A DNA stretch of 64,000 nt, from NCBI RefSeq assembly GCF_014267175.1, contig NZ_JACMTR010000002.1, forward strand, positions 5,047,501 through 5,111,500, read 5' to 3'. A program made the translations under genes and the position numbers. Position 1 is the stretch's first letter, and each line of letters starts with the position of its first letter. A model generated the notes under the pieces. It was not told the DNA's origin. It saw nothing but the letters and a program-made list of their open reading frames with translations, and made no database searches. The stretch comes from Pseudonocardia sp. C8. Lineage in GTDB: Bacteria; Actinomycetota; Actinomycetes; Mycobacteriales; Pseudonocardiaceae. Shown here one piece after another: positions 1-64,000 of the stretch.

Positions 1-36
1 GGCGTAGAGGTTGAGGGTGGCGAATCCACGGAACAC
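1..36 (-). CDS. VOC-family (glyoxalase-like) protein, N-terminal fragment
   Basis: Only the first 12 codons are in the window. Read leftward from the GTG at 36 they give (M)FRGFATLNLYA. This is the usual opening beta strand of small vicinal-oxygen-chelate proteins, which continue with a Tyr-Ala-Asp-Asp segment and a W-Y motif outside this window. A GGAGG ribosome binding site lies 7 bases before the GTG. The gene is divergent from the CGNR gene at 133, with a palindrome between them. The family is inferred from one strand only, so the call is tentative. Confidence 0.55.
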   Translation of the reverse strand, partial: MFRGFATLNLYA

Positions 37-80
37 GGCGGGCCTCCGGGGCGGGAATGGATGTGACCGATGAACTTAGT

Positions 81-106
81 TTGACGGTCACACTGTGACC
101 TGTCAA
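81..106. promoter_or_regulatory. operator-like palindrome between divergent VOC and CGNR genes
   Basis: GGTCAC (86-91) and GTGACC (95-100) form a perfect 6-bp inverted repeat with a 3-base spacer. It is framed by TTGAC (81-85) and GTCAA (102-106), which are offset by one base. It sits in the 96-bp gap between the two divergent starts, about 30 bases before the CGNR start. The neighbouring CGNR protein is an obvious candidate ligand, by inference. Confidence 0.45.
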
Positions 107-132
107 GCCTGTTTGCTGGTAACATCCCCGGC

Positions 133-753
133 GTGACGCACCCCGACACCGATCCGCTGACCCCGGCCCGGACGCTGGTCAACACCTGGTACGGCCACCT
201 CGCCGGCGGCGGCGACGAGTACCTCGCGACGCCGACCGACCTCGCCCGCTGGTGCCGCTCCACCGGCGTCGACGTCGCCGACGACGAGGTGACCGGTGCC
301 GACCTGGAGCTGGCCCACGCGGTGCGCGAAGGCGTCCGAGCCCTGCTCGCCCGGCACAACGACGCCGCGTGCCCGCAGGACGGCGACGCCCTCGACCGGC
401 TGCGGGCGGTCGCCCCCGGACTGGAGCTGCGGGTCTCGCCCGGGCCGCCGCCGTCGCTGGTCCCGGCCGTGGCCGGTGCCCGGGGCGCGCTCGCGCTGGC
501 GCTGGCCGCGCCGGTGCTGGCCGGCGGGAAGGCCTGGTCCCGGCTCAAGGTGTGCCGGGAGCCGCGCTGCCGGACGGCGTTCCACGACCGATCCCGCAAC
601 GGCTCCGGCGTGTGGTGCTCGATGGCGGCCTGCGGGGCGGCCAGCAAGCAGCGCGCGTTCGTCGAGCGCCGGCGCGCTCAGACCCAGGCCCGCAGGCGGG
701 CCAGCGCCTCCTCGATGCCCTCGGAGGTCCCCGCGCACGAGAACCGGATGTAG
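133..753 (+). CDS. CGNR zinc-finger / ABATE-domain protein, probable transcription factor
   Basis: 206 residues from a GTG start. The N-terminal two thirds is an alpha-helical region matching the ABATE-type stress-sensing domain: it opens LVNTWYGHL and has an ARWCRSTG segment with helices after it. The C-terminal part has CREPRCRTAFHDRSRNGS followed by WCS and MAACG, the zinc-binding CGNR finger with paired cysteines. Proteins of this family are usually single-gene regulators next to small enzymes, as here beside a VOC gene. The last 76 bases overlap the convergent aminotransferase gene. The tail after about residue 185 is basic and low in complexity and may be non-essential. Confidence 0.8.
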   Translation: MTHPDTDPLTPARTLVNTWYGHLAGGGDEYLATPTDLARWCRSTGVDVADDEVTGADLELAHAVREGVRALLARHNDAACPQDGDALDRLRAVAPGLELRVSPGPPPSLVPAVAGARGALALALAAPVLAGGKAWSRLKVCREPRCRTAFHDRSRNGSGVWCSMAACGAASKQRAFVERRRAQTQARRRASASSMPSEVPAHENRM

Positions 754-1862
754 CTCCCGCCGTCGACCGGGTCGAAGTCGGCGCCCGGCGCCACCGCGAT
801 CCCGGTCTCGGCGAGCAGCCGGTAGGTCAGCGCCATCGAGTCCTCACCGGGCCGCAGCAGGTGCGCGACGTCGGCGTAGACGTAGAACGCGCCGTCGGCC
901 GGGGCGAGCCGGTCGATCCCGAGCGCGGGCAGGCCGCGCAGCAGCAGGTCGCGGTTGCGGCCGTAGCGGACGACGTGCGCGTCCGCCTCGGCGTAGCTCG
1001 CCTCGTCGAACGCGGCCAGCGCGGCGTGCTGCGGCAGCGCGGGCGGGCACACGGTGAAGTTCCCGGCCAGACCCTCGACGGTGCGGCGCAGCCGTGGCGG
1101 GCACACCAGCCAGCCGAGCCGCCAGCCGGTCATCGAGAAGTACTTGGAGAACGAGTTCACCAGCACCGCCTCGCGGGAGGTCTCCCACGCCGACGTCGTC
1201 TCCGGGCTGCCCGGGAACGTGATGCCGTGGTAGATCTCGTCGCTGACCAGCTGGATCCCGCGCTCCTCGCAGTGGGCGGCGAGCGCGGCCAGCTCGGCCG
1301 GCTCGAGCACGGTGCCGGTGGGGTTCGCCGGGCTGGCCAGGATCAGGCCCTTCACCGGCTCGTCGAGCTCCTCCAGCATCTGCACGGTCGGCTGGAACCG
1401 GGTCTGCGGGCCGCACGGCAGCTCGACGACCTCGCAGCCCAGCGCGGACAGGATGTTCCGGTAGCAGGGGTAGCCGGGCCGGGCCATCGCGACCCGGTCA
1501 CCGGCGTCGAACGCGGCCAGGAACGCCAGCAGGAACCCCCCGGACGAGCCCGTGGTCAGCACGACGTCGCCCGGGTCCACCGCCAGGTCCCGGGTGCGCC
1601 GGTAGTGCCGCGCGACGGCCTCGCGCAGCTCGGCGATGCCCGGGGCGACCGTGTAACCGAGCACCTCGGAGTGCAGGGCCGCGACGGCTGCGGCGCGGAC
1701 CGGCTCGGGGGCCGGGGTGGACGGCTGGCCGGCCGAGAGGTTGACCAGGTCGCCGTGCGTCCGGGCCCGCTCGGCGGCGGCCGCCCACACGTCCATGACG
1801 TGGAACGGGGCGACGGCGGCGCGGGCCGCGACGGTGAGCTGGGCGGTGGTCGGTCCGGTCAC
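678..1862 (-). CDS. pyridoxal-phosphate aminotransferase, class I/II
   Basis: 394 residues from the GTG at 1862. Fold type I aminotransferase features are in order: PANPTG around 178-183, DEIY with the cofactor-contacting Asp at 208, SFSKYF with the Schiff-base Lys at 240, and a C-terminal SYIRFS segment with the carboxylate-binding Arg. This fits the aspartate/aromatic aminotransferase group, which moves an amino group between an amino acid and a 2-oxo acid in the cytosol. The substrate cannot be read from sequence. The 3' end overlaps the CGNR gene on the other strand, and purD lies about 100 bases upstream on the same strand. Confidence 0.88.
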   Translation of the reverse strand: MTGPTTAQLTVAARAAVAPFHVMDVWAAAAERARTHGDLVNLSAGQPSTPAPEPVRAAAVAALHSEVLGYTVAPGIAELREAVARHYRRTRDLAVDPGDVVLTTGSSGGFLLAFLAAFDAGDRVAMARPGYPCYRNILSALGCEVVELPCGPQTRFQPTVQMLEELDEPVKGLILASPANPTGTVLEPAELAALAAHCEERGIQLVSDEIYHGITFPGSPETTSAWETSREAVLVNSFSKYFSMTGWRLGWLVCPPRLRRTVEGLAGNFTVCPPALPQHAALAAFDEASYAEADAHVVRYGRNRDLLLRGLPALGIDRLAPADGAFYVYADVAHLLRPGEDSMALTYRLLAETGIAVAPGADFDPVDGGSYIRFSCAGTSEGIEEALARLRAWV

Positions 1863-1963
1863 GGCCCCGAGCGTAGGCGGCCGGGCCGGGGTGCCCGGCC
1901 GGGAGCCCGGAACCGGACGCGCGGAGCGTGCCGGTTCACCACGCGCACGGCCGCGGCGCCCCG

Positions 1964-3232
1964 TCAGGCCCGGGCGACCGGGATGCTGATCTCCCCGCGC
2001 TCCGCCCTGAGCGCGATGTCGGTGCGGTGGTGCGAGCCGGCGAGGCGGACCGGCTCCAGCCGCGCGTAGGCCTCGGCGCGGGCCGCGGCCAGGTCGGGCC
2101 CGGTCCCGACGACCGAGAGCACCCGGCCGCCCGAGGAGACGACCGCGCCGTCGTCGCGGCGCCGGGTGCCCGCGTGCAGGACGCCCTCGCCGTCCGCTCC
2201 GGTGATCACGTCTCCGAGCCGGGGGGTGGCCGGGTAGCCCTCGGCGGCGACCACGACCGTGACCGCGGAGCCGTCGGCCCACTCCAGCGGCGGCTGCTCG
2301 GCGAGCGTGCCGGTCGCCGTCGCGTGCAGCAACCGGGCCAGCGGCGTGCGCAGCAGCGCGAGCACGGCCTGGGTCTCGGGGTCGCCGAACCGGCAGTTGA
2401 ACTCGATCACCGCGGGCCCCTGGGAGGTGAGGGCGAGGCCGGCGTAGAGCAGCCCGGTGAAGGGGGCTCCGCGCGCCACCAGCTCGGCGGCGACCGGGCG
2501 GACGATCCGCTCGACCAGCTCGCCGGTCAGCTCCTCGCCGGCCCAGGGCAGCGGGCAGTAGGCGCCCATGCCGCCGGTGTTCGGCCCGGTGTCGCCGTCA
2601 CCGACCCGCTTGAAGTCCTGGGCCGGCAGCAGCGGCACCACCGTCGTCCCGTCGACCAGGCAGAACAGCGACGCCTCCGGCCCGTCCAGGAAGGACTCCA
2701 GCAGCGCCGGGTGGCCCGCGTCGAGCAGGCTCAGCGCGTGCGCCCGGGCGACCTCGACGTCGGAGGAGACGACGACGCCCTTGCCGGCGGCCAGGCCGTC
2801 GTCCTTCACCACGTACGGCGGGGTGAACACGCTCAGCGCGGTGTCCAGGTGGGCGGGGTTGTCCACCACGACCGAGGACGCCGTCGGCACCCCGGCGGAG
2901 CTCATCACCGACTTGGCGAACGCCTTGGACCCCTCGATCCGGGCGGCCTCGCGCCCGGGCCCGAAGCACGGGATGCCGGCCGCCCGCACCGCGTCCGCGG
3001 CCCCGTTGACCAGCGGCACCTCCGGCCCGATGACGACCAGGTCCGCCCGCCACTCCCGGGCGAGGGCCACGAGGGCGTCGTTGTCGGACACGTCGAGCCC
3101 GAGCTGCTCGGCGACGGCTGCCGTCCCCGCGTTGCCGGGGGCGCAGGCCAGGGCCGTCACCCCCGGGTCCTGCGCCAGGGACACCGTGATGGCGTGCTCG
3201 CGCGCGCCGCTACCCACGACCAGGATTCGCAC
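1964..3232 (-). CDS. purD: phosphoribosylamine-glycine ligase
   Basis: 422 residues, the normal length of PurD (GAR synthetase), which joins glycine to phosphoribosylamine using ATP in the second step of purine synthesis. The N-terminal [10 protein letters not shown] motif at residues 5-14, the ATP-grasp segment with GKGVVV, the [10 protein letters not shown] motif and a C-terminal domain beginning near [10 protein letters not shown] are all present. The GTG at 3232 is chosen because the protein then begins directly with VRILVVGSG, as in other PurD proteins; the in-frame extension upstream is Arg/Pro-rich. No other purine gene is adjacent. Confidence 0.95.
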
Positions 3233-3322
3233 GGTCGTCGAGCGTATCCGTGCACGTCCGGGGCCGGGGCACCGCCCGTCCGTCGCCGGCCCGGCCACCA
3301 CCCGTCCGGGTCACGGCGCCCG

Positions 3323-4264
3323 TCACACCGGGTCGGCGGCCGCCGCCAGATGTGCCCGCAGCAGCGCCGTGACCTGCACCGGCCGCTCCTGCTGCGGGAA
3401 GTGCCCGGTCGCCGGCAGCGCGTGGTGGGTGAACCCTGCCCCGACGAAGCGACGGGCCCGCCGCATCGTCGCGTCGAGCACGCACGGGTCCCCGGCGCCG
3501 TGCACCTGCAGCACCGGGACACCGACCGGACCGGCGACCGCGCGGGCGAACCGGCGGCCGTCGGTGCGGAACTGCGAGCGCATCGCCCACCGGTAGTACT
3601 CGAGGCTGCAGTGCGCGACGGTGGAGATGCGGATGGCCCGGCGGTTGCGGGCGACGGTGTCGGCGAAGTCCGGCGTGGACGTCCACTCCGGCCCCGCCCA
3701 GGCCCGCATGATCCGTTCGACGCGCGCGCCGCCGTCGGCCCGCAGCGACCGCTCGGGCAGCCGCGGCAGCTGGAACCCGGCCATGTAGCGGCTGGCCCGG
3801 CCCTGGCCGAGGGGGTCGCGCAGCAACGCGTCGCGCATCGTCGTGGGGTGCGGGGCGCCCAGCGCGGTCAGCGACATCACCAGCCGCGGGTGCAGCGCCG
3901 CCGTGCTCCACGCGATCGCGGCCCCCCAGTCGTGCCCGACGACGTGGGCCCGCCGCTCCCCCAGCGCCCGGATCAGACCGGCGCAGTCGCCGGCGAGGGT
4001 CCACAGGTCGTACCCGCGGGGCGGCTTGTCGGTGTCGCCGTAACCGCGCAGGTCCGGGGCGACGGCGTGGAACCCGGCGTCGCCCAGGGCGAGCAACTGG
4101 TGCCGCCAGGTCCACCAGAACTCGGGGAAGCCGTGCAGCAGCACGACGAGCGGGCCGCCCGGGGGACCGTGCTCGACGACGTGGATGCGGATGCCGTTGG
4201 CCGACACCGCACGGTGCGTCCAGCGGCCGGGGACCCGGACGACCGACGGGTCCGGCACGGCCAC
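3323..4264 (-). CDS. alpha/beta hydrolase, epoxide-hydrolase type
   Basis: 313 residues from the GTG at 4264. The oxyanion-hole motif HGFPEFWW is at 44-51 and the nucleophile motif GHDWG has Asp112. A cap-domain tyrosine pair occurs in SLEYYRW, and the catalytic His is in ATGHFPQQERP at about 288. An Asp nucleophile with HGFPE and cap tyrosines is typical of soluble epoxide hydrolases, which open epoxides to diols through an ester intermediate. Haloalkane dehalogenases share the Asp nucleophile but lack this tyrosine pattern. The stop codon is about 90 bases from the purD start, and the gene follows the holin-like gene by 8 bases, so the two are probably co-transcribed. Confidence 0.85.
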   Translation of the reverse strand: MAVPDPSVVRVPGRWTHRAVSANGIRIHVVEHGPPGGPLVVLLHGFPEFWWTWRHQLLALGDAGFHAVAPDLRGYGDTDKPPRGYDLWTLAGDCAGLIRALGERRAHVVGHDWGAAIAWSTAALHPRLVMSLTALGAPHPTTMRDALLRDPLGQGRASRYMAGFQLPRLPERSLRADGGARVERIMRAWAGPEWTSTPDFADTVARNRRAIRISTVAHCSLEYYRWAMRSQFRTDGRRFARAVAGPVGVPVLQVHGAGDPCVLDATMRRARRFVGAGFTHHALPATGHFPQQERPVQVTALLRAHLAAAADPV

Positions 4265-4272
4265 CGGGAGTT

Positions 4273-4773
4273 CTAGGCGGAGGGGCGGTCGGTGAGCTCG
4301 CGGACGTTGTCGCCCTTGCCGCGCTGCGACAGCACCTGGGCGGAGTCCTTCAGGGAGTCGATGGTCCGCTCCGGCTTGCGGATCTTGCGCACCCGCAGGT
4401 AGCCGAGCAGGCCGAAGAGCCCGGCCACGAGCAGCATGATCAGGAACGTGATCCCGAAGCCGGCCGCGCGGTTGAGCCACAGCGACAGGAACTCGGCGAG
4501 GGTGAAGAACAGGTAGAACAGGCTGAAGAGCCCGATCACCGCGGCGATCACGAAGAAGACGCTGCCCTGCACGCCCTTCTTGACCTCGGCGGTGACCTCG
4601 GCCTTCGCCAGCTCCACCTCGGACCGGACCAGGGTGGACAGGTGCGTGGTGACGTCCTTGGCCAGCGCGCCGAGCGAGGCGTCGCGCGGCCCCGGCTCCG
4701 GTGTGAGCGGGATCGAGGGCAGGACCGGCGGAACCTCCGCGTTGCCGGACTGGCTGTTGCTGGCCACGGTCAT
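4273..4773 (-). CDS. phage-holin-family (actinobacterial Holin-X type) membrane protein
   Basis: 166 residues. A Pro/Ser-rich N-terminus is followed by an amphipathic helix (about 35-70, LVRSEVELAKAEVTAEVKKG), two long hydrophobic segments (about 72-100 and 107-130) and a basic tail with LRVRKIRKPER. This is the layout of the 'phage holin family protein' widespread on actinobacterial chromosomes. Despite the name these are not tied to prophages, and their role is unknown. The ATG at 4773 is preceded at once by AGGAGGG, which is very close, with GAGGG further upstream; an ATG at 4839 is possible. It is the first gene of a pair with the epoxide hydrolase. Confidence 0.75.
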   Translation of the reverse strand: MTVASNSQSGNAEVPPVLPSIPLTPEPGPRDASLGALAKDVTTHLSTLVRSEVELAKAEVTAEVKKGVQGSVFFVIAAVIGLFSLFYLFFTLAEFLSLWLNRAAGFGITFLIMLLVAGLFGLLGYLRVRKIRKPERTIDSLKDSAQVLSQRGKGDNVRELTDRPSA

Positions 4774-4903
4774 CCCTCCTGCACCCTCGCCTTCCCGGGA
4801 CGCTGTCCCCCGGACGGCCGTCGATCGATGAGTCGCCATCGTGCCACGTGGACCCCGTGCCCGCTCGGCTGCGCCACGCCGTCCCGTCCCCGGTGGACGG
4901 CCC

Positions 4904-5341
4904 TCACTCGTCCGGACGGCCACGCATCTTCTTGATCTGTCCCCGCCTGGCCTTGGCGTCGAGCCGCCTGCGCTGCGACCCCGCGGTCGGCCGGGTCGCC
5001 CGGCGGGTGCGGGGCCCGGGCGCCGTCGCCTCGCCGAGGACCGCCGCGAGCCGGCGGCGCGCCGCCTCCCGGTTGCGCAGCTGGCTGCGGTGCTCGGCGG
5101 CGGTGATCGTCAGGACGCCGTCGACCAACCGGGCCCGCAGCCGTTCCAGGGCCCGTGCGCGCAGCTCCGGCGGGATGCTCGGCGAACGCGCGACGTCGAA
5201 CGACAGCTCGGCCCGCGAGTCGGTGGTGTTGACCCCCTGGCCGCCCGGGCCGGACGCGCGGGAGAACCGCCACCGCAGCTCCCGCTCCGGCACGACGAAC
5301 CCCCGCCGCACCGGCACCCCGTCGCCGTCCATCCCCCGCAT
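4904..5341 (-). CDS. arfB: alternative ribosome-rescue factor ArfB (peptidyl-tRNA hydrolase)
   Basis: 145 residues. The release-factor catalytic loop GPGGQGVN is at 31-38 with the GGQ tripeptide at 33-35, preceded by the ELRWRFSRASG strand typical of ArfB/YaeJ. The basic C-terminal tail (KARRGQIKKMRGR) is the segment that enters the mRNA channel of stalled ribosomes. ArfB hydrolyses peptidyl-tRNA on ribosomes lacking a stop codon. It lacks the codon-recognition domain of true release factors. A second ATG lies three codons in, so the start may be 5332. Confidence 0.92.
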   Translation of the reverse strand: MRGMDGDGVPVRRGFVVPERELRWRFSRASGPGGQGVNTTDSRAELSFDVARSPSIPPELRARALERLRARLVDGVLTITAAEHRSQLRNREAARRRLAAVLGEATAPGPRTRRATRPTAGSQRRRLDAKARRGQIKKMRGRPDE

Positions 5342-5404
5342 TGTGGACGCCGACGGCCCCCGGGACCCGCCCGGCGGGCTCCGGGGGCCGTCGCGCAGGC
5401 CTTC

Positions 5405-7381
5405 CTACTCCTCCTTGGAGTCCTTCATGCCGGTGGAGATCAGGTCCATGACCGACGAGTCGGCCAGCGTCGAGACGTCGCCGACCTCCCGGTTCTCCGC
5501 CACGTCACGCAGCAGCCGCCGCATGATCTTGCCGGAGCGGGTCTTCGGCAGCTCCTCGACGACCATGATCTGGCGCGGCTTCGCGATCGGGCCGATCTCC
5601 TTGGCGACGTGGTCGCGCAGCGCCTTGATCGCCTCCTCGCCCTTCGCCGCGTCGGTCGCCGACCCCCCGCGGAGGATCACGAACGCCACGATGCCCTGGC
5701 CGGTCGTCTCGTCGGACGCGCCGACGACTGCGGCCTCGGCCACCGACGGGTGGCTGACCAGCGCGGACTCCACCTCGGTGGTGGAGATGCGGTGCCCGGA
5801 GACGTTCATGACGTCGTCGACCCGGCCGAGCAGCCAGATCGCACCGTCCTCGTCGTACTTCGCGCCGTCGCCGGCGAAGTAGTAGCCCTGCTCGGCGAAC
5901 CGCGACCAGTAGGTGTCCTTGTAGCGCTCGGTGTCACCCCAGATGCCGCGCAGCATCGACGGCCACGGCTTGTCGATGACCAGGTAGCCGCCCTCGCCGT
6001 TGCCGACCTTGTTGCCCGCGTCGTCGACGACGATCGCCGAGATCCCCGGCACCGGGCGCATCGCCGAGCCGGGCTTGGCGTGGGTGACGCCGGGCAGCGG
6101 CGCGATCATGGTCGCGCCGGTCTCGGTCTGCCACCACGTGTCGACGATCGGGCACCGCCCGCCGCCGACCTTCTCCCGGAACCACATCCAGGCCTCCGGG
6201 TTGATCGGCTCGCCGACCGTGCCCAGGACGCGCAGCGACGACAGGTCGTACTTGGCGGGGATGTCGTCGCCCCACTTCATGAACGTCCGGATCAGCGTCG
6301 GTGCGGTGTAGTAGATCGTCACGCCGTACTTCTGGACGATCTCCCAGTGCCGGCCCTCGTGCGGGGTGTTCGGCGTGCCCTCGTAGACGACCTGGGTGGC
6401 GCCGTTGGCCAGCGGGCCGTACACGATGTAGGAGTGCCCGGTGACCCAGCCGATGTCGGCGGTGCACCAGTAGACGCTCTCGCCGGGCTTGTGGTCGAAG
6501 GTCACGTGGTGGGTGTACGCCGCCTGCGTCAGGTACCCGCCGGAGGTGTGCAGGATGCCCTTCGGCTTCCCGGTGGTGCCCGAGGTGTAGAGGATGAACA
6601 GCGGGTGCTCGGAGTCGAAGGACTCCGGGGTGTGCTGGTCGGACGCGGCGTCGACGACGTCGTGCCACCACAGGTCGCGGCCCTCGGTCCACGGGACCTC
6701 GGTCTCGGTCCGCCGGACGACCAGGACCTTCTCGATCGTGGTGCCCTCGACGGCCTGGTCGGTGTTCTCCTTCATCGGTGCCGGCTTGCCCCGGCGGAAC
6801 TGGCCGTCGGAGGTGATGAGGACCTTCGCCTCGGCGTCCTCGATGCGGGCCTTCAGCGCGCCCGGCGAGAACCCGCCGAACACCACGCTGTGCAGGGCAC
6901 CCAGCCGGGCGCAGGCCAGCATCGAGAAGATCGCCTCGGGGATCATCGGCAGCTGGATCGCGACCCGGTCGCCCTTGCCGACACCGAGCCCGGCCAGCGC
7001 GTTCGCGGTCTTGGAGACCTCGCGCTGGAGGTCGGCGTAGGTGATCGTGCGGCTGTCACCGGGCTCGCCCTCCCAGTGGATGGCGACCCGGTCGCCGTTG
7101 CCGGCCTCGACGTGCCGGTCGGCACAGTTGTAGGCGACGTTCAGCTGCCCGCCGACGAACCACTTCGCGAACGGTGGCTCCCATTCCAGGACGGTGTCCC
7201 ACTGCTTCGTCCAGTCCAGGCGGTTCGCCTGCTCCGCCCAGAAGCCCTCGCGGTCGGCGTCGGCACGGTCGTACCAGTCGGCCGTGGCGTTGGCCTGTGC
7301 CGCGAAACCCTCCGGCGGAGGGAACGACCGGCTCTCGGTGGACAGTGCGTCCAGAGCGCTGCTCTTCTCGGACTCGGCCAT
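5405..7381 (-). CDS. acs: acetyl-coenzyme A synthetase (acetate-CoA ligase)
   Basis: 658 residues, full length for Acs, which makes acetyl-CoA from acetate, ATP and CoA by way of acetyl-AMP. Visible are the N-terminal ACS domain ([18 protein letters not shown]), the AMP-binding signature [11 protein letters not shown], the WWQTETG motif, the hinge region and the C-terminal [11 protein letters not shown], whose Lys618 is the residue acetylated to switch off Acs in other bacteria. The start is the ATG at 7381 with a GAGGACACGAGG leader. Overlapping palindromes lie about 65-80 bases upstream, and a Fic-like gene is divergent from it. Confidence 0.97.
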
Positions 7382-7444
7382 GTCCTCGTGTCCTCCTCGA
7401 CGCGGCGGTGTTACGGGCCGTGATCACGGCCACAGGCGCACTCG

Positions 7445-7462
7445 GTGTGCGCACACGTGTGC
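7445..7462. promoter_or_regulatory. two overlapping 12-bp palindromes upstream of acs
   Basis: GTGTGCGCACAC (7445-7456) and GCACACGTGTGC (7451-7462) are each perfect and share six bases. They lie 64-81 bases before the acs start in a 342-bp divergent gap that otherwise holds no gene. A repressor or activator site for acs, or for the divergent Fic-like gene, is plausible. No binding protein is identified. Confidence 0.35.
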
Positions 7463-7723
7463 GGACCGACGCTAGTGAACACGGTCCGTCTCCGCACCGT
7501 CTGAGGGGACAGGACGGCCGGTCGCCGGTGCAGGTGGGGATCGCGGCGGAGGCACGGCCGGTGCGTGCGGATCGCCGACCGCCCGGACCGGTGGCCGACG
7601 GGCGGTCGACGATCGGCCGACGAGCGGTCCCGCCGCCGGATCGGGCCCTCACCGGAGGGTGGGGTGGCGCGGCGGCCGCGGACCGCTACCCGACGGTAGG
7701 GCACCGGCTGCGACGATGACGCC

Positions 7724-8476
7724 ATGGCCGGCACCTCCACCGACGATCCGCTCGCCCCGCTCGCGGCACTGCCCGGCGTGCCCGAGGCGGTCGCCCGGGC
7801 CAGGGACGCCGCGACCGAGGTGCACAACCAGCCCGTGAACCGGCGGGGCTGGCCGGCGACGGCGGCCGAGGCGGCCCTGCGCGCGGCCCGGTCGTCGGCG
7901 GCGCTCGACGGTGCGCCGCTGCGCCCGGCGACCTCCGACCACGTGTCCGACCCGGTCCTCGCGGGCGCGGTCCGGATCGCCGACGAGCGGGCCAAGCTCC
8001 TGGAGGTCTGGGGCCGTGCCCCGCTGCAGGGGCTGGCCCGGCTGCACGTGCTGGCGGCGACCGACCTGGTGCCGGTCGAGGCGCACGAGACCGACCTGGG
8101 CCGACCCCGTCCCGGCACGGCGGCGCGGCTGTCGCTGCTGGCCGACCTGCTCGGCGGCGGGACGTCGGTGCCGGCCCCGGTGCTCGTCGCGGTGGTGCAC
8201 GGTGAGCTGCTGACGCTGCGCCCGTTCGGCACCGCGGACGGGGTGGTCGCCCGCGCCGCGGCCCGGCTGACGGCCATGTCGTCGGGCCTGGATCCGCGCG
8301 GCTTGTCGGTGCCCGAGGTCGGGTTCCTTCGCCGGGCCGCCGAGTACCGGGCGGCGGCCGAGGCGTTCGCGACCGGGTCCCCGGAGGGGCTGGCCCGGTG
8401 GATCACGCACACCTGCGCGGAGTGGGAGGCCGGCGGGCGCGAGGGGCTGTCGATCGCGGCCGCCCGGTCGGGCTGA
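7724..8476 (+). CDS. Fic-fold-like protein with degenerate active site
   Basis: 250 residues. The segment ARSSAALDGAPL (55-66) resembles the Fic inhibitory-helix motif S-x-x-x-E-G, with Asp in place of Glu. LRPFGTADGVVARAAARL (165-182) aligns with the Fic core HPFxDGNGRxxR, but the catalytic His is Arg and GNGR is lost. The helices between fit the Fic fold. It is probably not an active AMP-transferase. Homologues next to acs in related genomes tend to be labelled simply 'oxidoreductase' (from memory). It is divergent from acs and followed by a hairpin terminator. Function unknown. Confidence 0.6.
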   Translation: MAGTSTDDPLAPLAALPGVPEAVARARDAATEVHNQPVNRRGWPATAAEAALRAARSSAALDGAPLRPATSDHVSDPVLAGAVRIADERAKLLEVWGRAPLQGLARLHVLAATDLVPVEAHETDLGRPRPGTAARLSLLADLLGGGTSVPAPVLVAVVHGELLTLRPFGTADGVVARAAARLTAMSSGLDPRGLSVPEVGFLRRAAEYRAAAEAFATGSPEGLARWITHTCAEWEAGGREGLSIAAARSG

Positions 8477-8500
8477 GCCCGGTCGTCACCCCACAAACGA

Positions 8501-8538
8501 GAGCCGGGCGGCGCCCCCGAGAGAGCACCGCCCGGCTC
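8501..8538 (+). terminator. hairpin terminator after the Fic-like gene
   Basis: GAGCCGGGCGG (8501-8511) pairs perfectly with CCGCCCGGCTC (8528-8538) across a 16-base loop, starting 25 bases after the stop codon. There is no T-run, as is common in actinobacteria. Confidence 0.7.
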
Positions 8539-8828
8539 GACGCGAGATCCGGCTCCTAGCGTGCACTACGTGTCGTGTCCGGTGGCCTCGGCGCCCGGCG
8601 TCCCGGTGCGCAGGCCCACGACGACATGCCTCCCGCGGCGTGCTCGGCGTTGGAAGTACCCGGCTCTCGCGTACGGAGCCCGGACGGGGGAGGCGGGCTC
8701 TTCTCTTCCGAACCGCCCCTGGCCTGACCGGGGTCCGTGCCTTCGTTCCTAGTCCCTGCAGTGTGGCCTGAGCAACCCTTCCGAACGGCTGCATCGATTC
8801 AGCCTCGGTGGGTGATCGGGCGCCGTCA
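8539..8828. other. 290-bp intergenic stretch without a convincing gene
   Basis: Between the terminator of the Fic-like gene and the hairpin after the TetR gene. Reading frames here have no family resemblance and poor start sites. The DNA can fold locally, for example GGCGG (8692-8696) with CCGCC (8714-8718) around 8705, and CCCGG with CCGGG nearby. A small RNA is possible, but I recognise no known riboswitch or RNA family on either strand. Confidence 0.3.
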
Positions 8829-8858
8829 CCGTCCGGACCTGCGATAACGCCCGGACGG
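8829..8858 (-). terminator. hairpin after the TetR gene
   Basis: CCGTCCGG (8829-8836) pairs with CCGGACGG (8851-8858), 8 bp with a 14-base loop, about 55 bases past the stop of the minus-strand TetR gene. It is a probable end of the MFS-phosphotransferase-TetR transcript. Confidence 0.5.
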
Positions 8859-8911
8859 CGGTCGCGGACGGGTCCGGAGCGGTCCGTCCCGGGGCGGTGG
8901 CGGGTGTCCCG

Positions 8912-9529
8912 TCACCGGGGCGGGGCGTGCAGCAGCGGCAGGACGACCTCGTCCACGATCTCCACGATCGCCGCGTCCGTGATCGGGGTGCCGGCCATCA
9001 GGAACCGGTGACGCATCAGCGCCACCCCCGCCTCCAGCCGGCACGGCGTGACCGAGGTCGCGTCGATCTCGCCGCGCTCGACGGCGCGGCCGGCGACCAC
9101 GCGCATCACCGCCACCCCGGTGCCCCGCGCTCCCGCCCGCACCTCGGCGGCGGTCTCCGGGGAGGTCAGCACCTCGCTGAGCAGTCCTCGGAAGGCCTCC
9201 CCGGCGGGCCCGTCGAGGCTGCCCGCGATGCTGCGGAACAACGCGAGCAGGTCGCCGCGCAGGCTGCCGGTGTCCTCGGGGTGCTCCGGCGAGGGCAGCA
9301 GGTGGTAGACGGCGTCCATCACCAGGCCGGCGCGGTTCGGCCAGCGCCGGTAGAGCGACGCCTTGCCCGCGCCCGCACGCTCCGCGACGCGCTCCATGGT
9401 GAGCCGCGCGTAGCCGCCGGCGGCCAGCTCGTCCAGGGTCGCCTCGAAGATCGCCGCGTTCAGCGCGTCGCCGCGGCGCCGGGTCCTCCGGGCCGCCGCA
9501 CCACCCGGCGGGGTGCTCCGGTCGTCCAC
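8912..9529 (-). CDS. TetR-family transcriptional regulator
   Basis: 205 residues. The DNA-binding domain occupies about 20-70: helix LNAAIFEATLDELAAGGY, then LTMERVAERAGAGKASLYRRW, the classical TetR helix-turn-helix with a Y-R-R-W recognition end. The C-terminal ligand domain (about 80-205) contains LRGDLLALFRS and the MRHRFLMAGTPI region seen in the TetR_C group of drug-sensing regulators. It is the last gene of a minus-strand run with the phosphotransferase (53 bases upstream) and the MFS exporter, so it probably represses its own operon. A candidate operator, AACG-CAA-CGTT, lies before the exporter gene. Confidence 0.85.
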   Translation of the reverse strand: MDDRSTPPGGAAARRTRRRGDALNAAIFEATLDELAAGGYARLTMERVAERAGAGKASLYRRWPNRAGLVMDAVYHLLPSPEHPEDTGSLRGDLLALFRSIAGSLDGPAGEAFRGLLSEVLTSPETAAEVRAGARGTGVAVMRVVAGRAVERGEIDATSVTPCRLEAGVALMRHRFLMAGTPITDAAIVEIVDEVVLPLLHAPPR

Positions 9530-9581
9530 GCTCGGTGTCCCTTCCCGTCGTCGGGCGATCCGGCCCGGTCGGCGGAGGAGT

Positions 9582-12062
9582 CTAGGCGGGCCGCACCGTG
9601 CCGGTGTCGCCGTCGACCCGCACCCGGAGGCCGTCGGCGAGCACCGCGGTCCCGCGGCCGGTCCCCATGATCGCCGGGATGCCGTACTCGCGGGCGACGA
9701 TCGCGGCGTGCGACCCGACCCCGCCGGCGTCGGCCACGACCGCGGCCGCCCGCTGGAACAGCGGCGTCCAGGACGGGTTGGTGTACGGGCAGACCAGGAC
9801 GTCGCCGCTGCGCATCCGGTCGAACTCGTCGGCCGAGCGGATCACCCGGACCGGTCCCTCGGCGCGGCCGCCGCAGGCGGGGGTCCCGGCCACCAGCGCG
9901 TCCCCCGGGACGGTGCGGGTCGCGCCGAGGGCGTGCAGGTTCAGCATCGGGACGCCGGCCAGCTCCTCGCGGGCGGCGGCGCGGCGGGTCACGGTCGCGC
10001 GCAGCCGTGCGCGGCGCTCCGGGGTGAGCCCGGGCAGTCGCTCGATGCCCTCCAGCTCGTCGAGCCGCAGGTGGAAGACGTCGTCGGGGACGTCCAGCAC
10101 GCCGTCGCCGGCGAGCCGGTGGCCGATCTCCAGCAGGGCATCACGCAGCGGCGGCAGCAGCCGGGTGAAGTGGAAGTGGGTGTCCTCGCGCAGCTTCATG
10201 CCCTCGCGCACCCGACCGACCAGCCGGCGCACCCGGCGCCGGGCACGCTCGCTGCGGAGCAGGGGGTGGCCGAGCAGCCGGTCGAGCGCCTTCCCGGCCC
10301 GGTCGGGCCGGGCGGCCGGCGGGTCGGAGGCGAGCAGCTGGACCAGGCTGAGCACGGTCTCCGGGCTGTCCCGCCAGGTCGGCGCGGAGACGTAGAGCGC
10401 GCTGAGCGTCTCGCGGTGCCCGTACTCGGTCAGGAACCCGCGGAACGCGGCGGCGAAGCCCGGGTGCTCGTCCAGCGCCGCGGCGAGCTCGCCGGGCGTC
10501 CGCGCGGCGAACGCGCCGGCCAGCTCCCGGTCGTCGCGGACCCGGCCGGCCAGCGCCTCCAGCCCCCGGTTGGCGTCCTCGGTGCGGGTGACCGCGCCGA
10601 ACATCAGGTCACCGAGGTCCGCGCCGCGGTGCAGGACGGCCAGGAGCAGCCGCAGCTGCGCCATCGGCACCACCCAGCCGGCCAGGTAGTCCACCCGTAG
10701 CGCGGTCATGCCGGGCAGCAACGCCAGCACCGCGGCCGGGCGGCGGCGCAGCTCGACCCAGTCCAGGTCGGTGGCGGGCCGCGCGGCGAGCCCGGCGAGG
10801 TCGCGCTCGAACGCGGCGAACCGCGGGTCCTCGGTCCAGCGGGCCGGGTCGAACCTGCGGCTGCGCGCGTACAGCTGGAACGGCCGGGCCGGGGTGAGCG
10901 CGGTCGGCCGCGGGGACGGTGGCACGAACCGGGTGACCACCCCGTCCCGCTCCGGCAGCACGGCGCCGACCGGCGGGAACCGCGCGCCGGCCAGGCCGTG
11001 CAGCATCTCCGCGACCATGCCCAGCAGCGCGCCGGTCCAGGTCGTGACGTCCAGCGGGTACGGGCGGCCCTGGAACATGTCCAGCAGGATCGGCGCCACC
11101 CGCCGCTGGATCGGGTCGAGCCGCAACGGTTCCGGCGGCACGGCCGTCATCGGCCGGGCCTGCAGCAACAGCACCCGGTCACCGGCGGACGCCCACTCGA
11201 CGTCCATCGGCCGCGCGTAGTGCTCGGCCACGGCCCGGCCGAGCCGGACGAGCTCGGCCAGCAGCGCGGCCGGCGGCCCGCCGGCCGGCCCGCCCTCACG
11301 GTGCGCGACACCGCCGCCCTCGACGGCGCCGACCACCACCTCGCCGCGCCCGGCGACGTGCTCGAGCACCGCACCGGCCGGGTCGAGCTCGTAGTGCTCC
11401 GGGGTGACCAGGCCGGACACCACCGCCTCGCCGAGCCCGCGCCCGGCCTCCACCACCAGCCGCTCGCGGTCGCCGGTCACCGGGTGCGCCGTGAACAGCA
11501 CCCCCGCCCAGTTCGCCGCGGCCATCACCTGCACCGCCACCGCGATCCGCACGCCGGCCGGGTCGATCCCGATCCGCCGGCGGTAGGCGACCGCCCGGTC
11601 GGTCCACAGCGACCCCCAGCAGCGGCGGACGGCGTCCAGCAGGGCGGCCTCACCGGCGACGTTGAGGAAGGTGTCCTGCTGGCCGGCGAACGCGGCACCG
11701 GGCAGGTCCTCGGCGGTGGCGCTGGAGCGCACGGCGACCGGTCCGCCGCCCAGCGCGGCGTAGGCGTCGAGCAGGTCCTGCCGCAGGTCGTCCGGGATCT
11801 CGGCGCGGGCGAAGCCGTCCCGCAGCCGCGCCGCCGCATCCGGTGCCCCGGCGCGGGCCAGGTCGTCGAGCCCGTTGTGCGCGGCGACCCGCGCGTAGGC
11901 CGCGGTGGTCACGGCGAACCCGTCCGGCACCGGTAGCCCGGCCCGGATCAGCTCGCCCAGGTTGGCGGCCTTGCCGCCGACCGCCGGGAGATCCTCCCGG
12001 CCGAACGCGGCCAGCGGGGCGACGGCCCGCTCGGGGGTCGGGGCGGGACGCAGGTCGGTCAT
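9582..12062 (-). CDS. PEP-synthase-like phosphotransferase, probable rifampicin phosphotransferase family
   Basis: 826 residues in the three-part layout of rifampicin phosphotransferases. An N-terminal ATP-grasp domain runs to about 320 (GGKAANLGELIRAGLPVPDGF; VRSSATAEDLPGAAFAGQQDT). A middle substrate domain spans about 330-710. The C-terminal swivelling domain carries the phospho-His in GGVGSHAAIVAREYG (His785). The family moves the beta phosphate of ATP onto rifamycins. PEP synthase and PPDK share the end domains but not this middle one, and differ in length. The ATG overlaps the stop of the MFS gene by 4 bp, so export and modification are translationally coupled. The drug specificity is inference. 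Confidence 0.75.
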   Translation of the reverse strand: MTDLRPAPTPERAVAPLAAFGREDLPAVGGKAANLGELIRAGLPVPDGFAVTTAAYARVAAHNGLDDLARAGAPDAAARLRDGFARAEIPDDLRQDLLDAYAALGGGPVAVRSSATAEDLPGAAFAGQQDTFLNVAGEAALLDAVRRCWGSLWTDRAVAYRRRIGIDPAGVRIAVAVQVMAAANWAGVLFTAHPVTGDRERLVVEAGRGLGEAVVSGLVTPEHYELDPAGAVLEHVAGRGEVVVGAVEGGGVAHREGGPAGGPPAALLAELVRLGRAVAEHYARPMDVEWASAGDRVLLLQARPMTAVPPEPLRLDPIQRRVAPILLDMFQGRPYPLDVTTWTGALLGMVAEMLHGLAGARFPPVGAVLPERDGVVTRFVPPSPRPTALTPARPFQLYARSRRFDPARWTEDPRFAAFERDLAGLAARPATDLDWVELRRRPAAVLALLPGMTALRVDYLAGWVVPMAQLRLLLAVLHRGADLGDLMFGAVTRTEDANRGLEALAGRVRDDRELAGAFAARTPGELAAALDEHPGFAAAFRGFLTEYGHRETLSALYVSAPTWRDSPETVLSLVQLLASDPPAARPDRAGKALDRLLGHPLLRSERARRRVRRLVGRVREGMKLREDTHFHFTRLLPPLRDALLEIGHRLAGDGVLDVPDDVFHLRLDELEGIERLPGLTPERRARLRATVTRRAAAREELAGVPMLNLHALGATRTVPGDALVAGTPACGGRAEGPVRVIRSADEFDRMRSGDVLVCPYTNPSWTPLFQRAAAVVADAGGVGSHAAIVAREYGIPAIMGTGRGTAVLADGLRVRVDGDTGTVRPA

Positions 12063-13585
12063 CTCGGCTCCTCCGGTCCGGTGGCGGGCGCGTGGGCGGT
12101 CTCGCGCAGCGGGCGCGCGGGCAGCAGGAGCGCCAGCACGAACGCCAGCGCCATGAGCGGGGCCGCGTAGCCGAGCAGCGGCGTGAACGCGTCACCGAAC
12201 GCCGTGCCGACCGCCGCGCGGTCGCCGGGGTCCAGCCCGGCGAGCTCGTCCGGGGCCAGCCCGGCCGCACCGCCGACCGCGACCTGGTCGGGCGCCCGGG
12301 CCGCGAAACGCAGGTTCAGCAGCGCCCCGAAGATCGCGACGCCGGCCGTGGCCCCGATCTGGCGCAGGAACGTCACCGCCGCGGTCGCGGCGCCCAGGTC
12401 GCGGTAGTCCGCGGCGTTCTGGGCCACCAGGACCATCACCTGCATCACCAGCCCGATCCCGAGGCCGAGCAGCGCGAGCAGCGCGGCGACCAGCGACGCG
12501 GGCCCGCCGGCGCCGACGGACGCCAGCAGCACCAGCCCGATCGCCGCGACCGCCGTCCCGGCGATCGGGTAGGGGCGGTAGCGGCCGGTGCGGGTGATCA
12601 GTCGTCCGGACAGGATCGTGGTCAGCAGCACGCCGCCCATGAGCGCGGTGATCGGCAGCCCCGCCCCGGTCGCCGTCGTGCCGAGCGAGATCTGCAGGTA
12701 GGCGGGCATGAAGCTGATCGCGCCGAACAGGGTGAACCCGATCAGGAACGCGGTCGCGGCGGAGACGGCGATCGCCGGGTCCCGGAACAGCCGGCCGGGC
12801 AGCACCGGGTCCGCGGCGCGGCGGGCACCGAGCACCCACCCCGCGGCCCCGGCCAGCAGCACCGCGGCGGCCACCGGGACCAGCCAGCCGGGCGCCCCGT
12901 CCCGGCCCGGCGCCGTGCCCAGCACCGCCACCCCGGCGGCGACCGCGGCCAGCCCCGCGGCGCCGAGCACGTCCAGCGGGAGGCGCGTCCCGGCCGGTCG
13001 CGGCAGCCTCAGCGTGGCCGTGACCAGGACCAGCGCCAGCAGGCCCAGCGGCGGGTACAGGGCGAAGATCCATCGCCAGGACAGCGCGTCCACGACCAGC
13101 CCGCCGAGCAGCGGCCCCGCGACCGCGGCGACGACGTAGGCGGCGCCGATCACGCCGAGGTAGCGCCCGCGCTCGCGCGGGCTCACGATCTCGCCGATCA
13201 CCGCCTGGGCCCCGATCATCAACCCGCCGCCACCGGCGCCCTGCACCACCCGGGCGGCGATCAGCCAGGTGATCGAGCCGGCGACCGCGCTCCCCACCGC
13301 GCCGGCGACGAACACCACGATCGCGGCCTGCAGCAGCGGGCGGCGGCCGTAGCGGTCGCCGAGCTTGCCGTAGATCGGCATCACCGCGGTCGCCGACACC
13401 AGGTACGCGGTCACGATCATCGACATGGAGTCGAGCCCGCCGAGATCGGCGGCGACGAACGGCAGGGCGGGGGCCAGGACGGTCTGGTCCAGCGCGCCCA
13501 TCAGCATGACGATCAGCAGGCCGAGCACGGCGGCGCCGCGCGGCCGGTCTGCGCCCGGCGCGGCGGGTGGCGTGTCGCCGGGCAT
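12059..13585 (-). CDS. MFS drug exporter, DHA2 (EmrB/QacA) type with 14 membrane segments
   Basis: 508 residues from the ATG at 13585. The first membrane segment carries LMGALDQTVLAPALP (DHA2 motif D1-like). The cytoplasmic loop GKLGDRYGRRPLL is the MFS motif A, and VVQGAGGGGLMIGAQAVIGEI is motif C of antiporters. Hydrophobic stretches account for about 14 helices, fitting proton-coupled multidrug efflux in the cytoplasmic membrane. GGGGG lies 5 bases before this ATG; an in-frame GTG at 13636 would add 17 Pro/Gly-rich residues and looks less likely. It is the first gene of the operon with the phosphotransferase and TetR. Confidence 0.88.
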   Translation of the reverse strand: MPGDTPPAAPGADRPRGAAVLGLLIVMLMGALDQTVLAPALPFVAADLGGLDSMSMIVTAYLVSATAVMPIYGKLGDRYGRRPLLQAAIVVFVAGAVGSAVAGSITWLIAARVVQGAGGGGLMIGAQAVIGEIVSPRERGRYLGVIGAAYVVAAVAGPLLGGLVVDALSWRWIFALYPPLGLLALVLVTATLRLPRPAGTRLPLDVLGAAGLAAVAAGVAVLGTAPGRDGAPGWLVPVAAAVLLAGAAGWVLGARRAADPVLPGRLFRDPAIAVSAATAFLIGFTLFGAISFMPAYLQISLGTTATGAGLPITALMGGVLLTTILSGRLITRTGRYRPYPIAGTAVAAIGLVLLASVGAGGPASLVAALLALLGLGIGLVMQVMVLVAQNAADYRDLGAATAAVTFLRQIGATAGVAIFGALLNLRFAARAPDQVAVGGAAGLAPDELAGLDPGDRAAVGTAFGDAFTPLLGYAAPLMALAFVLALLLPARPLRETAHAPATGPEEPR

Positions 13586-13663
13586 CGGCGCCCCCGAGGT
13601 GAACGGACCCCAACCCGGCCCGACGGCCGGGTTCACACCCGAAGCTAGACCCGCGCTGTAGTG

Positions 13664-13674
13664 AACGCAACGTT
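13664..13674. promoter_or_regulatory. candidate TetR operator upstream of the MFS operon
   Basis: AACG-CAA-CGTT is a perfect 4+4 inverted repeat about 80 bases before the MFS start. It lies in an unusually AT-rich stretch (13661-13690) between the operon and the IS remnant. It is short, so chance is possible. Confidence 0.3.
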
Positions 13675-13727
13675 TCTTATTTCGATAGGCTGCCTGCTCA
13701 CCCCGGAACGGCCGCGCGGGCCTTACC

Positions 13728-14016
13728 GGCTCCTCGCAGTTGAGGGTGTAGTCCGGTCGGCGCGTCGGTGGCCGGGTAGGGGTCGAGGTCTCCCGAGGAT
13801 GGGGGTGACCATGATCTCGGGCTCGAAGTGCTCGCGCAGCGGTTGGAGCCCGATCGGGCGATTCTCCGGTGCCGGGTTGTCGAGCCCGACAAATGGTGTC
13901 GTCGCTGCGGATACCAGGGCGCGGCCAGGGACACGGTGGTCCGGCGGTTGGCGCACGAGCCGTTCGGGTGGCGGCCCACGGTGTTGGAGGTCAGCCTCCG
14001 CCGACACCGTTGTAAC
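13728..14016 (+). mobile_element. ISL3-family insertion sequence remnant, left end only (copy 1)
   Basis: Begins with a terminal repeat GGCTCCTCGCAGTTGAGGG (13728-13746), which matches the right-end repeat of copy 2 in reverse. About 280 bases that follow are nearly identical to copy 2, apart from an internal deletion of about 75 bases covering the transposase start. The transposase frame is open here from about 13828, with MLAQRLEPDRAILRCRVVEP and a C-x2-C zinc-binding start (WCRRCG). It ends abruptly after LRRHRCN near 14016, where unrelated DNA begins. There is no right end, so it cannot move. Confidence 0.75.
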
Positions 14017-14064
14017 GCCGCCTCCGACGACCCGGAACACGGACCGACGACGCGCCGCGAGCCG

Positions 14065-14574
14065 TCAGTCGCCGACGCTGCCGTCGATCATCTCGCGCAG
14101 GACGTCCGCGTGGCCCGCGTGCCGGGCGGTCTCCACGATCACGTGCAGGTACATCCACGTCAGCTCCCTGCCCCGCGGGGTGGTGCCGGCGTAGTCGAGG
14201 CTGTGCTGGGCGGCGATCTCGCGGGAGCGGTCGCACTCCGCCTGGTAGGCGGCGATGACGTCGTCGAGCTTCTCGTTCGGCTCCAGCCGCAGGTCGGCCT
14301 CCGGATCTGCGTCGGTCCACGGCGGCGTGGGCAGCTCCGCGGCGGGGATCTGCCCGATCTGCTCGGCGAACCCGCCCAGTTCCACCCACCGCAGGTGTTT
14401 GATCAGGCCGCCGAGGTTGGTGCCGGTCGGCACCGGGCTGCGCCGGGCGTCCTCCTCCGACACCCCGCGGGCCTTGCGCACGACGGCGTCGCGCAGATAA
14501 TCCAGGAACGTCTCGAGCTGCTCGCGCTCGCTGGCGGCGACCACGCTGCCGAGGATCTCACCGGGCCTGGTCAT
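14065..14574 (-). CDS. DinB-superfamily protein (DUF664 type)
   Basis: 169 residues from the ATG at 14574. A four-helix-bundle DinB protein with three metal-binding histidines in the usual places: LIKHLRWVELGGF (helix 2), then HVIVETARHAGHADVLREMIDG near the C-terminus, whose H-x3-E-x3-H-x2-H spacing is the DUF664 signature. Members are often thiol-dependent enzymes using mycothiol in actinobacteria, but the substrate is unknown here. The gene lies between two ISL3 remnants, and its promoter region abuts the left end of copy 2 (14623), so its transcription may have been changed by the insertion. Confidence 0.82.
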   Translation of the reverse strand: MTRPGEILGSVVAASEREQLETFLDYLRDAVVRKARGVSEEDARRSPVPTGTNLGGLIKHLRWVELGGFAEQIGQIPAAELPTPPWTDADPEADLRLEPNEKLDDVIAAYQAECDRSREIAAQHSLDYAGTTPRGRELTWMYLHVIVETARHAGHADVLREMIDGSVGD

Positions 14575-14622
14575 GGCCGGAACATAGCACGCGGGCCGAC
14601 CCTCGCACCGGGGCCATTCTTG

Positions 14623-15299
14623 GGCTCTTCGCAGTCGCAATTGAGGGTGTAGTCCGGTCGGCGCGTCGGTGGCCGGGTAGGGGTCGAGGTCTCCGAGGAT
14701 GGAGGTGACTATGCCGTCCATCTGGAAGACCTCGACGTGTCTGACGCTACCTTCGCCCGCCCTGACCTGACCACGTCCGCTCGTCTTGATGATCTCGGGC
14801 TCGAAATGCTCGCGCAGCGGTTGGAGCCCGATCGGGCGATTCTCCGGTGCCGGGTTGTCGAGCCCGACAAATGGTGTCGTCGCTGCGGATGCCAGGGCGC
14901 GGCCAGGGACACGGTGGTCCGGCGGTTGGCGCGAGCCGTTCGGAGTGGCGGCCCACGGTGTTGGAGGTCAGCCTCCGCCGATATCGGTGCACCGGGTGCG
15001 GTCACGTGTGGCGCCAGGACACGTCGCGGGCCGCCGAGCCGCGGGCGAAGCTGTCGCGACGTGGCCTGTGGTGGGCGCTGGACGCCCTGGTGCGCCAACA
15101 CCTGAGTGTCGCCCGCGTCGCCGACGCTCTGGGGGTCTCGTGGAACACCGCCAACGACGCGGTCCTGGCCGAGGGTCGCCGGGTCCTGATCGACGAGGCG
15201 TCCCCAGCCCGTTCAGCGAGTGCGAGCACGTCGGCGGCGCGCTTGGTCAGGGTGCGGCCGAACACCTCCGCGGCTCCGCCCTCTCGATTGTGAAGAGCC
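14623..15299 (+). mobile_element. internally deleted ISL3-family insertion sequence with both ends (copy 2)
   Basis: 677 bp. The left end starts GGCTCTTCGCAG (14623). The right end, read in reverse from 15299, is GGCTCTTCACAATCGAGAG. The two match each other and the left end of copy 1, with 7-8 extra bases in this left end. Only the N-terminal third of the transposase lies between; ISL3 transposases are usually over 400 residues, so the middle and C-terminal catalytic part are deleted. No direct target duplication is visible (CATTCTTG against GCTTTACC), so the deletion or later decay removed the flank match. Confidence 0.75.
14737..15199 (+). pseudogene. ISL3-family transposase, truncated and frameshifted
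   Basis: Starts at the GTG at 14737 (MSDATFARPDLTTSARLDDLG). It shows the ISL3 zinc ribbon CRVVEPDKWCRRCG with a later YRCTGCGHVW pair, then the HTH segment LSVARVADALGVSWNTANDAV. Compared with copy 1 it has lost two bases (CGCACGAG to CGCGAG at about 14930) and gained one (GGGTGG to GGAGTGG), so the frame shifts after VVRRLA and the zinc ribbon is split between frames. The similarity stops near LIDEA at about 15199, before the DDE domain. Not functional. Confidence 0.8.
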
Positions 15300-15366
15300 G
15301 CTTTACCCTGCGCCGACCACCCCGGCACACGTCGCGGGCGGCGGTCGCGGGCGGGTCCGCCGGCGG

Positions 15367-16242
15367 TCAGCGCCGCGAGCGGGACACGGTCACCCCGACG
15401 GCGAGCACCGCGAGCACCCCGCCGGTCACCGCGGCCGCCCGCAGGACGGAGTTCGCGCCGCCGGAGAACCGGTCGGACAGCCGGTCGCGGAGCCGGAACA
15501 GCCGGTCCCGCCGCGACGCCGCCCGGACGAAACCGAGCACCGGCCACCCCCGCTCCCGGGCGACCGCGCGGAGCTCCCGGTCCGGGTTGACGACGGCCGG
15601 CATCCCGACCGCCTCCAGCAGCGGCAGGTCGGTGATCGAGTCGGTGTAGGCCGCGCACCGGGCGAGATCGAAGCCGCACTCCGCGGCGATCTCCCGTGCC
15701 GCCCGCGCCTTGCCCTCGCCGTAGCAGTAGAAGTCGATCTCGCCGGCGTAGCGGCCGTCCACGACCCGCATGGTCGTCGCCCGGAACCGGTCGACGCCGA
15801 CCAGCGCGGCGATCGGCTCGACGACCTCCAGCCCGGACGCCGACAGCAGCACGACCGCCGAGCCCCGGGCCCGGTGGCGCTCGATCAGCCGCACCGCCTC
15901 CGGGTAGACGAGCGGGCCGATCACCTCCTGGAGGGTCCCGGCGACGATCCCACGGACCCGCTCGACCTCCCAGCCCTCGCAGACCAGGGTCATCCGCCGG
16001 CGCAGGGTGTCCATCGTGGCGGCGTCCGCGCCGGACAGGACGAGCAGCAGCTGCGCCCACGCGCCCCGGAGCACGGTGGCCCGGTCGATGAGGCCGTGTG
16101 CCGCGAACGCGCGGGCGAACGCCAGCGCGCTGGACCCCGCGATGATCGTGTTGTCCAGGTCGAGGAACACCGCCTGCGGCGCCTCGGCGGGACCGGGGGA
16201 CGGTTCGGCGGCGGGATCCGCCGGGGCGGGGTCGGCAGGCAC
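15367..16242 (-). CDS. HAD-superfamily phosphatase, subfamily IB (SerB-like)
   Basis: 291 residues from the GTG at 16242. HAD motif I is FLDLDNT (nucleophile Asp28, acid/base Asp30). Motif II is VVLLSAS, the conserved Lys is in YGEGKARA, and the motif III/IV Asp pair is in YTDSITDLPLL. The C-terminal 40 residues hold a hydrophobic helix (AAAVTGGVLAVLAVGVTV), so it is probably membrane-tethered. Family IB includes phosphoserine phosphatase and lysophosphatidate phosphatases; the substrate is unknown. The position matches M. tuberculosis Rv3661, which also sits beside the 6C RNA and ssd, so this is conserved synteny rather than a local insertion. Confidence 0.85.
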   Translation of the reverse strand: MPADPAPADPAAEPSPGPAEAPQAVFLDLDNTIIAGSSALAFARAFAAHGLIDRATVLRGAWAQLLLVLSGADAATMDTLRRRMTLVCEGWEVERVRGIVAGTLQEVIGPLVYPEAVRLIERHRARGSAVVLLSASGLEVVEPIAALVGVDRFRATTMRVVDGRYAGEIDFYCYGEGKARAAREIAAECGFDLARCAAYTDSITDLPLLEAVGMPAVVNPDRELRAVARERGWPVLGFVRAASRRDRLFRLRDRLSDRFSGGANSVLRAAAVTGGVLAVLAVGVTVSRSRR

Positions 16243-16565
16243 GCGCCCAGCGTGCCCGAGCCGCGGCTCCCCACCGGAACCGCCCCGGCCCCGGGGTCGC
16301 GCCCGGCCCGGACACGACCGCCGCGGAGGCGCTGCCGGGCCGGAACCACCGCCCGCACCGTCCGTCCCGCCGCACCGGCGGGGACGGCGCGGTGACCGGT
16401 GTGCGGGCCGATGCACAGCGTGACCGGCCGTACGCGACCGGTCGCCCGGACGCGCTCACCGGTGGCGGCGCCGATTCACCCGCCCGGGCCGGGTCTGCAC
16501 GCCCCGCCCGAGACCGGTCGGCGCAGGCCACGGCCGGAGTATGGGCGGGAACGCCGGATTGCGGC

Positions 16566-16571
16566 TACAGT
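16566..16571 (+). promoter_or_regulatory. -10 hexamer of the 6C RNA promoter
   Basis: TACAGT lies 6 bases before the predicted 5' end of the 6C RNA at about 16577. No clear -35 is visible at 17-18 bases upstream (GC-rich), which is common for actinobacterial housekeeping or stress promoters. Confidence 0.5.
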
Positions 16572-16576
16572 TGGGT

Positions 16577-16670
16577 GAGCTCGGACTTGGTCCGGGCGGG
16601 TTCAGCTCGACCCCCCGGGGCTGAACCAAACGACGGCCCCCGCCAATCCCCCCTGGCGGGGGCCGTCCCA
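16577..16670 (+). ncRNA. 6C small RNA
   Basis: Two consecutive stem-loops, each with six cytosines in the loop, define this actinobacterial RNA family. Hairpin 1 is GGTTCAGC (16599-16606) with GCTGAACC (16620-16627), loop C-run 16611-16616. Hairpin 2 is a 13-bp perfect stem (16633-16645 with 16654-16666), loop C-run 16648-16653, which also serves as terminator. The position between the HAD gene and ssd, on the ssd strand, matches the M. tuberculosis 6C RNA (B11) next to Rv3660c. In mycobacteria this RNA base-pairs through its C-rich loops to repress several mRNAs. The exact ends are estimated. Confidence 0.9.
16633..16666 (+). terminator. terminator hairpin of the 6C RNA
   Basis: A 13-bp perfect stem, ACGGCCCCCGCCA with TGGCGGGGGCCGT, and an 8-base loop. 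It lies over 500 bases before ssd, so the 6C RNA is a separate short transcript. Confidence 0.85.
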
Positions 16671-16799
16671 TGTCCGCACCGGCCGGCTGCCGCTCGGCCG
16701 CCGTTCGGCTCCCGCTCGGCCCACCGCCGACGCCGCTCGCCCGCGCCGGGTCCGGGGCCACGTGCCGGTCCGGGGGGCACGTGCCCCGATCTGCTCGCG

Positions 16800-16950
16800 C
16801 TCGGTCGTCGCGCTCCGTGCCCGCGCTCCGTACCCCACTCGGTGCCTGCGCTCCCCGCCGGCGCTCCGTGCCGCACTCGGTGCCCGCACTCCCCGCCGCG
16901 CTCCGGTGCCCGCACTCCCCACCGCGCTCCGGTGCCCGCACTCCGTGCCG
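16800..16950. repeat. degenerate GC-rich tandem repeat, period about 26 bp
   Basis: A 23-base core reading CCGCGCTCCGGTGCCC then GCACTCC occurs perfectly at 16896-16918 and 16922-16944. Diverged copies (GCGCTCCGTGCC, GCACTCGGTGCC, GCACTCC) extend back to about 16800. Overlapping frames give only low-complexity Arg/Pro/Ala products, so this is not a gene. It fills the 540-bp gap between the 6C RNA and ssd. Confidence 0.6.
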
Positions 16951-17077
16951 GCGCCGGGTGCCCGCGCTGCGCTCCGTGGCCCGCGGTCGCAGCGGGTGTG
17001 GTGCCCGCGCGCGAGGGCCCACCCTCCTACCCGATCGTCCCGCACGGGACCGACGTCCTCGCCCGCCGACGGCCCGG

Positions 17078-17116
17078 TTGTCCACAGCCGCGGCAGTTGT
17101 CCACGAGTTGTCCACA
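17078..17116 (+). promoter_or_regulatory. cluster of three DnaA-box-like 9-mers upstream of ssd
   Basis: TTGTCCACA at 17078-17086 and again at 17108-17116, with TTGTCCACG at 17097-17105. All are on the same strand, at start spacings of 19 and 11 bases. TTGTCCACA is the actinobacterial consensus DnaA box. The cluster ends 91 bases before the ssd start, between the tandem repeat and the Tad operon. There is no dnaA, dnaN or AT-rich unwinding region here, so this is not oriC. A DnaA-titration or DnaA-regulated promoter is the likely reading. Confidence 0.6.
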
Positions 17117-17206
17117 GCCGGGAGAACTCGTCGTCGCACCGGGTCGTTCCGGCCCCACGCTGGTCCCCGGGGCCCGCGCCGGCGGGCCGGTGGGAGGTGC
17201 ACCGCG

Positions 17207-18298
17207 ATGGACCGGCACTGCCTGATCGTGGCCGACGACCCGGACCTGCTCGACGCGCTGCTGCGGCTCGCCGCCGCGGCCGACATCGACGCCCAGCGTG
17301 CGGTCGACGCCGCCGACGCCCGGCGCGCCTGGGCGGCAGCTCCGGTCGTGCTGCTCGACCGGGCCGGTGCGGTCCGGTGCCGGGACGCCGGCTTCCCCCG
17401 CCGGGAGTCGGTGGTGATCGTGGTGTCCGGTGAGCCCACCGGCGACGACTGGCGGACGGCGGTGACCCTCGGTGCGGACCGGGTGGTGCAGCTGCCCCTC
17501 GGCGAGGCCGGGCTGGCGGCGATGCTCGCCGACGTCCGGGAGCGGGCCGCCGCAGGTGGCCGGCCCGGGCGGGTGCTGGCCGTGGTCGGCGGCTGCGGTG
17601 GGGCGGGCGCGTCGGTGCTGGCGACCGCGGTCGCGGTGGCGGCCGCCCGGGGCGGTGCGGCGGCGCTGCTGGTCGACTGCGACCCGCTCGGCGGCGGGCT
17701 GGACCTGCTGGTCGGTGTCGAGCAGGAGGAGGGTCTGCGCTGGCCCGAGCTCGCGATCGGTGACGGCCGGGTGCGGGCGGCGCCACTGCGGGCAGCGCTC
17801 CCGCGGGTGGTGGCCGGGCGGGCCGAGCTGTCGGTGCTGTCCTGCGCCCGCACCCCGCACGGCCCCGAACCGGCGGCCGTCACCGCCGTGCTGGAGGCCG
17901 GGCGCCGGGCCGGCGGGGCGGTCGTCTGCGACCTGCCCCGCTACCCGACCGACGCGGCGCTCGCCGCGCTCGGGGCGGCCGATCTCACGGTGCTGGTCGT
18001 CCCCGCCGCACTGCGGGCCGGTTCCGCGGCCGGCCGGGTCGCCGACGTGCTCGCCGAGCACGCCCGCGCCGTGGAGCTCGTCGTGCGCGGCCCCTCCCCC
18101 GGCGGTATCACCCCGGAGCAGGTGGCGACCTCGCTCGGGCTGCCGCTGCTGCACGCGATGCGCGCGGAACGCGACCTCGCCGGCGCGCTCGACCGCGGCC
18201 GCACCCCGGGGTCGGGCCGCGGCCCGCTGGCCACCGCCGCACGTACGGTCCACGACCGGCTGGTCGCGCTCGACCGTCCCCGCCGGGCCGCGTCGTGA
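17207..18298 (+). CDS. ssd: septum-site-determining / CpaE-like P-loop protein of the Tad locus
   Basis: 363 residues with GGGAGGTG before the ATG. The N-terminal 110 residues form a receiver-like fold without phosphorylation residues (LIVADDPDLLDALLRLA). The rest is a MinD/ParA-like ATPase: VVGGCGGAGASVLATAVAVAAA is a deviant Walker A in which the Lys is absent (G-G-A-G-A-S), then LLVDCDPLGGGLDLLVG and VVCDLPR. It matches the actinobacterial 'helicase/secretion neighbourhood CpaE-like' family, M. tuberculosis Rv3660c, which affects septum placement and should localise the Tad pilus machine. First gene of the Tad operon. Confidence 0.88.
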   Translation: MDRHCLIVADDPDLLDALLRLAAAADIDAQRAVDAADARRAWAAAPVVLLDRAGAVRCRDAGFPRRESVVIVVSGEPTGDDWRTAVTLGADRVVQLPLGEAGLAAMLADVRERAAAGGRPGRVLAVVGGCGGAGASVLATAVAVAAARGGAAALLVDCDPLGGGLDLLVGVEQEEGLRWPELAIGDGRVRAAPLRAALPRVVAGRAELSVLSCARTPHGPEPAAVTAVLEAGRRAGGAVVCDLPRYPTDAALAALGAADLTVLVVPAALRAGSAAGRVADVLAEHARAVELVVRGPSPGGITPEQVATSLGLPLLHAMRAERDLAGALDRGRTPGSGRGPLATAARTVHDRLVALDRPRRAAS

Positions 18299-19449
18299 AC
18301 CCGCTGGTGGACCGGGTCCGCGCCCGGCTCGCGGACGGTGGCGGCGGGACCGGGCCGGCCGCGGTCGCCGCGGCGGTGCGCGCGGAGTCCGGTGGCGTCG
18401 CCTCCGACCTCGACGTCCTGGCCGCCCTGCGGACCCTGCGCCAGGAGTTCACCGGCGCGGGGCCGCTCGACACGCTGCTGCGGGACCCGGCCACGACCGA
18501 CGTGCTGGTCACCGCGCCGGACGCGGTGTGGGTGGACCGCGGGGACGGGCTGCGGCGCAGCTCCGTCACCTTCCCGGACGAGGCCGCCGTCCGCAGGCTC
18601 GCCCAGCGACTGGCCCTGGCCGCGGGACGGCGCCTGGACGACGCGAGCCCGTGCGTCGACGGCCGCCTCGCCGACACCGGGGTCCGGCTGCACGCCGTGC
18701 TGCCCCCGGTCGCCGCGGGCGGCACCGCGATCTCCCTCCGGGTGCTGCGGCCGGCGAGCCACGACCTGGCAGCGCTGCGCCGCACCGACACGGTCGACGC
18801 GACCGGGGAGGCACTGCTGCGGGCGATCGTGGCTGCGCGGCTGGCGGTCCTGGTCGCCGGCGGCACGGGCACCGGGAAGACCACCGTGCTCAATGCACTG
18901 CTCGGTGCCGTCGACCCGGGCGAACGCATCGTCACGGTGGAGGACGCCGAGGAGCTCCGGCCCCGCCATCCGCACGTCGTGCGGCTGGTCGCCCGGCCGC
19001 CGAACATCGAGGGCTCCGGTGGTGTCCCGCTCCGCGAGCTCGTCCGGCAGGCGCTGCGCATGCGGCCGGACCGCCTGGTGGTCGGTGAGGTCCGCGGGGC
19101 GGAGGTCGGGGACCTGCTGGCCGCGATGAACACCGGCCACGACGGTGGCGCGTGCACCGTCCACGCGAACTCGGTGCGCGAGATCCCGGCGCGGATGCGT
19201 GCCCTCGCCGGGCTGGGTGGCATGGCCCCGGCCGCACTGGACGGGCAGCTCACCGCGGCCGTCCAGGTCGTCCTGCAGATGCGCAGGCGCCCCGGCACCG
19301 GCCGGGTCCTCGACGAGATCGGGGTGCTGAGCCGCGGCGACGACGGCGGCCCGCGGGTCACGGCCGCGTGGACCCGCGACGGCGGCGGCCCGGGACTGGC
19401 CGAGCTGCGCGCGCTGCTGCACGACCGCGGGGTGGGTGCGCCGTGCTGA
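18295..19449 (+). CDS. tadA: Tad secretion/pilus ATPase (CpaF-like)
   Basis: 384 residues; the GTG overlaps the ssd stop as GTGA. A type II/IV secretion ATPase: N-terminal domain to about 150, Walker A GGTGTGKT at 189-196, Asp box VTVEDAEELRP, Walker B region RMRPDRLVVGEVRG, and the His box TGHDGGACTVHANS. It powers assembly of Flp/Tad pili at the inner face of the membrane. It is shorter than Gram-negative TadA because the N-terminal extension is missing, as is normal in actinobacteria. The next gene overlaps by 7 bases. Confidence 0.94.
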   Translation: MNPLVDRVRARLADGGGGTGPAAVAAAVRAESGGVASDLDVLAALRTLRQEFTGAGPLDTLLRDPATTDVLVTAPDAVWVDRGDGLRRSSVTFPDEAAVRRLAQRLALAAGRRLDDASPCVDGRLADTGVRLHAVLPPVAAGGTAISLRVLRPASHDLAALRRTDTVDATGEALLRAIVAARLAVLVAGGTGTGKTTVLNALLGAVDPGERIVTVEDAEELRPRHPHVVRLVARPPNIEGSGGVPLRELVRQALRMRPDRLVVGEVRGAEVGDLLAAMNTGHDGGACTVHANSVREIPARMRALAGLGGMAPAALDGQLTAAVQVVLQMRRRPGTGRVLDEIGVLSRGDDGGPRVTAAWTRDGGGPGLAELRALLHDRGVGAPC

Positions 19450-20288
19450 CCCTGGCCGGCACGCTCCCGCTGCCGGCGACTGGCCGGTGGCCCTCCGTCG
19501 CCGCGCTCGCGCTCCTGGCGGCCGCGGTGCTCGCCTCCCCCGCCGCGAGTGCGCGACGGCGGCTGCGCGACCTCCCACCGGTCACGGCCCGGCCGCGGAC
19601 CGGGCGTCTCCGGGCCGGGGTGCTCGGGTTCCCGGCCGCGGCCGGTGCCGGGCTCCTGGTGCTCGGTCCGGCCGGGGCCGCGTGCGCCGCCGGTGCCCTC
19701 TGGTTCGCCCGGCGCCGGTTCGCCGCCCGGCAGGCGGCAGCCCGGGACGCCGAGGCCGCCACGGAGCTCGCCGACGCGCTCGCCCGGATCAGCGACGAGC
19801 TGCGGAGCGGGGCTCACCCCGCGGCGGCGCTCGCCGGGCACGAGCACGACGGCCCGCTCGCCCGCAGGTTGCTGGAGCCCGCGGCCGCCGCCGCCCGCAT
19901 CGGCGAACCCGTGCCCGACGCGCTGCGCCGGGCCGCGGCCGGTCCGGCCGGCGACGACCTCGGGCGGATCGCCACGGCGTGGGAGCTGGCCGACCGGCAC
20001 GGGGCACCGCTCGCCACGCTGCTGGGCGCGCTGCGCGACGACATCCGGTGGCGGGTCACCCACGGCTCCCGGGTGCGCGCACAGCTGGCCGGGCCACGGG
20101 CCACCGCGTCCGTCCTGACCGCGCTGCCGCTGGCCGGGATCGGACTCGGCCAGCTGATGGGGATCGCGCCGCTGGCGGTGCTCCGTACCGGGGTGCACGG
20201 CCCCGCGCTGCTGGTCGTCGGGGTGTTGCTGACCGCGGCCGGTGCGGCGTGGTCGGACCGGATCCTGCGTGCGGCGGTGCCGTCGTGA
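19443..20288 (+). CDS. tadB: Tad platform protein TadB (type II secretion system F family)
   Basis: 281 residues from the GTG at 19443. Hydrophobic segments occur near the N-terminus (SVAALALLAAAVLAS and AAAGAGLLVLGPAGAACAAGALW) and two near the C-terminus (ATASVLTALPLAGIGLGQL; ALLVVGVLLTAAGAAW). Between them is the cytoplasmic T2SSF helical domain (ATELADALARISDELRSGAHPAAAL; WELADRHGAPLATLLGALRDDI). It forms the inner-membrane platform with TadC that couples the ATPase to pilin extraction. It overlaps both neighbours. Confidence 0.87.
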   Translation: MLTLAGTLPLPATGRWPSVAALALLAAAVLASPAASARRRLRDLPPVTARPRTGRLRAGVLGFPAAAGAGLLVLGPAGAACAAGALWFARRRFAARQAAARDAEAATELADALARISDELRSGAHPAAALAGHEHDGPLARRLLEPAAAAARIGEPVPDALRRAAAGPAGDDLGRIATAWELADRHGAPLATLLGALRDDIRWRVTHGSRVRAQLAGPRATASVLTALPLAGIGLGQLMGIAPLAVLRTGVHGPALLVVGVLLTAAGAAWSDRILRAAVPS

Positions 20289-20995
20289 CCGCGGTGGCGC
20301 TCGGCCTGGCCGCCGGGGCGATCCTGCTCGGCGGTGCCCGGCCGGCGGCCGGACGGCTGCGCAGGTTGCGCGGCCCCGTGCCCGACCGGTCCGCCGGGCG
20401 TCCCCGGGCGGCGGTGCTCGCCGTCCTGCTCCCCTCCGGCGCGGCGCTCGGCTGGGTCCTGGGCGGCACGGCCGGTGCGGTGGCCGGCACCGCGGTGGGT
20501 GCGGGCTTGATGGTGCTGGTCCGGCGGGTGCCCGGGACGCACGCGCCCCGGGCCGACGACGCCGATCTCGCGGCCGCCTGGGACCTGCTCGCCACCTGCC
20601 TGGCCGCCGGGCTGACGGTCCCGGACGCGCTGGAGGCCGCCGGCCGCAGGCTGTCCGGCCGGGCCGGGGCGACCTTGCGCCGGGTGTCGGGGCTGCTCGC
20701 GCTGGGCGCGTCCGCGGAGGATGCCTGGTCGGCGGCGGCCACCGTCCCCGGTCTCTCCGGTGTCGCCCGCGCGGCCGGGCGCTCGGCCCGCACCGGCGCC
20801 GCGCTGGGCCGGGCCGCGTCGGCCGAGGCGGCCCGGCTGCGGACCGGCCTGGCCGACCGGGCCGAGGAGCGGGCCCAGCGCGCTGCCGTCCGCATCACCG
20901 CCCCGCTGGGGCTCTGCTTCCTGCCCGCTTTCCTGGTCCTCGGCATCGTGCCGGTCGTGATCGGGCTGGCCGGGGAGGCGTTCGCCCGATGGTGA
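20285..20995 (+). CDS. tadC: Tad platform protein TadC (type II secretion system F family)
   Basis: 236 residues; the GTG overlaps the tadB stop as GTGA. Two N-terminal hydrophobic segments (VALGLAAGAILLGGA; VLAVLLPSGAALGWVLGGTAGAVAG) are followed by the T2SSF domain (AAWDLLATCLAAGLTVPDALEAAG; ARAAGRSARTGAALGRAASAEA). The final helix, APLGLCFLPAFLVLGIVPVVIGLAG, is the typical TadC end. It is the partner of TadB in the pilus platform. A 66-bp gap to the pilin gene holds a fresh ribosome binding site, so pilin may be made in higher amounts. Confidence 0.87.
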   Translation: MTAVALGLAAGAILLGGARPAAGRLRRLRGPVPDRSAGRPRAAVLAVLLPSGAALGWVLGGTAGAVAGTAVGAGLMVLVRRVPGTHAPRADDADLAAAWDLLATCLAAGLTVPDALEAAGRRLSGRAGATLRRVSGLLALGASAEDAWSAAATVPGLSGVARAAGRSARTGAALGRAASAEAARLRTGLADRAEERAQRAAVRITAPLGLCFLPAFLVLGIVPVVIGLAGEAFARW

Positions 20996-21061
20996 CCCCG
21001 ATGGCGTCACCGGGCGACGACGGATCCGCATCCCGCGGGTCCCCGACCGAGGAGAACTTCG

Positions 21062-21256
21062 ATGACCCGAACCGTCCTGCAGCACCGCCTGGCCACGCTC
21101 GTCACCTCCGACGACGGGATGTCCACCGTCGAGTACGCGGTCGGGACCGTCGCCGCGGCGGCGTTCGCCGCCCTGCTGTACGCGATCGTCAGCGGGGGCG
21201 AGGTCACGACCGCGCTCACCGGGATCGTGCAACGTGCGCTGTCCACGACGTTCTGA
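21062..21256 (+). CDS. Flp-type pilin (DUF4244 family)
   Basis: 64 residues with GAGGAGAAC before the ATG. A short leader ends near DDGMSTVEYAVGTVAAAAFAALLYAIV. The G-M-S-T-V-E-Y order is the prepilin-peptidase site, with cleavage expected after Gly19 and the conserved Glu five residues into the mature protein. One hydrophobic helix follows, then a short polar tail. It is the likely main subunit of the Tad pilus. A prepilin peptidase gene is not in this window. Confidence 0.85.
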   Translation: MTRTVLQHRLATLVTSDDGMSTVEYAVGTVAAAAFAALLYAIVSGGEVTTALTGIVQRALSTTF

Positions 21257-21815
21257 TCTCCGCGGCGACACCGGAGCCGTCACCGTCGAGGCGGCCCTGG
21301 CGCTCGGCACCCTCGTGCTCGTCACCGCGGCCGCGGTGGCGGCCGTCGCCGCGGTGGCGGCCGCCGTCCGGTGCACCGACGCCGCCCGGGAGCTGGCCCG
21401 CCAGGCCGCACGCGGTGACGCCGACCGCGGTCGCGCCGCCGCCGCGGCGCTGGCCCCCGCCGGGGCGGAGGCCGACCTCCGGATCGACGGCGACCACGTC
21501 GTCGCGACGGTCCGAGCCCGGCCGGTGGCGCTGCTGCCGGTGTCGATCAGCGGCAGCGCGACCGCCGTCGCGGAGCCCGGGGTGTCCGCGACCGGACCCA
21601 CTGCGGGCGGGCCCGCCGGGCCCGGGCCTCTCGGGTCCGCGTCCGCCGGGAGCGAGACCGCCGGGCCCCGGCCAGCCGGGCCCGCGTCCGTCGGGCCCGC
21701 GCCCGCCGGGGCGGGATCCGCCCGGTTCACGGGCCCCGAGGCCGGTCCGGCCGGAGCCGACCCGCCGGCCGGTGGTGGGCAGCCCGGGGCGGCGGCACCG
21801 GAGCCGGCGGGATGA
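21234..21815 (+). CDS. TadE-family minor pilin with long Gly/Pro/Ala tail
   Basis: 193 residues from a GTG that lies 23 bases inside the pilin gene. GAVTVEAALALGTLVLVTAAAVAAVAAVAAAV (about 14-45) is the TadE membrane helix with its leading Glu. A short globular part to about 110 follows. The last 80 residues are almost entirely Gly, Pro, Ala and Ser, with GPA/SAG-like runs (for example GPAGPGPLGSASAGSETAGP). Such a tail is not part of the family core and may span or stick to the cell wall. The tail could also be a recently expanded repeat. Confidence 0.75.
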   Translation: MRCPRRSDLRGDTGAVTVEAALALGTLVLVTAAAVAAVAAVAAAVRCTDAARELARQAARGDADRGRAAAAALAPAGAEADLRIDGDHVVATVRARPVALLPVSISGSATAVAEPGVSATGPTAGGPAGPGPLGSASAGSETAGPRPAGPASVGPAPAGAGSARFTGPEAGPAGADPPAGGGQPGAAAPEPAG

Positions 21816-22216
21816 CTCCCCGGGCCCCCCGCCGGATCCGGCACGACGACGCCGGCGTCGCCTCGATGTGGGCCGCGACCGCCGCCGCGGTGCTGCTGCT
21901 CACCGCGACGGCGGGTGTCGACCTCGCGGCCGCCGTCCGGGCCCGGCACGTGGCCGGCGCAGCCGCGGACCTCTCGGCGCTGGCTGCCGCCGCGCACGTC
22001 GTGGAGGGACCCGCCACCGCCTGCCGGGTGGCGACGGAGCTCACCGCACGCAACGGCGCGGTGCTCACCGGATGCCGGCTCGACGGCTGGGACGCGCTGG
22101 TCGAGACGGAGGTCCGCTGGTCCGGCCTGCTGCCCACCCGCGGCCCGGCGACCGGGCGTGCGCGGGCCGGCCCGGCACCGGTCACCGACGCTCCCACCCG
22201 GCCCGCACCCCGTTGA
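21812..22216 (+). CDS. TadE-like protein of the helicase/secretion neighbourhood
   Basis: 134 residues; ATGA overlap with the preceding gene. It opens HDDAGVASMWAATAAAVLLLTATAGVDLAAAVRARHVAGAAADLSALAAA: a D-x-G-x-A-S prepilin-like start, one membrane helix, then the ARHVAGAAADLSALAAA block typical of Rv3654c-like proteins and TadG N-termini. Two cysteines (ACRVA and GCRL) probably form a disulphide outside the cell. It is the last gene of the Tad operon. Confidence 0.8.
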   Translation: MTPRAPRRIRHDDAGVASMWAATAAAVLLLTATAGVDLAAAVRARHVAGAAADLSALAAAAHVVEGPATACRVATELTARNGAVLTGCRLDGWDALVETEVRWSGLLPTRGPATGRARAGPAPVTDAPTRPAPR

Positions 22217-22535
22217 CGACGACCAGGAAGTGATCATGATCTCGGTGAGCGGTATCAGGCTCCGGATGAACGGACGGGTAACACCACAGCACGCGGCCAT
22301 CACGGGCGGCCCGGCCGCACCGTCCGTCCCGGCGGCGCTTCGTCGTCGGGGCGGGACCGATCACCGACGTCGGCGCGCCCGGCTCTGGTCACCGGCGGCG
22401 ACCTCGGGCCTACTGGAGGTCGTCGAGGGCACGGGCAGGGTCCGGCCCGCCCCGATACGCCAGACCACGCTCCCCAGACCGCGGTGGAGCCGGAGCGCGA
22501 CGCGCATCCCCGTCCGGCTCCATCGCACGTGGTCG

Positions 22536-22574
22536 CCACCGGCCCGCCCGGTCCCCCGGCGGGCGGGCCGGTGG
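22536..22574. terminator. strong bidirectional terminator between the Tad operon and the helicase gene
   Basis: A 15-bp perfect stem (22536-22550 with 22560-22574, CCACCGGCCCGCCCG against its complement) and a 9-base loop. It lies 21 bases past the helicase stop and 320 bases past the last Tad gene. The rest of the 379-bp gap (22217-22535) shows no gene, promoter or repeat that I can support. Confidence 0.8.
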
Positions 22575-22595
22575 TACCTCGCAGCCCGCCGGACC

Positions 22596-25028
22596 TCAGC
22601 GCGCGTCGTCGCCGCCCTCGGCCAGTGCGCCGAGTACGAGATCGAGCACCTGCACCGCCCCCGCCTTGTCCAGCGGGTTGTTGCCGTTGCCGCACTTCGG
22701 CGACTGCACGCACGACGGGCACCCGGTGCGGCACTCGCAGTCCCGGACGGCGGCGCGGGTCGCGGCCAGCCAGCGCGCCAGTACCGCGTGCCCGCGCTCG
22801 GCGAGCCCGGCACCGCCCGGATGCCCGTCGTGCACGAACACCGTCGGCAGGCCGGTGTCCGGGTGCAGGGCCGTCGACAGGCCGCCGATGTCCCAGCGAT
22901 CGCAGATCGCGAACAGCGGCAGCAGGCCGATCGCGGCGTGCTCGGCGGCGTGCAGGGCACCGGGCAGGCGGGCGTCGTCGATCCCGGCGGCGGCGAGCGC
23001 GTCCGGGTCGATCGTGTACCAGACCGACCGGGTGTCGAGGCTCTGCGCCGGCAGGTCGAGGGCGGTCTGGTCGAGCACCGTGCCGTCCGGTGTGCGCCGC
23101 CGGTAGGCGACGACCTGGCTGGTCACGGTGGTCCGCCCGAAACAGACGTGCACCGGCCCGTGGCGGCGGGCCTCGAGCACCTCCAGCACCGTCACGTCGG
23201 AGACCGACTGCGCCTCGGTCCGCCAGTCCGGGTCCTCCGGGTGCACCAGCGCGACACCACCGTCGAGATCGAGCTCGTCGACGACGTAGCTCTCCCCCCG
23301 GTGCAGGTAGACCGCGCCGGGATGCACGGTCCCCGGGGCGGCACCGCCGTCCACGGTTCCGAGCATCCGGGCGGTGGCCGCCTCGACGACCGCGACCTGG
23401 CCGAGCCCGGACCCGCGCAGGTCGACCTGCGCGGCCGGGGCGTCACCGGTGTCCGGCCAGAACCAGCCGTGCGGCCTGCGACGCAGCACCCCGTCCGCGA
23501 CCAGCTCGTCGAGCACCTCCACGGCCGGCTGCCCGCCGAAGACCTCCTCGGCGTCGACCGTGGTGAGCGGCAGCTCGGCGGCCGCGCAGGCCAGCTGCGG
23601 CGCGAGCACGTACGGGTTCACCGGGTTGAGCACGCAGCTCTCGACCGGCGCCCCGATCAGGGTCTGCGGATGGTGCACCAGGTAGGTGTCCAGCGGGTCG
23701 TCCCGGGCCACCAGGACGACCAGCGCCTCGTCCGCGGCCCGGCCGGCGCGCCCCGCCTGTTGCCAGAACGAGGACCGGGTCCCCGGGAAGCCGGCGAGCA
23801 CGACCGCGTCCAGCCCGGAGATGTCCACGCCGAGCTCGAGCGCGTTGGTCGTCGCGACCCCGAGCAGCTCGCCGGACATCAGCGCGGCCTCGAGGGCCCG
23901 GCGTTCCTCGGGCAGGTAACCGCCGCGGTAGGCCGCGACCCGGTCGGCCAGCTCGGGCGCGACGTCGGCGACCTGGCGCCGGGCTCCGAGCGCGGTCAGC
24001 TCCGCGGCCCGGCGGGACCGCACGAACGCCAGCGTCCGCGCCTCCTCCAGGACGAGGTCGGCGAGCATCCGCGCCGCCTCGCCCCCCGCCGAGCGGCGCA
24101 CGGGCGCCCCGTTGTCCCCGGTGATCTCGGTGAGCAGCGGTGGCTCCCAGAACGCGACGGTCCGCCCGGCGTGCGGGGACCCGTCCTCGGTGAGGGCGAC
24201 GACGTCGCGGCCGGTGAGCCGGGACGCGAACTCGGCCGGGCGGGCCACGGTCGCCGAGGCGAGGACGATCGTGGGCCGGGCACCGTAGCGGGCGGCGACC
24301 CGCAGGAGCCGCCGCAGCAGCAGCGCCACGTGCGAGCCGAACACCCCGCGGTAGGTGTGGCACTCGTCGACCACGACGAACTGCAGCCGCCGCAGGAAGG
24401 TGGACCACCGGCGGTGCCGGGGCAGCAGGGAGCGGTGCAGCATGTCCGGGTTCGAGAACATCCAGCGGCAGTGCCGGCGGATCCATTCGCGCTCCTCCAT
24501 GGGGGTGTCGCCGTCGAACGCCGCCGGCCGGATCCCGGCCGGGGCGACGCCGTCGAGGGCGCGCAGCTGGTCCGCGGCGAGCGCCTTCGTGGGCGCGAGA
24601 TAGAGCGCGGTGGCCCGCGGATCCTCGACCAGCCCGGCGAGCACCGGCAGCTGGTAGACCAGCGACTTGCCGGACGCGGTCCCGGTCGCCACGACGACGT
24701 CCGCCCCCGACCGGACCAGCTCCGCCCCGTCGGCCTGGTGCGCCCACGGCCGCTCGATGCCCCGCCCGGCCCAGGCCGCGCGGAGCTCCGGCGGAGTCCA
24801 GCTGGGCCAGTCGGCGGTACGGCCGGGTCGCGGCGGGATCCGGACGACGTGCCGCAGCGGGTCGTCGGGTGCCAGGTCCCCCCGTGCCGGGTCGCCCGAT
24901 GCGTGGTCGCCCGGCTCCGGGTCCGTCCCGCCCGGCCCGAGCCACGTCGTCTCCGCCCGGTCCGGATCGACCTGCGAGCCCGCGAGGACCCGGCGCAGCA
25001 GCTCGACGCCACGCCGCGACCCGTCCAC
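22596..25028 (-). CDS. DECH-box helicase with C-terminal DUF1998-type cysteine cluster (MrfA/Hrq1-like)
   Basis: 810 residues from the GTG at 25028. SF2 motifs in order: AHQ (Q-like), ATGTASGKS (Walker A), APTKALAADQL, the DECH box VVVDECHTYRG, ASATVARP (motif III), TTNALELGVDISGL, and GRAGRAADEA with QQAGR (motif VI). The C-terminal CECRTGCPSCVQSPKCGNGN binds zinc, as in MrfA-type helicases that act in mitomycin-type damage repair. This is the 'helicase/secretion neighbourhood' helicase, convergent with the Tad operon as in mycobacteria (Rv3649). Other GTG codons lie up to 25058, so the start is uncertain by about 10 codons or more. Confidence 0.9.
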   Translation of the reverse strand: MDGSRRGVELLRRVLAGSQVDPDRAETTWLGPGGTDPEPGDHASGDPARGDLAPDDPLRHVVRIPPRPGRTADWPSWTPPELRAAWAGRGIERPWAHQADGAELVRSGADVVVATGTASGKSLVYQLPVLAGLVEDPRATALYLAPTKALAADQLRALDGVAPAGIRPAAFDGDTPMEEREWIRRHCRWMFSNPDMLHRSLLPRHRRWSTFLRRLQFVVVDECHTYRGVFGSHVALLLRRLLRVAARYGARPTIVLASATVARPAEFASRLTGRDVVALTEDGSPHAGRTVAFWEPPLLTEITGDNGAPVRRSAGGEAARMLADLVLEEARTLAFVRSRRAAELTALGARRQVADVAPELADRVAAYRGGYLPEERRALEAALMSGELLGVATTNALELGVDISGLDAVVLAGFPGTRSSFWQQAGRAGRAADEALVVLVARDDPLDTYLVHHPQTLIGAPVESCVLNPVNPYVLAPQLACAAAELPLTTVDAEEVFGGQPAVEVLDELVADGVLRRRPHGWFWPDTGDAPAAQVDLRGSGLGQVAVVEAATARMLGTVDGGAAPGTVHPGAVYLHRGESYVVDELDLDGGVALVHPEDPDWRTEAQSVSDVTVLEVLEARRHGPVHVCFGRTTVTSQVVAYRRRTPDGTVLDQTALDLPAQSLDTRSVWYTIDPDALAAAGIDDARLPGALHAAEHAAIGLLPLFAICDRWDIGGLSTALHPDTGLPTVFVHDGHPGGAGLAERGHAVLARWLAATRAAVRDCECRTGCPSCVQSPKCGNGNNPLDKAGAVQVLDLVLGALAEGGDDAR

Positions 25029-25266
25029 GCACTCCCCGGCCGATCCCACGACCACCACGTTGGCACAGACGTTCGAACGCGGCGCCGGCACCTCCCGGAA
25101 CACGGTGCGTGGCGGATCCGGGCACAGGCCCGCGGCCGAGCAGCGTTGCACCCCAACCGAACCGGGCGTTCGCGCCGGGCACCGCGGGAAGTGTGTGTGT
25201 TCGATCACTTTGGGCGGATCGTTACGTCTTGTGATCCCTCTCGCACTGAGCGGTCGGACACACTTC

Positions 25267-25272
25267 TACACT
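25267..25272 (+). promoter_or_regulatory. possible -10 of the hppA promoter in the helicase-hppA divergent gap
   Basis: TACACT in a relatively AT-rich block (25195-25275). It would give a leader of about 130 bases before hppA. GATCAC (25203-25208) and GTGATC (25230-25235) form a loose inverted repeat nearby. The rest of the 379-bp gap (25029-25407) shows no gene. Confidence 0.3.
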
Positions 25273-25407
25273 GCACACCCGCCCGGTCACGGTCCCCACC
25301 GCCCGGGCCCAGTCGACGCCAGTGCCGTCGTCGGCGGCGAGGCACCCCACCGGTGCCCTCCCGCCGCGTCGGACCTGGTCGAACTTTTCGCTGAACCAGG
25401 AGGACGG

Positions 25408-27708
25408 ATGTCCCAGTCCACCCTCGCCCAGGGCCTCGAGCTCGGTGCGGGAGACCTCACCGTGGTCGGTGTGGTCGCGGTGGTCGCCCTCGTCGCCCTG
25501 GCCGTCGGCGGTCTGCTGCTCAAGGAGGTTCTCGCCCACGGCGAGGGGACCTCCAACATGCAGGAGATCGGCCGCGCGGTTCAGGAAGGCGCGTCGGCGT
25601 ACCTCAACCGCCAGTTCCGCACCCTCGCGGTGTTCGCCGCCGTCGTGTTCGTCCTGCTCTTCGCGCTCCCCGCCGAAGACCTCGGTGAGCGCATCGGCCG
25701 ATCGATCTTCTTCGTGGTCGGCGCGGTCTTCTCCGCGATCATCGGCTACCTGGGCATGTGGCTTGCCACGCGCGCGAACATCCGGGTCGCGGCGGCCTCG
25801 CGCGAGCCGGGCGGCCGCGACAAGGCCACCAAGATCGCGTTTCGCACCGGCGGCGTCGTCGGCATGTTCACGGTCGGTCTCGGCCTGTTCGGCGCCGCCG
25901 TCGTCGTGCTCGTCTACGCCGGGCAGGCGCCCCGCGTGCTGGAGGGCTTCGGCTTCGGTGCCGCGCTGCTGGCGATGTTCATGCGTGTCGGCGGCGGCAT
26001 CTTCACCAAGGCCGCAGACGTCGGCGCCGACCTCGTCGGCAAGGTCGAGCAGGGCATCCCCGAGGACGACCCGCGCAACGCCGCGACGATCGCCGACAAC
26101 GTGGGCGACAACGTCGGCGACTGCGCCGGCATGGCGGCCGACCTGTTCGAGTCCTACGCCGTGACCCTGGTCGCCGCGCTGATCCTCGGCACCGCGGCGT
26201 TCGGCCTGCAGGGCCTGCTGTTCCCGCTGATCGTCCCGGCGATCGGCGTCATCACCGCGATCCTCGGCGTCTACCTGACCAAGGCCCGGGAGGGCGAGAA
26301 CACGCTGCGGGCGATCAACCGCAGCTTCTACCTGTCGGCGCTGTTCGCCGGCGGGCTCTCGGTCGCCGCCGCCTACGCCTACCTGCCGTCGTCGTTCGGT
26401 GACCTCGTCAACCCGACCGACGGCGAGGTCGCGGGCCTCGCCGGTGACCCGCGCCTGGTCGCCGCGGTCGCGGTCGTCATCGGCATCGTCCTGGCCGCGG
26501 TGATCCTCAAGCTGACCGGCTACTACACCGGCACCGAGGACCGCCCGGTCCGCGACGTCGGCGAGTCGTCGCTGACCGGCCCGGCCACGGTGATCCTGTC
26601 CGGGATCTCGATCGGCTACGAGTCCGCCGTCTACACCGCGATCGTCATCTCGGCCGCCGTGTACGGGGCGTTCCTGCTCTCCGGCTCGGTCGTCGTCTCG
26701 CTGTTCGCGGTCGCGCTGGCAGGGACGGGCCTGCTGACCACGGTCGGCGTGATCGTCGCGATGGACACCTTCGGCCCGGTCTCGGACAACGCCCAGGGCA
26801 TCGCGGAGATGTCCGGCGACGTGGAGGGCGACGGCGTCGACATCCTCACCGAGCTCGACGCGGTCGGGAACACCACCAAGGCGATCACCAAGGGCATCGC
26901 GATCGCCACCGCCGTGCTCGCCGCGACCGCGCTGTTCGGCTCCTACCGAGATGCCATCAACCACGCGCTCGGGGACGCCGGGGTTACCCTGGCCCAGGCC
27001 GGTTCGGCGTTCGCCTACGAGGTGTTCAGCCCGAACACCCTGGTCGGCGTGATCATCGGCGCCTCGGTCGTGTTCATGTTCTCCGGCCTGGCGATCAACG
27101 CCGTGACCCGGGCCGCCGGCGCGGTCGTGTTCGAGGTGCGCCGCCAGTTCAAGGACAAGCCCGGGATCATGGACCGCACCGAGCGGCCCGAGTACGGCCG
27201 CGTGGTCGACATCTGCACCCGGGACTCGCTGCGGGAGCTGGCCACCCCCGGCCTGCTCGCGATCTTCGCCCCGATCGCGGTCGGCTTCGGCCTCGGCGTC
27301 GGCCCGCTGGCCGGCTACCTGGCCGGTGCGATCGCGGCCGGCACGCTCATGGCGATCTTCCTGGCGAACTCGGGCGGCGCCTGGGACAACGCCAAGAAGC
27401 TGGTCGAGGACGGCAACCACGGTGGCAAGGGCTCCGACGCCCACGAGGCCACGGTCATCGGCGACACCGTCGGCGACCCGTTCAAGGACACCGCCGGCCC
27501 GTCCATCAACCCGCTGATCAAGGTGATGAACCTGGTCTCGGTGCTGATCGCCCCGGCGATCGTGCTGCTGTCGACCCCGGACGCCAACCCGGTGATCCGG
27601 ATCCTCATCGCGCTGGTCGCGGTGGGCATCATCGCCGCAGCGATCGTGGTGTCGAAGCGCCGTACGTCGGCGATCACCGACACCCCCGCGGAGAGCTCGG
27701 TGGGCTGA
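25408..27708 (+). CDS. hppA: membrane proton-pumping pyrophosphatase, potassium-independent type
   Basis: 766 residues; AGGAGG is 4 bases before the ATG. About 16 membrane helices. Signature blocks are DVGADLVGKVE with the PPi-binding acidic cluster, DNVGDNVGDCAGMAADLFES, and near the end GSDAHEATVIGDTVGDPFKD. GNTTKAITKG carries Lys where potassium-dependent enzymes have Ala (GNTTAA), so this should be the potassium-independent H+-pump class. It conserves the energy of pyrophosphate as a proton gradient at the cytoplasmic membrane. It is followed by a strong terminator, so probably monocistronic. Confidence 0.97.
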   Translation: MSQSTLAQGLELGAGDLTVVGVVAVVALVALAVGGLLLKEVLAHGEGTSNMQEIGRAVQEGASAYLNRQFRTLAVFAAVVFVLLFALPAEDLGERIGRSIFFVVGAVFSAIIGYLGMWLATRANIRVAAASREPGGRDKATKIAFRTGGVVGMFTVGLGLFGAAVVVLVYAGQAPRVLEGFGFGAALLAMFMRVGGGIFTKAADVGADLVGKVEQGIPEDDPRNAATIADNVGDNVGDCAGMAADLFESYAVTLVAALILGTAAFGLQGLLFPLIVPAIGVITAILGVYLTKAREGENTLRAINRSFYLSALFAGGLSVAAAYAYLPSSFGDLVNPTDGEVAGLAGDPRLVAAVAVVIGIVLAAVILKLTGYYTGTEDRPVRDVGESSLTGPATVILSGISIGYESAVYTAIVISAAVYGAFLLSGSVVVSLFAVALAGTGLLTTVGVIVAMDTFGPVSDNAQGIAEMSGDVEGDGVDILTELDAVGNTTKAITKGIAIATAVLAATALFGSYRDAINHALGDAGVTLAQAGSAFAYEVFSPNTLVGVIIGASVVFMFSGLAINAVTRAAGAVVFEVRRQFKDKPGIMDRTERPEYGRVVDICTRDSLRELATPGLLAIFAPIAVGFGLGVGPLAGYLAGAIAAGTLMAIFLANSGGAWDNAKKLVEDGNHGGKGSDAHEATVIGDTVGDPFKDTAGPSINPLIKVMNLVSVLIAPAIVLLSTPDANPVIRILIALVAVGIIAAAIVVSKRRTSAITDTPAESSVG

Positions 27709-27725
27709 CCGCCGACCACCGACCG

Positions 27726-27762
27726 CGACGGCCGCTCGTCCCACCGGGGCGAGCGGCCGTCG
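27726..27762 (+). terminator. terminator after hppA
   Basis: CGACGGCCGCTCG (27726-27738) pairs perfectly with CGAGCGGCCGTCG (27750-27762), 13 bp with an 11-base loop, 18 bases after the hppA stop. Confidence 0.85.
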
Positions 27763-27829
27763 TGCGTCGTCACCCGATTCGGCTACCCTGCCCCGGCCGG
27801 ACCACGAAGATCGTCCGGCGGGAGGTGCC

Positions 27830-28438
27830 ATGCGGACGGGTCCGGCGGTGCGTGCGGTGCTGGCCGCCTGGTCGGCGCTCCTGCTCGCCGGCTGCGGGTC
27901 CTCCGGCCCCACGCCGCAGGAGTGGACCGACGCCACGTGCACAGCGGTCCTCCCGTTCGTCCGGACGGCCGTCGAGGGCCCCGGTCTCGCCCCGGGGGCC
28001 GATGCCCGGCAGCGGGCGCTCGGCGACTACCTGGGCCGCACCACGGAGGCGCTGGACCGGACCCTGGGCGACCTGGACCGGCTCGGCCCTGCTCCGGTCG
28101 ACGACGGCGACGTGCTCGCCGGGAACCTGGCCGGCGGGTTCGGCGAGCTGCGGTCCGCCTTCTCCACGGCGAAGGGCCGGGTGGACGCGCTCGACCCGGC
28201 CGACCCGGCGGCCGTCGAGCGGGGCCTGCCGGGCGCGCTGGAGCCGGTCTCGCGGCTCGGCAGCGTGACCGGCCCGCTCGCCCACGTCACCGGCAACCCG
28301 GATCTCGCCGCGGCGTTCCGGGCCTCGCCTCCGTGCACCGACCTGACCCGGCTCGCCGATGCCACCCGCGCGCGCCCACCGGACGGCGTAACTGGCACTG
28401 GTCCGAACGGGTCAAACAACGAGGGCGGCGGCGGCTGA
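27830..28438 (+). CDS. secreted lipoprotein, unknown function (paralogue 1)
   Basis: 202 residues with GGAGGTG before the ATG. Signal peptide RTGPAVRAVLAAWSALLLAGCGSS has a lipobox LLAGC at 19-23, so Cys23 should be lipidated and the protein anchored outside the membrane. The mature part is helical: EWTDATCTAVLPFVRT, a middle LGDYLGRTTEALDRTLGDLDRLG, and a second Cys near the end (SPPCTDLTRL) that could pair with the one in ATCTA. The same two-cysteine layout recurs in the next gene, so they look like tandem paralogues. I know no function for the family. Confidence 0.7.
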   Translation: MRTGPAVRAVLAAWSALLLAGCGSSGPTPQEWTDATCTAVLPFVRTAVEGPGLAPGADARQRALGDYLGRTTEALDRTLGDLDRLGPAPVDDGDVLAGNLAGGFGELRSAFSTAKGRVDALDPADPAAVERGLPGALEPVSRLGSVTGPLAHVTGNPDLAAAFRASPPCTDLTRLADATRARPPDGVTGTGPNGSNNEGGGG

Positions 28439-28519
28439 CCGGGATCCGCGTCCTACCGTCGTCATCCGTCCGTTATCTCCCGGGCCCGCTCCCACGGCCC
28501 CCGACCCTGGAGCCCGACG

Positions 28520-29122
28520 ATGGCCACCCCCCGCCCGGCGCGTGCCGCACGGGTCCTGCTCCCCACGCTGCTCGCCGCCCTCCTGGCCGGCGGTTGCGCC
28601 CAGACCGTCGCCGGCACGCCGGCGCCGGACCCCGCGCCGCGCCCCACCGAGGGCGTCGGTGCCGACCCGGTCGCCTGGGGCGACAAGGTGTGCGGCGCGC
28701 TGCTGTCCTACTATCAGCCGCTCAGCGCCCGCCCCGACTACGGCGGCGCCGACCTGCCCGGCATCAAGTCCCGGCTCTCCGGGTACCTGGGCAACGTCAA
28801 GGGCGGGATCGACGCCGGCCGCAAGCAGCTCGCCGCGGCCGGGGCGTCCCCGGTCACCGGCGGCGAACAGTTCAAGTCGTCGATCAACGACCTGCTCACC
28901 CGCACGGCGCCGACCATCGACCAGGCCAAGGCCGAGGTCGACCAGGCCAACCCCGACGACGTCCCCGGTTTCCAGGCCCGGCTTAAGTCCGCCGAGGACA
29001 AGCTGCGCTCGATCGGAACCGCCCAGGGGCTCGACAAGCTCGGCGCCACCCCGCGGCTCGACAAGGCGGTCGCGACGGCGCCGAAGTGCAAGGAGCTCAC
29101 GACGCTGACCAAGCCGAGCTGA
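28520..29122 (+). CDS. secreted lipoprotein, unknown function (paralogue 2)
   Basis: 200 residues. Signal peptide ending LLAALLAGGCAQTVAGTPAP with a lipobox LAGGC (Cys26), followed by a Pro-rich linker as in many actinobacterial lipoproteins. Mature features mirror the previous gene: WGDKVCGALLSYYQPL, a helical region with GYLGNVKGGIDAGRKQL, and a final Cys in APKCKELTTLTKPS. The codon bias is normal. 81 bases separate it from the preceding gene; co-transcription is likely. It may be a cell-envelope partner of unknown process; nothing ties it to hppA or topA beyond position. Confidence 0.7.
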   Translation: MATPRPARAARVLLPTLLAALLAGGCAQTVAGTPAPDPAPRPTEGVGADPVAWGDKVCGALLSYYQPLSARPDYGGADLPGIKSRLSGYLGNVKGGIDAGRKQLAAAGASPVTGGEQFKSSINDLLTRTAPTIDQAKAEVDQANPDDVPGFQARLKSAEDKLRSIGTAQGLDKLGATPRLDKAVATAPKCKELTTLTKPS

Positions 29123-29153
29123 CGCCCGTCGGGCGCGCCGGGCTTGGGCGCCG

Positions 29154-29169
29154 TCGAACATCAGTTCTA
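29154..29169. promoter_or_regulatory. LexA (SOS) box-like operator
   Basis: TCGAAC-ATCA-GTTCTA matches the actinobacterial LexA consensus TCGAAC-N4-GTTCGA at 11 of 12 fixed positions. It lies 5 bases before the ATG at 29174 and overlaps the -10-like TTCTATGCT, so bound repressor would block transcription of that gene. The transcript would be leaderless or nearly so. Confidence 0.55.
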
Positions 29170-29173
29170 TGCT

Positions 29174-29821
29174 ATGCGGGTGCCGCAGTTGTCGCTTTTC
29201 TCCGCGGAGGCCCGGCCGGCCGGTCTGACCGACCTGGTCGGGCTCCTCTGCGGGCCCGGACGGATCGAGCGGTTCGGTGCGGGCGACACGGCACGGTTCG
29301 ACGTGCCGCTGCCGTTCGCGGGCCGCGAACGCGCCCTGGCCGCGCTGGCCGCCGCCCGCGGTGTCATCCTCACGCCGGCCGGGGCGGGCAGCGCCTCCGG
29401 CGCCGACCCGGCCGCCCCGGGTCCCGCCGGGATGCGCAGTGCCTTCCGCAAGGACCTGGCACCGCTGGCCCGGGCCTGGTGCACACCCGACGGGCGCAAG
29501 CAGGTCCCGCCCGACTTCCAGCTGGACGGGTCCGCGCTGCGGCTCTGGGCGCTCGCCGCCGGCCGAACCGACCTGCGCGGCGGCCACCTGCTGCTGCTCG
29601 ACCCGGACGCGCCGTGGACGCACGGACCCCTGATCGCCGCGGCGACCCGGGCCGGGCTGCCGCCGGCCCGGGTCGCGGCCGGGGAACACGGGGCGCCCGG
29701 TCCGGCGTTACGGGTGCACGGAACCCGCCGCATGGCTCGCCTGGTCGAGCTGGTGGGCCCGCCACCCCGTGCGGTGATTTCCTCCGAATGGCCGTGCCAT
29801 CGCAGCCGACCGGCCGCCTGA
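29174..29821 (+). CDS. conserved hypothetical protein upstream of topA, possibly SOS-controlled
   Basis: 215 residues from the ATG at 29174; a GTG two codons on is equally possible. It begins MRVPQLSLFSAEARPAGLTDLVGLLCGPG, then alternating short strands and helices and a Trp-Cys pair (RAWCTPDGRKQVPPDF). No membrane segment, signal peptide or motif that I recognise. It occupies the place of M. tuberculosis Rv3647c, an uncharacterised neighbour of topA, and is probably its counterpart (inference from position). The overlapping LexA-like box suggests induction by DNA damage. Confidence 0.6.
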   Translation: MRVPQLSLFSAEARPAGLTDLVGLLCGPGRIERFGAGDTARFDVPLPFAGRERALAALAAARGVILTPAGAGSASGADPAAPGPAGMRSAFRKDLAPLARAWCTPDGRKQVPPDFQLDGSALRLWALAAGRTDLRGGHLLLLDPDAPWTHGPLIAAATRAGLPPARVAAGEHGAPGPALRVHGTRRMARLVELVGPPPRAVISSEWPCHRSRPAA

Positions 29822-30048
29822 CCTGCCGAACAGCGGGTACGGCTACGCTGTCGGCTCGCCCGGCCCAGGTGGTGCAACCCACGGCGGGGGATGGCGACGG
29901 TGTGAGATCGTGCGATCGTCGGCCGGGTAACGACGCGGAGAGCGACCGTTCCGGCACGCTCGAGATGCACCGCAGGATCGGGCAGGACGGGGCAGCCGGC
30001 ACCAGCGCGATCGCACGCAGCGCGGCCGGAGAGATGAGGTAGGACCAC

Positions 30049-32928
30049 GTGGCAGCAGCGACAACGGGAACGAGTTCGGCACGCACGTCGGGGGGCAGCA
30101 CGCGGCGGCCCACCTCGGCGACGAGCGCGTCCGGCCGCCCGGTCCGCCGCCTGGTGATCGTCGAGTCGCCGAGCAAGGCCAGGAAGATCCAGCCCTACCT
30201 GGGCAGCGACTACGTCGTGGAGTCGTCGGTCGGTCACATCCGCGACCTCCCGCGCGGCGCCGCGGACGTGCCCGCCAAGTACAAGGGTGAGGCGTGGGCG
30301 CGGCTCGGCGTCGACGTCGACAACCAGTTCAGCCCGCTCTACATCGTGACGCCGGAGAAGAAGGGCACCGTCTCCGAGCTGCGCGAGGCCCTCAAGTCGG
30401 TGGACGAGCTGCTGCTCGCCACCGACCCCGACCGCGAGGGCGAGGCCATCGCCTGGCACCTGCTGGAGACCCTCAAGCCGAAGGTCCCGGTCCGCCGGAT
30501 GGTCTTCCACGAGATCACCGAGTCGGCGATCCGGGCCGCCGCGGAGAACACCCGCGAGCTCGACCAGAACCTGGTCGACGCCCAGGAGACGCGCCGCATC
30601 CTGGACCGGCTCTACGGCTACGAGGTCTCCCCCGTGCTGTGGAAGAAGGTCATGCCGAAGCTGTCGGCGGGCCGCGTGCAGTCGGTGGCGACCCGGCTGA
30701 TCGTGCAGCGCGAGCGGGACCGGATCGCGTTCCGCTCCGCCGAGTACTGGGACATCGCCGCCACGCTGGACGCCGGCGCCGAGGCCACCCCGCGGACGTT
30801 CGGCGCCCGCCTGGTGCAGGTCGACGACAAGCGGGTCGCGACCGGCCGCGACTTCGACTCGCTGGGCCGGCTGAAGAAGGCCGCCGACGTCGTCGTGCTG
30901 GACGAGGCCGCGGCCCGCCGGCTGGCCGACGGCCTGGAGGGCCGTGACCTCGCCGTCTCCTCGGTCGAGTCGAAGCCCTACACCCGCAAGCCGTACCCGC
31001 CGTTCATGACCTCCACGCTGCAGCAGGAGGCCGGCCGCAAGCTGCGGTTCTCCTCGGAGCGCACGATGCGCAGCGCGCAGCGGCTCTACGAGAACGGCTA
31101 CATCACCTACATGCGGACGGACTCGACCACGCTGTCCGACACCGCGATCCAGGCCGCCCGTGCGCAGGCCCGCGAGCTGTACGGCGACGCCTACGTCTCC
31201 GACAAGCCGCGCCAGTACACCCGCAAGGTCAAGAACGCCCAGGAGGCCCACGAGGCGATCCGGCCGGCCGGCGAGTCGTTCCGGACCCCCGGCGACATCG
31301 CCCGCGAGGTCGACGGCGACGACTTCCGGCTCTACGAGCTGATCTGGCAGCGCACGATCGCGTCCCAGATGAACGACGCCCGCGGCACCACGGTGAGCGT
31401 CCGGATCTCCGGGACGGCCGGGACCGGCGAGGACGTCGTGTTCGCCGCGTCCGGCCGCACGATCACCTTCCCGGGGTTCCTCAAGGCCTACGTGGAGACC
31501 GTCGACGACGGCTCGTCCGCCCAGGCCGACGACGCCGAGTCCCGGCTGCCCGAGCTCACCGAGGGCCAGGCGCTGACCGCCGAGCAGCTGACCCCGGACG
31601 GCCACTCGACCAGCCCGCCGTCCCGCTACACCGAGCCGGCCCTGGTCAAGGTGATGGAGGAGCTCGGGATCGGGCGGCCCTCGACGTACGCGTCGACGAT
31701 CAAGACGATCCTCGACCGCGGCTACGTCTGGAAGAAGGGATCCGCGCTCGTCCCGTCGTGGGTGGCGTTCGCCGTCGTCGGGCTGATGGAGGCGCACTTC
31801 GGCCAGCTCGTCGACTACGACTTCACCGCCGAGATGGAGGACGACCTCGACTCCATCGCCTCCGGTGACGACTCCCGGGTGCACTGGCTGAACGGCTTCT
31901 ACTTCGGCGCCCACGACGGCGACGAGGGCTCCATCGCGCAGGCCGGCGGGCTGAAGAAGCTGGTGGGCTCGAACCTGGAGGAGATCGACGCCCGCACGGT
32001 CAACTCGATCCCGATGTTCACCGACGCGCACGACCGCGAGGTCGTCGTGCGGGTCGGCCGGTACGGGCCGTACCTGGAGCGGATCGTCGACGGCGAGTCG
32101 CAGCGCGCGAACCTGCCCGACGACCTGCCGCCGGACGAGCTGACCGAGGAGATCGCGGAGAAGCTGTTCTCCGTGCCGCAGGAGGGCCGCAAGCTCGGCA
32201 CCGACCCGGTGACGGGGAACGAGATCGTGGCGAAGGAGGGCCGGTTCGGCCCGTACGTCACCGAGATCCTGCCCGAGCCGGAGGCACCGGAGGATGGCAA
32301 GAAGAAGCCGGCGAAGCCGAAGCCGCGGACCGGGTCGCTGTTCAAGTCGATGTCGGTGGACACCGTCACGCTCGAGGACGCGCTCAAGCTGCTGTCGCTG
32401 CCCCGGGTCGTCGGCAAGGACCCCGAGTCCGGTGACGAGATCACCGCGCAGAACGGCCGCTACGGGCCGTACTTGAAGAAGGGCACCGACTCGCGGTCGC
32501 TGGCCGACGAGGAGCAGCTGTTCACGGTGACGCTCGAGGAGGCCCTCGAGATCTACAAGCAGCCCAAGCAGCGCGGGCGGGGCCGGGCCACCGCCACGCC
32601 GCCGCTGCGCGAGCTGGGCGAGGACCCGTCGACGAAGAAGAAGATGGTGATCAAGGACGGCCGGTTCGGGCCGTACGTCACCGACGGCGAGACCAACGCC
32701 AGCCTGCGCAAGGGCGACTCGGTCGAGGAGATCACCGACGAGCGGGCGTCCGAGCTGCTGGCGGAGCGCCGGGCGAAGGCCCCCGCGAAGAAGAAGCCGG
32801 CCACGCGACGGACCGCGGCGGCCTCGAAGAGCGGGGGCACGACCGCGCGGAGCAGCGCCGCGAAGAAGACCGGGACCACGACGAAGAAGACGACGACGTC
32901 GCGGACCCGCAAGACGCCGACGACCTGA
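30049..32928 (+). CDS. topA: DNA topoisomerase I (type IA)
   Basis: 959 residues from the GTG at 30049, behind AGGTAGGA. After a Ser/Thr-rich leader, the TOPRIM domain starts at RRLVIVESPSKA (Glu39) with the ATDPDREGEA acidic motif (Asp126, Asp128). The catalytic tyrosine is Tyr354 in ITYMRTDS. There is no C-terminal cysteine zinc finger. Instead come four G-R-x-GPYV/L repeats (for example GRYGPYLER, GRFGPYVTE) and a Lys/Arg-rich tail (AKKKPATRR, TTKKTTTSR), as in mycobacterial TopA, where the basic tail helps processive removal of negative supercoils. Confidence 0.97.
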   Translation: MAAATTGTSSARTSGGSTRRPTSATSASGRPVRRLVIVESPSKARKIQPYLGSDYVVESSVGHIRDLPRGAADVPAKYKGEAWARLGVDVDNQFSPLYIVTPEKKGTVSELREALKSVDELLLATDPDREGEAIAWHLLETLKPKVPVRRMVFHEITESAIRAAAENTRELDQNLVDAQETRRILDRLYGYEVSPVLWKKVMPKLSAGRVQSVATRLIVQRERDRIAFRSAEYWDIAATLDAGAEATPRTFGARLVQVDDKRVATGRDFDSLGRLKKAADVVVLDEAAARRLADGLEGRDLAVSSVESKPYTRKPYPPFMTSTLQQEAGRKLRFSSERTMRSAQRLYENGYITYMRTDSTTLSDTAIQAARAQARELYGDAYVSDKPRQYTRKVKNAQEAHEAIRPAGESFRTPGDIAREVDGDDFRLYELIWQRTIASQMNDARGTTVSVRISGTAGTGEDVVFAASGRTITFPGFLKAYVETVDDGSSAQADDAESRLPELTEGQALTAEQLTPDGHSTSPPSRYTEPALVKVMEELGIGRPSTYASTIKTILDRGYVWKKGSALVPSWVAFAVVGLMEAHFGQLVDYDFTAEMEDDLDSIASGDDSRVHWLNGFYFGAHDGDEGSIAQAGGLKKLVGSNLEEIDARTVNSIPMFTDAHDREVVVRVGRYGPYLERIVDGESQRANLPDDLPPDELTEEIAEKLFSVPQEGRKLGTDPVTGNEIVAKEGRFGPYVTEILPEPEAPEDGKKKPAKPKPRTGSLFKSMSVDTVTLEDALKLLSLPRVVGKDPESGDEITAQNGRYGPYLKKGTDSRSLADEEQLFTVTLEEALEIYKQPKQRGRGRATATPPLRELGEDPSTKKKMVIKDGRFGPYVTDGETNASLRKGDSVEEITDERASELLAERRAKAPAKKKPATRRTAAASKSGGTTARSSAAKKTGTTTKKTTTSRTRKTPTT

Positions 32929-32940
32929 CCCGCCGGACAC

Positions 32941-32974
32941 GAGGGCCCGCCCGGAACGGAGCGGGCGGGCCCTC
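32941..32974 (+). terminator. terminator after topA
   Basis: GAGGGCCCGCCCG (32941-32953) pairs with CGGGCGGGCCCTC (32962-32974), 13 bp with an 8-base loop, 13 bases after the stop. Confidence 0.85.
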
Positions 32975-33028
32975 GCCGTCCGACACGGGCCGGCTTGCCT
33001 CGCGCCCGGTTCCCACGAGGGCGGGCGC

Positions 33029-33502
33029 TCAGCCGCCGGAGAGCGCCTTCTTCACCGCGGCAGCGACCCGCCCGCCCTCGGCCCGCCCGGCCGCGGCGGC
33101 GTTCGCCTTCTTCATGGCCTGCCCCATCTGCTTCATGCCCGGCTGCTCCCCCGTCTCGGCCGCCACCTCGGCGACGGCGGCGCGGGCCAGCTCGGCCACC
33201 TCGTCGTCGTCGAGCTGGGTCGGCAGGTACCGGGCCAGGACCTCGCCCTCGGCCCGCTCGCGGGCGGCCTGCTCGTCGCGGCCCGCTCCGGCGAACGCCT
33301 CGGCCGATTCGGCGCGGCGCTTGGTCTCCTTGGTGAGGACGGCGCGGACCTCCTCGTCGGTCAGCTCCCGCGCCGTGTCCCCCGCCACCTCGGCGTTCCC
33401 GACGGCGGTCAGTGCCGAGCGCAGGGTGGTCCGGACCAGCTCGTCCTTGGCCTTCATCGCGGCGGTGAGGTCGGCCCGCAGCTGCTCCTTGAGTGTGCTC
33501 AC
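33029..33502 (-). CDS. GatB/YqeY-domain protein
   Basis: 157 residues from the GTG at 33502. It begins MSTLKEQLRADLTAAMKAKDELVRTTLRSALTAVGNAEV, the YqeY helical domain also found at the C-terminus of the amidotransferase subunit GatB. RYLPTQLDDDEVAELARAAVAE and EQPGMKQMGQAMKKANAAAAGR are the other family blocks. The domain is thought to bind tRNA; the cellular role of stand-alone YqeY is not settled. It is convergent with topA and divergent from the phosphoesterase gene, with 38 bases between starts. Confidence 0.92.
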   Translation of the reverse strand: MSTLKEQLRADLTAAMKAKDELVRTTLRSALTAVGNAEVAGDTARELTDEEVRAVLTKETKRRAESAEAFAGAGRDEQAARERAEGEVLARYLPTQLDDDEVAELARAAVAEVAAETGEQPGMKQMGQAMKKANAAAAGRAEGGRVAAAVKKALSGG

Positions 33503-33540
33503 GGCTCGCCACGATAGCCGCGGGCCGTAGGCTGAACGGT

Positions 33541-34491
33541 GTGAGTACCGTCCGCGCCCTCGCCCGCCTCGCCACCGGAACCGTCGCGACCGGGGCGGCC
33601 GGGCTCGGCTACGCGGCCGGTGTCGAGCGGCGGCACTGGACGCTGCGCCGGGTGGAGCTGCCGGTCCTCGCCCCGGATGCGCGGCCGCTGCGGATCCTGC
33701 ACCTCTCGGACTTCCACCTGACCCCCGGGCAGCGCAGCAAGATCCGCTGGATCGCCTCGCTGGACGAGCTGGACCCGGACCTGGTGATCGACACGGGGGA
33801 CAACCTCGCCCACCCGGACGCCGTCCCCGGCGTGCTCACCGCGCTGGGCGGCCTGCTGGACCGCCCCGGCGCGTTCGTGTTCGGCAGCAACGACTACTAC
33901 GGCCCGACGCCGAAGAACCCGGCCCGCTACCTGCGCCGCGGCAGCACCCGGCGGATCCACGGCGAACCGCTCCCGTGGACGGACCTGCGCGCCGCGTTCC
34001 GCGAGCGCGGCTGGGTGGACGCCACCCACAGCCGTCACCTGCTGGAGGTGGACGGGCGGACCGTCCGGATCGCCGGCGTCGACGACCCGCACCTCCACCG
34101 CGACCGCTACCCGCGGATCGCCGGGCACGACCCCGACGCGGACCTGCGCCTCGGCCTGACCCACTCCCCCGAGCCGCGGGTGCTGGACGGGTTCGCCGCC
34201 GACGGCTACGACCTGGTCCTCGCCGGCCACACCCACGGCGGCCAGCTGCGGCTGCCCGGCTACGGCGCGATCGTCACCAACTGCGGCATCGACCGCTCCC
34301 GGGCCCGCGGCGCGAGCCGGTGGGGCAGCCACACCCGGTTGCACGTGTCCGCGGGGCTCGGGACCTCGCCGTACGCGCCGGTCCGGTTCGCCTGCCCACC
34401 CGAGGCGTCGCTGCTGACCCTCGTCCCGAGGCCGACCAGTGCCGACGCGGGGAAGGGAACCCCCGCGCAGGCGGTCAAGGGCGTCGGGTAG
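33541..34491 (+). CDS. metallophosphoesterase (calcineurin-like, YkuE type)
   Basis: 316 residues from the GTG at 33541. Metal-binding motifs: LHLSDFHL (D-x-H), IDTGDN (GD-x), FGSNDYYG where the usual G-N-H-D is altered to G-S-N-D, LTHSPEP (H), and LAGHTHGGQLRLP (GH-x-H). An N-terminal hydrophobic stretch (TGTVATGAAGLGYAAGVE) suggests membrane anchoring. It is related to membrane-bound phosphodiesterases such as UDP-diacylglucosamine hydrolases or YkuE; the substrate is unknown. The Asn-for-His change in motif III may alter metal use, although Asn-Asp still follows. Confidence 0.87.
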   Translation: MSTVRALARLATGTVATGAAGLGYAAGVERRHWTLRRVELPVLAPDARPLRILHLSDFHLTPGQRSKIRWIASLDELDPDLVIDTGDNLAHPDAVPGVLTALGGLLDRPGAFVFGSNDYYGPTPKNPARYLRRGSTRRIHGEPLPWTDLRAAFRERGWVDATHSRHLLEVDGRTVRIAGVDDPHLHRDRYPRIAGHDPDADLRLGLTHSPEPRVLDGFAADGYDLVLAGHTHGGQLRLPGYGAIVTNCGIDRSRARGASRWGSHTRLHVSAGLGTSPYAPVRFACPPEASLLTLVPRPTSADAGKGTPAQAVKGVG

Positions 34492-34529
34492 AGTACTCAA
34501 CGGCTCACGGGGAGACCGTGACAGCCACT

Positions 34530-34607
<78 letters not shown>

Positions 34608-34610
34608 ACA

Positions 34611-34656
34611 AAGGCCCTGGTCGGAGACTCAATCGAGAGTCCGAGACCAGGGCCTT
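34611..34656 (+). terminator. element-borne terminator for tRNA-Pro
   Basis: AAGGCCCTGGTC (34611-34622) pairs with GACCAGGGCCTT (34645-34656), with further pairing inside (GGAGACTC with GAGAGTCC, imperfect). It lies 4 bases past the tRNA and is part of the element. A chromosomal hairpin with the same CCCTGGTC/GACCAGGG stem lies just outside attR. Confidence 0.7.
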
Positions 34657-34678
34657 CGTCATGTGCTGGACGCCCTGC

Positions 34679-34697
34679 GTGACTATCTGAGTGACTA
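34679..34697. promoter_or_regulatory. putative integrase arm-type sites, left
   Basis: GTGACTA at 34679-34685 and again at 34691-34697 (12-base period, with CTGA between). The second includes the integrase stop codon. The same arrangement, GTGACGA twice at 12 bases, is found inside attR at 46984-47002. Paired direct repeats flanking the core on both sides are what arm-binding domains of tyrosine integrases use. Confidence 0.5.
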
Positions 34698-35858
34698 CGG
34701 CTCTGCGCGCGGGAACAGGCCGTCCATCGCGGTCGCGCCGTCGTCGATCACCGGGCGGATTTGCTTGCGGTAGATGAGTTCGGTGACCGTGCTGCCGCCG
34801 GTATGTCCGACCAGCCGCGCGATCTGGTCGATGGTCATGCCGCTGTCCGACAGCAGGGACACGAAGCTGTGCCGCAGCTCCCGCGGCGTCCACTCCCCCG
34901 CGTCCAGCCCGGCCGCCTTGAGCACGGTCCGGAACCCGCGCCGGACGTTGGCCGCGTCGAGTGGTGTGCCGGTCTCCGAGGCGAAGACCAGGCCGTGTTC
35001 CTGCCACTCGGCTCCCGCCCGTGAGCGGTGCCGGAGCTGCCGCTCGCGTTGGCTACGCAGCACTTCCACGGCGCGGCCCGGTAGGGCGATCGTCCGGCGG
35101 GACTTGCGAGTCTTGGTGTCCCCGTCGAGCCGGACCGAGCGCCAGACCTTCATGTGCGGCGGCACCGGCAGGTCTGTGTCCGGTTGTCCGAGGAGGTCGA
35201 CGTCGTCCCAGATCAGGGCCCGCAGCTCCTCGGTCCGCGCGCCGGTCAGCAGGCCCACCACCACATACGCCCCGTAGGTGGTCGTGACGTCGAGTTCGAG
35301 TAGCGCTTGCGCCTGTGCGTAGGTGAGAGCTTTGGAGGGCCGGCCACGCTGCCCGGTCGGCGTGCTGCACAGCAGGACGACGTTGCGACGGACCTTGTCC
35401 CGGGCCTGCGCCCGCGTCACCGAGCGCAGCAGGATCGACCGGATGTCCTGCAGGGTCCGGGTACTCAGTGTGCGGGCCTTCCGGGCCAGCCAGCGGTCCA
35501 CGTCCTCGGCGGACAGCTCGCGCAGCTTCCGCGCGCCGAGGGCCGGGATGACGTGCTGCTCGGCGAGGATGCGCCGGGTCTCGATCGTCGCGGGCGCGCG
35601 CCCGGTGAGCCCGTAGGTCAGCCAGTCCCGGACGGCGTGCTCGACGGTGTAGCCGTGTTCGGCGACGGCGTGTCCGTCCTCGACCGTGCGGACGATCTCG
35701 CGCAGCTTCTCCTTGGCCGCCGTCTTGGTCTTGCCACTCGCGCGCCGCACGATCCGCTTGCCGTCCGGGGTGTAGCCGGTCGTGACCGAAGCGATCCAGC
35801 GTTGCCGGCGCTCGTCCCAGTGCAGGCCGCCATCCCCGCGGCTACGCCGAGCGCTCAT
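34695..35858 (-). CDS. int: site-specific tyrosine integrase of the AICE
   Basis: 387 residues. N-terminal arm-binding domain (GGLHWDERRQRWIASVTTGY), SAM-like core-binding domain (about 70-165), catalytic domain with Arg208 (GARTEELR), a basic beta hairpin TKTRKSRRTI, RELRHSF with Arg329 (the usual His of H-x-x-R is Arg326, common in actinobacterial integrases), His352 (LVGHTGG) and nucleophile Tyr363 (ELIYRKQIRP). It recombines attP with the tRNA-Pro attB. The gene ends 88 bases inside attL and overlaps xis by 17 bases. Confidence 0.95.
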   Translation of the reverse strand: MSARRSRGDGGLHWDERRQRWIASVTTGYTPDGKRIVRRASGKTKTAAKEKLREIVRTVEDGHAVAEHGYTVEHAVRDWLTYGLTGRAPATIETRRILAEQHVIPALGARKLRELSAEDVDRWLARKARTLSTRTLQDIRSILLRSVTRAQARDKVRRNVVLLCSTPTGQRGRPSKALTYAQAQALLELDVTTTYGAYVVVGLLTGARTEELRALIWDDVDLLGQPDTDLPVPPHMKVWRSVRLDGDTKTRKSRRTIALPGRAVEVLRSQRERQLRHRSRAGAEWQEHGLVFASETGTPLDAANVRRGFRTVLKAAGLDAGEWTPRELRHSFVSLLSDSGMTIDQIARLVGHTGGSTVTELIYRKQIRPVIDDGATAMDGLFPRAEP

Positions 35859-36060
35859 AACGGCCTCCGGTCTCGTCGGTGAGAAGTTGGACGTACTCGG
35901 CGATGGCCGAGGCAGGGATGAGCCGGGCCCGGCCCTGGTGGACCGAGCGCAGCCGCCCGGATCGCAGCTGCTCGTAGATCACCGAGCGGCTCATCGAGAG
36001 CAGCACCATTGCCTCGGAGACCCGGAACAGCCGCCACGGCGGGACCTCGTCGAGCTTCAT
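35842..36060 (-). CDS. xis: excisionase (MerR-like helix-turn-helix)
   Basis: 72 residues. LFRVSEAMVLLSMSRSVIYEQLRSGRLRSVHQGRARLIPASAIAEYV is the winged-helix excisionase fold: helix-turn-helix, then a basic wing ending in the helix that aligns protein on DNA. It directs Int towards excision in AICEs. The stop overlaps int by 17 bases and the start overlaps rep by 4 bases, so rep, xis and int form one transcript in that order. Confidence 0.9.
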   Translation of the reverse strand: MKLDEVPPWRLFRVSEAMVLLSMSRSVIYEQLRSGRLRSVHQGRARLIPASAIAEYVQLLTDETGGRYERSA

Positions 36061-37415
36061 GACGACCTCCCAGGCTCGGATCGGATGCGCCGTTGGGCGC
36101 GTTGGCGTTCGGCGATGCCGAGGGCGATCTCGCGTTCGGCGTCGTTGCGGTGCCCGAACGCGACGACCTGCCAGTCGTTGACCACCAACACCGACCCGGC
36201 ATCAACCGGGGCATCCAAGGCGGCGAGAGTTTCACCGAGCCGGTAGGTGCGGCGTTCGCCGCGGATGGCGCCGAAGGTCGTGGAGTAGGCGCGGGACTTG
36301 GTCAGGAAGTGGCCGCGGAAGCCGAGCATGTGCGCCCACCGGCGCAGGTTCAGCCCCTCGTACTCGGCCAGGCCGCCGAGCTCCCACGCGGTCTCGATCA
36401 GCCGCCGGTGATGCTCGGTGAGGTCCAGGTGCCGAAGGTGGCTGATGTCGCGGATGGGCCGGTCAGTGGCCTCGCTCTTGCCGGTGCCCTTGGTGGCGTA
36501 CTTGGCCACGTAGGCGGCGAGGGCGGTGTCGGTGATCTCGCCGTCGTCGTCCTCGAGCTGCGCGGCCGTGGTGGAGGTGATGGGTCGGACGTCGACCTGC
36601 CGCCCCCACGTGAGCGGCAGCGGTGTCCCGTCCGGGCGGTCCACCGTCAGCACCACCGAGCCGGCCGCCTCCCGGATCGCGGCATGGAGCCCGTCGGTGG
36701 TGATCCCGGCCGGGGCGCCGGTGGTCGGTCCGTCGGGTCCGTCGAGCCGGACCACGGCGTGGAAGTGCACCAGCCCACGGCGTTGGTACTCGGCGACCTT
36801 GGCGTAGGAGAGCCGGGCGTGGTGGCGGACGTCGCGGACCTTGACCCCGAGCACCTGTGCCAGCAGCCGCCGCAGCCGGATCGCGAAGCGGTTCCAGAGC
36901 TTGCCGGCGTGGGCCTGCCAGAGGATCGCCCCCTCGTAGTCGTGGCCGTCCGGGTCCAGCGCGGTGCCCACCCGGGGGTCGTCGCGGTGGTGCTTGTCCC
37001 CGCACACGCAGGGCACGACCAGGCCGCGGGCGGTGACCCGGCGGGTATGCACCGGCCCGAACGACGGCGCGGTGAGCGTGACGAACACCCGCGGATGCGC
37101 AGCCGCCGACTCGGGGACGCCCTTGCCGCCGGCCATCCCCGCGCGGATCAGGTGGTAGGCGTCGGAGGCGTAGCGGTCCGAGCAGGCCGGGCACACCGAC
37201 GCCCGCCGGTTCCCGCACGGCGCCAGGATGTCGCCTGCCCGCTCGGCCAGGACGGTGCCGTCCCCCGTGACGATGCGGGACGAGCCGGTCAGATGGATCG
37301 GGGCCGCGCAGCCGCCGATGGCGGTGACCTCCCGGCGCCACTCCTGGAAGCCAGGCGATCGGAGCAGGTGCGAAAGATCGTGTTCGTGCTGGTCGTGCGG
37401 GGTTGTGGTCGTCAT
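36057..37415 (-). CDS. rolling-circle replication initiator (RepSA-like)
   Basis: 452 residues. A zinc-finger-like start (APCGNRRASVCPACSDRYASDAYHL) and a later CVCGDKHH. The HUH motif is GLVHFHAVVRLDG (His217, His219), and the Tyr-containing motif is AAYVAKYATKGTGKSE (about 307-322). This arrangement is typical of RepSA of pSAM2 and related AICE replicases, which nick the element's double-strand origin after excision. The origin itself is not obvious, though the 101-bp gap upstream of the gene (37416-37516) is a candidate. Confidence 0.9.
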   Translation of the reverse strand: MTTTTPHDQHEHDLSHLLRSPGFQEWRREVTAIGGCAAPIHLTGSSRIVTGDGTVLAERAGDILAPCGNRRASVCPACSDRYASDAYHLIRAGMAGGKGVPESAAAHPRVFVTLTAPSFGPVHTRRVTARGLVVPCVCGDKHHRDDPRVGTALDPDGHDYEGAILWQAHAGKLWNRFAIRLRRLLAQVLGVKVRDVRHHARLSYAKVAEYQRRGLVHFHAVVRLDGPDGPTTGAPAGITTDGLHAAIREAAGSVVLTVDRPDGTPLPLTWGRQVDVRPITSTTAAQLEDDDGEITDTALAAYVAKYATKGTGKSEATDRPIRDISHLRHLDLTEHHRRLIETAWELGGLAEYEGLNLRRWAHMLGFRGHFLTKSRAYSTTFGAIRGERRTYRLGETLAALDAPVDAGSVLVVNDWQVVAFGHRNDAEREIALGIAERQRAQRRIRSEPGRSS

Positions 37416-37516
37416 GACGGCATCCCTCCCGGGGATACGAAGCGTGGGGGCGGGTGGCGCCGGCCCCGCCGGGAGCCGGACTCACAGGCGGCGGGGCCGG
37501 GCCGGACCGGCCGGGG

Positions 37517-38173
37517 TCAGCGGCGCGGATAGGTGCGGTGTTCGTGCTCGATCTCGACCGGGCCCGGTGTGAACCCGTGGTAGCGGGCCAGCAACCTTGC
37601 GGCGGCCCGGTAGGAGCTGGCGTGGCCGACGAGGGCGCCGTGGTCGTCCTCGACCCGGTAGCGACCGCCGTCGCGCAGCACGGTGCCGCCGTGGCCGGTG
37701 GCGCCAAGGGTGACCAACGCCTTGCCCGGTTGGACGACGTCCACGCCGATCAGCCCGGTGGTCCGCTGCGGTTCCGCCCGGTCCGGTGCGGGCCGCGGGG
37801 CCGGGATCGGCCGGAGGTGGTCCCAGCGGGTCACCATGTCCCGGGTCAGCTTCGGGACCAGCACGGAGCGGGCCGGGCCCTCGTGGCCGGCGTGGTGGAC
37901 GTGGTGGGTGCCGCCGAGCTTGAGGTGCCCGGAGTCGAGCAGCTGGGCCACGGTGTCGCCGTCGTGGCGCGACACCGCCTCGGCGCAGCCGGGCCGGGCC
38001 GGATCCGCCCGCAGGACCCGGCCGGTGCGCTCGATGACCAGGAACCCCGGATCCTGGGCGGTGGTGACGATGCGGGCGACCTCCCGCGGATCCTGGGTCG
38101 CAGCCGGACCGGGGTCGCAAGTCTCGACGACGGCCGGGTCACCGAACAGCGCCCCCTGGACGGTGCCGGTCAT
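37517..38173 (-). CDS. AICE hypothetical protein
   Basis: 218 residues from the ATG at 38173, which overlaps the end of the small membrane gene as ATGA. No family recognised. It contains a Pro/Arg-rich middle (RPIPAPRPAPDRAEP), a His cluster (GTHHVHHAGHEG) and a C-terminal part (YRVEDDHGALVGHASSYRAAARLLARYHGF) like the short 'DUF' proteins next to Rep in other actinobacterial elements. Soluble. It lies between tra and rep genes, which suggests an accessory role in replication or transfer. Confidence 0.6.
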   Translation of the reverse strand: MTGTVQGALFGDPAVVETCDPGPAATQDPREVARIVTTAQDPGFLVIERTGRVLRADPARPGCAEAVSRHDGDTVAQLLDSGHLKLGGTHHVHHAGHEGPARSVLVPKLTRDMVTRWDHLRPIPAPRPAPDRAEPQRTTGLIGVDVVQPGKALVTLGATGHGGTVLRDGGRYRVEDDHGALVGHASSYRAAARLLARYHGFTPGPVEIEHEHRTYPRR

Positions 38174-38388
38174 GCGGACCACCACCAGGTGGCGCGGGCC
38201 TCCCAGGACCATTCCCGGGCGAGCTGCCGGACGATGTACCACTCCGCCAGCAGCGCACCGCCCACGGCGACCCAGAACCAGCCCGAGCCAGTGCCCAGGT
38301 AGAGCCACGCCCCGCCGACCAGCAGCCCGAGCAGCAGGGTGAGCTTGGCCCAGGTGCGCAGCGCCCACAGGGTGGTCGTGCCCATCAC
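38170..38388 (-). CDS. small AICE membrane protein
   Basis: 72 residues with two hydrophobic helices: LTLLLGLLVGGAWLYLG (17-33) and WFWVAVGGALLAEWYIV (37-53), then a Trp/Arg tail (REWSWEARATWWW). It overlaps the translocase gene upstream by ATGA and the next gene downstream by ATGA, so it is tightly coupled to transfer functions. It may correspond to the Spd-type spread proteins that accompany TraB (inference). Confidence 0.6.
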   Translation of the reverse strand: MMGTTTLWALRTWAKLTLLLGLLVGGAWLYLGTGSGWFWVAVGGALLAEWYIVRQLAREWSWEARATWWWSA

Positions 38389-39833
38389 GCGGCCCCCCGC
38401 TCGGCGTCGAGGTCGATCACATCGCCACCGGCATCGGTGTCGGTGTCGGCGGTTGGGGTGCAGCGGCAGACGAGTTCGGTGATGTCGTCGTCGCCGACGT
38501 AGGCGGCCCGGAACCGCACCGGCAGCCGCGAGCCCTTGTCGATGACGAACCCGATCCCGGCATGCCGGTCATCGCCGGGGATCTCGTCGGCCAGCGCGCC
38601 GCGTTCCCGGGCGCCATCGCCGAGCACCATGTCCACATGGCTAGCGGCGGTGACGCCGAGGCAGATCCGTTGGGTGAACAGCTCGCGGACGTCCAGGACA
38701 TCCTTGGACGGTTCCTGGAGGTAGCCGTGGACGGCGAACAGGGATGCCCGTCCTTGGGTCATGATCTCGGCCAGCAGCCGCAGGGCGTCGCGGACCGCCG
38801 AGCGGTCGCCGTAGGCGGTGAGCATGGCCATCTCGTCGATCACCAGCAGCTCCACCGGCGTCCCCACACTCGGAGTGCAGGCGCGGATGCCCTGTTCGCG
38901 CATGTCGTCCTGCCGGTCTCGCATGGCGTCCCGGAACTCGGTCAGAAGCTCCAGGGCGTCGGGCATGGTGGTGGCGTAGCGGTGGAACAGCGGGGCGCCC
39001 TGTTCGGTCTCCACCCCGCCCTTGAGGTCGACCATCCACACCCGCACCACCCCGTCCCGCAGGCACGGCCCGATGCCGCGCAGGGTCGACCACAGCAGCG
39101 AGCCCTTCCCGGAGCCGGACGCGCCGGCCACGAGGCGGTGCCCGCCGATCACGGGGGCGGTGAACGGTTCGCCGCGTTCGTTGTCGCCGATCTCCACCGC
39201 GCCCAGGTCGACGTCGTCGACGTGGTCGGGGATGTCCGGGGCCGGGATGGTGCGGGTGAACGGCAACTCCCACTCGATCACGACCGCGACCACGCCGGGA
39301 CGGTGGCGGGTGATCGCCACCCGGTGCGCGATCAACGCCTCCCACAGCACCGAGGCCTTCTCCTGCCAGAAGGTGACGTCCTGGCCGCGCACCAGGCGCA
39401 CGTACACGGTGTCGATCGACGGCGAGCACGACCGCACCCGCAGCACCCGGGGCACCAGCGTCTCCCCGGTGTGCCGGTGCTCCCGGGAGAGCCCGCAGTC
39501 GGCCATCAGCCGCGCCCACCGGCGGCCGCGGTAGACCGTCCAGCGCCGCCAGGACGCGCGCAGCCACGGGCCGGCGAACCGGTCGAAGCTGGCCGGGTGC
39601 GCCCGATGCCACACCACGACAGCCAGGGCCAGGCCGCCGAGCAGCGCGGCCGTGGCCAGCGGGCCCACGGTCAGGGCCAGGCCGAGCACGAGCAGGGGGC
39701 CGGCGACGAAACCGGGATGGCGGGCCAGCCAGGCCAGGGCCAGGAACTCCCGGCCCGCCGGCCGGGTCGCCCGACCTCGATTCTGGCGAGCCGGGCCGTT
39801 CATCCGGGTCGCAGAACTACTACGCTTGGTCAT
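38385..39833 (-). CDS. FtsK/SpoIIIE-type DNA translocase for conjugation (TraB/TraSA-like)
   Basis: 482 residues. Two membrane helices at about 41-75, then a cytoplasmic motor: Walker A GASGSGKGS at 237-245 (Lys243), Walker B VELLVIDEMAML (about 326-337), and ASLFAVHGYLQEPS (about 360-373) in the FtsK-like core. Such proteins form a hexameric pore that moves double-stranded plasmid DNA between mycelial cells, usually with a C-terminal winged helix reading 8-bp clt repeats. That domain is short here, and no clt array is evident nearby. Confidence 0.9.
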   Translation of the reverse strand: MTKRSSSATRMNGPARQNRGRATRPAGREFLALAWLARHPGFVAGPLLVLGLALTVGPLATAALLGGLALAVVVWHRAHPASFDRFAGPWLRASWRRWTVYRGRRWARLMADCGLSREHRHTGETLVPRVLRVRSCSPSIDTVYVRLVRGQDVTFWQEKASVLWEALIAHRVAITRHRPGVVAVVIEWELPFTRTIPAPDIPDHVDDVDLGAVEIGDNERGEPFTAPVIGGHRLVAGASGSGKGSLLWSTLRGIGPCLRDGVVRVWMVDLKGGVETEQGAPLFHRYATTMPDALELLTEFRDAMRDRQDDMREQGIRACTPSVGTPVELLVIDEMAMLTAYGDRSAVRDALRLLAEIMTQGRASLFAVHGYLQEPSKDVLDVRELFTQRICLGVTAASHVDMVLGDGARERGALADEIPGDDRHAGIGFVIDKGSRLPVRFRAAYVGDDDITELVCRCTPTADTDTDAGGDVIDLDAERGAA

Positions 39834-39934
39834 TGCTACCAGTCCTCACGAGAGTTTGGGATCGGGTAGCGGGGCGCCCGCCATGTGTTTCCGCCAAGAA
39901 TCGCCGCGGCGGGCACCCCACCACCCGAGATGGG

Positions 39935-40123
39935 TCATTTCTGTTCGCGCAACGCGCCCCGCGCCGAATCCAGATGCACCGTCAGCACCGCGACATCGCG
40001 GGCGAGATTGTCGTGGGTGTTCTTGAACCCGCCCGTCCGATACGGAATCCCGTGCAACGAGCGCTTGAGTTCACGCATGGCGGCGTCGAGTTCCTCCACG
40101 GTGCGATCCACGGCTTTCGACAT
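39935..40123 (-). CDS. small AICE hypothetical protein
   Basis: 62 residues from the ATG at 40123, behind GAGGAAGTAGCC... of the neighbouring reading (the preceding gene stops 3 bases upstream). Helical, acidic/basic mixed: MSKAVDRTVEELDAAMRELK and a His/Asp pair (NTHDNLARDVAVLTVHLD). It looks like a short coiled coil. Unknown function; part of the small-gene block before the translocase. Confidence 0.55.
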   Translation of the reverse strand: MSKAVDRTVEELDAAMRELKRSLHGIPYRTGGFKNTHDNLARDVAVLTVHLDSARGALREQK

Positions 40124-40125
40124 GG

Positions 40126-40470
40126 CTACTTCCTCCACTCTCGGGAGACCAGCTCGGCCTCCCACTTCTTGGCCGAGGACGCCATCACCCGTAGCGAGCC
40201 GTGGGCCTTCTTCGCCGCCCCCGCGATCTCGTCCGGCGACGCCACCGACCAGTGCTGTCCATCGGCGCCGGCCTTCGCCGACGCCCCCTTCCCGCCCCGC
40301 CGGCCCTTGGGGGCGTCGGTGGCTTTGGCGGCGACCTTCTCCGCCTCGGCGAGGGCGTCGCCGACGAGCTGCAGGGCGCGCCAGAACTCGCCGTACTTGC
40401 GCAGGGCACGCCGGTTGACCTTCGGCAGGGTCTTGATCCGATCCCGGGCCCCGAGACTGAGGGTCGCCAC
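40126..40470 (-). CDS. AICE hypothetical protein, basic helical
   Basis: 114 residues. MATLSLGARDRIKTLPKVNRR opens a basic, Ala/Lys-rich helical protein with a flexible middle (KGRRGGKGASAKAGADGQ). Net charge is strongly positive, which would suit DNA binding. No recognised family. Overlap or near-overlap with both neighbours puts it in the tra-side operon. Confidence 0.55.
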   Translation of the reverse strand: MATLSLGARDRIKTLPKVNRRALRKYGEFWRALQLVGDALAEAEKVAAKATDAPKGRRGGKGASAKAGADGQHWSVASPDEIAGAAKKAHGSLRVMASSAKKWEAELVSREWRK

Positions 40471-40473
40471 GGC

Positions 40474-40662
40474 TCACACCCCCTTGCGGATCGCGATCTG
40501 CGCCAACCGCAGGCCCTCGGCGACCCCGGCCCGCCACGCCCGCTCGGTCGGCACCACCGGGTGCTCGTGGCGGGTCCAGCGGCGCCGCTCGATCTCCAGG
40601 CGGCGCACCAGCCGGCCCACCCCGGTCGTGACCCGGGGCCGGGTCTTCGTGCTCGTGTTCAT
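40474..40662 (-). CDS. small AICE hypothetical protein, Arg-rich
   Basis: 62 residues from the ATG at 40662, which overlaps the end of the Cys-rich gene as ATGA. MNTSTKTRPRVTTGVGRLVRRLEIERRRW is followed by HEHPVVPTERAWRAGVAEGLRLAQIAI. Short and basic; no family recognised. Confidence 0.5.
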   Translation of the reverse strand: MNTSTKTRPRVTTGVGRLVRRLEIERRRWTRHEHPVVPTERAWRAGVAEGLRLAQIAIRKGV

Positions 40663-40835
40663 CGGATTGCCTCCACGTCGTTCGGGTCCGGTTCGGTGGT
40701 CAGATCGACATGACCCCAGCAATGCGGGCACACCCCCGACCCACCGCATTCGGCGCATTCCAGGCCAAGAATCGAGTCGCCGTAACCACCGCACTCGTCA
40801 CAGGCCCGACTGCCGCCGCATTCCACACACCCCAT
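40659..40835 (-). CDS. small Cys-rich protein with four CxxC knuckles
   Basis: 58 residues from the ATG at 40835 (GAGGGG upstream at 10 bases; an in-frame GTG at 40892 would add 19 residues). CVECGGSRACDECGGYGDS then CAECGGSGVCPHCWGH: four C-x2-C pairs with Gly-rich spacing, as in DnaJ-type zinc domains, enough for two zinc ions. It is found in several actinobacterial elements as a stand-alone protein; role unknown. Confidence 0.6.
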   Translation of the reverse strand: MGCVECGGSRACDECGGYGDSILGLECAECGGSGVCPHCWGHVDLTTEPDPNDVEAIR

Positions 40836-40950
40836 CGGATGCTCACCCCTCTTGGTTCGGGACACACGTGTCCCCGACTCGGAATTACTCACGGATTACT
40901 CAAGGACTGCCGGAAACGATCCGGCCGAGAGAAAAAAGTGCCGCGAAAAG

Positions 40951-41214
40951 TTACGCGGCCGGCCCGCGCACCACGCGAGGCCCGTTCTCAGTGTTCTGAC
41001 GGGCGGTCAGCTCCCGCTCGGCCTGCTCCAGCACCCCGCGCAGCCGGGCGATCTCCGGACGGTCCAGGAACAGCACCACCGACCCGCCCGAGCCGTCCGC
41101 GTCGACGGTGACCCGGTCCTCAGCCGGATAGAAGCTGACCCGGTAGGCGGTCGTCTCGAAGACGTGCAGGTTCACCGACACCGTCGAGGACGGGAGCCAG
41201 TCCGGGCGACTCAC
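40951..41214 (-). CDS. AICE hypothetical protein
   Basis: 87 residues; its start overlaps the end of the next upstream gene by 4 bases. Predicted beta-rich first half (VSVNLHVFETTAYRVSFYPAEDRVTVDAD), then a helix (RPEIARLRGVLEQAERELTARQ). No family recognised. The 115-base gap after it contains TA-rich DNA (40875-40950) unlike the rest of the element. Confidence 0.55.
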   Translation of the reverse strand: MSRPDWLPSSTVSVNLHVFETTAYRVSFYPAEDRVTVDADGSGGSVVLFLDRPEIARLRGVLEQAERELTARQNTENGPRVVRGPAA

Positions 41215-41630
41215 TGCCCGCCCTCCCCGTCGTCCTTGCCACGCCGCACCGGCGCCGGGGCCGGGGCCGGGGTGGCGTGCTTGAGGCCCATCGCCTTGAA
41301 CGAGATCCCCGAGACGGTGCGCCCGTCGGGGGTCTCGAACGAGTACGGGCTGACCTGCGGGTCGATCAGCTGCACCCGGGTGCCCTCGTCGAACCCCTCA
41401 CCCGGGTCGCTCGCCAGCGTCACCTTGATCTCCTCGCCCTTCGGCGCCCGCTGCCCCGCCGGCACCAGCAGCTTGCAGAACAGCGACACCACGAACTGCA
41501 TCACCCCGTCCTTGTCGATCACCGGCACCTCCGCACCGTTGGCGTCCTGCCGCGTCTTCGGTGCCGGCGGATCCACCACCGTCAGCTTCCGGCCGTCCAG
41601 CAGCACCGGAATATCCCTCATGCTCGTCAT
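41211..41630 (-). CDS. AICE conserved protein resembling the SCO3933 family
   Basis: 139 residues; a second start three codons in (41621) is possible. MRDIPVLLDGRKLTVVDPPAPKTRQDANGAEVPVIDKDGVMQFVVSLF resembles the small beta-rich proteins called 'SCO3933 family regulatory protein', which are typical of Streptomyces AICEs (from memory; medium confidence). PVSPYSF-like strands and a Pro/Ala tail (ATPAPAPAPVRRGKDD) follow. It is the first gene of the long minus-strand operon, directly after the two KorSA-type operators. Confidence 0.55.
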   Translation of the reverse strand: MTSMRDIPVLLDGRKLTVVDPPAPKTRQDANGAEVPVIDKDGVMQFVVSLFCKLLVPAGQRAPKGEEIKVTLASDPGEGFDEGTRVQLIDPQVSPYSFETPDGRTVSGISFKAMGLKHATPAPAPAPVRRGKDDGEGGQ

Positions 41631-41662
41631 CGCTCGCCCCTCCTCAGGCTGTCACGTCCTCC

Positions 41663-41678
41663 ACTCCTCATTAGGAGT
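41663..41678. promoter_or_regulatory. KorSA-type operator, site 1
   Basis: ACTCCTCA-TTAGGAGT, a 16-bp inverted repeat with one mismatch. It shares TCCTCAT-N-AGGA with site 2. It lies 33 bases before the start of the minus-strand transfer operon, where bound GntR protein would repress it. Confidence 0.65.
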
Positions 41679-41707
41679 ATCACGAGTGTGCAACGTCACG
41701 CCCACGG

Positions 41708-41736
41708 TGTCAACAGGTCCTCATGAGGACTACAGT
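41708..41736 (+). promoter_or_regulatory. promoter of the GntR gene
   Basis: -35-like TGTCAA (41708-41713) and -10 TACAGT (41731-41736) with a 17-base spacer. Operator site 2 fills the spacer, so the regulator probably represses itself. Confidence 0.5.
41717..41730. promoter_or_regulatory. KorSA-type operator, site 2
   Basis: GTCCTCATGAGGAC, a perfect 14-bp palindrome between the -35 and -10 of the GntR gene. Confidence 0.7.
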
Positions 41737-41780
41737 GGCGGCCGCGACGCTTGCCGGAACGAGCAAGGGAGAGAGCAAGC

Positions 41781-42560
41781 ATGACGAGCGGTCTCGGTGC
41801 ACGAGCGCCGAAGTACCAGCGGATCGCGGACGAGCTGCGGCGCGAGATCAGCGAGCGGGTCTACGCGCCGGGCAGCCGCATGCCCGCCGAGACCGACCTG
41901 ACCGCCCGGTTCCACGTCAGCCTCCCGACGATCCGCCAGGCGCTCGGCGTGCTGCGGGCCGAAGGCCTGATCGAGTCCCGGCATGGCATCGGCACGTTCG
42001 TCCGCGAGAACCGGAAGCTCCAGCGGCGCTCCCGGCACCGCTACGGCCGCGCGCGTTCCGACAAGCAGCTCCTGACCTCGCACCTCGCGCACGAGATCCT
42101 CAGCGCCGGCCCGGAGGAGACCCCGCAGCACATCGCCGACGTCGTGGCCGACGCCCCGGCGTTCGTCGTGCGGCGCCGTCTCCTGCGCGACAAGGACACC
42201 GGCAGGCCCGAGGAGATCGGCGCCAGCTACGTGCCCGCCGAGTTCGCCGCCGGCACCTACCTGGAAGAGGCGACCGTCGTGCCGAAGGCCCTGTTCCTGT
42301 GCGTCGAGGAACTGTCCGGCAAGACCTACGCGTTCGCCCGCGACCGCTGGGACGTCCGCATGCCCAACCACCACGAGGCCGACCTACTCGACCTCGCCCC
42401 CGGCGCGGCCGTCGTACACCTGATCCACACCGCGCTCGCCGAGGACAGCACGCTCCTGGAGGTGTCCGAGTCGATCTGGCCGGCCGACCGCATCCAGATC
42501 CTCGACGAGTACGAGATCACCCCCGACAGCGACACCGGCCCCCGCGCCTCGGAGGTCTAA
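41781..42560 (+). CDS. GntR/HutC-family repressor (KorSA-like)
   Basis: 259 residues from the ATG at 41781. N-terminal winged helix: PKYQRIADELRREISERVYAPGSRMPAETDLTARF and SLPTIRQALGVLRAEGLIESRHGIGTFV. C-terminal UTRA-type ligand domain from about 95. In pSAM2 a protein of this type (KorSA) represses the replication and transfer activator. Two TCCTCAT-N-AGGA palindromes lie in its 150-bp upstream gap, between it and the divergent transfer operon. It is followed two bases later by the RNA-ligase-like gene. Confidence 0.88.
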   Translation: MTSGLGARAPKYQRIADELRREISERVYAPGSRMPAETDLTARFHVSLPTIRQALGVLRAEGLIESRHGIGTFVRENRKLQRRSRHRYGRARSDKQLLTSHLAHEILSAGPEETPQHIADVVADAPAFVVRRRLLRDKDTGRPEEIGASYVPAEFAAGTYLEEATVVPKALFLCVEELSGKTYAFARDRWDVRMPNHHEADLLDLAPGAAVVHLIHTALAEDSTLLEVSESIWPADRIQILDEYEITPDSDTGPRASEV

Positions 42561-42562
42561 CC

Positions 42563-43207
42563 ATGCCCACCGACGCCCCGACGCTGCGCGATCACTGGTG
42601 GCCCCGCCCCGGCTGGCACCCCGGACGGCTGGTCTACACCTGGCACCTGACCTTCGACGACGCCCCCGAGCTCCACCGCCTCGCCGCCGCCTATCAACGC
42701 CAGCTCGCAACCCTGCCGGGCCTCAACCTGGTGCCGCTGGAATGGCTACACCTGACCGTGCAGGGCGTCGGCTATACCGACGAGATCGACGACGACGCCC
42801 TCCGTGCGGTCGTCACCAGCGTCCAGAAGCGCCTCGCCGGCGTCCCCGCCTTCGACGCCCGCTTCAGCCAGCCCACCATCTTCGCCGAAGCCATCGTCCT
42901 GACACCCGAGCCGAGCGAGCCCTTCCACGCCATCCAGACAGCGATCCGCGACGGCATCGCCGATGCACTCGGCGCCGACGCGGTCAACACCGGGCCCGCA
43001 CAGTCCGCCCAATTCCGGCCGCACGTGTCCCTCGCCTACAGCGCAGCCGAGCACGCGTCCGAGCCGTACCGGGCTGCGCTCGACGCCATCGAGCCCGCGC
43101 CGGCTAGCACCCGCATCGCCCGCGCCACCCTCATCACCCAGAACCGCGTCCTCGCCCCCGAGTGGGTCTACCGCTGGACAACCGAGGCCGACGCCCCATT
43201 GCGCTGA
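42563..43207 (+). CDS. 2'-5' RNA ligase / cyclic phosphodiesterase superfamily protein
   Basis: 214 residues. The two H-x-T/S-x motifs that define the superfamily are present: WLHLTVQG (His63, Thr65) and RPHVSLAYS (His154, Ser156), each at the end of a beta strand. Members ligate or open 2',5' or cyclic phosphates in RNA or nucleotides. It is co-transcribed with the KorSA-like gene, replacing the NUDIX gene often found there in AICEs. Roles could include tRNA-end repair or cyclic-nucleotide cleavage; the sequence does not decide. The 206-bp gap after it (43208-43413) is GC-rich and shows no gene. Confidence 0.85.
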   Translation: MPTDAPTLRDHWWPRPGWHPGRLVYTWHLTFDDAPELHRLAAAYQRQLATLPGLNLVPLEWLHLTVQGVGYTDEIDDDALRAVVTSVQKRLAGVPAFDARFSQPTIFAEAIVLTPEPSEPFHAIQTAIRDGIADALGADAVNTGPAQSAQFRPHVSLAYSAAEHASEPYRAALDAIEPAPASTRIARATLITQNRVLAPEWVYRWTTEADAPLR

Positions 43208-43413
43208 GGCCGACCGCCCGACTGTCGCGTCTCCCCCGCTGGCGAACGTCAAGTATCAGCCGGGACACGACAACGACGCCCGAGCGCACTGTGTCTAGAT
43301 TCTCCACTCAGTATCAAGGCGGCGCCTCCGGCGCCGCGCCGCTTGCGCCGCCCGGGGCGTGCGGCCTCCGGCCGGTCCCCGCTCGGCGCGCGGCTGCTCG
43401 ACAGTCCGACTGG

Positions 43414-45303
43414 CTACGCCTGGCTCATCCCTCGCATCTTCTCAAGGCGAAGATTTAACATCGCTAACCCAGGCGGCATCGTCGTGGGCTCCTCTCGTAT
43501 TGTGTGCGTAAGGGCCGATACGAGGTCGGCCGTGTTTCTGTATGGCGTATACTTGATAATTTCACCCAATGCACGTTTTCCGTCCATTAACTTAAACCAA
43601 TCGCTGTCCCAGCGCTCGTCAAGCGATCCCTCGATATCGCGCGCGACTTCATCAAATAGGCCAAGCCGGCTCTGCGCTGACGCAATTTGCGCCCTCAGGT
43701 AGGCCCGTCGCTGCTCCAGCGGCGTATTGCTCTTGTCGAGTTCATAGGGAAAGCGTCGCTTGAGCTCAAGCTCGATTAGATCGGCCGTGATCTCATCGCG
43801 GTGACCGTCAGCTATGCGACGGAGAACATCTCTGACTTGGTCAACGTCAACCTCCCTGCCAGCGCGACTCAATGTGCGCGTTAGCAGGTCGGGGTCGAGC
43901 AATTCATTCTCAAGGGTACGGAAAGGCCAGACAAACAGGCGGGGTGATTGTCGGGTCATACCGGCGACGTCATCGTCGGACAGTAGGTCTCTATCCCGAA
44001 TTGCAATCCAGGGGATTAGCGCGTTTCCGGACTCGAGGGATCGCGCCGTCGCTTCAACTCCCGAGCCGTTCCCGGCGACGTATATGGTTGAGCGGCTTAG
44101 TGCAAGTGCCAGTGCTGACAGAAGTCGGCGAGCATCGACCGATCCTTCGACCACGACAATCGAATCACTTTGAAGGACGTCCACTGGATGAACACCGAGA
44201 TCGGACAGTAGGCGCCCGCGCAACTCCTCGTCGGACGCCTTCACAAGTTGGTTCGAGTCAGTCCCGTCCGTTGGAGACATATGCAGGACTGCGCTCAGTG
44301 GTGCGGAAGTCACGAGCTTTGGTGCGTGTGTAACGATCCAGACCTGGGCGCGTTCCGCAACTCGCTCCATCACCGAGAAAAGTAGTTGCTGGAGAGATGG
44401 ATGAAGATGCAGCTCGGGCTCGTCTACGAGCAGTAGGCCGCCGCTTGCGTTCAGGCGGCGCACGAAGAACATCAGTGAGAGGACTTCCTGCTCACCACTT
44501 GAGAGCTGGTCCAATTCGTGTGTCGAACCAGAGGGGGTGTCGACTCGAAGCGAGGCACCGAACGGTGCCAGCGGGTCAATTATTGGACGATTGATCTTCT
44601 TGCGCGTCGCCGTCTCGAATGGGTCAGTAATTGCCTCGAAGTCGCCGCTGCGGGGCCGGCCTTCGCGATCCGCGAGCATGTCCAAGTAGTCGAGTGAGGC
44701 TAGGAACGGTTGAACGCCCGTCAGCGTCAGGATGGAGCGTTGTTGAACAAACGAATTGAAGACCTGCTGTCGAAGGCCTTCCGTCTGCTCGGCACTGAGC
44801 ATCGCTGGGTTCACCTGAGCCTGCTCACCGCGCTGAATGCTTCGGTCTGCTGGCAAATAGTCGAGATGAGCAAAAGAGTGCGACGGGGCAAAATCCGCAC
44901 TCCAGAAGATCTGCCCCCATCTACTGTCAACGACTGGCTCGATCGTACCGAACTGTCCTTCACGGCTAATTCGAGTATGGAGACTCATGGAACTGGGAGC
45001 ATCTCCGTGCTCCGAATCAACCTTGTCAGCTCCAAAGGTTTGCAGTGCGGCTTGCTCCTCGGAGGTAAGGGAGAATACGGCCTTCAACTCGGCGCTGTCG
45101 CTCCATGGCCCGACTAGGCGCTTTACGTCAAGCTGCCCCCATGGAGTAGTGGAACGCCAGAGGACGGTCAGGGCTTCGAATAGCAGACTCTTGCCAGCAC
45201 CATTTGGGCCAGAAACCGTCACAATCGACGCATCTGCCAGGTCGGAGATTTCCGCGTAGCGAATTCCGCGGAAATTTCTGATGTAGATGCTATCAATCCG
45301 CAT
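43414..45303 (-). CDS. ABC-type ATPase fused to TOPRIM-like domain (OLD/PARIS-like), probable defence protein
   Basis: 629 residues from the ATG at 45303 (GGGAG at 7 bases). ATPase: Walker A GPNGAGKS (32-39), signature LSSGEQEVLSLMFF (267-280), Walker B LLLVDEPELHLHP (290-302), H-loop THAPK. C-terminal part: VVVEGSVDARRL (Glu386, Asp390), AIRDRDLL (Asp437, Asp439) and FRTLENELL (Glu465), a TOPRIM-like pattern close to DUF4435. OLD nucleases and fused PARIS (AriA-AriB) proteins have this layout. Base composition and codon use are clearly lower in GC than the neighbours, so it is recently acquired. It stands alone, next to attR. Confidence 0.75.
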   Translation of the reverse strand: MRIDSIYIRNFRGIRYAEISDLADASIVTVSGPNGAGKSLLFEALTVLWRSTTPWGQLDVKRLVGPWSDSAELKAVFSLTSEEQAALQTFGADKVDSEHGDAPSSMSLHTRISREGQFGTIEPVVDSRWGQIFWSADFAPSHSFAHLDYLPADRSIQRGEQAQVNPAMLSAEQTEGLRQQVFNSFVQQRSILTLTGVQPFLASLDYLDMLADREGRPRSGDFEAITDPFETATRKKINRPIIDPLAPFGASLRVDTPSGSTHELDQLSSGEQEVLSLMFFVRRLNASGGLLLVDEPELHLHPSLQQLLFSVMERVAERAQVWIVTHAPKLVTSAPLSAVLHMSPTDGTDSNQLVKASDEELRGRLLSDLGVHPVDVLQSDSIVVVEGSVDARRLLSALALALSRSTIYVAGNGSGVEATARSLESGNALIPWIAIRDRDLLSDDDVAGMTRQSPRLFVWPFRTLENELLDPDLLTRTLSRAGREVDVDQVRDVLRRIADGHRDEITADLIELELKRRFPYELDKSNTPLEQRRAYLRAQIASAQSRLGLFDEVARDIEGSLDERWDSDWFKLMDGKRALGEIIKYTPYRNTADLVSALTHTIREEPTTMPPGLAMLNLRLEKMRGMSQA

Positions 45304-45420
45304 TTGCTCACTCCCGATGTCCGCTGCAGTTGAACTTACACGGTGTGCACGGGTGCGAAGCACAAGAGCAGTGCGTGTCAGTCAAGATGTCAGGCGTCCA
45401 GGTCCAGTGCCTAGGGAACG

Positions 45421-45707
45421 GCCCTCGTCGCGCGGGCAGGTCTCCGGGATGGCCAGGGTGTGGCATCGCGTCGACCTCCCGGAGGGGCTACCACACGTAC
45501 TCACCGATGGCGTCGTGGAGGGGACCGAGCGCGAGCCAGAGCGGGAGCTGTCAACTCCGGCTGAACCCTGACCTGCCTGGCCGTGCCAGACATGTACTCC
45601 CGGGTTCCTGGGGCGCAAGTGATTGACCGCGCGCCCTCGCCGGGCGGGCTGGTCTCCGGGATGGTGGGCGTGCCATCCCGCCGACCTCCCTCCGGGCTAC
45701 CACACAG
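45421..45707. repeat. diverged direct repeat, two copies of about 75 bp, in a gene-poor stretch
   Basis: Copy A at 45421-45497 and copy B at 45631-45707 share TCTCCGGGATGG, GACCTCCC and GGGCTACCACAC in the same order and spacing. They lie in an 855-bp gap (45304-46158) between the ATPase and methyltransferase genes. No frame here looks like a real protein; the frames that cross both copies are Arg/Pro-rich. It may be the remnant of a duplicated gene or regulatory segment. Confidence 0.45.
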
Positions 45708-46158
45708 CCGACCGTGGGCGGAGCTCGGCACGGTTGACCTGCGGTTGCGTCGAGGGCCGCCCACGGCCGTCCGCGCGGTCGGCTTGCAGCAGGTCGACGG
45801 GATGGCACTCAGCAAGCGCAGGGGAGCGGGCCGCACCGGGGCACATCTGGGGCACATCCGGCCCATGACAGCCCGATATCCGCTGACACGGCGTGGCAGC
45901 GGTTGGGCTGGTGATCGCGGGTCCCGGAGCAGACGCGCAGGCTGCAACAGGGCGTGGTTCGCGTTAGGAGAGCGAGGGTCATTCGTCACTGCAGCCTGGT
46001 TTCACGCCGAGTCAGATGAGGCGGGGGTTCATCGTCACACCGACCAAGCCGATGACCAGCACGAACGGGAACGTGACGGCAGGCGGATGGTTGAACAGAC
46101 CCAGGATGACCCCGCGCGCGGCGCTTCGGTGTCCGTGCTGTGCCCTACTGTCCGCCCC

Positions 46159-46842
46159 ATGAACGAGCACGAGGCCGTGGAGCGAACACGCCGGGACTAC
46201 GATGCCGTCGCCGAGCTCTACGACTCCATGGTGCGTCAGGGCGACGACGACGCCGGAACGCTGGCCAGGGCGATGATCAATGCGTTCGCCGGCCTCGTCC
46301 ACGCCGGTGGGTCGGACAGCGCCGTGCTCGACGCTGGCTGCGGCCCCGGACAATGGGTCGACCACCTGGACCGGAACGGCACACGGGCCTACGGGATCGA
46401 TGTGTCACCGGCCATGATCGAGATCGCCCGCCAGTATCGCCCCGACCTGTCCTTCGAGGTCGCGTCCATGCTCCAACTCAAGGCACCAGATGGGTCGATT
46501 GCCGGCATCCTGGCTCACTTCTCCCTGATCCACACACCGCCGGCCCTGCTGCCAGCTGTCCTGGTCGAGTTCGCCCGGGTGATCGAACCGGGCGGACCCC
46601 TGCTCGTCGCCGCGCAGATCACCGACTCCCCAGGCGACGAGGGCTGGACCCCTTACGACCACAAGGCCTCACCTGCCTACGTGTGGAGCCTTGATGCGCT
46701 CACTGAACAACTCCGAGCACACAACTTCAATGAGCTCGGACGAATGCGCATCGCCGCTCCAGTCCAAGGCAAGCCGCCGGCCGGCTACCTCCTGGCACGC
46801 CACGACGCCCACGGGGCTGCTCAGATTTCAGGTGACTCCTGA
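46159..46842 (+). CDS. class I SAM-dependent methyltransferase
   Basis: 227 residues. Motif I VLDAGCGPGQWVDHL (about 60-74), then GIDVSPAMIEIARQYRPDLSFEVAS with the acidic residue that binds the SAM ribose, a motif for the adenine edge (MLQLKAPDGSIAGILAHFSLIHTPP), and a C-terminal strand pair ending AGYLLARHDAH. It is a small-molecule type methyltransferase of the UbiE/Methyltransf_11 group; the substrate is unknown. TACTGT 7 bases before the ATG suggests a leaderless transcript. Cargo gene nearest attR. Confidence 0.85.
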   Translation: MNEHEAVERTRRDYDAVAELYDSMVRQGDDDAGTLARAMINAFAGLVHAGGSDSAVLDAGCGPGQWVDHLDRNGTRAYGIDVSPAMIEIARQYRPDLSFEVASMLQLKAPDGSIAGILAHFSLIHTPPALLPAVLVEFARVIEPGGPLLVAAQITDSPGDEGWTPYDHKASPAYVWSLDALTEQLRAHNFNELGRMRIAAPVQGKPPAGYLLARHDAHGAAQISGDS

Positions 46843-46983
46843 CCTGTGAGGATGTGGCCGCCGGTGGAGGCCTGTGGACGTCGAGAACCCTTTACCTGCA
46901 CAGAACCTGGCGCCCGACCACGCGGCGGCCCGGGGCGGCACGGAGCATCGACGGGATGCGACACGAACACCGGGCGCGGGTGC

Positions 46984-47002
46984 GTGACGAACTGAGTGAC
47001 GA
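46984..47002. promoter_or_regulatory. putative integrase arm-type sites, right
   Basis: GTGACGA at 46984-46990 and 46996-47002, with CTGA between, the same 12-base period and strand as the GTGACTA pair beside attL. It lies 97 bases inside attR. Confidence 0.5.
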
Positions 47003-47098
47003 TCGGTCCATACGGACCCGGAACACCGCGGACCTCCACGGACACCCGGACCCGCCTGAACAGCTGGTTCGATCTGCTCAGTCGGTTCCTCTCGTTGC

Positions 47099-47144
<46 letters not shown>

Positions 47145-47150
47145 GAAAAT

Positions 47151-47188
47151 CCCTGGTCACAGGCTCGGAACACCGAGCCGGACCAGGG
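47151..47188 (+). terminator. original chromosomal terminator of tRNA-Pro, stranded beyond attR
   Basis: CCCTGGTC (47151-47158) pairs with GACCAGGG (47181-47188), and inside it GGCTCGG (47162-47168) with CCGAGCC (47173-47179). Before integration this hairpin would have followed the tRNA directly. Nothing coding is seen in 47189-47331. Confidence 0.7.
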
Positions 47189-47331
47189 CCTTCGTCGTTC
47201 CACCTCCCCGCATCGAGCCAGGCGGTCCCGAGCACGGTCCGGAACCCGCGGTGGACGGAGGTGCCGCGTCGAGCCGCCTGCCGGTCTTGGCCCCAGAGTG
47301 ACGGCCCGGGATGGACCCGCGCGAACTCGCC

Positions 47332-47871
47332 TCAGACCGATGGTTGTTGGTCGAGCAGGCCGACGGGGTCGGCGCTGTAGGCGACCATCCAGCTGGGGTC
47401 GATGCGGTACCAGACGCTCTCGTCCCAGAACGGGTTGTCGCCGTCGTCGTCGTAGTGGTTGACGAGGTAGGCGCGGACGGCCGGCCAGGCCGGGTCGCTG
47501 CTCGTCCCCTCGGGGTTCAGCGGAACGGCGTGTCCATGCGTGAAGATGCCGAGCTGCTCGCCGCGCAGGAAAGTCGCGCTGATGCCGGGCCGCGCCGCGA
47601 GATGACGGGCTTTAGCGGCCTGGCGGTGGGTGCCGACGATCCAACGGCCGTGCAGGAGGTGCCCGTCGGCGCCGCTGATGCGTGGCTCACCGCGCCGGGT
47701 GACCGTGGCGATGGCCAGCGTGCACATGCCTTGACAGACGCGGACGACCTGCTCGGCGTCCAAGGCACTCTCACCTGGCCGGATGATCGACTTGAGGTGG
47801 CTGCTGGAGCCGGCCCACGACGTGTCGAGCAGGACTTGGAGGCTGTGGAGCTCGTCGGGAGTTTCGAACAT
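47332..47871 (-). CDS. pyridoxamine-5'-phosphate-oxidase-family (FMN split-barrel) protein
   Basis: 179 residues. CTLAIATVTRRGEPRISGADGHLLHGRWIVGTHRQAAKARHLAARPGISATFLRGEQLGIFTHGHAVPL shows the split-barrel strand order and the R-x-G-x-P-R and K-x-R-x-L-A segments that contact FMN or F420 phosphate in this superfamily. The N-terminal helix (MFETPDELHSLQVLLDTSW) is an extension. It is likely a flavin- or F420-dependent oxidoreductase of unknown substrate. It is the first gene outside the element; no strong ribosome binding site is seen before the ATG. Confidence 0.82.
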   Translation of the reverse strand: MFETPDELHSLQVLLDTSWAGSSSHLKSIIRPGESALDAEQVVRVCQGMCTLAIATVTRRGEPRISGADGHLLHGRWIVGTHRQAAKARHLAARPGISATFLRGEQLGIFTHGHAVPLNPEGTSSDPAWPAVRAYLVNHYDDDGDNPFWDESVWYRIDPSWMVAYSADPVGLLDQQPSV

Positions 47872-47994
47872 TCGGCTAGCTAATCAGCTCCCACCGACAG
47901 CATCGGCTCGGTGCGCAGTCGCCGACTGCGCGTGGACGAGCCACCTGTAGAGCCGGAGGCATCGGCGGGGCTTCCGGCACCGCACGTGCCGATC

Positions 47995-48672
47995 TCAATG
48001 CGGTTCTCGTGCGGTCGTGCGGGGCAGCCGGATGGCTATGACGACTGCGGCGACCGCCAAGGCGGCTGCCGCGACGGGCTGCGCGAGGCTGAACAGGAAT
48101 CCGGTCACGGCAAACAGCGGAAGCAGCACGGCGTAGCCGATCCCAGCCCAGCACACATCGCGTGCCGCGCGCGCAATCGCCGAGCCGAGGCAGATCGCGC
48201 CTGCGATGAGCATGAGGAGACCCACGCCGACCGTGGCCAGAAGCGGAGTGCCGTAGATGTCGTCGTACATCGCGGACGCGCCTGGCGTTCCGTTCAGGTA
48301 GGCACGACCGAGTGCCGGCTGCGCGAAGGCCGCAACGCCGAACACGGCGGTGGTGAGCACGTTTCCCGTGATGGTCAGGACCACCCCTGCCACAGCGGTG
48401 CGAACCGCGGGGCCGCGGAGAAGGAAGGCCAACGCGGCGACGGCTCCGATGGTCCCGAGCGCGGCACCGGCGATGCTCGCAAGCACGTGACTGACGAGAA
48501 AGATGTCGGTCGTGACGTAACGGGCGAACGCGTCGAAGTCGGTGCCGGGGTCGGGCTGATGGGTGAGTGTGCTCAAGGCGAGCAACACTGCGTAGACCGG
48601 CAACAGCCACAGTCCGGCACGAGCGGCGCTCACGGTGCCGCGCCCCTCTGAGCTCTTCGTGGTCATGCTCAT
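47995..48672 (-). CDS. membrane protein, third gene of a membrane-protein operon
   Basis: 225 residues from the ATG at 48672 (ATG at 48666 also possible). Six hydrophobic segments, for example LWLLPVYAVLLALSTLT, VLASIAGAALGTIGAVAALAFLL, AVAGVVLTITGNVLTTAVFGV, LLATVGVGLLMLIAGAICLG, IGYAVLLPLFAVTGFLFSLA and AAAALAVAAVVIAIRL. An N-out acidic loop (HQPDPGTDFDAFARYVT) follows the first helix. No catalytic motif. Its start overlaps the DUF2306 gene by ATGA. No family that I can name with confidence. Confidence 0.65.
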   Translation of the reverse strand: MSMTTKSSEGRGTVSAARAGLWLLPVYAVLLALSTLTHQPDPGTDFDAFARYVTTDIFLVSHVLASIAGAALGTIGAVAALAFLLRGPAVRTAVAGVVLTITGNVLTTAVFGVAAFAQPALGRAYLNGTPGASAMYDDIYGTPLLATVGVGLLMLIAGAICLGSAIARAARDVCWAGIGYAVLLPLFAVTGFLFSLAQPVAAAALAVAAVVIAIRLPRTTAREPH

Positions 48673-49391
48673 CCGCCTCCCGGGAGGGATCGGCCGACCA
48701 TCGAGCGACGAATGACCCATTCCGCGACGACGAGGTTGATCAACCAGCCCGCTCCGGTCAGCAGCGCCGCGCTCGGCTCGCCGGTGCCGAACGCGGCGCC
48801 GCCGAAACCGAGGGTGAAGATCTGCGTGCTCGCGCCCAGACCGATCGCGTAGGCGCGGATCATCCACGCTCGGTGCCGGTCGACGTCGTGCCGCCGGATC
48901 GCGATGAACCCCGCGAAAATGCTCGCCACCATCACGACGCCGAAGATCAGGCGGAGGACGTACAGCAGCTGCTCGGTGCCGTCGGCGTGGGAGTGGAAGA
49001 GCGTCAGCCAGAGCGCCGAGAGTGCCGCGGTCAGCCCGAGGGGCACGAGGACGCGTCCGATACGGGGATGCCAGCCGGAGCCGCGACCGCGCCGTCGCGA
49101 CGCCGTCGGGAACTGGAACGCACCGAGCGCCGTGAACAGGGTTCCACTGGCCGCGTGCACGATCAGTGGCACCGACGCGACGGAGCGGGCGTCCACCGCA
49201 GGATCCGCGGCCAGTTCGACCAGCAGCCGGGCCAGAACTGGGAGGAGAGCGAAGAGGGCCAGCGTGGCCGACAGCAACCAGAGCCGTATGGCGCCGGCCG
49301 GCGTCGGCCGGTTCCGGTGGCCGCGGGCCCGGTCGACCGTCACCGGTGGTCGCCGCCACCGGTCCGCCTCCGGCCGCCTGCTCCTGGTCAC
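48669..49391 (-). CDS. DUF2306-family membrane protein
   Basis: 240 residues from the GTG at 49391. Seven or so hydrophobic helices with conserved-looking His and Trp/Arg residues: VPLIVHAASGTLFTALGAFQF, SGWHPRIGRVLV, and RRHDVDRHRAWMIRAYAIGLGASTQIFTLG. The H-R-A-W-M-I-R-A-Y-A block is characteristic of DUF2306, a family related to haem-b-binding membrane proteins. The function is unproven. GTGA overlap with the upstream gene and ATGA with the downstream one, so it is translationally coupled to both. Confidence 0.78.
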   Translation of the reverse strand: MTRSRRPEADRWRRPPVTVDRARGHRNRPTPAGAIRLWLLSATLALFALLPVLARLLVELAADPAVDARSVASVPLIVHAASGTLFTALGAFQFPTASRRRGRGSGWHPRIGRVLVPLGLTAALSALWLTLFHSHADGTEQLLYVLRLIFGVVMVASIFAGFIAIRRHDVDRHRAWMIRAYAIGLGASTQIFTLGFGGAAFGTGEPSAALLTGAGWLINLVVAEWVIRRSMVGRSLPGGG

Positions 49392-50071
49392 GTCGCCGTG
49401 GACAGATCGAGCCGTGGGTCGGAGGAGCGTTGAGCAGCGACGGTGCGGCGCTCGGTCGCCCACAGGGAGTACCCGAGCCAGATCATGGCCAGCCCGACCG
49501 GTATGGCGGCGAAGCGCCCGATGGCGTGCGGGAGCAGGGAGACCACCGGCGTCAACAGCGCTCCGAGTGCGAGGAGCAGTGCGGCCCAGCGGTCGAGGAC
49601 GCGAGCCCGGAAGGTCGCGAACCCGAACAGCGCGCCGCCGAGCACGTAGAGCACACCTGCCACCGGGTTGAGGGCAGGGAGCAACCCGAGGTCGACCTGA
49701 GCGCCGGCGCCGCTGAAGATGCCCAGGAAGCTGTCGACGAACCGGGGGGACTCGGCTGCCAGCGGCGGCATGATGAGCGTCTCGGCGAACGTGAATGCGG
49801 TGACGAGAAGGAAGAACAATCCGAACAACACGAGGCCGATCAGACCCAGCAGTCCCGACTCCGTGACCTGGCGCAGGTAGATGCCGGTCACTCCGATCAG
49901 CCCTAGGACAGCCATGGCGATCGTCATGTACCCGACGATCGCCCAGGCGTTTCCGGTGACCGTGGCGACGTTCTCCGCCGGATGGACGAACTGAATGATG
50001 ATGTACAAGACCCCCGAGACCACGGCAAAGAGGCCGGCCGCCCGGGTGAGATGCGCGGCGGAAATGGTCAC
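49388..50071 (-). CDS. membrane protein, first gene of the membrane-protein operon
   Basis: 227 residues from the GTG at 50071, with AAGGAGG at 6 bases. Six hydrophobic segments (LTRAAGLFAVVSGVLYIIIQF; AIVGYMTIAMAVLGLIGVTGIYL; GLLGLIGLVLFGLFFLLVTAFTF; ALNPVAGVLYVLGGALFGFATF; RWAALLLALGALLTPVVSLLP; IGRFAAIPVGLAMIWLGYSLW). No enzyme motif. The operon promoter region holds a GAACAT/ATGTTC inverted repeat. The set may form one membrane complex (inference from coupling). Confidence 0.65.
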   Translation of the reverse strand: MTISAAHLTRAAGLFAVVSGVLYIIIQFVHPAENVATVTGNAWAIVGYMTIAMAVLGLIGVTGIYLRQVTESGLLGLIGLVLFGLFFLLVTAFTFAETLIMPPLAAESPRFVDSFLGIFSGAGAQVDLGLLPALNPVAGVLYVLGGALFGFATFRARVLDRWAALLLALGALLTPVVSLLPHAIGRFAAIPVGLAMIWLGYSLWATERRTVAAQRSSDPRLDLSTAT

Positions 50072-50088
50072 GCTCGGCCTCCTTGATC

Positions 50089-50109
50089 GAACATTTTCCG
50101 AGCATGTTC
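50089..50109. promoter_or_regulatory. inverted repeat upstream of the membrane operon
   Basis: GAACAT (50089-50094) and ATGTTC (50104-50109) with 9 bases between, 18 bases before the GTG at 50071. TTCCGAG also occurs twice here. The half-sites would fit a dimeric regulator; none is encoded next to it. Confidence 0.4.
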
Positions 50110-50245
50110 CGAGGAACGACCACACACGTTCCTCCAGGCAGGGGGTAGCCGCTATCGTCACTCTTGGGGAACCGACAATCGCCGGTATTGACGACCCGTC
50201 ACGACCAGGATCTTCGTCGTCCGCAGCGCGGCGACGGGCCGCCGG

Positions 50246-50689
50246 TCAGACCGTGTCCGGACCGGACGTGACCGGGAAGTCCTCGCGGCTCGGGGGGAAG
50301 TCGCCGTGGCGGTGGACGATCCGCCACTCGCCGTCCTCCCGGCGGAAGACGTGGGTCGTGCGCAGCGTGTACGTCACCGGCTCGCCGCCACCCTCGGCGT
50401 ACACGGTCTTGTGCTCGAACGCGACGGTGTAGGCGAGGTCGCCGGACGCCCCGGCCGCGACCAGCTCCTGCTTCTCGTCCACGAGCCCGGCGAACCGGCC
50501 GGCCACCCAGCTCTGGACCCGCCGCACCTCCTCGTGCCCGCTCGCCGACCCCGCGGCACCGAACAGGCTGACCGGGTCACGGGTGGACCAGATGGCCGCC
50601 CAGGGCTCGACGTCGCCGTTGCAGAGCGCCTGGTACGCGTGTTGCCAGCGTGGTCGCAGCTCCTCGAGGAACGCGTCGACCTGTGTCAT
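50246..50689 (-). CDS. NTF2-like / SnoaL-like protein
   Basis: 147 residues with GGAGGT before the ATG. MTQVDAFLEELRPRWQHAYQALCNGDVEPWAAIWSTRDPVSLFGA shows the alpha helices and W-x-x-x-W-S-x-x-D-P pattern of the nuclear-transport-factor-2-like fold; the C-terminal strands (YTLRTTHVFRREDGEWRIVHRHGDFPP) are the usual cone closure. This fold occurs in isomerases, hydrolases and ligand carriers. It is divergent from a TetR gene, with a palindrome between, so it is probably that regulator's target. Confidence 0.82.
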   Translation of the reverse strand: MTQVDAFLEELRPRWQHAYQALCNGDVEPWAAIWSTRDPVSLFGAAGSASGHEEVRRVQSWVAGRFAGLVDEKQELVAAGASGDLAYTVAFEHKTVYAEGGGEPVTYTLRTTHVFRREDGEWRIVHRHGDFPPSREDFPVTSGPDTV

Positions 50690-50702
50690 GACGACCTCCG
50701 GT

Positions 50703-50715
50703 ACAGTCACACTGT
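50703..50715. promoter_or_regulatory. operator between NTF2-like and TetR genes
   Basis: ACAGT-CAC-ACTGT, a perfect 5+5 inverted repeat centred in the 51-bp divergent gap, followed by an AT-rich stretch (TTTTCAATATAA, 50716-50727) that can serve as promoter for both sides. Confidence 0.55.
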
Positions 50716-50740
50716 TTTCAATATAAGAAGGGTGGACCGA

Positions 50741-51415
50741 ATGTCCGACGGCGTCAAGAGGCGCTACGACTCGTCCCGGCGGCAGGAGCAGGCCCGGGAG
50801 AACCGGCGGCGGATCCTGGCGGCCGCGCAGACGCTGTTCATCGACCAGGGGTACGGGCGCACGACGATCGCGGACATCGCCGGGGCGGCCGGGGTCGCCG
50901 CCGAGACCGTGTACGCGGCCTTCCGGAACAAGCCCACCCTGCTTCACCGGGTGTGGGATCTCGCCGTCGGCGGCGACGAGCAGGACGTGCACCTGCTCGA
51001 CCGCCCCGAGCTGCGCGCCGTGTTCGCCGAGCCGGACCTCGTCACCCGGCTGACCCGCTTCGCCGAGGTCAACACCGCGATCATGCGCCGCACGGCCCCG
51101 CTGCTGCTCGCGCTTCGGGGCGCCGCGGCGAGCGATCCGGCCGCGGCCGCACTGGTGGCGCGGGCCGACGACGCCCGGCTGGAGGCGATCGGCACGCACG
51201 CGGCCGCGGCCGCCCGCACCGGCCGGCTCGGGGTTTCCGAGACCGAGTGCCGCGACGTGCTGTGGTCCACGACGGACGGGACGCTGTGGCACCGCCTGGT
51301 CGCCGAGCGCGGCTGGAGCGACGCACGCTACGCCGGCTGGCTCGGCCGGATGTGGGTGTCCGTGCTGGTCGCGGGGCACGAAGTCCCCTCGGCAGACCCG
51401 GGCGGCAGCCGGTAG
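50741..51415 (+). CDS. TetR-family regulator
   Basis: 224 residues. Basic N-terminal tail (KRRYDSSRRQEQARENRRRILAAAQTLFIDQGY), then TTIADIAGAAGVAAETVYAAFRNKPTLLHRVWD, the TetR helix-turn-helix. The rest is an all-helical ligand domain with a Trp-rich end (WSTTDGTLWHRLVAERGWSDARYAGWLGRMWV). It resembles the regulator at 55428 in layout and size. The 114 bases after the stop show no clear terminator. Confidence 0.87.
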   Translation: MSDGVKRRYDSSRRQEQARENRRRILAAAQTLFIDQGYGRTTIADIAGAAGVAAETVYAAFRNKPTLLHRVWDLAVGGDEQDVHLLDRPELRAVFAEPDLVTRLTRFAEVNTAIMRRTAPLLLALRGAAASDPAAAALVARADDARLEAIGTHAAAAARTGRLGVSETECRDVLWSTTDGTLWHRLVAERGWSDARYAGWLGRMWVSVLVAGHEVPSADPGGSR

Positions 51416-51529
51416 CACCGGCCCTGGGCGATCACCGGACCGGCGCGGCGTGCTGGGCCAGGGCGCGCCCGCGTCGACCCCTCACCACCGGTGTCGTGGC
51501 GTCGTCGAGCGCGGCGGCCCTGGGTTCCC

Positions 51530-52732
51530 TCACCACACCACCCGCAGGCCGGACAGCCCGTGGATGAGCCCCACCGGCCGCAACGGCGCCTCGGCCGCCG
51601 GGTCGGCGAGCCGCAGCCCCGGGAACCGGCGCAGCAGCGCCAGCAGCGCGATGCGCAGCTCCGCCCGGGCCAGTGCCGCACCCACACAGTGGTGGACGCC
51701 GTGCCCGAACGCGAGATGGCCGATCTCGCCCCGGCACAGGTCGAGCTGCTCGGGGTCGGTGATCCACGCCGGATCGCGGTTCGCGGCCGACAGCGACACC
51801 ATCACCAGCTCGCCGGCCTCGATGCGCTGACCGGCCAGCTCGACGGTCTCGGTGGCGACCCGGGGCGTGGCGGCGTTGACGATCGTGAGCCAGCGCAGGA
51901 GCTCCTCCACGGCGGCGTCGACCCGGTCGGGCCGCTCCCGCACGACGCGCAGCTGGTCGGGGTGGCGCAGCAGGGCCAGCGTGCCCAGGGCGAGCATGTT
52001 CGCGGTGGTCTCGTAGCCGGCCAGCAGCATCAGGTGGCCGATGGCGGCCAGCTCGTCGGTGGTGAACTCTGCGCCGTGCTCGCGGACCAGGTCGACCAGG
52101 AGACCCTCGCCGGTGCCGGGCCGGGTCGCGAGGTCGGCCATGTAGGCGCGGATCCGGCGGAAGTACGCCGCTCGTTCGTGCGGCGACAGCGACAGGTCGA
52201 GCGAGCGGTTCGCGAGGTGCTGGAACCGTTCCCGGTCCTCGCCGGACACCCCGAGCAGCTCGCCGATCACCAGTGACGGGATCGGGAGGGCGAACGCCGG
52301 GACGAGATCCGCCGGAGCACCCGCGCGTTCCATGCGGTCCAGATGGTCGTCGACGATCCGCTCGATCCACGGTTCCAGCCGGCGGACCTGGCGCATCCGG
52401 AACGCCCGGGCCACCGCCGCCCGCAGCCGGGTGTGCTCGGGCGGGTCCTGGGACAGCAGGTCGCCGGCGCGCTCCCGCCTGATGTCCTCGTCGGTCATGT
52501 CCTCGCCGGCGAGTCGGCGGGAGAAGTCGAACGGCTTCACGACGCTGAACCGCCGCGCGTCGGAAAGCACCTCCCGCGCGTCGGAGTGCCGGGTCACCAG
52601 CCAGGCGTCGTAGCCGAGCGGGGTGCTGACCTTCCCGATCCCGTCCTCCGACTGCAGTTTCAGCAGGCGCGGGTCGGGGTGGAACTCGGCGTGCCGGCAC
52701 AGGTACGCGGGCGCGGCGGGCGCCGCGGTCAC
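51530..52732 (-). CDS. cytochrome P450
   Basis: 400 residues, soluble bacterial type. Substrate-side DPPEHTRLRAAV (C helix), I-helix LLAGYETTAN with the oxygen-activating Glu-Thr pair, E-x-x-R in VEELLRWL, and the haem loop FGHGVHHCVGAALARAE with Cys349. The GTG overlaps the stop of the DinB-type gene (GTGA), so it is translated with it. It needs ferredoxin and reductase from elsewhere. The CYP subfamily and substrate cannot be read, but the bacterial CYP105/107-like pattern suggests small hydrophobic substrates. Confidence 0.94.
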   Translation of the reverse strand: MTAAPAAPAYLCRHAEFHPDPRLLKLQSEDGIGKVSTPLGYDAWLVTRHSDAREVLSDARRFSVVKPFDFSRRLAGEDMTDEDIRRERAGDLLSQDPPEHTRLRAAVARAFRMRQVRRLEPWIERIVDDHLDRMERAGAPADLVPAFALPIPSLVIGELLGVSGEDRERFQHLANRSLDLSLSPHERAAYFRRIRAYMADLATRPGTGEGLLVDLVREHGAEFTTDELAAIGHLMLLAGYETTANMLALGTLALLRHPDQLRVVRERPDRVDAAVEELLRWLTIVNAATPRVATETVELAGQRIEAGELVMVSLSAANRDPAWITDPEQLDLCRGEIGHLAFGHGVHHCVGAALARAELRIALLALLRRFPGLRLADPAAEAPLRPVGLIHGLSGLRVVW

Positions 52733-53415
52733 GACGCGTCCTCGGAGCGGGCCGTCGGCGCGGTCGCGGTGAGGCGGGCGGTGAGGGCGGCGGCGCCCTC
52801 ACCGGACAGCTGCGGCAGCGCGACGAGCCGCCCGCAGATCACCAGCAGCAGTGCGGCCACGGGACCGCGCACCTCCGGGCCCTCGCCGGCCGACCAGGTC
52901 GTGTCGGTGGCGACGAGCCGGAAGCCGGCCGTGCTCCGGACCGACGCCGGGGGCGGCGGCATCCGCATCGACAGGTTCCGGTCGGCGGCAGCGGCCGCGG
53001 CGTCGGGGTCCATGTCGAGCCGGCGGCCGAGCGGGACGGCGATGTCCTGGCTGTGCACCAGGATGTCGGTGAGCGTCTCGAGGTGGGTCACGCCGAAGTT
53101 GCGCCGGCGCGAGCCGATCGTGCCGCGGATCTCCGCGACGATCTGCCCGGTGGTCAGCTCGGCGGCGCGCAGCCGGGCGACGTGCTGGATCGTGCGGTCC
53201 ATGCTGCCCCGCCACTTGAGCAGTGTCCGCAGCACGTCACCGGGACCGAGCTGCTGGAGCGTCAGGTGGGCGGCGACGTCCCGCACCGTCCACCCCGGAC
53301 ACAGGGACGGCTGCTGCCACTCGTCGCCGGAGAGGTCCTCCAACACGGCGGCCAGCGCGGTGCGCTGCGCGTCGATCGCCTGCCAGACCCGGTCGCGGTC
53401 GAGGGAAACGGTCAT
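52729..53415 (-). CDS. maleylpyruvate-isomerase-family mycothiol-dependent enzyme (DinB fold)
   Basis: 228 residues from the ATG at 53415. VWQAIDAQRTALAAVLEDLSGDEWQQPSLCPGWTVRDVAAHLTLQQLG is the family N-terminus with the C-P-G-W-T-V-R-D-V-A-A-H block holding the metal His. A second His occurs in THLETLTDILVHSQDIAVPLGR. It probably binds zinc and uses mycothiol. Overlaps: ATGA with the TetR gene before it and GTGA with the P450 after it. Confidence 0.88.
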   Translation of the reverse strand: MTVSLDRDRVWQAIDAQRTALAAVLEDLSGDEWQQPSLCPGWTVRDVAAHLTLQQLGPGDVLRTLLKWRGSMDRTIQHVARLRAAELTTGQIVAEIRGTIGSRRRNFGVTHLETLTDILVHSQDIAVPLGRRLDMDPDAAAAAADRNLSMRMPPPPASVRSTAGFRLVATDTTWSAGEGPEVRGPVAALLLVICGRLVALPQLSGEGAAALTARLTATAPTARSEDAS

Positions 53416-53990
53416 GACGGAACCTCCGCGGATCGTGGCCGGATCACGGTCGTCACGAGCGCCGTGATCTGGTCGGTCGGGTCGAACGCCGGGTCCGGGA
53501 TCGCGAGTTCGTGCAGGACGAGGCCGGTGAAGTGGTTCATGATGATCGGTGCGTCGCGCTCGGGATCGGTGGAGCCGGCGACCCGCAGCCACTGCAGGAA
53601 CCACGCGTTGACCTCCGCGCCGGTGGCGGAGAGCTGCGCGCGCAGGGACGGGTGGATCCCGGACTCGACGAGGATCGCGTAGCGGGCCAGCGTCAGCGTG
53701 CGGTGCGCGCCGGTGGCCTCCCGGGCCGCGAGGACCAGCACCCGGGCCAGCTCGTGCGGTGTCGTCGGGTACGTCCGCCTCGCGAGGTCCTCCCAGGCCG
53801 CGCGCTCGCGGGCGGCGAAGCGCTCCACCACGGCGTCGAGCAGCGCGTCCCGGGTGCGGAAGTGGTTGGACGTGGAGCCCACCGGCAGGCCGGCCGCAGC
53901 GTCGACCGCACGGTGGGTCAGCGCACGGATCCCCCGCTCACCGAGGACGGTGATCGCTGCGTCGAGGAGCTCGTCCCGTCGCGTCCCCAT
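53412..53990 (-). CDS. TetR-family regulator of the P450 operon
   Basis: 192 residues. MGTRRDELLDAAITVLGERGIRALTHRAVDAAAGLPVGSTSNHFRTRDALLDAVVERF is the TetR DNA-binding domain; the recognition helix VGSTSNHF places it near the PvdQ/BetI-like regulators often paired with flavin or P450 systems. It leads a three-gene operon (regulator, DinB-type enzyme, P450) in which each gene overlaps the next by 4 bases. A CTGTA/TACAG palindrome lies 15 bases upstream. Confidence 0.88.
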   Translation of the reverse strand: MGTRRDELLDAAITVLGERGIRALTHRAVDAAAGLPVGSTSNHFRTRDALLDAVVERFAARERAAWEDLARRTYPTTPHELARVLVLAAREATGAHRTLTLARYAILVESGIHPSLRAQLSATGAEVNAWFLQWLRVAGSTDPERDAPIIMNHFTGLVLHELAIPDPAFDPTDQITALVTTVIRPRSAEVPS

Positions 53991-54004
53991 GGCTCATACT
54001 ACGA

Positions 54005-54018
54005 CTGTAGTGATACAG
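54005..54018. promoter_or_regulatory. operator of the TetR-P450 operon
   Basis: CTGTA-GTGA-TACAG, perfect 5+5, within a wider run of repeated ACTAC/GTAGT elements (53998-54024). It lies 15 bases before the TetR start and could also affect the divergent gene at 54147. Confidence 0.55.
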
Positions 54019-54146
54019 ACTACAAGTGTTGTTCCTGCCGACGATCATGGTGGAGCACGGTCATCCGCCTGCCCCTGGTCCCGGCTCGTCGTCCGGCCTA
54101 GCCTTGGCGCCCCGCCGGGTTCGCCGGCGACGAGAAGGGTCGTGCC

Positions 54147-54878
54147 ATGGCCACTGTCGACGAGATCGCGCCCGACATCTTCCGGATCAATCTGGGTGCG
54201 ATGCCGGGTGACCCGATCACGACGAGCTTCTTCCTCATCCGGGACGAGCAGCCGACGCTGGTCGAGACCGGGTACCGGAAGACCTTCGACGAGGCCTGGG
54301 AGGCCGTGAGTCGCCTGCTCGATCCGACCTCGTTGCGCTACGTGGTCGTACCGCACCTCGAAGGCGACGAATCGGGCGCGCTCAACCACTTCCTGGAGCG
54401 CGCACCGCACGCGCGTGCCGTCGGCAGCCCGATCGGGTCCGCGGTCAACCTGTCCGACTTCGCCGTCCGCGAACCCCTCGCGGTCGACGACAGCGACGCG
54501 TTCGACCTCGGGGCGCACCGGCTGCGCTTCCTCGTCACGCCGTACGTCCACCAGTGGGATTCGATGCTCGCCTACGACGAGACGACCCGAACGGTGTTCT
54601 GCTCCGACGTCTTCATCTCCCTCGGAGGCGGCCCGGCGATGACCGATCACGACGAGAGCGACGCGATGCTCGACGCGTACCGGATGATCGGCATCTTCCC
54701 GTCGAAGCGGCACCTCGATTCCGCGTTGGACAAGATCCAGGCCACGAACCCGGCGACGCTGGCCTGTCACCACGGCAGCGTGAAGGGCGGCCGCAGCGTT
54801 CAGGGCTACCTGCGCGCCATGCGCGAGAACGACGTGACCGGGCTGACGGAGTGGAACCCGATGGTGGAGGCCCGCTAG
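54147..54878 (+). CDS. metallo-beta-lactamase-fold protein with diiron (flavodiiron/ODP-like) ligand set
   Basis: 243 residues. The metal motif is VPHLEGDESGALNHF: His70-x-Glu72-x-Asp74 instead of the usual H-x-H-x-D-H, as in flavodiiron and oxygen-binding diiron proteins. Further ligands: the His in NHF (81), TPYVHQWDSM, VFCSDVF (bridging Asp), and ACHHGS. There is no flavodoxin domain, so it is the stand-alone ODP type, which binds or reduces oxygen or nitric oxide, or hydrolyses small esters. It is divergent from the P450 operon; AGAAGGG precedes the ATG. Confidence 0.8.
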   Translation: MATVDEIAPDIFRINLGAMPGDPITTSFFLIRDEQPTLVETGYRKTFDEAWEAVSRLLDPTSLRYVVVPHLEGDESGALNHFLERAPHARAVGSPIGSAVNLSDFAVREPLAVDDSDAFDLGAHRLRFLVTPYVHQWDSMLAYDETTRTVFCSDVFISLGGGPAMTDHDESDAMLDAYRMIGIFPSKRHLDSALDKIQATNPATLACHHGSVKGGRSVQGYLRAMRENDVTGLTEWNPMVEAR

Positions 54879-54890
54879 CGCGTCGGCCCG

Positions 54891-55373
54891 CTACGCGGCC
54901 GGCGGCGGACCGAGCAGCTCGATGCCGTGGCGGTGCGCGGCGTGCCCGAGCGCCACCGGGTCGATCGGACCCGGTTCGGGCAACCGCCGCTCCCGCGCCG
55001 GCTCGCCGACCTCGGCGGCGAACTCCTCGAAGCCCGACGGCGTGGTGATCTGGAGGGTGCGCAACGGCTCGGACCCGACGACGAAGGTGTGCGGCTCCCC
55101 GGCGGGCAGCAGCACGAAGTCACCCGGCCCGGCGTCGAGCACCGCCTCGCCGCACCGGAACTGCACGGTGCCGTCGAGCACGTAGAAGGCCTCGTCCTCG
55201 ACGAGGTGACGGTGCAGCGGCGGCGCGAATCCGGGCGGGTTGACGATCTCGACCACGGTGAGCCTGCCCCCGGTCCGGTCCCCCGCCGCCTTGACGGCGA
55301 CCAGGCTGCCGAGGAACCAGAGGGCCTGACCCTCGTCCGGTCGGGTCAGGTACGGGGCGACGGAGGCGGTCAT
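54891..55373 (-). CDS. cupin-domain protein
   Basis: 160 residues from the ATG at 55373 with AGGAGTGGGC upstream. VEIVNPPGFAPPLHRHLVEDEAFYVLDGTVQFRCG is cupin motif 1 (H-x-H and Glu ligands), and LLPAGEPHTFVVGSE is motif 2 with its His. It is a single-domain cupin of the kind annotated quercetin-2,3-dioxygenase-like; the metal ligands are complete. It is divergent from the TetR gene at 55428 with a perfect operator between, and is the likely target of that regulator. Confidence 0.85.
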   Translation of the reverse strand: MTASVAPYLTRPDEGQALWFLGSLVAVKAAGDRTGGRLTVVEIVNPPGFAPPLHRHLVEDEAFYVLDGTVQFRCGEAVLDAGPGDFVLLPAGEPHTFVVGSEPLRTLQITTPSGFEEFAAEVGEPARERRLPEPGPIDPVALGHAAHRHGIELLGPPPAA

Positions 55374-55387
55374 GCCCACTCCTTTGA

Positions 55388-55400
55388 TAGACACTGTCTA
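55388..55400. promoter_or_regulatory. TetR operator between cupin and TetR genes
   Basis: TAGACA-C-TGTCTA, a perfect 13-bp palindrome; a further TAGAC half-site lies at 55406-55410. TATGAT at 55416-55421 with 6 bases to the GTG suggests a leaderless transcript for the regulator. Confidence 0.65.
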
Positions 55401-55427
55401 CTGAATAGACGCCAGTATGATACCGGC

Positions 55428-56090
55428 GTGGGAGAAGTCAAGGAGCCGTCCGCGCGGCGCCCGTACCGGTCGGCGGTGCGGGAGGAGAACGCCCGCCGGA
55501 CCCGCCGGGCGATCGTGTCGGCCGCCGGGCCGTTGTTCGTGGAACGCGGCTATGCCGCGACCTCGCTGGCCGAGGTGGCCCGTGCGGCCGGGGTCGCCCG
55601 CCCGACCGTCGCCGCGGCGTTCGGGTCGAAACCGGCGCTGTTGCGGCAGATCCTGAACGAGGCACTCGCCGGTGACGACGAGCCCGTCCCGGTGGCCGAA
55701 CGGCCGTGGTTCGCCCCGGTCTGGCAGGCCGGGACGGCCGGCGAGGTGCTCGACGCCTACGCCGGGATCTGCACGCTCATCGGGCGGCGGGCCGCGCGGG
55801 TGTTCGAGACCGTGCGGCGCGCCGCGGACTCCTCCGCCGAAGTCGCCGAGCTCTGGGCCACCGCGCAGCGCAACCGCCGTGCCGGGGCCGAGATGGTGGT
55901 GCGCCGGGCGGCCGGGTTCGGCGCGCTGCGCCCAGAGCTCGGCCCGGCGCGCGCGGTGGACGCCCTCTGGACGCTCAACGACCCGGCGCTCTACGGTGCG
56001 CTCGTCCTCGACAGCGGCTGGCCCGAGGACGACCACCGCCGCTGGCTGGCCGGTCAGATGCGCACCGCGGTCCTCGCCGACGACCGCTGA
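55428..56090 (+). CDS. TetR-family regulator of the cupin gene
   Basis: 220 residues from the GTG at 55428. RPYRSAVREENARRTRRAIVSAAGPLFVERGYAATSLAEVARAAGVARPTVAAAFGSKPALLRQIL is the TetR DNA-binding domain. C-terminal all-helical domain with a late Trp motif (AVDALWTLNDPALYGALVLDSGWPEDDHRRWLAGQM). Probably negatively autoregulated from the adjacent 13-bp operator. Confidence 0.87.
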   Translation: MGEVKEPSARRPYRSAVREENARRTRRAIVSAAGPLFVERGYAATSLAEVARAAGVARPTVAAAFGSKPALLRQILNEALAGDDEPVPVAERPWFAPVWQAGTAGEVLDAYAGICTLIGRRAARVFETVRRAADSSAEVAELWATAQRNRRAGAEMVVRRAAGFGALRPELGPARAVDALWTLNDPALYGALVLDSGWPEDDHRRWLAGQMRTAVLADDR

Positions 56091-56258
56091 GGACGGCCGT
56101 TGAGCACGCCCGGGCACCGGCGGGGCGTCACCACCGGCGGCGGGCTCCGGGACCACCGATGACTCCCGCACCCGGCCGCGGTCGACCCTGCGACGCGGTG
56201 CACGGCCCGGATGCCATGACGGGTCCACCCGCGCGTCACGACTGGGAGGAGGCCGGCG

Positions 56259-56618
56259 ATGGCCGTGATCGAGGACGTCCGACCGCTGGGCACCGAGCTG
56301 GAACGCTCCTACGAGGCGTACGTCCGCGGAGCGCTGCGGTTCCGCGTCAAGCAGATCGTCTACGTGGCGTTCTCCCTCGACGAGACCGTGATGGGCTTCG
56401 CGTTCCCGAAGGAGGAACGGGCCGGGCTCGTCGCGAGCGCCCCGCACACGTTCCGGATGCCGTCGGCGTCGGAGATGCGCTTCAACTGGGTGCACGCCGA
56501 CCTCCCGGCCCTGGACCCGGCCGAGGCGCGCGAGCTCGTGGTCGACGCGTGGCGCATGGTCGTGCCGAAGAAGCTCTCCTGCGCCTACGACCTCGCCCAT
56601 CCCGAGGGTCCGGGCTGA
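56259..56618 (+). CDS. MmcQ/YjbR-family protein
   Basis: 119 residues behind GGAGGAGG. VRGALRFRVKQIVYVAFSLDETVMGFAFPKEERAGLVASAPHTFRMP and the end block VVDAWRMVVPKKLSCAY are the YjbR fold, a double-wing DNA-binding-like domain of unknown role. Its end overlaps the DUF6223 gene on the other strand by 34 bases. The 168-bp gap before it holds nothing clear. Confidence 0.82.
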   Translation: MAVIEDVRPLGTELERSYEAYVRGALRFRVKQIVYVAFSLDETVMGFAFPKEERAGLVASAPHTFRMPSASEMRFNWVHADLPALDPAEARELVVDAWRMVVPKKLSCAYDLAHPEGPG

Positions 56619-56986
56619 GCCCGGCGGAAGCGGGCCAGGGCGAGCCCGGCGAGCACCGTGGCGGCCAGCCCGACGACGAGGGACACGTATCCGCCGACGA
56701 TGCCGTAGCCGGTGCCGGGGCCACCCTCGGCCGCCGCCACGACCAGGCCGCCGACGACCGCACCGGTCACACCCGCGACGAGGGCGGCGACGCCGCCGCG
56801 CCGCCCGGTGCCGGGACGGCGGGCGGCGCGGGCCAGGGCCCACCCGCCGGCGGCGATCCCGGCCAGGCCGAGCACCGCGCCCACCAGGGACCAGACACGG
56901 CCGGAGGTCAGGGTGTACGCGTCGGCGGCATGCTGCATCGGAGCGACGGTCTCGAACGGCACCGCGGCGGCGAGGAGGAGGGACAT
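56585..56986 (-). CDS. DUF6223-like membrane protein
   Basis: 133 residues from the ATG at 56986 (GAGGAGGAGG upstream). A signal-anchor start (MSLLLAAAVPF), then AADAYTLTSGRVWSLVGAVLGLAGIAAGGWALARA, GGVAALVAGVTGAVVGGLVVAAAEGGPGTGYGIVGGYVSLVVGLAATVLAGLALARFRR: three or four helices with the GGPGTGYGIVGG motif of DUF6223 proteins. It is divergent from a sensor kinase pair, which makes it a plausible output of that two-component system. Confidence 0.72.
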   Translation of the reverse strand: MSLLLAAAVPFETVAPMQHAADAYTLTSGRVWSLVGAVLGLAGIAAGGWALARAARRPGTGRRGGVAALVAGVTGAVVGGLVVAAAEGGPGTGYGIVGGYVSLVVGLAATVLAGLALARFRRAQPGPSGWARS

Positions 56987-57183
56987 GGCGTTCTCCCATG
57001 GTGAGGTTCCTGCGAGATCACCGGAGGATGCCCGCTCCCCCGGCCGCCGGTCGTCGTCCCGGCGCAGGCACTTCGGCGCTGCCGCGCCCGGCGCAGGCGT
57101 CGCGCACCTACTGCGCACGCGGTAGCCGACTGATCATCCGTGCGCAGGAGTCGCTCCGGCCCGCATCCGGCTAGGTTCTGCGC

Positions 57184-58299
57184 ATGGGCAGCGGCCGGGC
57201 CGGGGACTGGGCGATCGCCGGTGCTACGGCGGCGGTCGTGCTGGCCACCGAGCTGTCCCCCGGGCAGCACGTCCCGTCGGCGCTCGACCCGCTGGGCTAC
57301 TCCCTGCTCGCCGCCTCCGGCCTGGTGCTGGTCGCGCGGCGCCGGTTCCCGATCACCACGCTCGCGGTGGCCGGGGCGTGCGTGCTGACCTACCAGGCTC
57401 TCGGGTTCACGGCCCCGGCGGTCGCGTTCCTGGTCGCGGTGTACGCCGCCGTGCGGGCAGGGCACCACGTCGCGACCGCCGCGGTGTCGCTGGTCATGCT
57501 GGCCGCCGTGCCGCTGGCACTCCTGGCCGCCGCGGACGGCCGGCTGCTGGGCGAGGCGCTGCTGCAGTCCCGCGACGTCCTGCCGCTGGCCTGGCTGATC
57601 GCGGCCGCCGCGGCGGGGGAAGCGCTGCGGCAGGCCGAGCGCCGCGCCGACGAGGCCGAACGCACCCGCGAGGAGGCCGCACGGCGCAGCGCCGACGAGG
57701 AGCGCCTGCACATCGCGCGGGAGCTGCACGACTCGCTCACCCATCAGATCTCGGTCATCAAGGTGCAGGCCGAGGCAGCCGTCCACCTGGCCCGCAAGCG
57801 GGGCGAGCAGGTGCCCGAGTCCCTACTCGCGATCCGCGAGGCCGGTCGCGAGGCGGCCCGGGAGCTCCGCGCGACCCTGGAGACCCTGCGCGACGACGAC
57901 CGCGATCCCGTGCGCGGCCTCGACCGGGTCGCGGACCTGGTGCAGCGGGTCCGGACGACCGGGCTGGACGCCACACTGACGGTCGGGGGCCGCCCGCGTG
58001 CGCTGCCGGCCGCCGTCGACCGCACCGGGTACCGGATCGTGCAGGAGTCGCTGACCAACATCGCCCGGCACGCCGGCGCGGGTACCGCGTCGGTCCGGAT
58101 CGACTACCGGCCCGACGCCCTGGTCATCCGGGTCGACGACGACGGCCGGGCCACCGCGGACACCGCCCCGGTCCCCGGCGTGGGCCTGCTCGGGATGCGC
58201 GAACGCGTCACCGCCCTCGGCGGCCACCTGCAGGCCGCGCCCCGCGACGAGGGCGGGTTCACCGTCCGGGCCGAGCTGCCCGCGGAGCAACCGTCGTGA
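57184..58299 (+). CDS. sensor histidine kinase, NarL/HisKA_3 family
   Basis: 371 residues. Five hydrophobic segments before residue 145 (for example SLLAASGLVLVARRR; VTAAVSLVMLAAVPLALLAAA-like run; LPLAWLIAAAAAG) form the sensor. A coiled stretch (QAERRADEAERTREEAARRS) leads to the dimerisation box IARELHDSLTHQISVI with phospho-acceptor His182. The HATPase domain has TGYRIVQESLTNIARHAGAG (N box), VDDDGRAT (G1) and GLLGMRERVTALGG (G2). The GTGA junction couples it to its response regulator. The signal is unknown. Confidence 0.93.
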   Translation: MGSGRAGDWAIAGATAAVVLATELSPGQHVPSALDPLGYSLLAASGLVLVARRRFPITTLAVAGACVLTYQALGFTAPAVAFLVAVYAAVRAGHHVATAAVSLVMLAAVPLALLAAADGRLLGEALLQSRDVLPLAWLIAAAAAGEALRQAERRADEAERTREEAARRSADEERLHIARELHDSLTHQISVIKVQAEAAVHLARKRGEQVPESLLAIREAGREAARELRATLETLRDDDRDPVRGLDRVADLVQRVRTTGLDATLTVGGRPRALPAAVDRTGYRIVQESLTNIARHAGAGTASVRIDYRPDALVIRVDDDGRATADTAPVPGVGLLGMRERVTALGGHLQAAPRDEGGFTVRAELPAEQPS

Positions 58300-58958
58300 T
58301 CCGGGTGCTGCTCGCCGACGACCAGCCGCTCATCCGCAGCGGTTTCCGCGCGCTCCTCGAGATCGAGGACGACATCGAGGTGGTGGCCGAGGCAGCGGAC
58401 GGCCGCGAGGCCGTGGCGCGGGCCGCCGAGCACCGGCCCGACATCGCGCTCGTCGACGTCCAGATGCCCGTCATGGACGGGATCGAGGCCACCCGGCGGA
58501 TCGCCGCGGACCCGGCGCTGACCGGCGTGCATGTCGTCATCCTGACGAATTACGGTCTCGACGAGTACGTCTTCCACGCGTTGCGCGCCGGCGCGGCCGG
58601 GTTCCTCGTCAAGGACGTCCAGCCGGACGACTTCGTGCACGCCGTCCGCGTCGCCGCCCGCGGGGACGCGCTGCTCGCGCCGTCGATCACCCGCACGCTG
58701 ATCGACCGCTACGTCTCCCAGCCGCTCCGTCCCGCACCTGGCACCGGCCTGTCCGAGCTGACCCGGCGGGAGCGGGAGGCCGTCGCGCTGGTCGCGCACG
58801 GCCTGTCCAACGACGAGATCGCCGCACGCATGGTGATCAGCCCGCTGACCGCGAAGACGCACGTCAACCGGGCCATGGCCAAGGTGCACGCCCGCGACCG
58901 CGCGCAGCTCGTCGTGCTGGCCTACGAGTCCGGCCTGGTGTCCCGGCGCGCGCCGTGA
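58296..58958 (+). CDS. LuxR/NarL-family response regulator
   Basis: 220 residues from the GTG at 58296. Receiver: acidic pair Asp8-Asp9, phospho-acceptor Asp54 (ALVDVQMPVMDG), Thr84 (ILTN), Lys106 (GFLVKDV). Output: LuxR helix-turn-helix LTRREREAVALVAHGLSNDEIAARMVISPLTAKTHVNRAMAKVHARDRAQLVVLAYESGLV. It is phosphorylated by the preceding kinase. The kinase-regulator pair faces the DUF6223 gene across a 197-bp gap. Confidence 0.95.
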   Translation: MIRVLLADDQPLIRSGFRALLEIEDDIEVVAEAADGREAVARAAEHRPDIALVDVQMPVMDGIEATRRIAADPALTGVHVVILTNYGLDEYVFHALRAGAAGFLVKDVQPDDFVHAVRVAARGDALLAPSITRTLIDRYVSQPLRPAPGTGLSELTRREREAVALVAHGLSNDEIAARMVISPLTAKTHVNRAMAKVHARDRAQLVVLAYESGLVSRRAP

Positions 58959-59798
58959 CTACCCGATCTCGGTGACCAGGATCCGCGCCGAGCGCCGCTG
59001 CTGCACGCTCACCAGCTGATCGACGCCCTCGAACTCGTTGCAGAGCAGGAACAGGTGCCGGCCCTCCGGGCCGCCCACGGCGCACGAGAAGCAGGGCAGG
59101 TCGGTCTCGACCCGGTGCGTGATCTCGCCGCCGTCGAGGACGCGCACGCAGGCGCCGGCCGGGGCGTCGGGGTCACCGGTGTGCGCCGCGACGTCCGCGG
59201 TCTGGGTCCAGATCGCCGGCCCGTCGACGCAGATGCCGTCCGGGCCGAGCCCGTCGGCCCAGCTCCGCCGGTTGCCGAGCGTGCCGTCCGGGGCGAGGTC
59301 GAACGCGGTGAGCCGCCCGGCGAACGACTCGGCGACGACCAGGGTGGCGCCGTCGGGGGTGACCACCATCCCGTTCGGGAAGTCGATGTCCCCGGCGACC
59401 TGCACGGCCGTGCCGTCCTCGGCGATCCGGCGGATCCAGCCCGGCTCGGGCGCCCCGCCACCCACGAAGTCGAAGTCGGCGCCGTTGACGAACACGTGCC
59501 CCCGCGGGTCGACGACGAGCTCGTTGCCCCCTTGCGGGTTCCAGGTCCGGTGGCCGCCGGGCTCGTGCACGACGGTCTCCGGCCCGGAGGTGAGCAGGCG
59601 CCCGTCGGGCAGCCAGTCGATCGCCCAGCCCATCTGCGGCGGGCCGGGCGCGACGACCTCGGCGTTGCCGTCCAGGTCGACGGCGACGACCTCGCCGGCA
59701 CCCCAGTGGGCGAACCACAGGCGTCCGTCGTGCCAGCGGGCGGACTCGACCATCGCGAGCCCGGTGAGCAGGGTCCGGGGCGGGGGCAGGTGTTCCAT
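58959..59798 (-). CDS. SMP-30/gluconolactonase/LRE-family beta-propeller protein
   Basis: 279 residues, GAGGAGTG before the ATG. MVESARWHDGRLWFAHWGAGEVVAVDLDG opens the propeller with the metal-binding Glu. GNELVVDPRGHVFVNGADFDF, DFPNGMVVTPDGATLVVAES (N-x-M) and GLGPDGICVDG (D-x-I) carry the usual Asn and Asp ligands of a calcium-dependent lactonase. It probably hydrolyses a sugar or other lactone. It lies 56 bases after the Cys-His-Asn gene on the same strand, and its stop abuts the response regulator stop. Confidence 0.85.
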   Translation of the reverse strand: MEHLPPPRTLLTGLAMVESARWHDGRLWFAHWGAGEVVAVDLDGNAEVVAPGPPQMGWAIDWLPDGRLLTSGPETVVHEPGGHRTWNPQGGNELVVDPRGHVFVNGADFDFVGGGAPEPGWIRRIAEDGTAVQVAGDIDFPNGMVVTPDGATLVVAESFAGRLTAFDLAPDGTLGNRRSWADGLGPDGICVDGPAIWTQTADVAAHTGDPDAPAGACVRVLDGGEITHRVETDLPCFSCAVGGPEGRHLFLLCNEFEGVDQLVSVQQRRSARILVTEIG

Positions 59799-59854
59799 CG
59801 GCACTCCTCGAGGACGGGGTCGTCGCTGTGGTCGACCGTCCGCGAGCGCGGAAC

Positions 59855-61903
59855 TCACCGGACGGGGCCGCTCCCGGTGTCCGGGGTGGAAGGCTCGCGG
59901 GACGCCTGGAGCCCGCCGGCGGGCAGCCGGTCGGCCCCCCAGCTCCGCTCGATGTAGCCGACGATCCGCGCGATGTCCTCGTCCGGCACCCGGTCCGGAT
60001 GTCCCCGCTCGAGCGGGTCGACGTGGAAGATGTAGAGCCGCGACGCGAACTGGTCGAACGGCAGGGACGCCTCGCCGAAGCGCTCCCCGTGGCCCGCCGT
60101 CGAGACGACGACACCGTCGCCCCAGTCCTGCCCGCTGTCGTTGTTGGGGTTGTAGAAGTACACCCGCATCACGTCCTGCGGGTCCGGGGCGACCCGCAGG
60201 ATCGTGATCGCGTGCCAGCCGACGTAGCGGGCGGCGCTGTCGGTGACCGCGATGCCGGCCGGCTGCGGGTGGATCAGGGGCTGCCCCCCGTTGTACGACG
60301 GGTGGTAGCCGGCGTGGAACTGCCGCAGGAAGTCGTCGAGGTCGACCAGGTTCCCGGTCTCGACGTCGACGTCGATGTGGAACCCGCGGGCCGCCCACCA
60401 GCCGTGGAACTCCGGGTTCACCCACCGGTGCGGGTCCCCGGGCCGGCCGGCGCACCGGCGTCCCATCTCGACGTAGATCCGGTCCAGGTGCGGCACGACG
60501 ACGAGCGACACCGGGTCGAGGTCGATCGGCAGCGTCTGCGCGACCCCCGCCGAGGTCTCCTGCGAGGAGATCCGCTGCCCCTCGAAGTGCATGATGATCT
60601 CGTCGTCCCGGGCCGCCCAGACGACCATCTGCAGCAGGTAGTCCGGGTCGTTGTAGGCCCACATCGACAGCGCGCGGGCCGCCTGGCAGGTGGGGTTGTC
60701 GCCCTGCCCGATCCCCAGGGGCTGGCCGAGCATCGCGAGCACGCCGGCCAGCAGCCGGACCTCCGGCCCCGGCTCGTCACCGAACGCCGCCACCAGCCGT
60801 TCCCGGGCCGCGGGTGACAGGTCGAGCGCGATCTGGCGCCACAGCGACGGGACGACCGGCGGTTCGTAGAGGATGCCCCGGTCGAGCAGCAGGGCGAGCC
60901 CGTAGATGCACTGGGCGGTCTGCGGGGTCACCGCCTTCTCGATCAGCCGGTGCACGAGGTCCCGGTAGCGGAGCAGGCAGTTCTTGCCGGTGTCGGAGAG
61001 GCCGAGCGCCTCGGCGACCAGGTAGTCGCTCTCGTGCCGGAGGAACTGCAGCAGCTCCGCGTGGTACGGCGAGACCAGCCCGGTGTCGTGCATCGCCCGG
61101 GCGAACCCGGAGGCCTCGTACTGCAGGCCGCCGGTGTCCATCGCCTCCAGCCGGGTCCGGAACACGTCGAGCCCGGGGTCGTCGCGGCAGGCCTCGGTGG
61201 TCCCGAACAGGGCCGTGATCAGCCGGTCCAGGCCGTGGCCGGACGACAGCTCGACGTCCGGGTCGCCGCGCCACACCGACAGCCGGGTGATCAACGATGT
61301 GACCTGGTCCACCTGGATGGGGCGCTGGCGCAGGATCCGCCAGATCTCCTCGACGAGCTTGTCCCCGACGACGTCGTATCCCACCTCGTCGGCGATGTGT
61401 CGGAACAGGTCCCGGATCAGCTGGGCGGTCCGGCCCTGCCGGGTCCGCTCCGCCTCGGTGGGCGGGGCGAACAGCAGCTCCAGGTTCATCGCCAGCACCT
61501 GGGACAGGAACTGGCGCGCGTCCTCGGCCGAGATCGCCGGGTGCTCGTACTCCCCGAGCGCGACGGCGAGCATCCGCAGCTCGCTCGTCGCCTCCATCAC
61601 GACGGTGTCCGGGTCACCGCTGTGCAGGCCGGGCCCGACGAACGCCGGGACGAGGATGTCCGGGGAGGCCCAGTCCGTCCCGAGGAACAGGCCGGCCTCC
61701 TCCAGCGTCCGGGCCCGGGCCTGGACCGCGGAGGCGCCGCCCGGCTGCAGCAGGACCCGCCGCAGCTGCTCGAGGACCCGCCGCAGCTTCGTCGTCTTGC
61801 CGAAGTCGGCGGTCCGGTCCAGGTCCCGGGTGGCGTCGTCGAGCGAGGCCAGGCGCTTGTCCAGCACCGAGGCGCAACTCGCGGCGTCGGCGGTCGGTTT
61901 CAC
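59855..61903 (-). CDS. unrecognised 682-residue protein with papain-like Cys-His-Asn pattern
   Basis: GTG at 61903 behind GAGGGA; a GTG at 61957 is possible. The N-terminal 380 residues are mostly helical (for example TTKLRRVLEQLRRVLL, EVGYDVVGDKLVEEIWRIL), with no membrane segment or signal peptide. The C-terminal part has GQGDNPTCQAARALSMWAYND (Cys406 at a helix start), GWHAITILRVAP (His564) and VYFYNPNNDSGQDWGDG (Asn585, Asp593). This order and context match a papain/transglutaminase-like fold: a nucleophilic Cys helix, then His and Asn/Asp strands. I know no named family. It lies between an ATP-grasp gene and an SMP-30 gene on one strand. Confidence 0.6.
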   Translation of the reverse strand: MKPTADAASCASVLDKRLASLDDATRDLDRTADFGKTTKLRRVLEQLRRVLLQPGGASAVQARARTLEEAGLFLGTDWASPDILVPAFVGPGLHSGDPDTVVMEATSELRMLAVALGEYEHPAISAEDARQFLSQVLAMNLELLFAPPTEAERTRQGRTAQLIRDLFRHIADEVGYDVVGDKLVEEIWRILRQRPIQVDQVTSLITRLSVWRGDPDVELSSGHGLDRLITALFGTTEACRDDPGLDVFRTRLEAMDTGGLQYEASGFARAMHDTGLVSPYHAELLQFLRHESDYLVAEALGLSDTGKNCLLRYRDLVHRLIEKAVTPQTAQCIYGLALLLDRGILYEPPVVPSLWRQIALDLSPAARERLVAAFGDEPGPEVRLLAGVLAMLGQPLGIGQGDNPTCQAARALSMWAYNDPDYLLQMVVWAARDDEIIMHFEGQRISSQETSAGVAQTLPIDLDPVSLVVVPHLDRIYVEMGRRCAGRPGDPHRWVNPEFHGWWAARGFHIDVDVETGNLVDLDDFLRQFHAGYHPSYNGGQPLIHPQPAGIAVTDSAARYVGWHAITILRVAPDPQDVMRVYFYNPNNDSGQDWGDGVVVSTAGHGERFGEASLPFDQFASRLYIFHVDPLERGHPDRVPDEDIARIVGYIERSWGADRLPAGGLQASREPSTPDTGSGPVR

Positions 61904-61958
61904 AAAGCTTCCCTCGTTCGGGTCTCCGGACGTCCCGTGGTTCCCGCCGGCGGGCACC

Positions 61959-63200
61959 TCAGACGTAGAAGTCGAGTTCTTCCTGCTGCTTGAGCAGGTC
62001 GCGCATGCGGTACGGGTCGTCGCCGAAGAAGTACAGCAGGCCCCAGTGGGTGCCGAACGCGGTCCGCTTCGTGACCGTCTCCTCGAGCGGGGCCGAGAGG
62101 TCGTGCGACTCGTAGTAGTCGTCGTCCTCGGTCTGCTCCGGGATCTCCAGCTTGCTCACGACCCGACGGCGCGGGTACACGCCGAAACAGCCGGCGACCC
62201 CGGTCGCGTCCTCGACCTCGGTCGGGAAGAACGCGTCGATCTCCTCCTCGGTGGTCTTCGGGTCGAAGGCCAGCACGAGGGCCTGGTAGGCGTTGAAGCC
62301 GTACGCCCGCTCGAGCAGCTCGAAGACCTTGAAGCCCGGCGGCCGGTAGGCGACCTCGCCGAAGTACATCTCGCCGTCGGAGGTGACGAAGTACTCCGGG
62401 TGCACGAAACCGAAGTCGATGTCGAACGCCTTGATCAGCTTCTCGATCTGGGCGGTGATCTGCGGCCGGTACCGCTCGAGTTCCGGGGTCGCCGGCACGA
62501 ACACCGAGTACCCGAGCGTGACGTACTCGGAGATGTTGAGGAACTTGATCTTCCCCTTGTGGATCCAGGCCTCGACGGCGAATTCCCACCCGTCGAGGTG
62601 GGACTCCATCAGGACCGGGAACTCCTCGTCCGGGATCGTGTCGACCTCGTCCGGCGTCCGGATGATGCGGTGCCCGAGGCACCCGGCCTTGTCGAACGCC
62701 TTGAGATGGATCGGGTCGTTCGGGTCACCGTCGAGCTTGAGCAGGGTCTGGTTGACGCGCTTGAGGAACCGGATGACGTCGTCCCGGTCGTGGGCCTCCT
62801 CGAAGATCCCCACCCGGATACCGCCGAGCTGGGCCCGGCGCTTCATCAGCGCCTTGTCCCGCAGAAGCATGGCCTGGCCGAAGAGCCGCGGGTTGTCCAT
62901 CAGGACGGAGTTGATGGCGCCGGCCCACTCGACGGTCTCCTCGAACAGCGGGATCGCGACGTCGACACCCATCTCCTGCAGCGTCTCGGCGATCTCCATC
63001 GAGCGGTCGTTGAGCCGCTCGAAGTTCCACGGGACGTACGGGATGCCGTGTTCGGAACAGTATTTCTCGGCCCAGTCCGGCGCGACGACGACGTACCGCC
63101 GATCGAAGCGGTCGAGTGCCTCGACAGCGGGCAGGCTCCAGCCGAGCAGCGCGACGAACCCCTTTTCGGGATCCTTCCGGACCGGTTCCGGTCGAGGCAT
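61959..63200 (-). CDS. ATP-grasp ligase
   Basis: 413 residues from the ATG at 63200 with GGGAGG upstream. GFVALLGWSLPAVEALDRFDRRYVVVAPDW is a pre-ATP-grasp Rossmann start; KALMKRRAQLGG then FPVLMESHLDGWEFAVEAWIHKGKIKF (ATP-binding strands), and FGFVHPEYFVTSDGEMYFGEVAYRPPGF with the metal-binding Glu residues. It resembles the carboxylate-amine ligases that make amide or peptide bonds via acyl phosphates. The substrate is unknown. It is the first gene of a probable operon; the next gene starts 56 bases on. Confidence 0.85.
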   Translation of the reverse strand: MPRPEPVRKDPEKGFVALLGWSLPAVEALDRFDRRYVVVAPDWAEKYCSEHGIPYVPWNFERLNDRSMEIAETLQEMGVDVAIPLFEETVEWAGAINSVLMDNPRLFGQAMLLRDKALMKRRAQLGGIRVGIFEEAHDRDDVIRFLKRVNQTLLKLDGDPNDPIHLKAFDKAGCLGHRIIRTPDEVDTIPDEEFPVLMESHLDGWEFAVEAWIHKGKIKFLNISEYVTLGYSVFVPATPELERYRPQITAQIEKLIKAFDIDFGFVHPEYFVTSDGEMYFGEVAYRPPGFKVFELLERAYGFNAYQALVLAFDPKTTEEEIDAFFPTEVEDATGVAGCFGVYPRRRVVSKLEIPEQTEDDDYYESHDLSAPLEETVTKRTAFGTHWGLLYFFGDDPYRMRDLLKQQEELDFYV

Positions 63201-63276
63201 ACAGTAATTCCTCCCACGACGGTGCATTCACATTCGAATTCGGGCTCCGCGCCGACCCTACCTCGAATGGTGCCCG

Positions 63277-64000
63277 TCAGGCCTGCCCGGCGTGCTCCTC
63301 GGCGTAGGCGACGAGCCGCCGCAGCCGCCCGGCGACCGCGTCCTTGGACAGCGGTGGGTCCGCGAGCAGCCCCAGCCGGGACAGCGAGAGCGTCGTGTGC
63401 TCGACCCGCAGCATCCCGGCGGCACGCAGGTGCTCGGGCGCCTCCGGGCCCAGCACGTCGAGCGCCCACCGGACCCGGGCGGTCGTCCGGTCGGCCGCCT
63501 CGGCGGCCCGCCGGGAGTTGACCGACTCCAGGGTGGCGCTCGGCGCCGCCCGCGGTGCCGCCGTGCCCCCGCAGCGGCGCAGCGCGTCGGCGACGCCCGA
63601 GGCACCGGTCGCGCGCAGCAGCGTGTCCATGCTGTCCGGGTCCCGGACGAGCACCCGGTGCTCGGTCGCCGTCTCCTGGGCGGCCGCCAGCACCCCGAGC
63701 CCGCGGGCGGCTCCGACGAGCGCGAGGACGACCGCGGGCCCCGGACAGGGCACCTGGATCCGAACCCGCCCGGACGGGCGGACGATCCGGCCGCGGGCCA
63801 GCAGCGCACCGCGCCAGACCCCGGCGGCGACCGCCGCGCCACCCCCCACCACCGCCGGGGGCAGGCCGAGCACGGGCCGGCCGAGCCGGTCGACGAGCCC
63901 GGTCGCCCGTGCCAGGTCGGTGCCGTTGGCCGTCATGCGGAGCAGGTAGCGCAGCGGGCGGCCGTTCACGGCGACGACCTCGGCCCGGACCGGCATGCGG
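63277..64000 (-). CDS. whiA: DNA-binding protein WhiA, 5' end cut by the window edge
   Basis: About 241 residues are visible; WhiA is usually about 325, so some 85 N-terminal residues are missing. LRYLLRMTANGTDLARATGLVDRLGRPVLGLPP and CPGPAVVLALVGAARGLGVLAAA belong to the LAGLIDADG-like domain; the C-terminal helix-turn-helix is AAGMLRVEHTTLSLSRLGLLADPPLSKDAVAGRLRRLVAYAEEH. WhiA works with WhiB to start sporulation septation in Streptomyces and is universal in actinobacteria. The usual downstream neighbour gap is replaced here by the ATP-grasp cluster. Confidence 0.92.
   Translation of the reverse strand, partial: RMPVRAEVVAVNGRPLRYLLRMTANGTDLARATGLVDRLGRPVLGLPPAVVGGGAAVAAGVWRGALLARGRIVRPSGRVRIQVPCPGPAVVLALVGAARGLGVLAAAQETATEHRVLVRDPDSMDTLLRATGASGVADALRRCGGTAAPRAAPSATLESVNSRRAAEAADRTTARVRWALDVLGPEAPEHLRAAGMLRVEHTTLSLSRLGLLADPPLSKDAVAGRLRRLVAYAEEHAGQA

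Follow-up and report, generated by a model that had tools for sequence, protein, structure and literature searches.

Glutathionylspermidine synthetase/amidase ties an ATP-dependent amide synthetase to a papain-like amide hydrolase within one fused protein that has a CHAP domain. Calpain and papain carry a Gln six residues before the Cys, followed by a His and an Asn-Pro. Systems in which ATP-grasp proteins occur with transglutaminase-like amidoligase partners were reportedly described by Iyer et al. in 2009 and involve other ATP-grasp and transglutaminase families. Excerpts of PMC10318531 name the CHAP part of glutathionylspermidine synthetase/amidase. For ectoine synthase (ectC), excerpts of a 2018 review (PMC5924519) give 145 of 582 ectC genes as solitary, call their function unresolved, and name no ATP-grasp or papain-like gene among the ect genes.

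The window analysed here is a stretch of 64,000 nucleotides from Pseudonocardia sp. C8 (contig NZ_JACMTR010000002.1), whose genome consists of 6.24 Mb in two contigs. Three consecutive genes were located on the reverse strand, with start codons assigned by reading of the sequence: a 413-aa L-amino-acid-ligase-like ATP-grasp ligase gene (63200, ATG, to 61959, end of stop codon), which is the first gene of the module; a papain-like cysteine protein gene of 682 aa (61903, GTG, to 59855, end of stop codon); and an SMP-30/gluconolactonase-like gene of 279 aa outside the module (59798, ATG, to 58959, end of stop codon; PF08450, E 1e-21). The gap between the first two genes was 55 bp and that between the last two was 56 bp. 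The ATP-grasp gene lay 76 bp downstream of a WhiA-like DNA-binding protein gene (63277 to 63999, reverse strand; TIGR00647 at 100.8 bits, and PF02650), also outside the module, whose 5' part was cut off by the window end. The first-pass annotation had given the coordinates, gaps and common strand of the three genes correctly to within about a base.

The first-pass annotation had also joined the three genes into one possible unit. Comparison with 80 other loci (the best 80 of at least 583 confirmed relatives, from named genomes) kept the ATP-grasp/682-aa pair and removed the lactonase: despite the common strand and short gaps, none of these 80 loci had an SMP-30 gene next to the pair (the contig ended at the pair in L021, and less than 1 kb after it in L035 and L078). 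The SMP-30 gene was therefore rejected as a member, and a three-gene unit including it is highly improbable. The WhiA-like gene was likewise rejected as a module partner, since only three of the 80 loci had it upstream of the pair, and these were all from Pseudonocardia (L002–L004; 82%, 82% and 67% identity). Two further features of the surroundings were recorded. The WhiA-like gene directly upstream of the pair is a divergent one (63277–63999 in the window; 2778–4175 in L283), and genes for a histidine kinase and a LuxR-type response regulator were present on the forward strand at 57184–58958, convergent with the SMP-30 gene.

Analysis of the 413-aa protein showed that the ATP-grasp fold spanned its whole chain. 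In fold it was closest to the L-amino acid ligases BL00235, RizA and YwfE/BacD, with 12–16% identity; unlike those ligases, it was paired with a papain-like gene, and its NCBIfam matches were weak and far below the cut-offs. E269 and the motif E282-x-A-x-R286 were invariant across 31 sequences, and the same acidic motif appeared as E-x-A-x-R in RizA and E-x-G-x-R in BL00235. The conserved acidic residues in the C-terminal half are presumably the Mg/ATP residues. Membership is claimed for the ATP-grasp superfamily only, and the amide-forming role is predicted from the L-amino-acid-ligase fold. Several genomes also carried a second-type ATP-grasp paralogue; at about 75% identity, this form usually had an extended N-terminus. 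In the loci of this second type (L141–L145, L147, L150, L154), the papain-like gene was often not directly adjacent; GNAT, HDAC-like or ectC genes were sometimes present, and a BCCT transporter gene was near in L142.

The 682-aa protein contained the motifs GDNPTCQAA (Cys406), GWHAITIL (His564) and YFYNPNND (Asn585), which the first-pass annotation had read as following the order of a papain/transglutaminase-type active site behind a helical region. Alignment of the window's protein with 360 relatives (the best 120 from each of three relative listings) showed that Gln400, Cys406, His564 and Asn585 were all retained in 360 of the 361 proteins, down to 40% identity; in the sole exception, Asp replaced Asn. 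Because these four residues were so retained, the motifs are not due to chance. The predicted model had a mean pLDDT of 88.7, with a helical N-terminal part at residues ~7–434, in agreement with the annotated helical region, and a papain-like part at residues ~369–631 holding the four conserved residues. In the model, which was numbered on a 683-aa translation beginning one codon before the start (residue numbers one higher), Cys407 opened a helix (407–419) and His565 was within a strand (561–574). The residue order of clan CA, with a Gln, a Cys at a helix start, a His and an Asn, was thus present, and the protein shared with calpain and papain proteases the Gln six residues before the Cys, then the His, then the Asn-Pro.

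Fold ranking of residues 369–631 pointed to calpain/papain cysteine proteases; Foldseek by itself returned nothing significant for the 682-aa protein (best E 0.24). Fold ranking and motif spacing together support a papain-like assignment, as the first-pass annotation had suggested; membership is backed by the residues and unsettled by the fold. The closest known system in logic, by which an amide formed by one enzyme is cleaved or handed on by a papain-like partner, would be glutathionylspermidine synthetase/amidase. The present pair was set apart from it by description, having two genes, a calpain-like papain fold and an L-amino-acid-ligase-type ATP-grasp protein. The amidoligase systems of Iyer et al. 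(2009) likewise combine an ATP-grasp protein with a papain-fold partner, and Pfam gave no match to the transglutaminase-like domains of these systems in the 682-aa protein or 74 relatives.

A single search in which 8000 candidates were scored yielded at least 2717 relatives of the 682-aa protein at E ≤0.001. Among all the relatives listed, the closest were Pseudonocardia proteins with 90% identity. One relative (P0261) bore the database name 'Zorya protein ZorC EH domain-containing'. The PADLOC anti-phage models matched none of three proteins tried (0 families for the ATP-grasp protein, the 682-aa protein and one divergent relative, at E up to 1), so the Zorya name looks automatic, and a reading of the pair as a defence system was rejected.

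The tblastn analysis showed that the 682-aa gene was immediately preceded by the ATP-grasp gene in all 80 other loci, with 83–95% identity for the ATP-grasp gene (cut by the contig end in L038 and read in two frames in L065). Of 62 Pseudonocardia genomes, 21 carried the 682-aa gene, and the same 21 carried the ATP-grasp gene at ≥86% identity; seven further genomes had ATP-grasp matches only, at ≤37% identity. In a phylum sample, 3 of 296 genomes were carriers, the window's own among them. The ATP-grasp gene was found in 25 of 194 genomes of a gammaproteobacterial order sample and in 13 of 369 genomes of a gammaproteobacterial class sample. In the 36 distinct gammaproteobacterial genomes with the ligase, the surroundings of the ATP-grasp matches were searched, and 33 had the 682-aa gene beside at least one copy (one gene away in G810); it was not found within the flanks read in G530 and G549 (both with second-type ATP-grasp only) or in G837. 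The first-pass annotation had named homologues lacking the catalytic residues, or never found beside the ATP-grasp gene, as counter-evidence, and neither was seen. The pair is a module in itself, patchily distributed across phyla and with near-absolute pairing of its two genes.

A heuristic gene survey of 81 loci in Actinomycetota found no conserved third gene, clusters beyond the core genes being present in at most 11 loci and the top one resembling an antisense frame; the survey missed some true genes, recovering one core gene in 73 and the other in 68 of its 81 loci, whereas tblastn found both in all. In Gammaproteobacteria, the conserved neighbours to which a name was given were for the most part general or housekeeping genes (mqo, acetolactate synthase, lysS, prfB, tlyA, an antiporter and an ABC ATPase). 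These results bear on protein modification, in which a protein would receive an amino acid or an ectoine-related moiety from the ATP-grasp enzyme and lose it again through the action of the papain-like enzyme and its helical part. Such a role seems rather unlikely, as the best matches of the ligase were small-molecule dipeptide ligases and the heuristic survey revealed no conserved third gene as a possible target.

Many host names among the relatives were marine or salt-loving by reading (Salinisphaera, Marinobacter, Halomonas, Roseospira, Caenispirillum salinarum, Haloechinothrix), and therefore ectC (PF06339) was tested. It was present in 102 of 104 distinct genomes that had either the pair or the ligase, the two exceptions (G314 and G347) being Pseudonocardia pair carriers. 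The 104 genomes comprised 21 from the genus, 25 from the order, 13 from the class and 51 reached via loci, after removal of overlaps (two between the gammaproteobacterial samples and four with the via-loci set, three of these recognised by identical ectC coordinates). In the order sample, ectC was found in 25 of 25 ligase carriers versus 71 of 169 non-carriers (Fisher p 4e-9), and in the class sample in 13 of 13 carriers versus 57 of 369 genomes overall (Fisher p 8e-12); both p-values are uncorrected for ancestry and overstate the association because the samples contain related genomes. All 51 carriers reached via loci (47 Actinomycetota and 4 Gammaproteobacteria), Haloechinothrix halophila (L037) and Aidingimonas lacisalsi (L077) among them, had ectC, with a partial match in G958; a further carrier, L060, was left out of this set. 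The base rate in the phylum sample was 36 of 296, 30 of them over the cut-off. Within the 62 Pseudonocardia genomes the association was absent, with ectC in 19 of 21 carriers versus 36 of 41 non-carriers (p 0.56).

Shared ancestry or habitat could account for part of this association, and habitat confounding and protein modification are the main rivals to a link with ectoine chemistry. If habitat and shared ancestry were all that lay behind the association, the pair might have some other use in such bacteria, concerned for instance with an unrelated osmolyte, a small peptide or a change in the cell wall. We regard this as unlikely, though a serious alternative. It fits the lack of association within Pseudonocardia, the usual distance of the pair from ect genes, and the many marine or salt-loving hosts, though Nocardia, Rhodococcus and Amycolatopsis were also frequent names among the relatives; six loci with close ectC linkage and the enrichment of solitary ectC, both described below, are not expected from habitat alone.

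In the window's genome, ectABCD was about 840 kb from the pair (ectC identified by Pfam, and ectA, ectB and ectD by reading of translations). Most loci had no ectC nearby, and among the 80 named loci only L005 (Saccharopolyspora soli) did. An ectC gene was within 2.5 kb of the pair's ATP-grasp gene in L148, L149, L169 and L005; L144 and L150 had ectC within the same distance of a second-type ATP-grasp gene. The gammaproteobacterial genomes with ectC at this distance were G425, G361 and G810 for the pair, and G530 and G436 for the second type. With the papain-like gene written CYS and the ATP-grasp gene ATPG, the gene strings were CYS-HDAC-ATPG-ectC on one strand in L169 (G810), ATPG-CYS-ectC in L149 and ectC-ATPG-CYS in L148. 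In G543, degraded second-type ATP-grasp fragments were found beside ectC (L202, 5392–5885). The pair does not belong to the ect cluster, being close to ectC in few genomes; ectABC(D) or solitary ectC is its genomic partner and is sometimes adjacent.

The tblastn analysis further showed that an HDAC-like amidohydrolase gene adjoined the pair or the second-type ATP-grasp gene in seven loci (L078, L137, L144, L150, L169, L172 and L173), and a GNAT gene in L144 and L150; the HDACs of L137, L144 and L150 and both GNATs were covered by a Pfam check. The HDAC-like protein of L144 was nearest to HDAC6/HDAH-type enzymes. The association with ectC, together with the ectC, deacetylase-like and acetyltransferase neighbours in some Gammaproteobacteria, was absent from the first-pass annotation, and the link is new. 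A literature search of titles, abstract openings and term counts, with most subscription journals outside its coverage, found no paper linking an ATP-grasp or papain-like gene with ectoine.

Solitary ectC was defined in the order sample as ectC with no ectA or ectB nearby (tblastn, ~4.5–6 kb per side where the contig allowed). It was found in 12 of 24 determinable carriers versus 2 of 68 determinable non-carriers (p 5e-7), and the other 12 carriers had normal ectABC only. Surroundings of ectC were read in 69 of the 71 non-carriers with ectC, two with sub-threshold ectC matches being left out, and G543 and G412 were left out of the solitary count because ectC was at a contig end. G361, scored as solitary, had the pair upstream of ectC and a contig end downstream. 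The genes beside solitary ectC had no common theme (a CynX-type transporter, a decarboxylase, an amidase, an EmrAB-type efflux system and MnmE). Six loci (L184, L187, L192, L195, L196 and L198) were syntenic, each with solitary ectC, a GTPase-like gene and a CynX-type transporter gene and no ectAB nearby; the GTPase-like label was given by reading, NCBIfam being without a match.

A phylogenetic tree of 110 EctC rows, built on few columns after short or duplicate pieces were dropped, contained a clade of 27 rows with 11 of 12 solitary rows and 6 of 7 linked rows, 26 of the 27 being from carrier genomes. The tree was given little weight, because the labels did not form one clade, label shuffles were often as low (136/500 and 143/500), the alignment offered few columns, and another 17 carrier rows lay outside the clade.

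The compound concerned is probably in the ectoine pathway or dependent on it, because carriers have ectC and because some genomes have ectC, deacetylase-like and acetyltransferase genes alongside the module. We tentatively propose, as a reading that may well fail, that a compound of the ectoine pathway is handled by both enzymes, one a ligase that forms amides and the other a papain-like hydrolase or transferase; substrate, reaction and direction are all part of the proposal. The ATP-grasp protein, judged by its L-amino-acid-ligase fold, would activate a carboxylate with ATP and couple it to an amine. The 682-aa protein would hydrolyse or transfer the same kind of amide through Cys406, His564 and Asn585 and an acyl-enzyme, and its helical N-terminal part may position the substrate. 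Co-occurrence and linkage suggest a substrate that the ectoine pathway would supply (diaminobutyrate, gamma-N-acetyl-diaminobutyrate, ectoine or hydroxyectoine) or whose making would depend on ectoine synthase. A more specific version, which we consider a long shot, has the ATP-grasp enzyme standing in for EctA: it would ligate a carboxylic or amino acid to the gamma-amine of diaminobutyrate, EctC, often solitary, would close the ring to give ectoine analogues with a new side group, and trimming or recycling of the amide would fall to the papain-like enzyme and a deacetylase-like partner.

Ectoine is a major salt-stress protectant, and the module may be an undescribed branch of salt-stress chemistry. 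The two-gene module adds a large unclassified family of papain-like proteins, with the relatives counted above. A module that tracks ectC, with solitary ectC in half of the determinable carriers of one gammaproteobacterial order, makes the solitary-ectC question directly testable. If true, the replacement of EctA by the ATP-grasp enzyme would place the unexplained solitary EctC proteins in a pathway.
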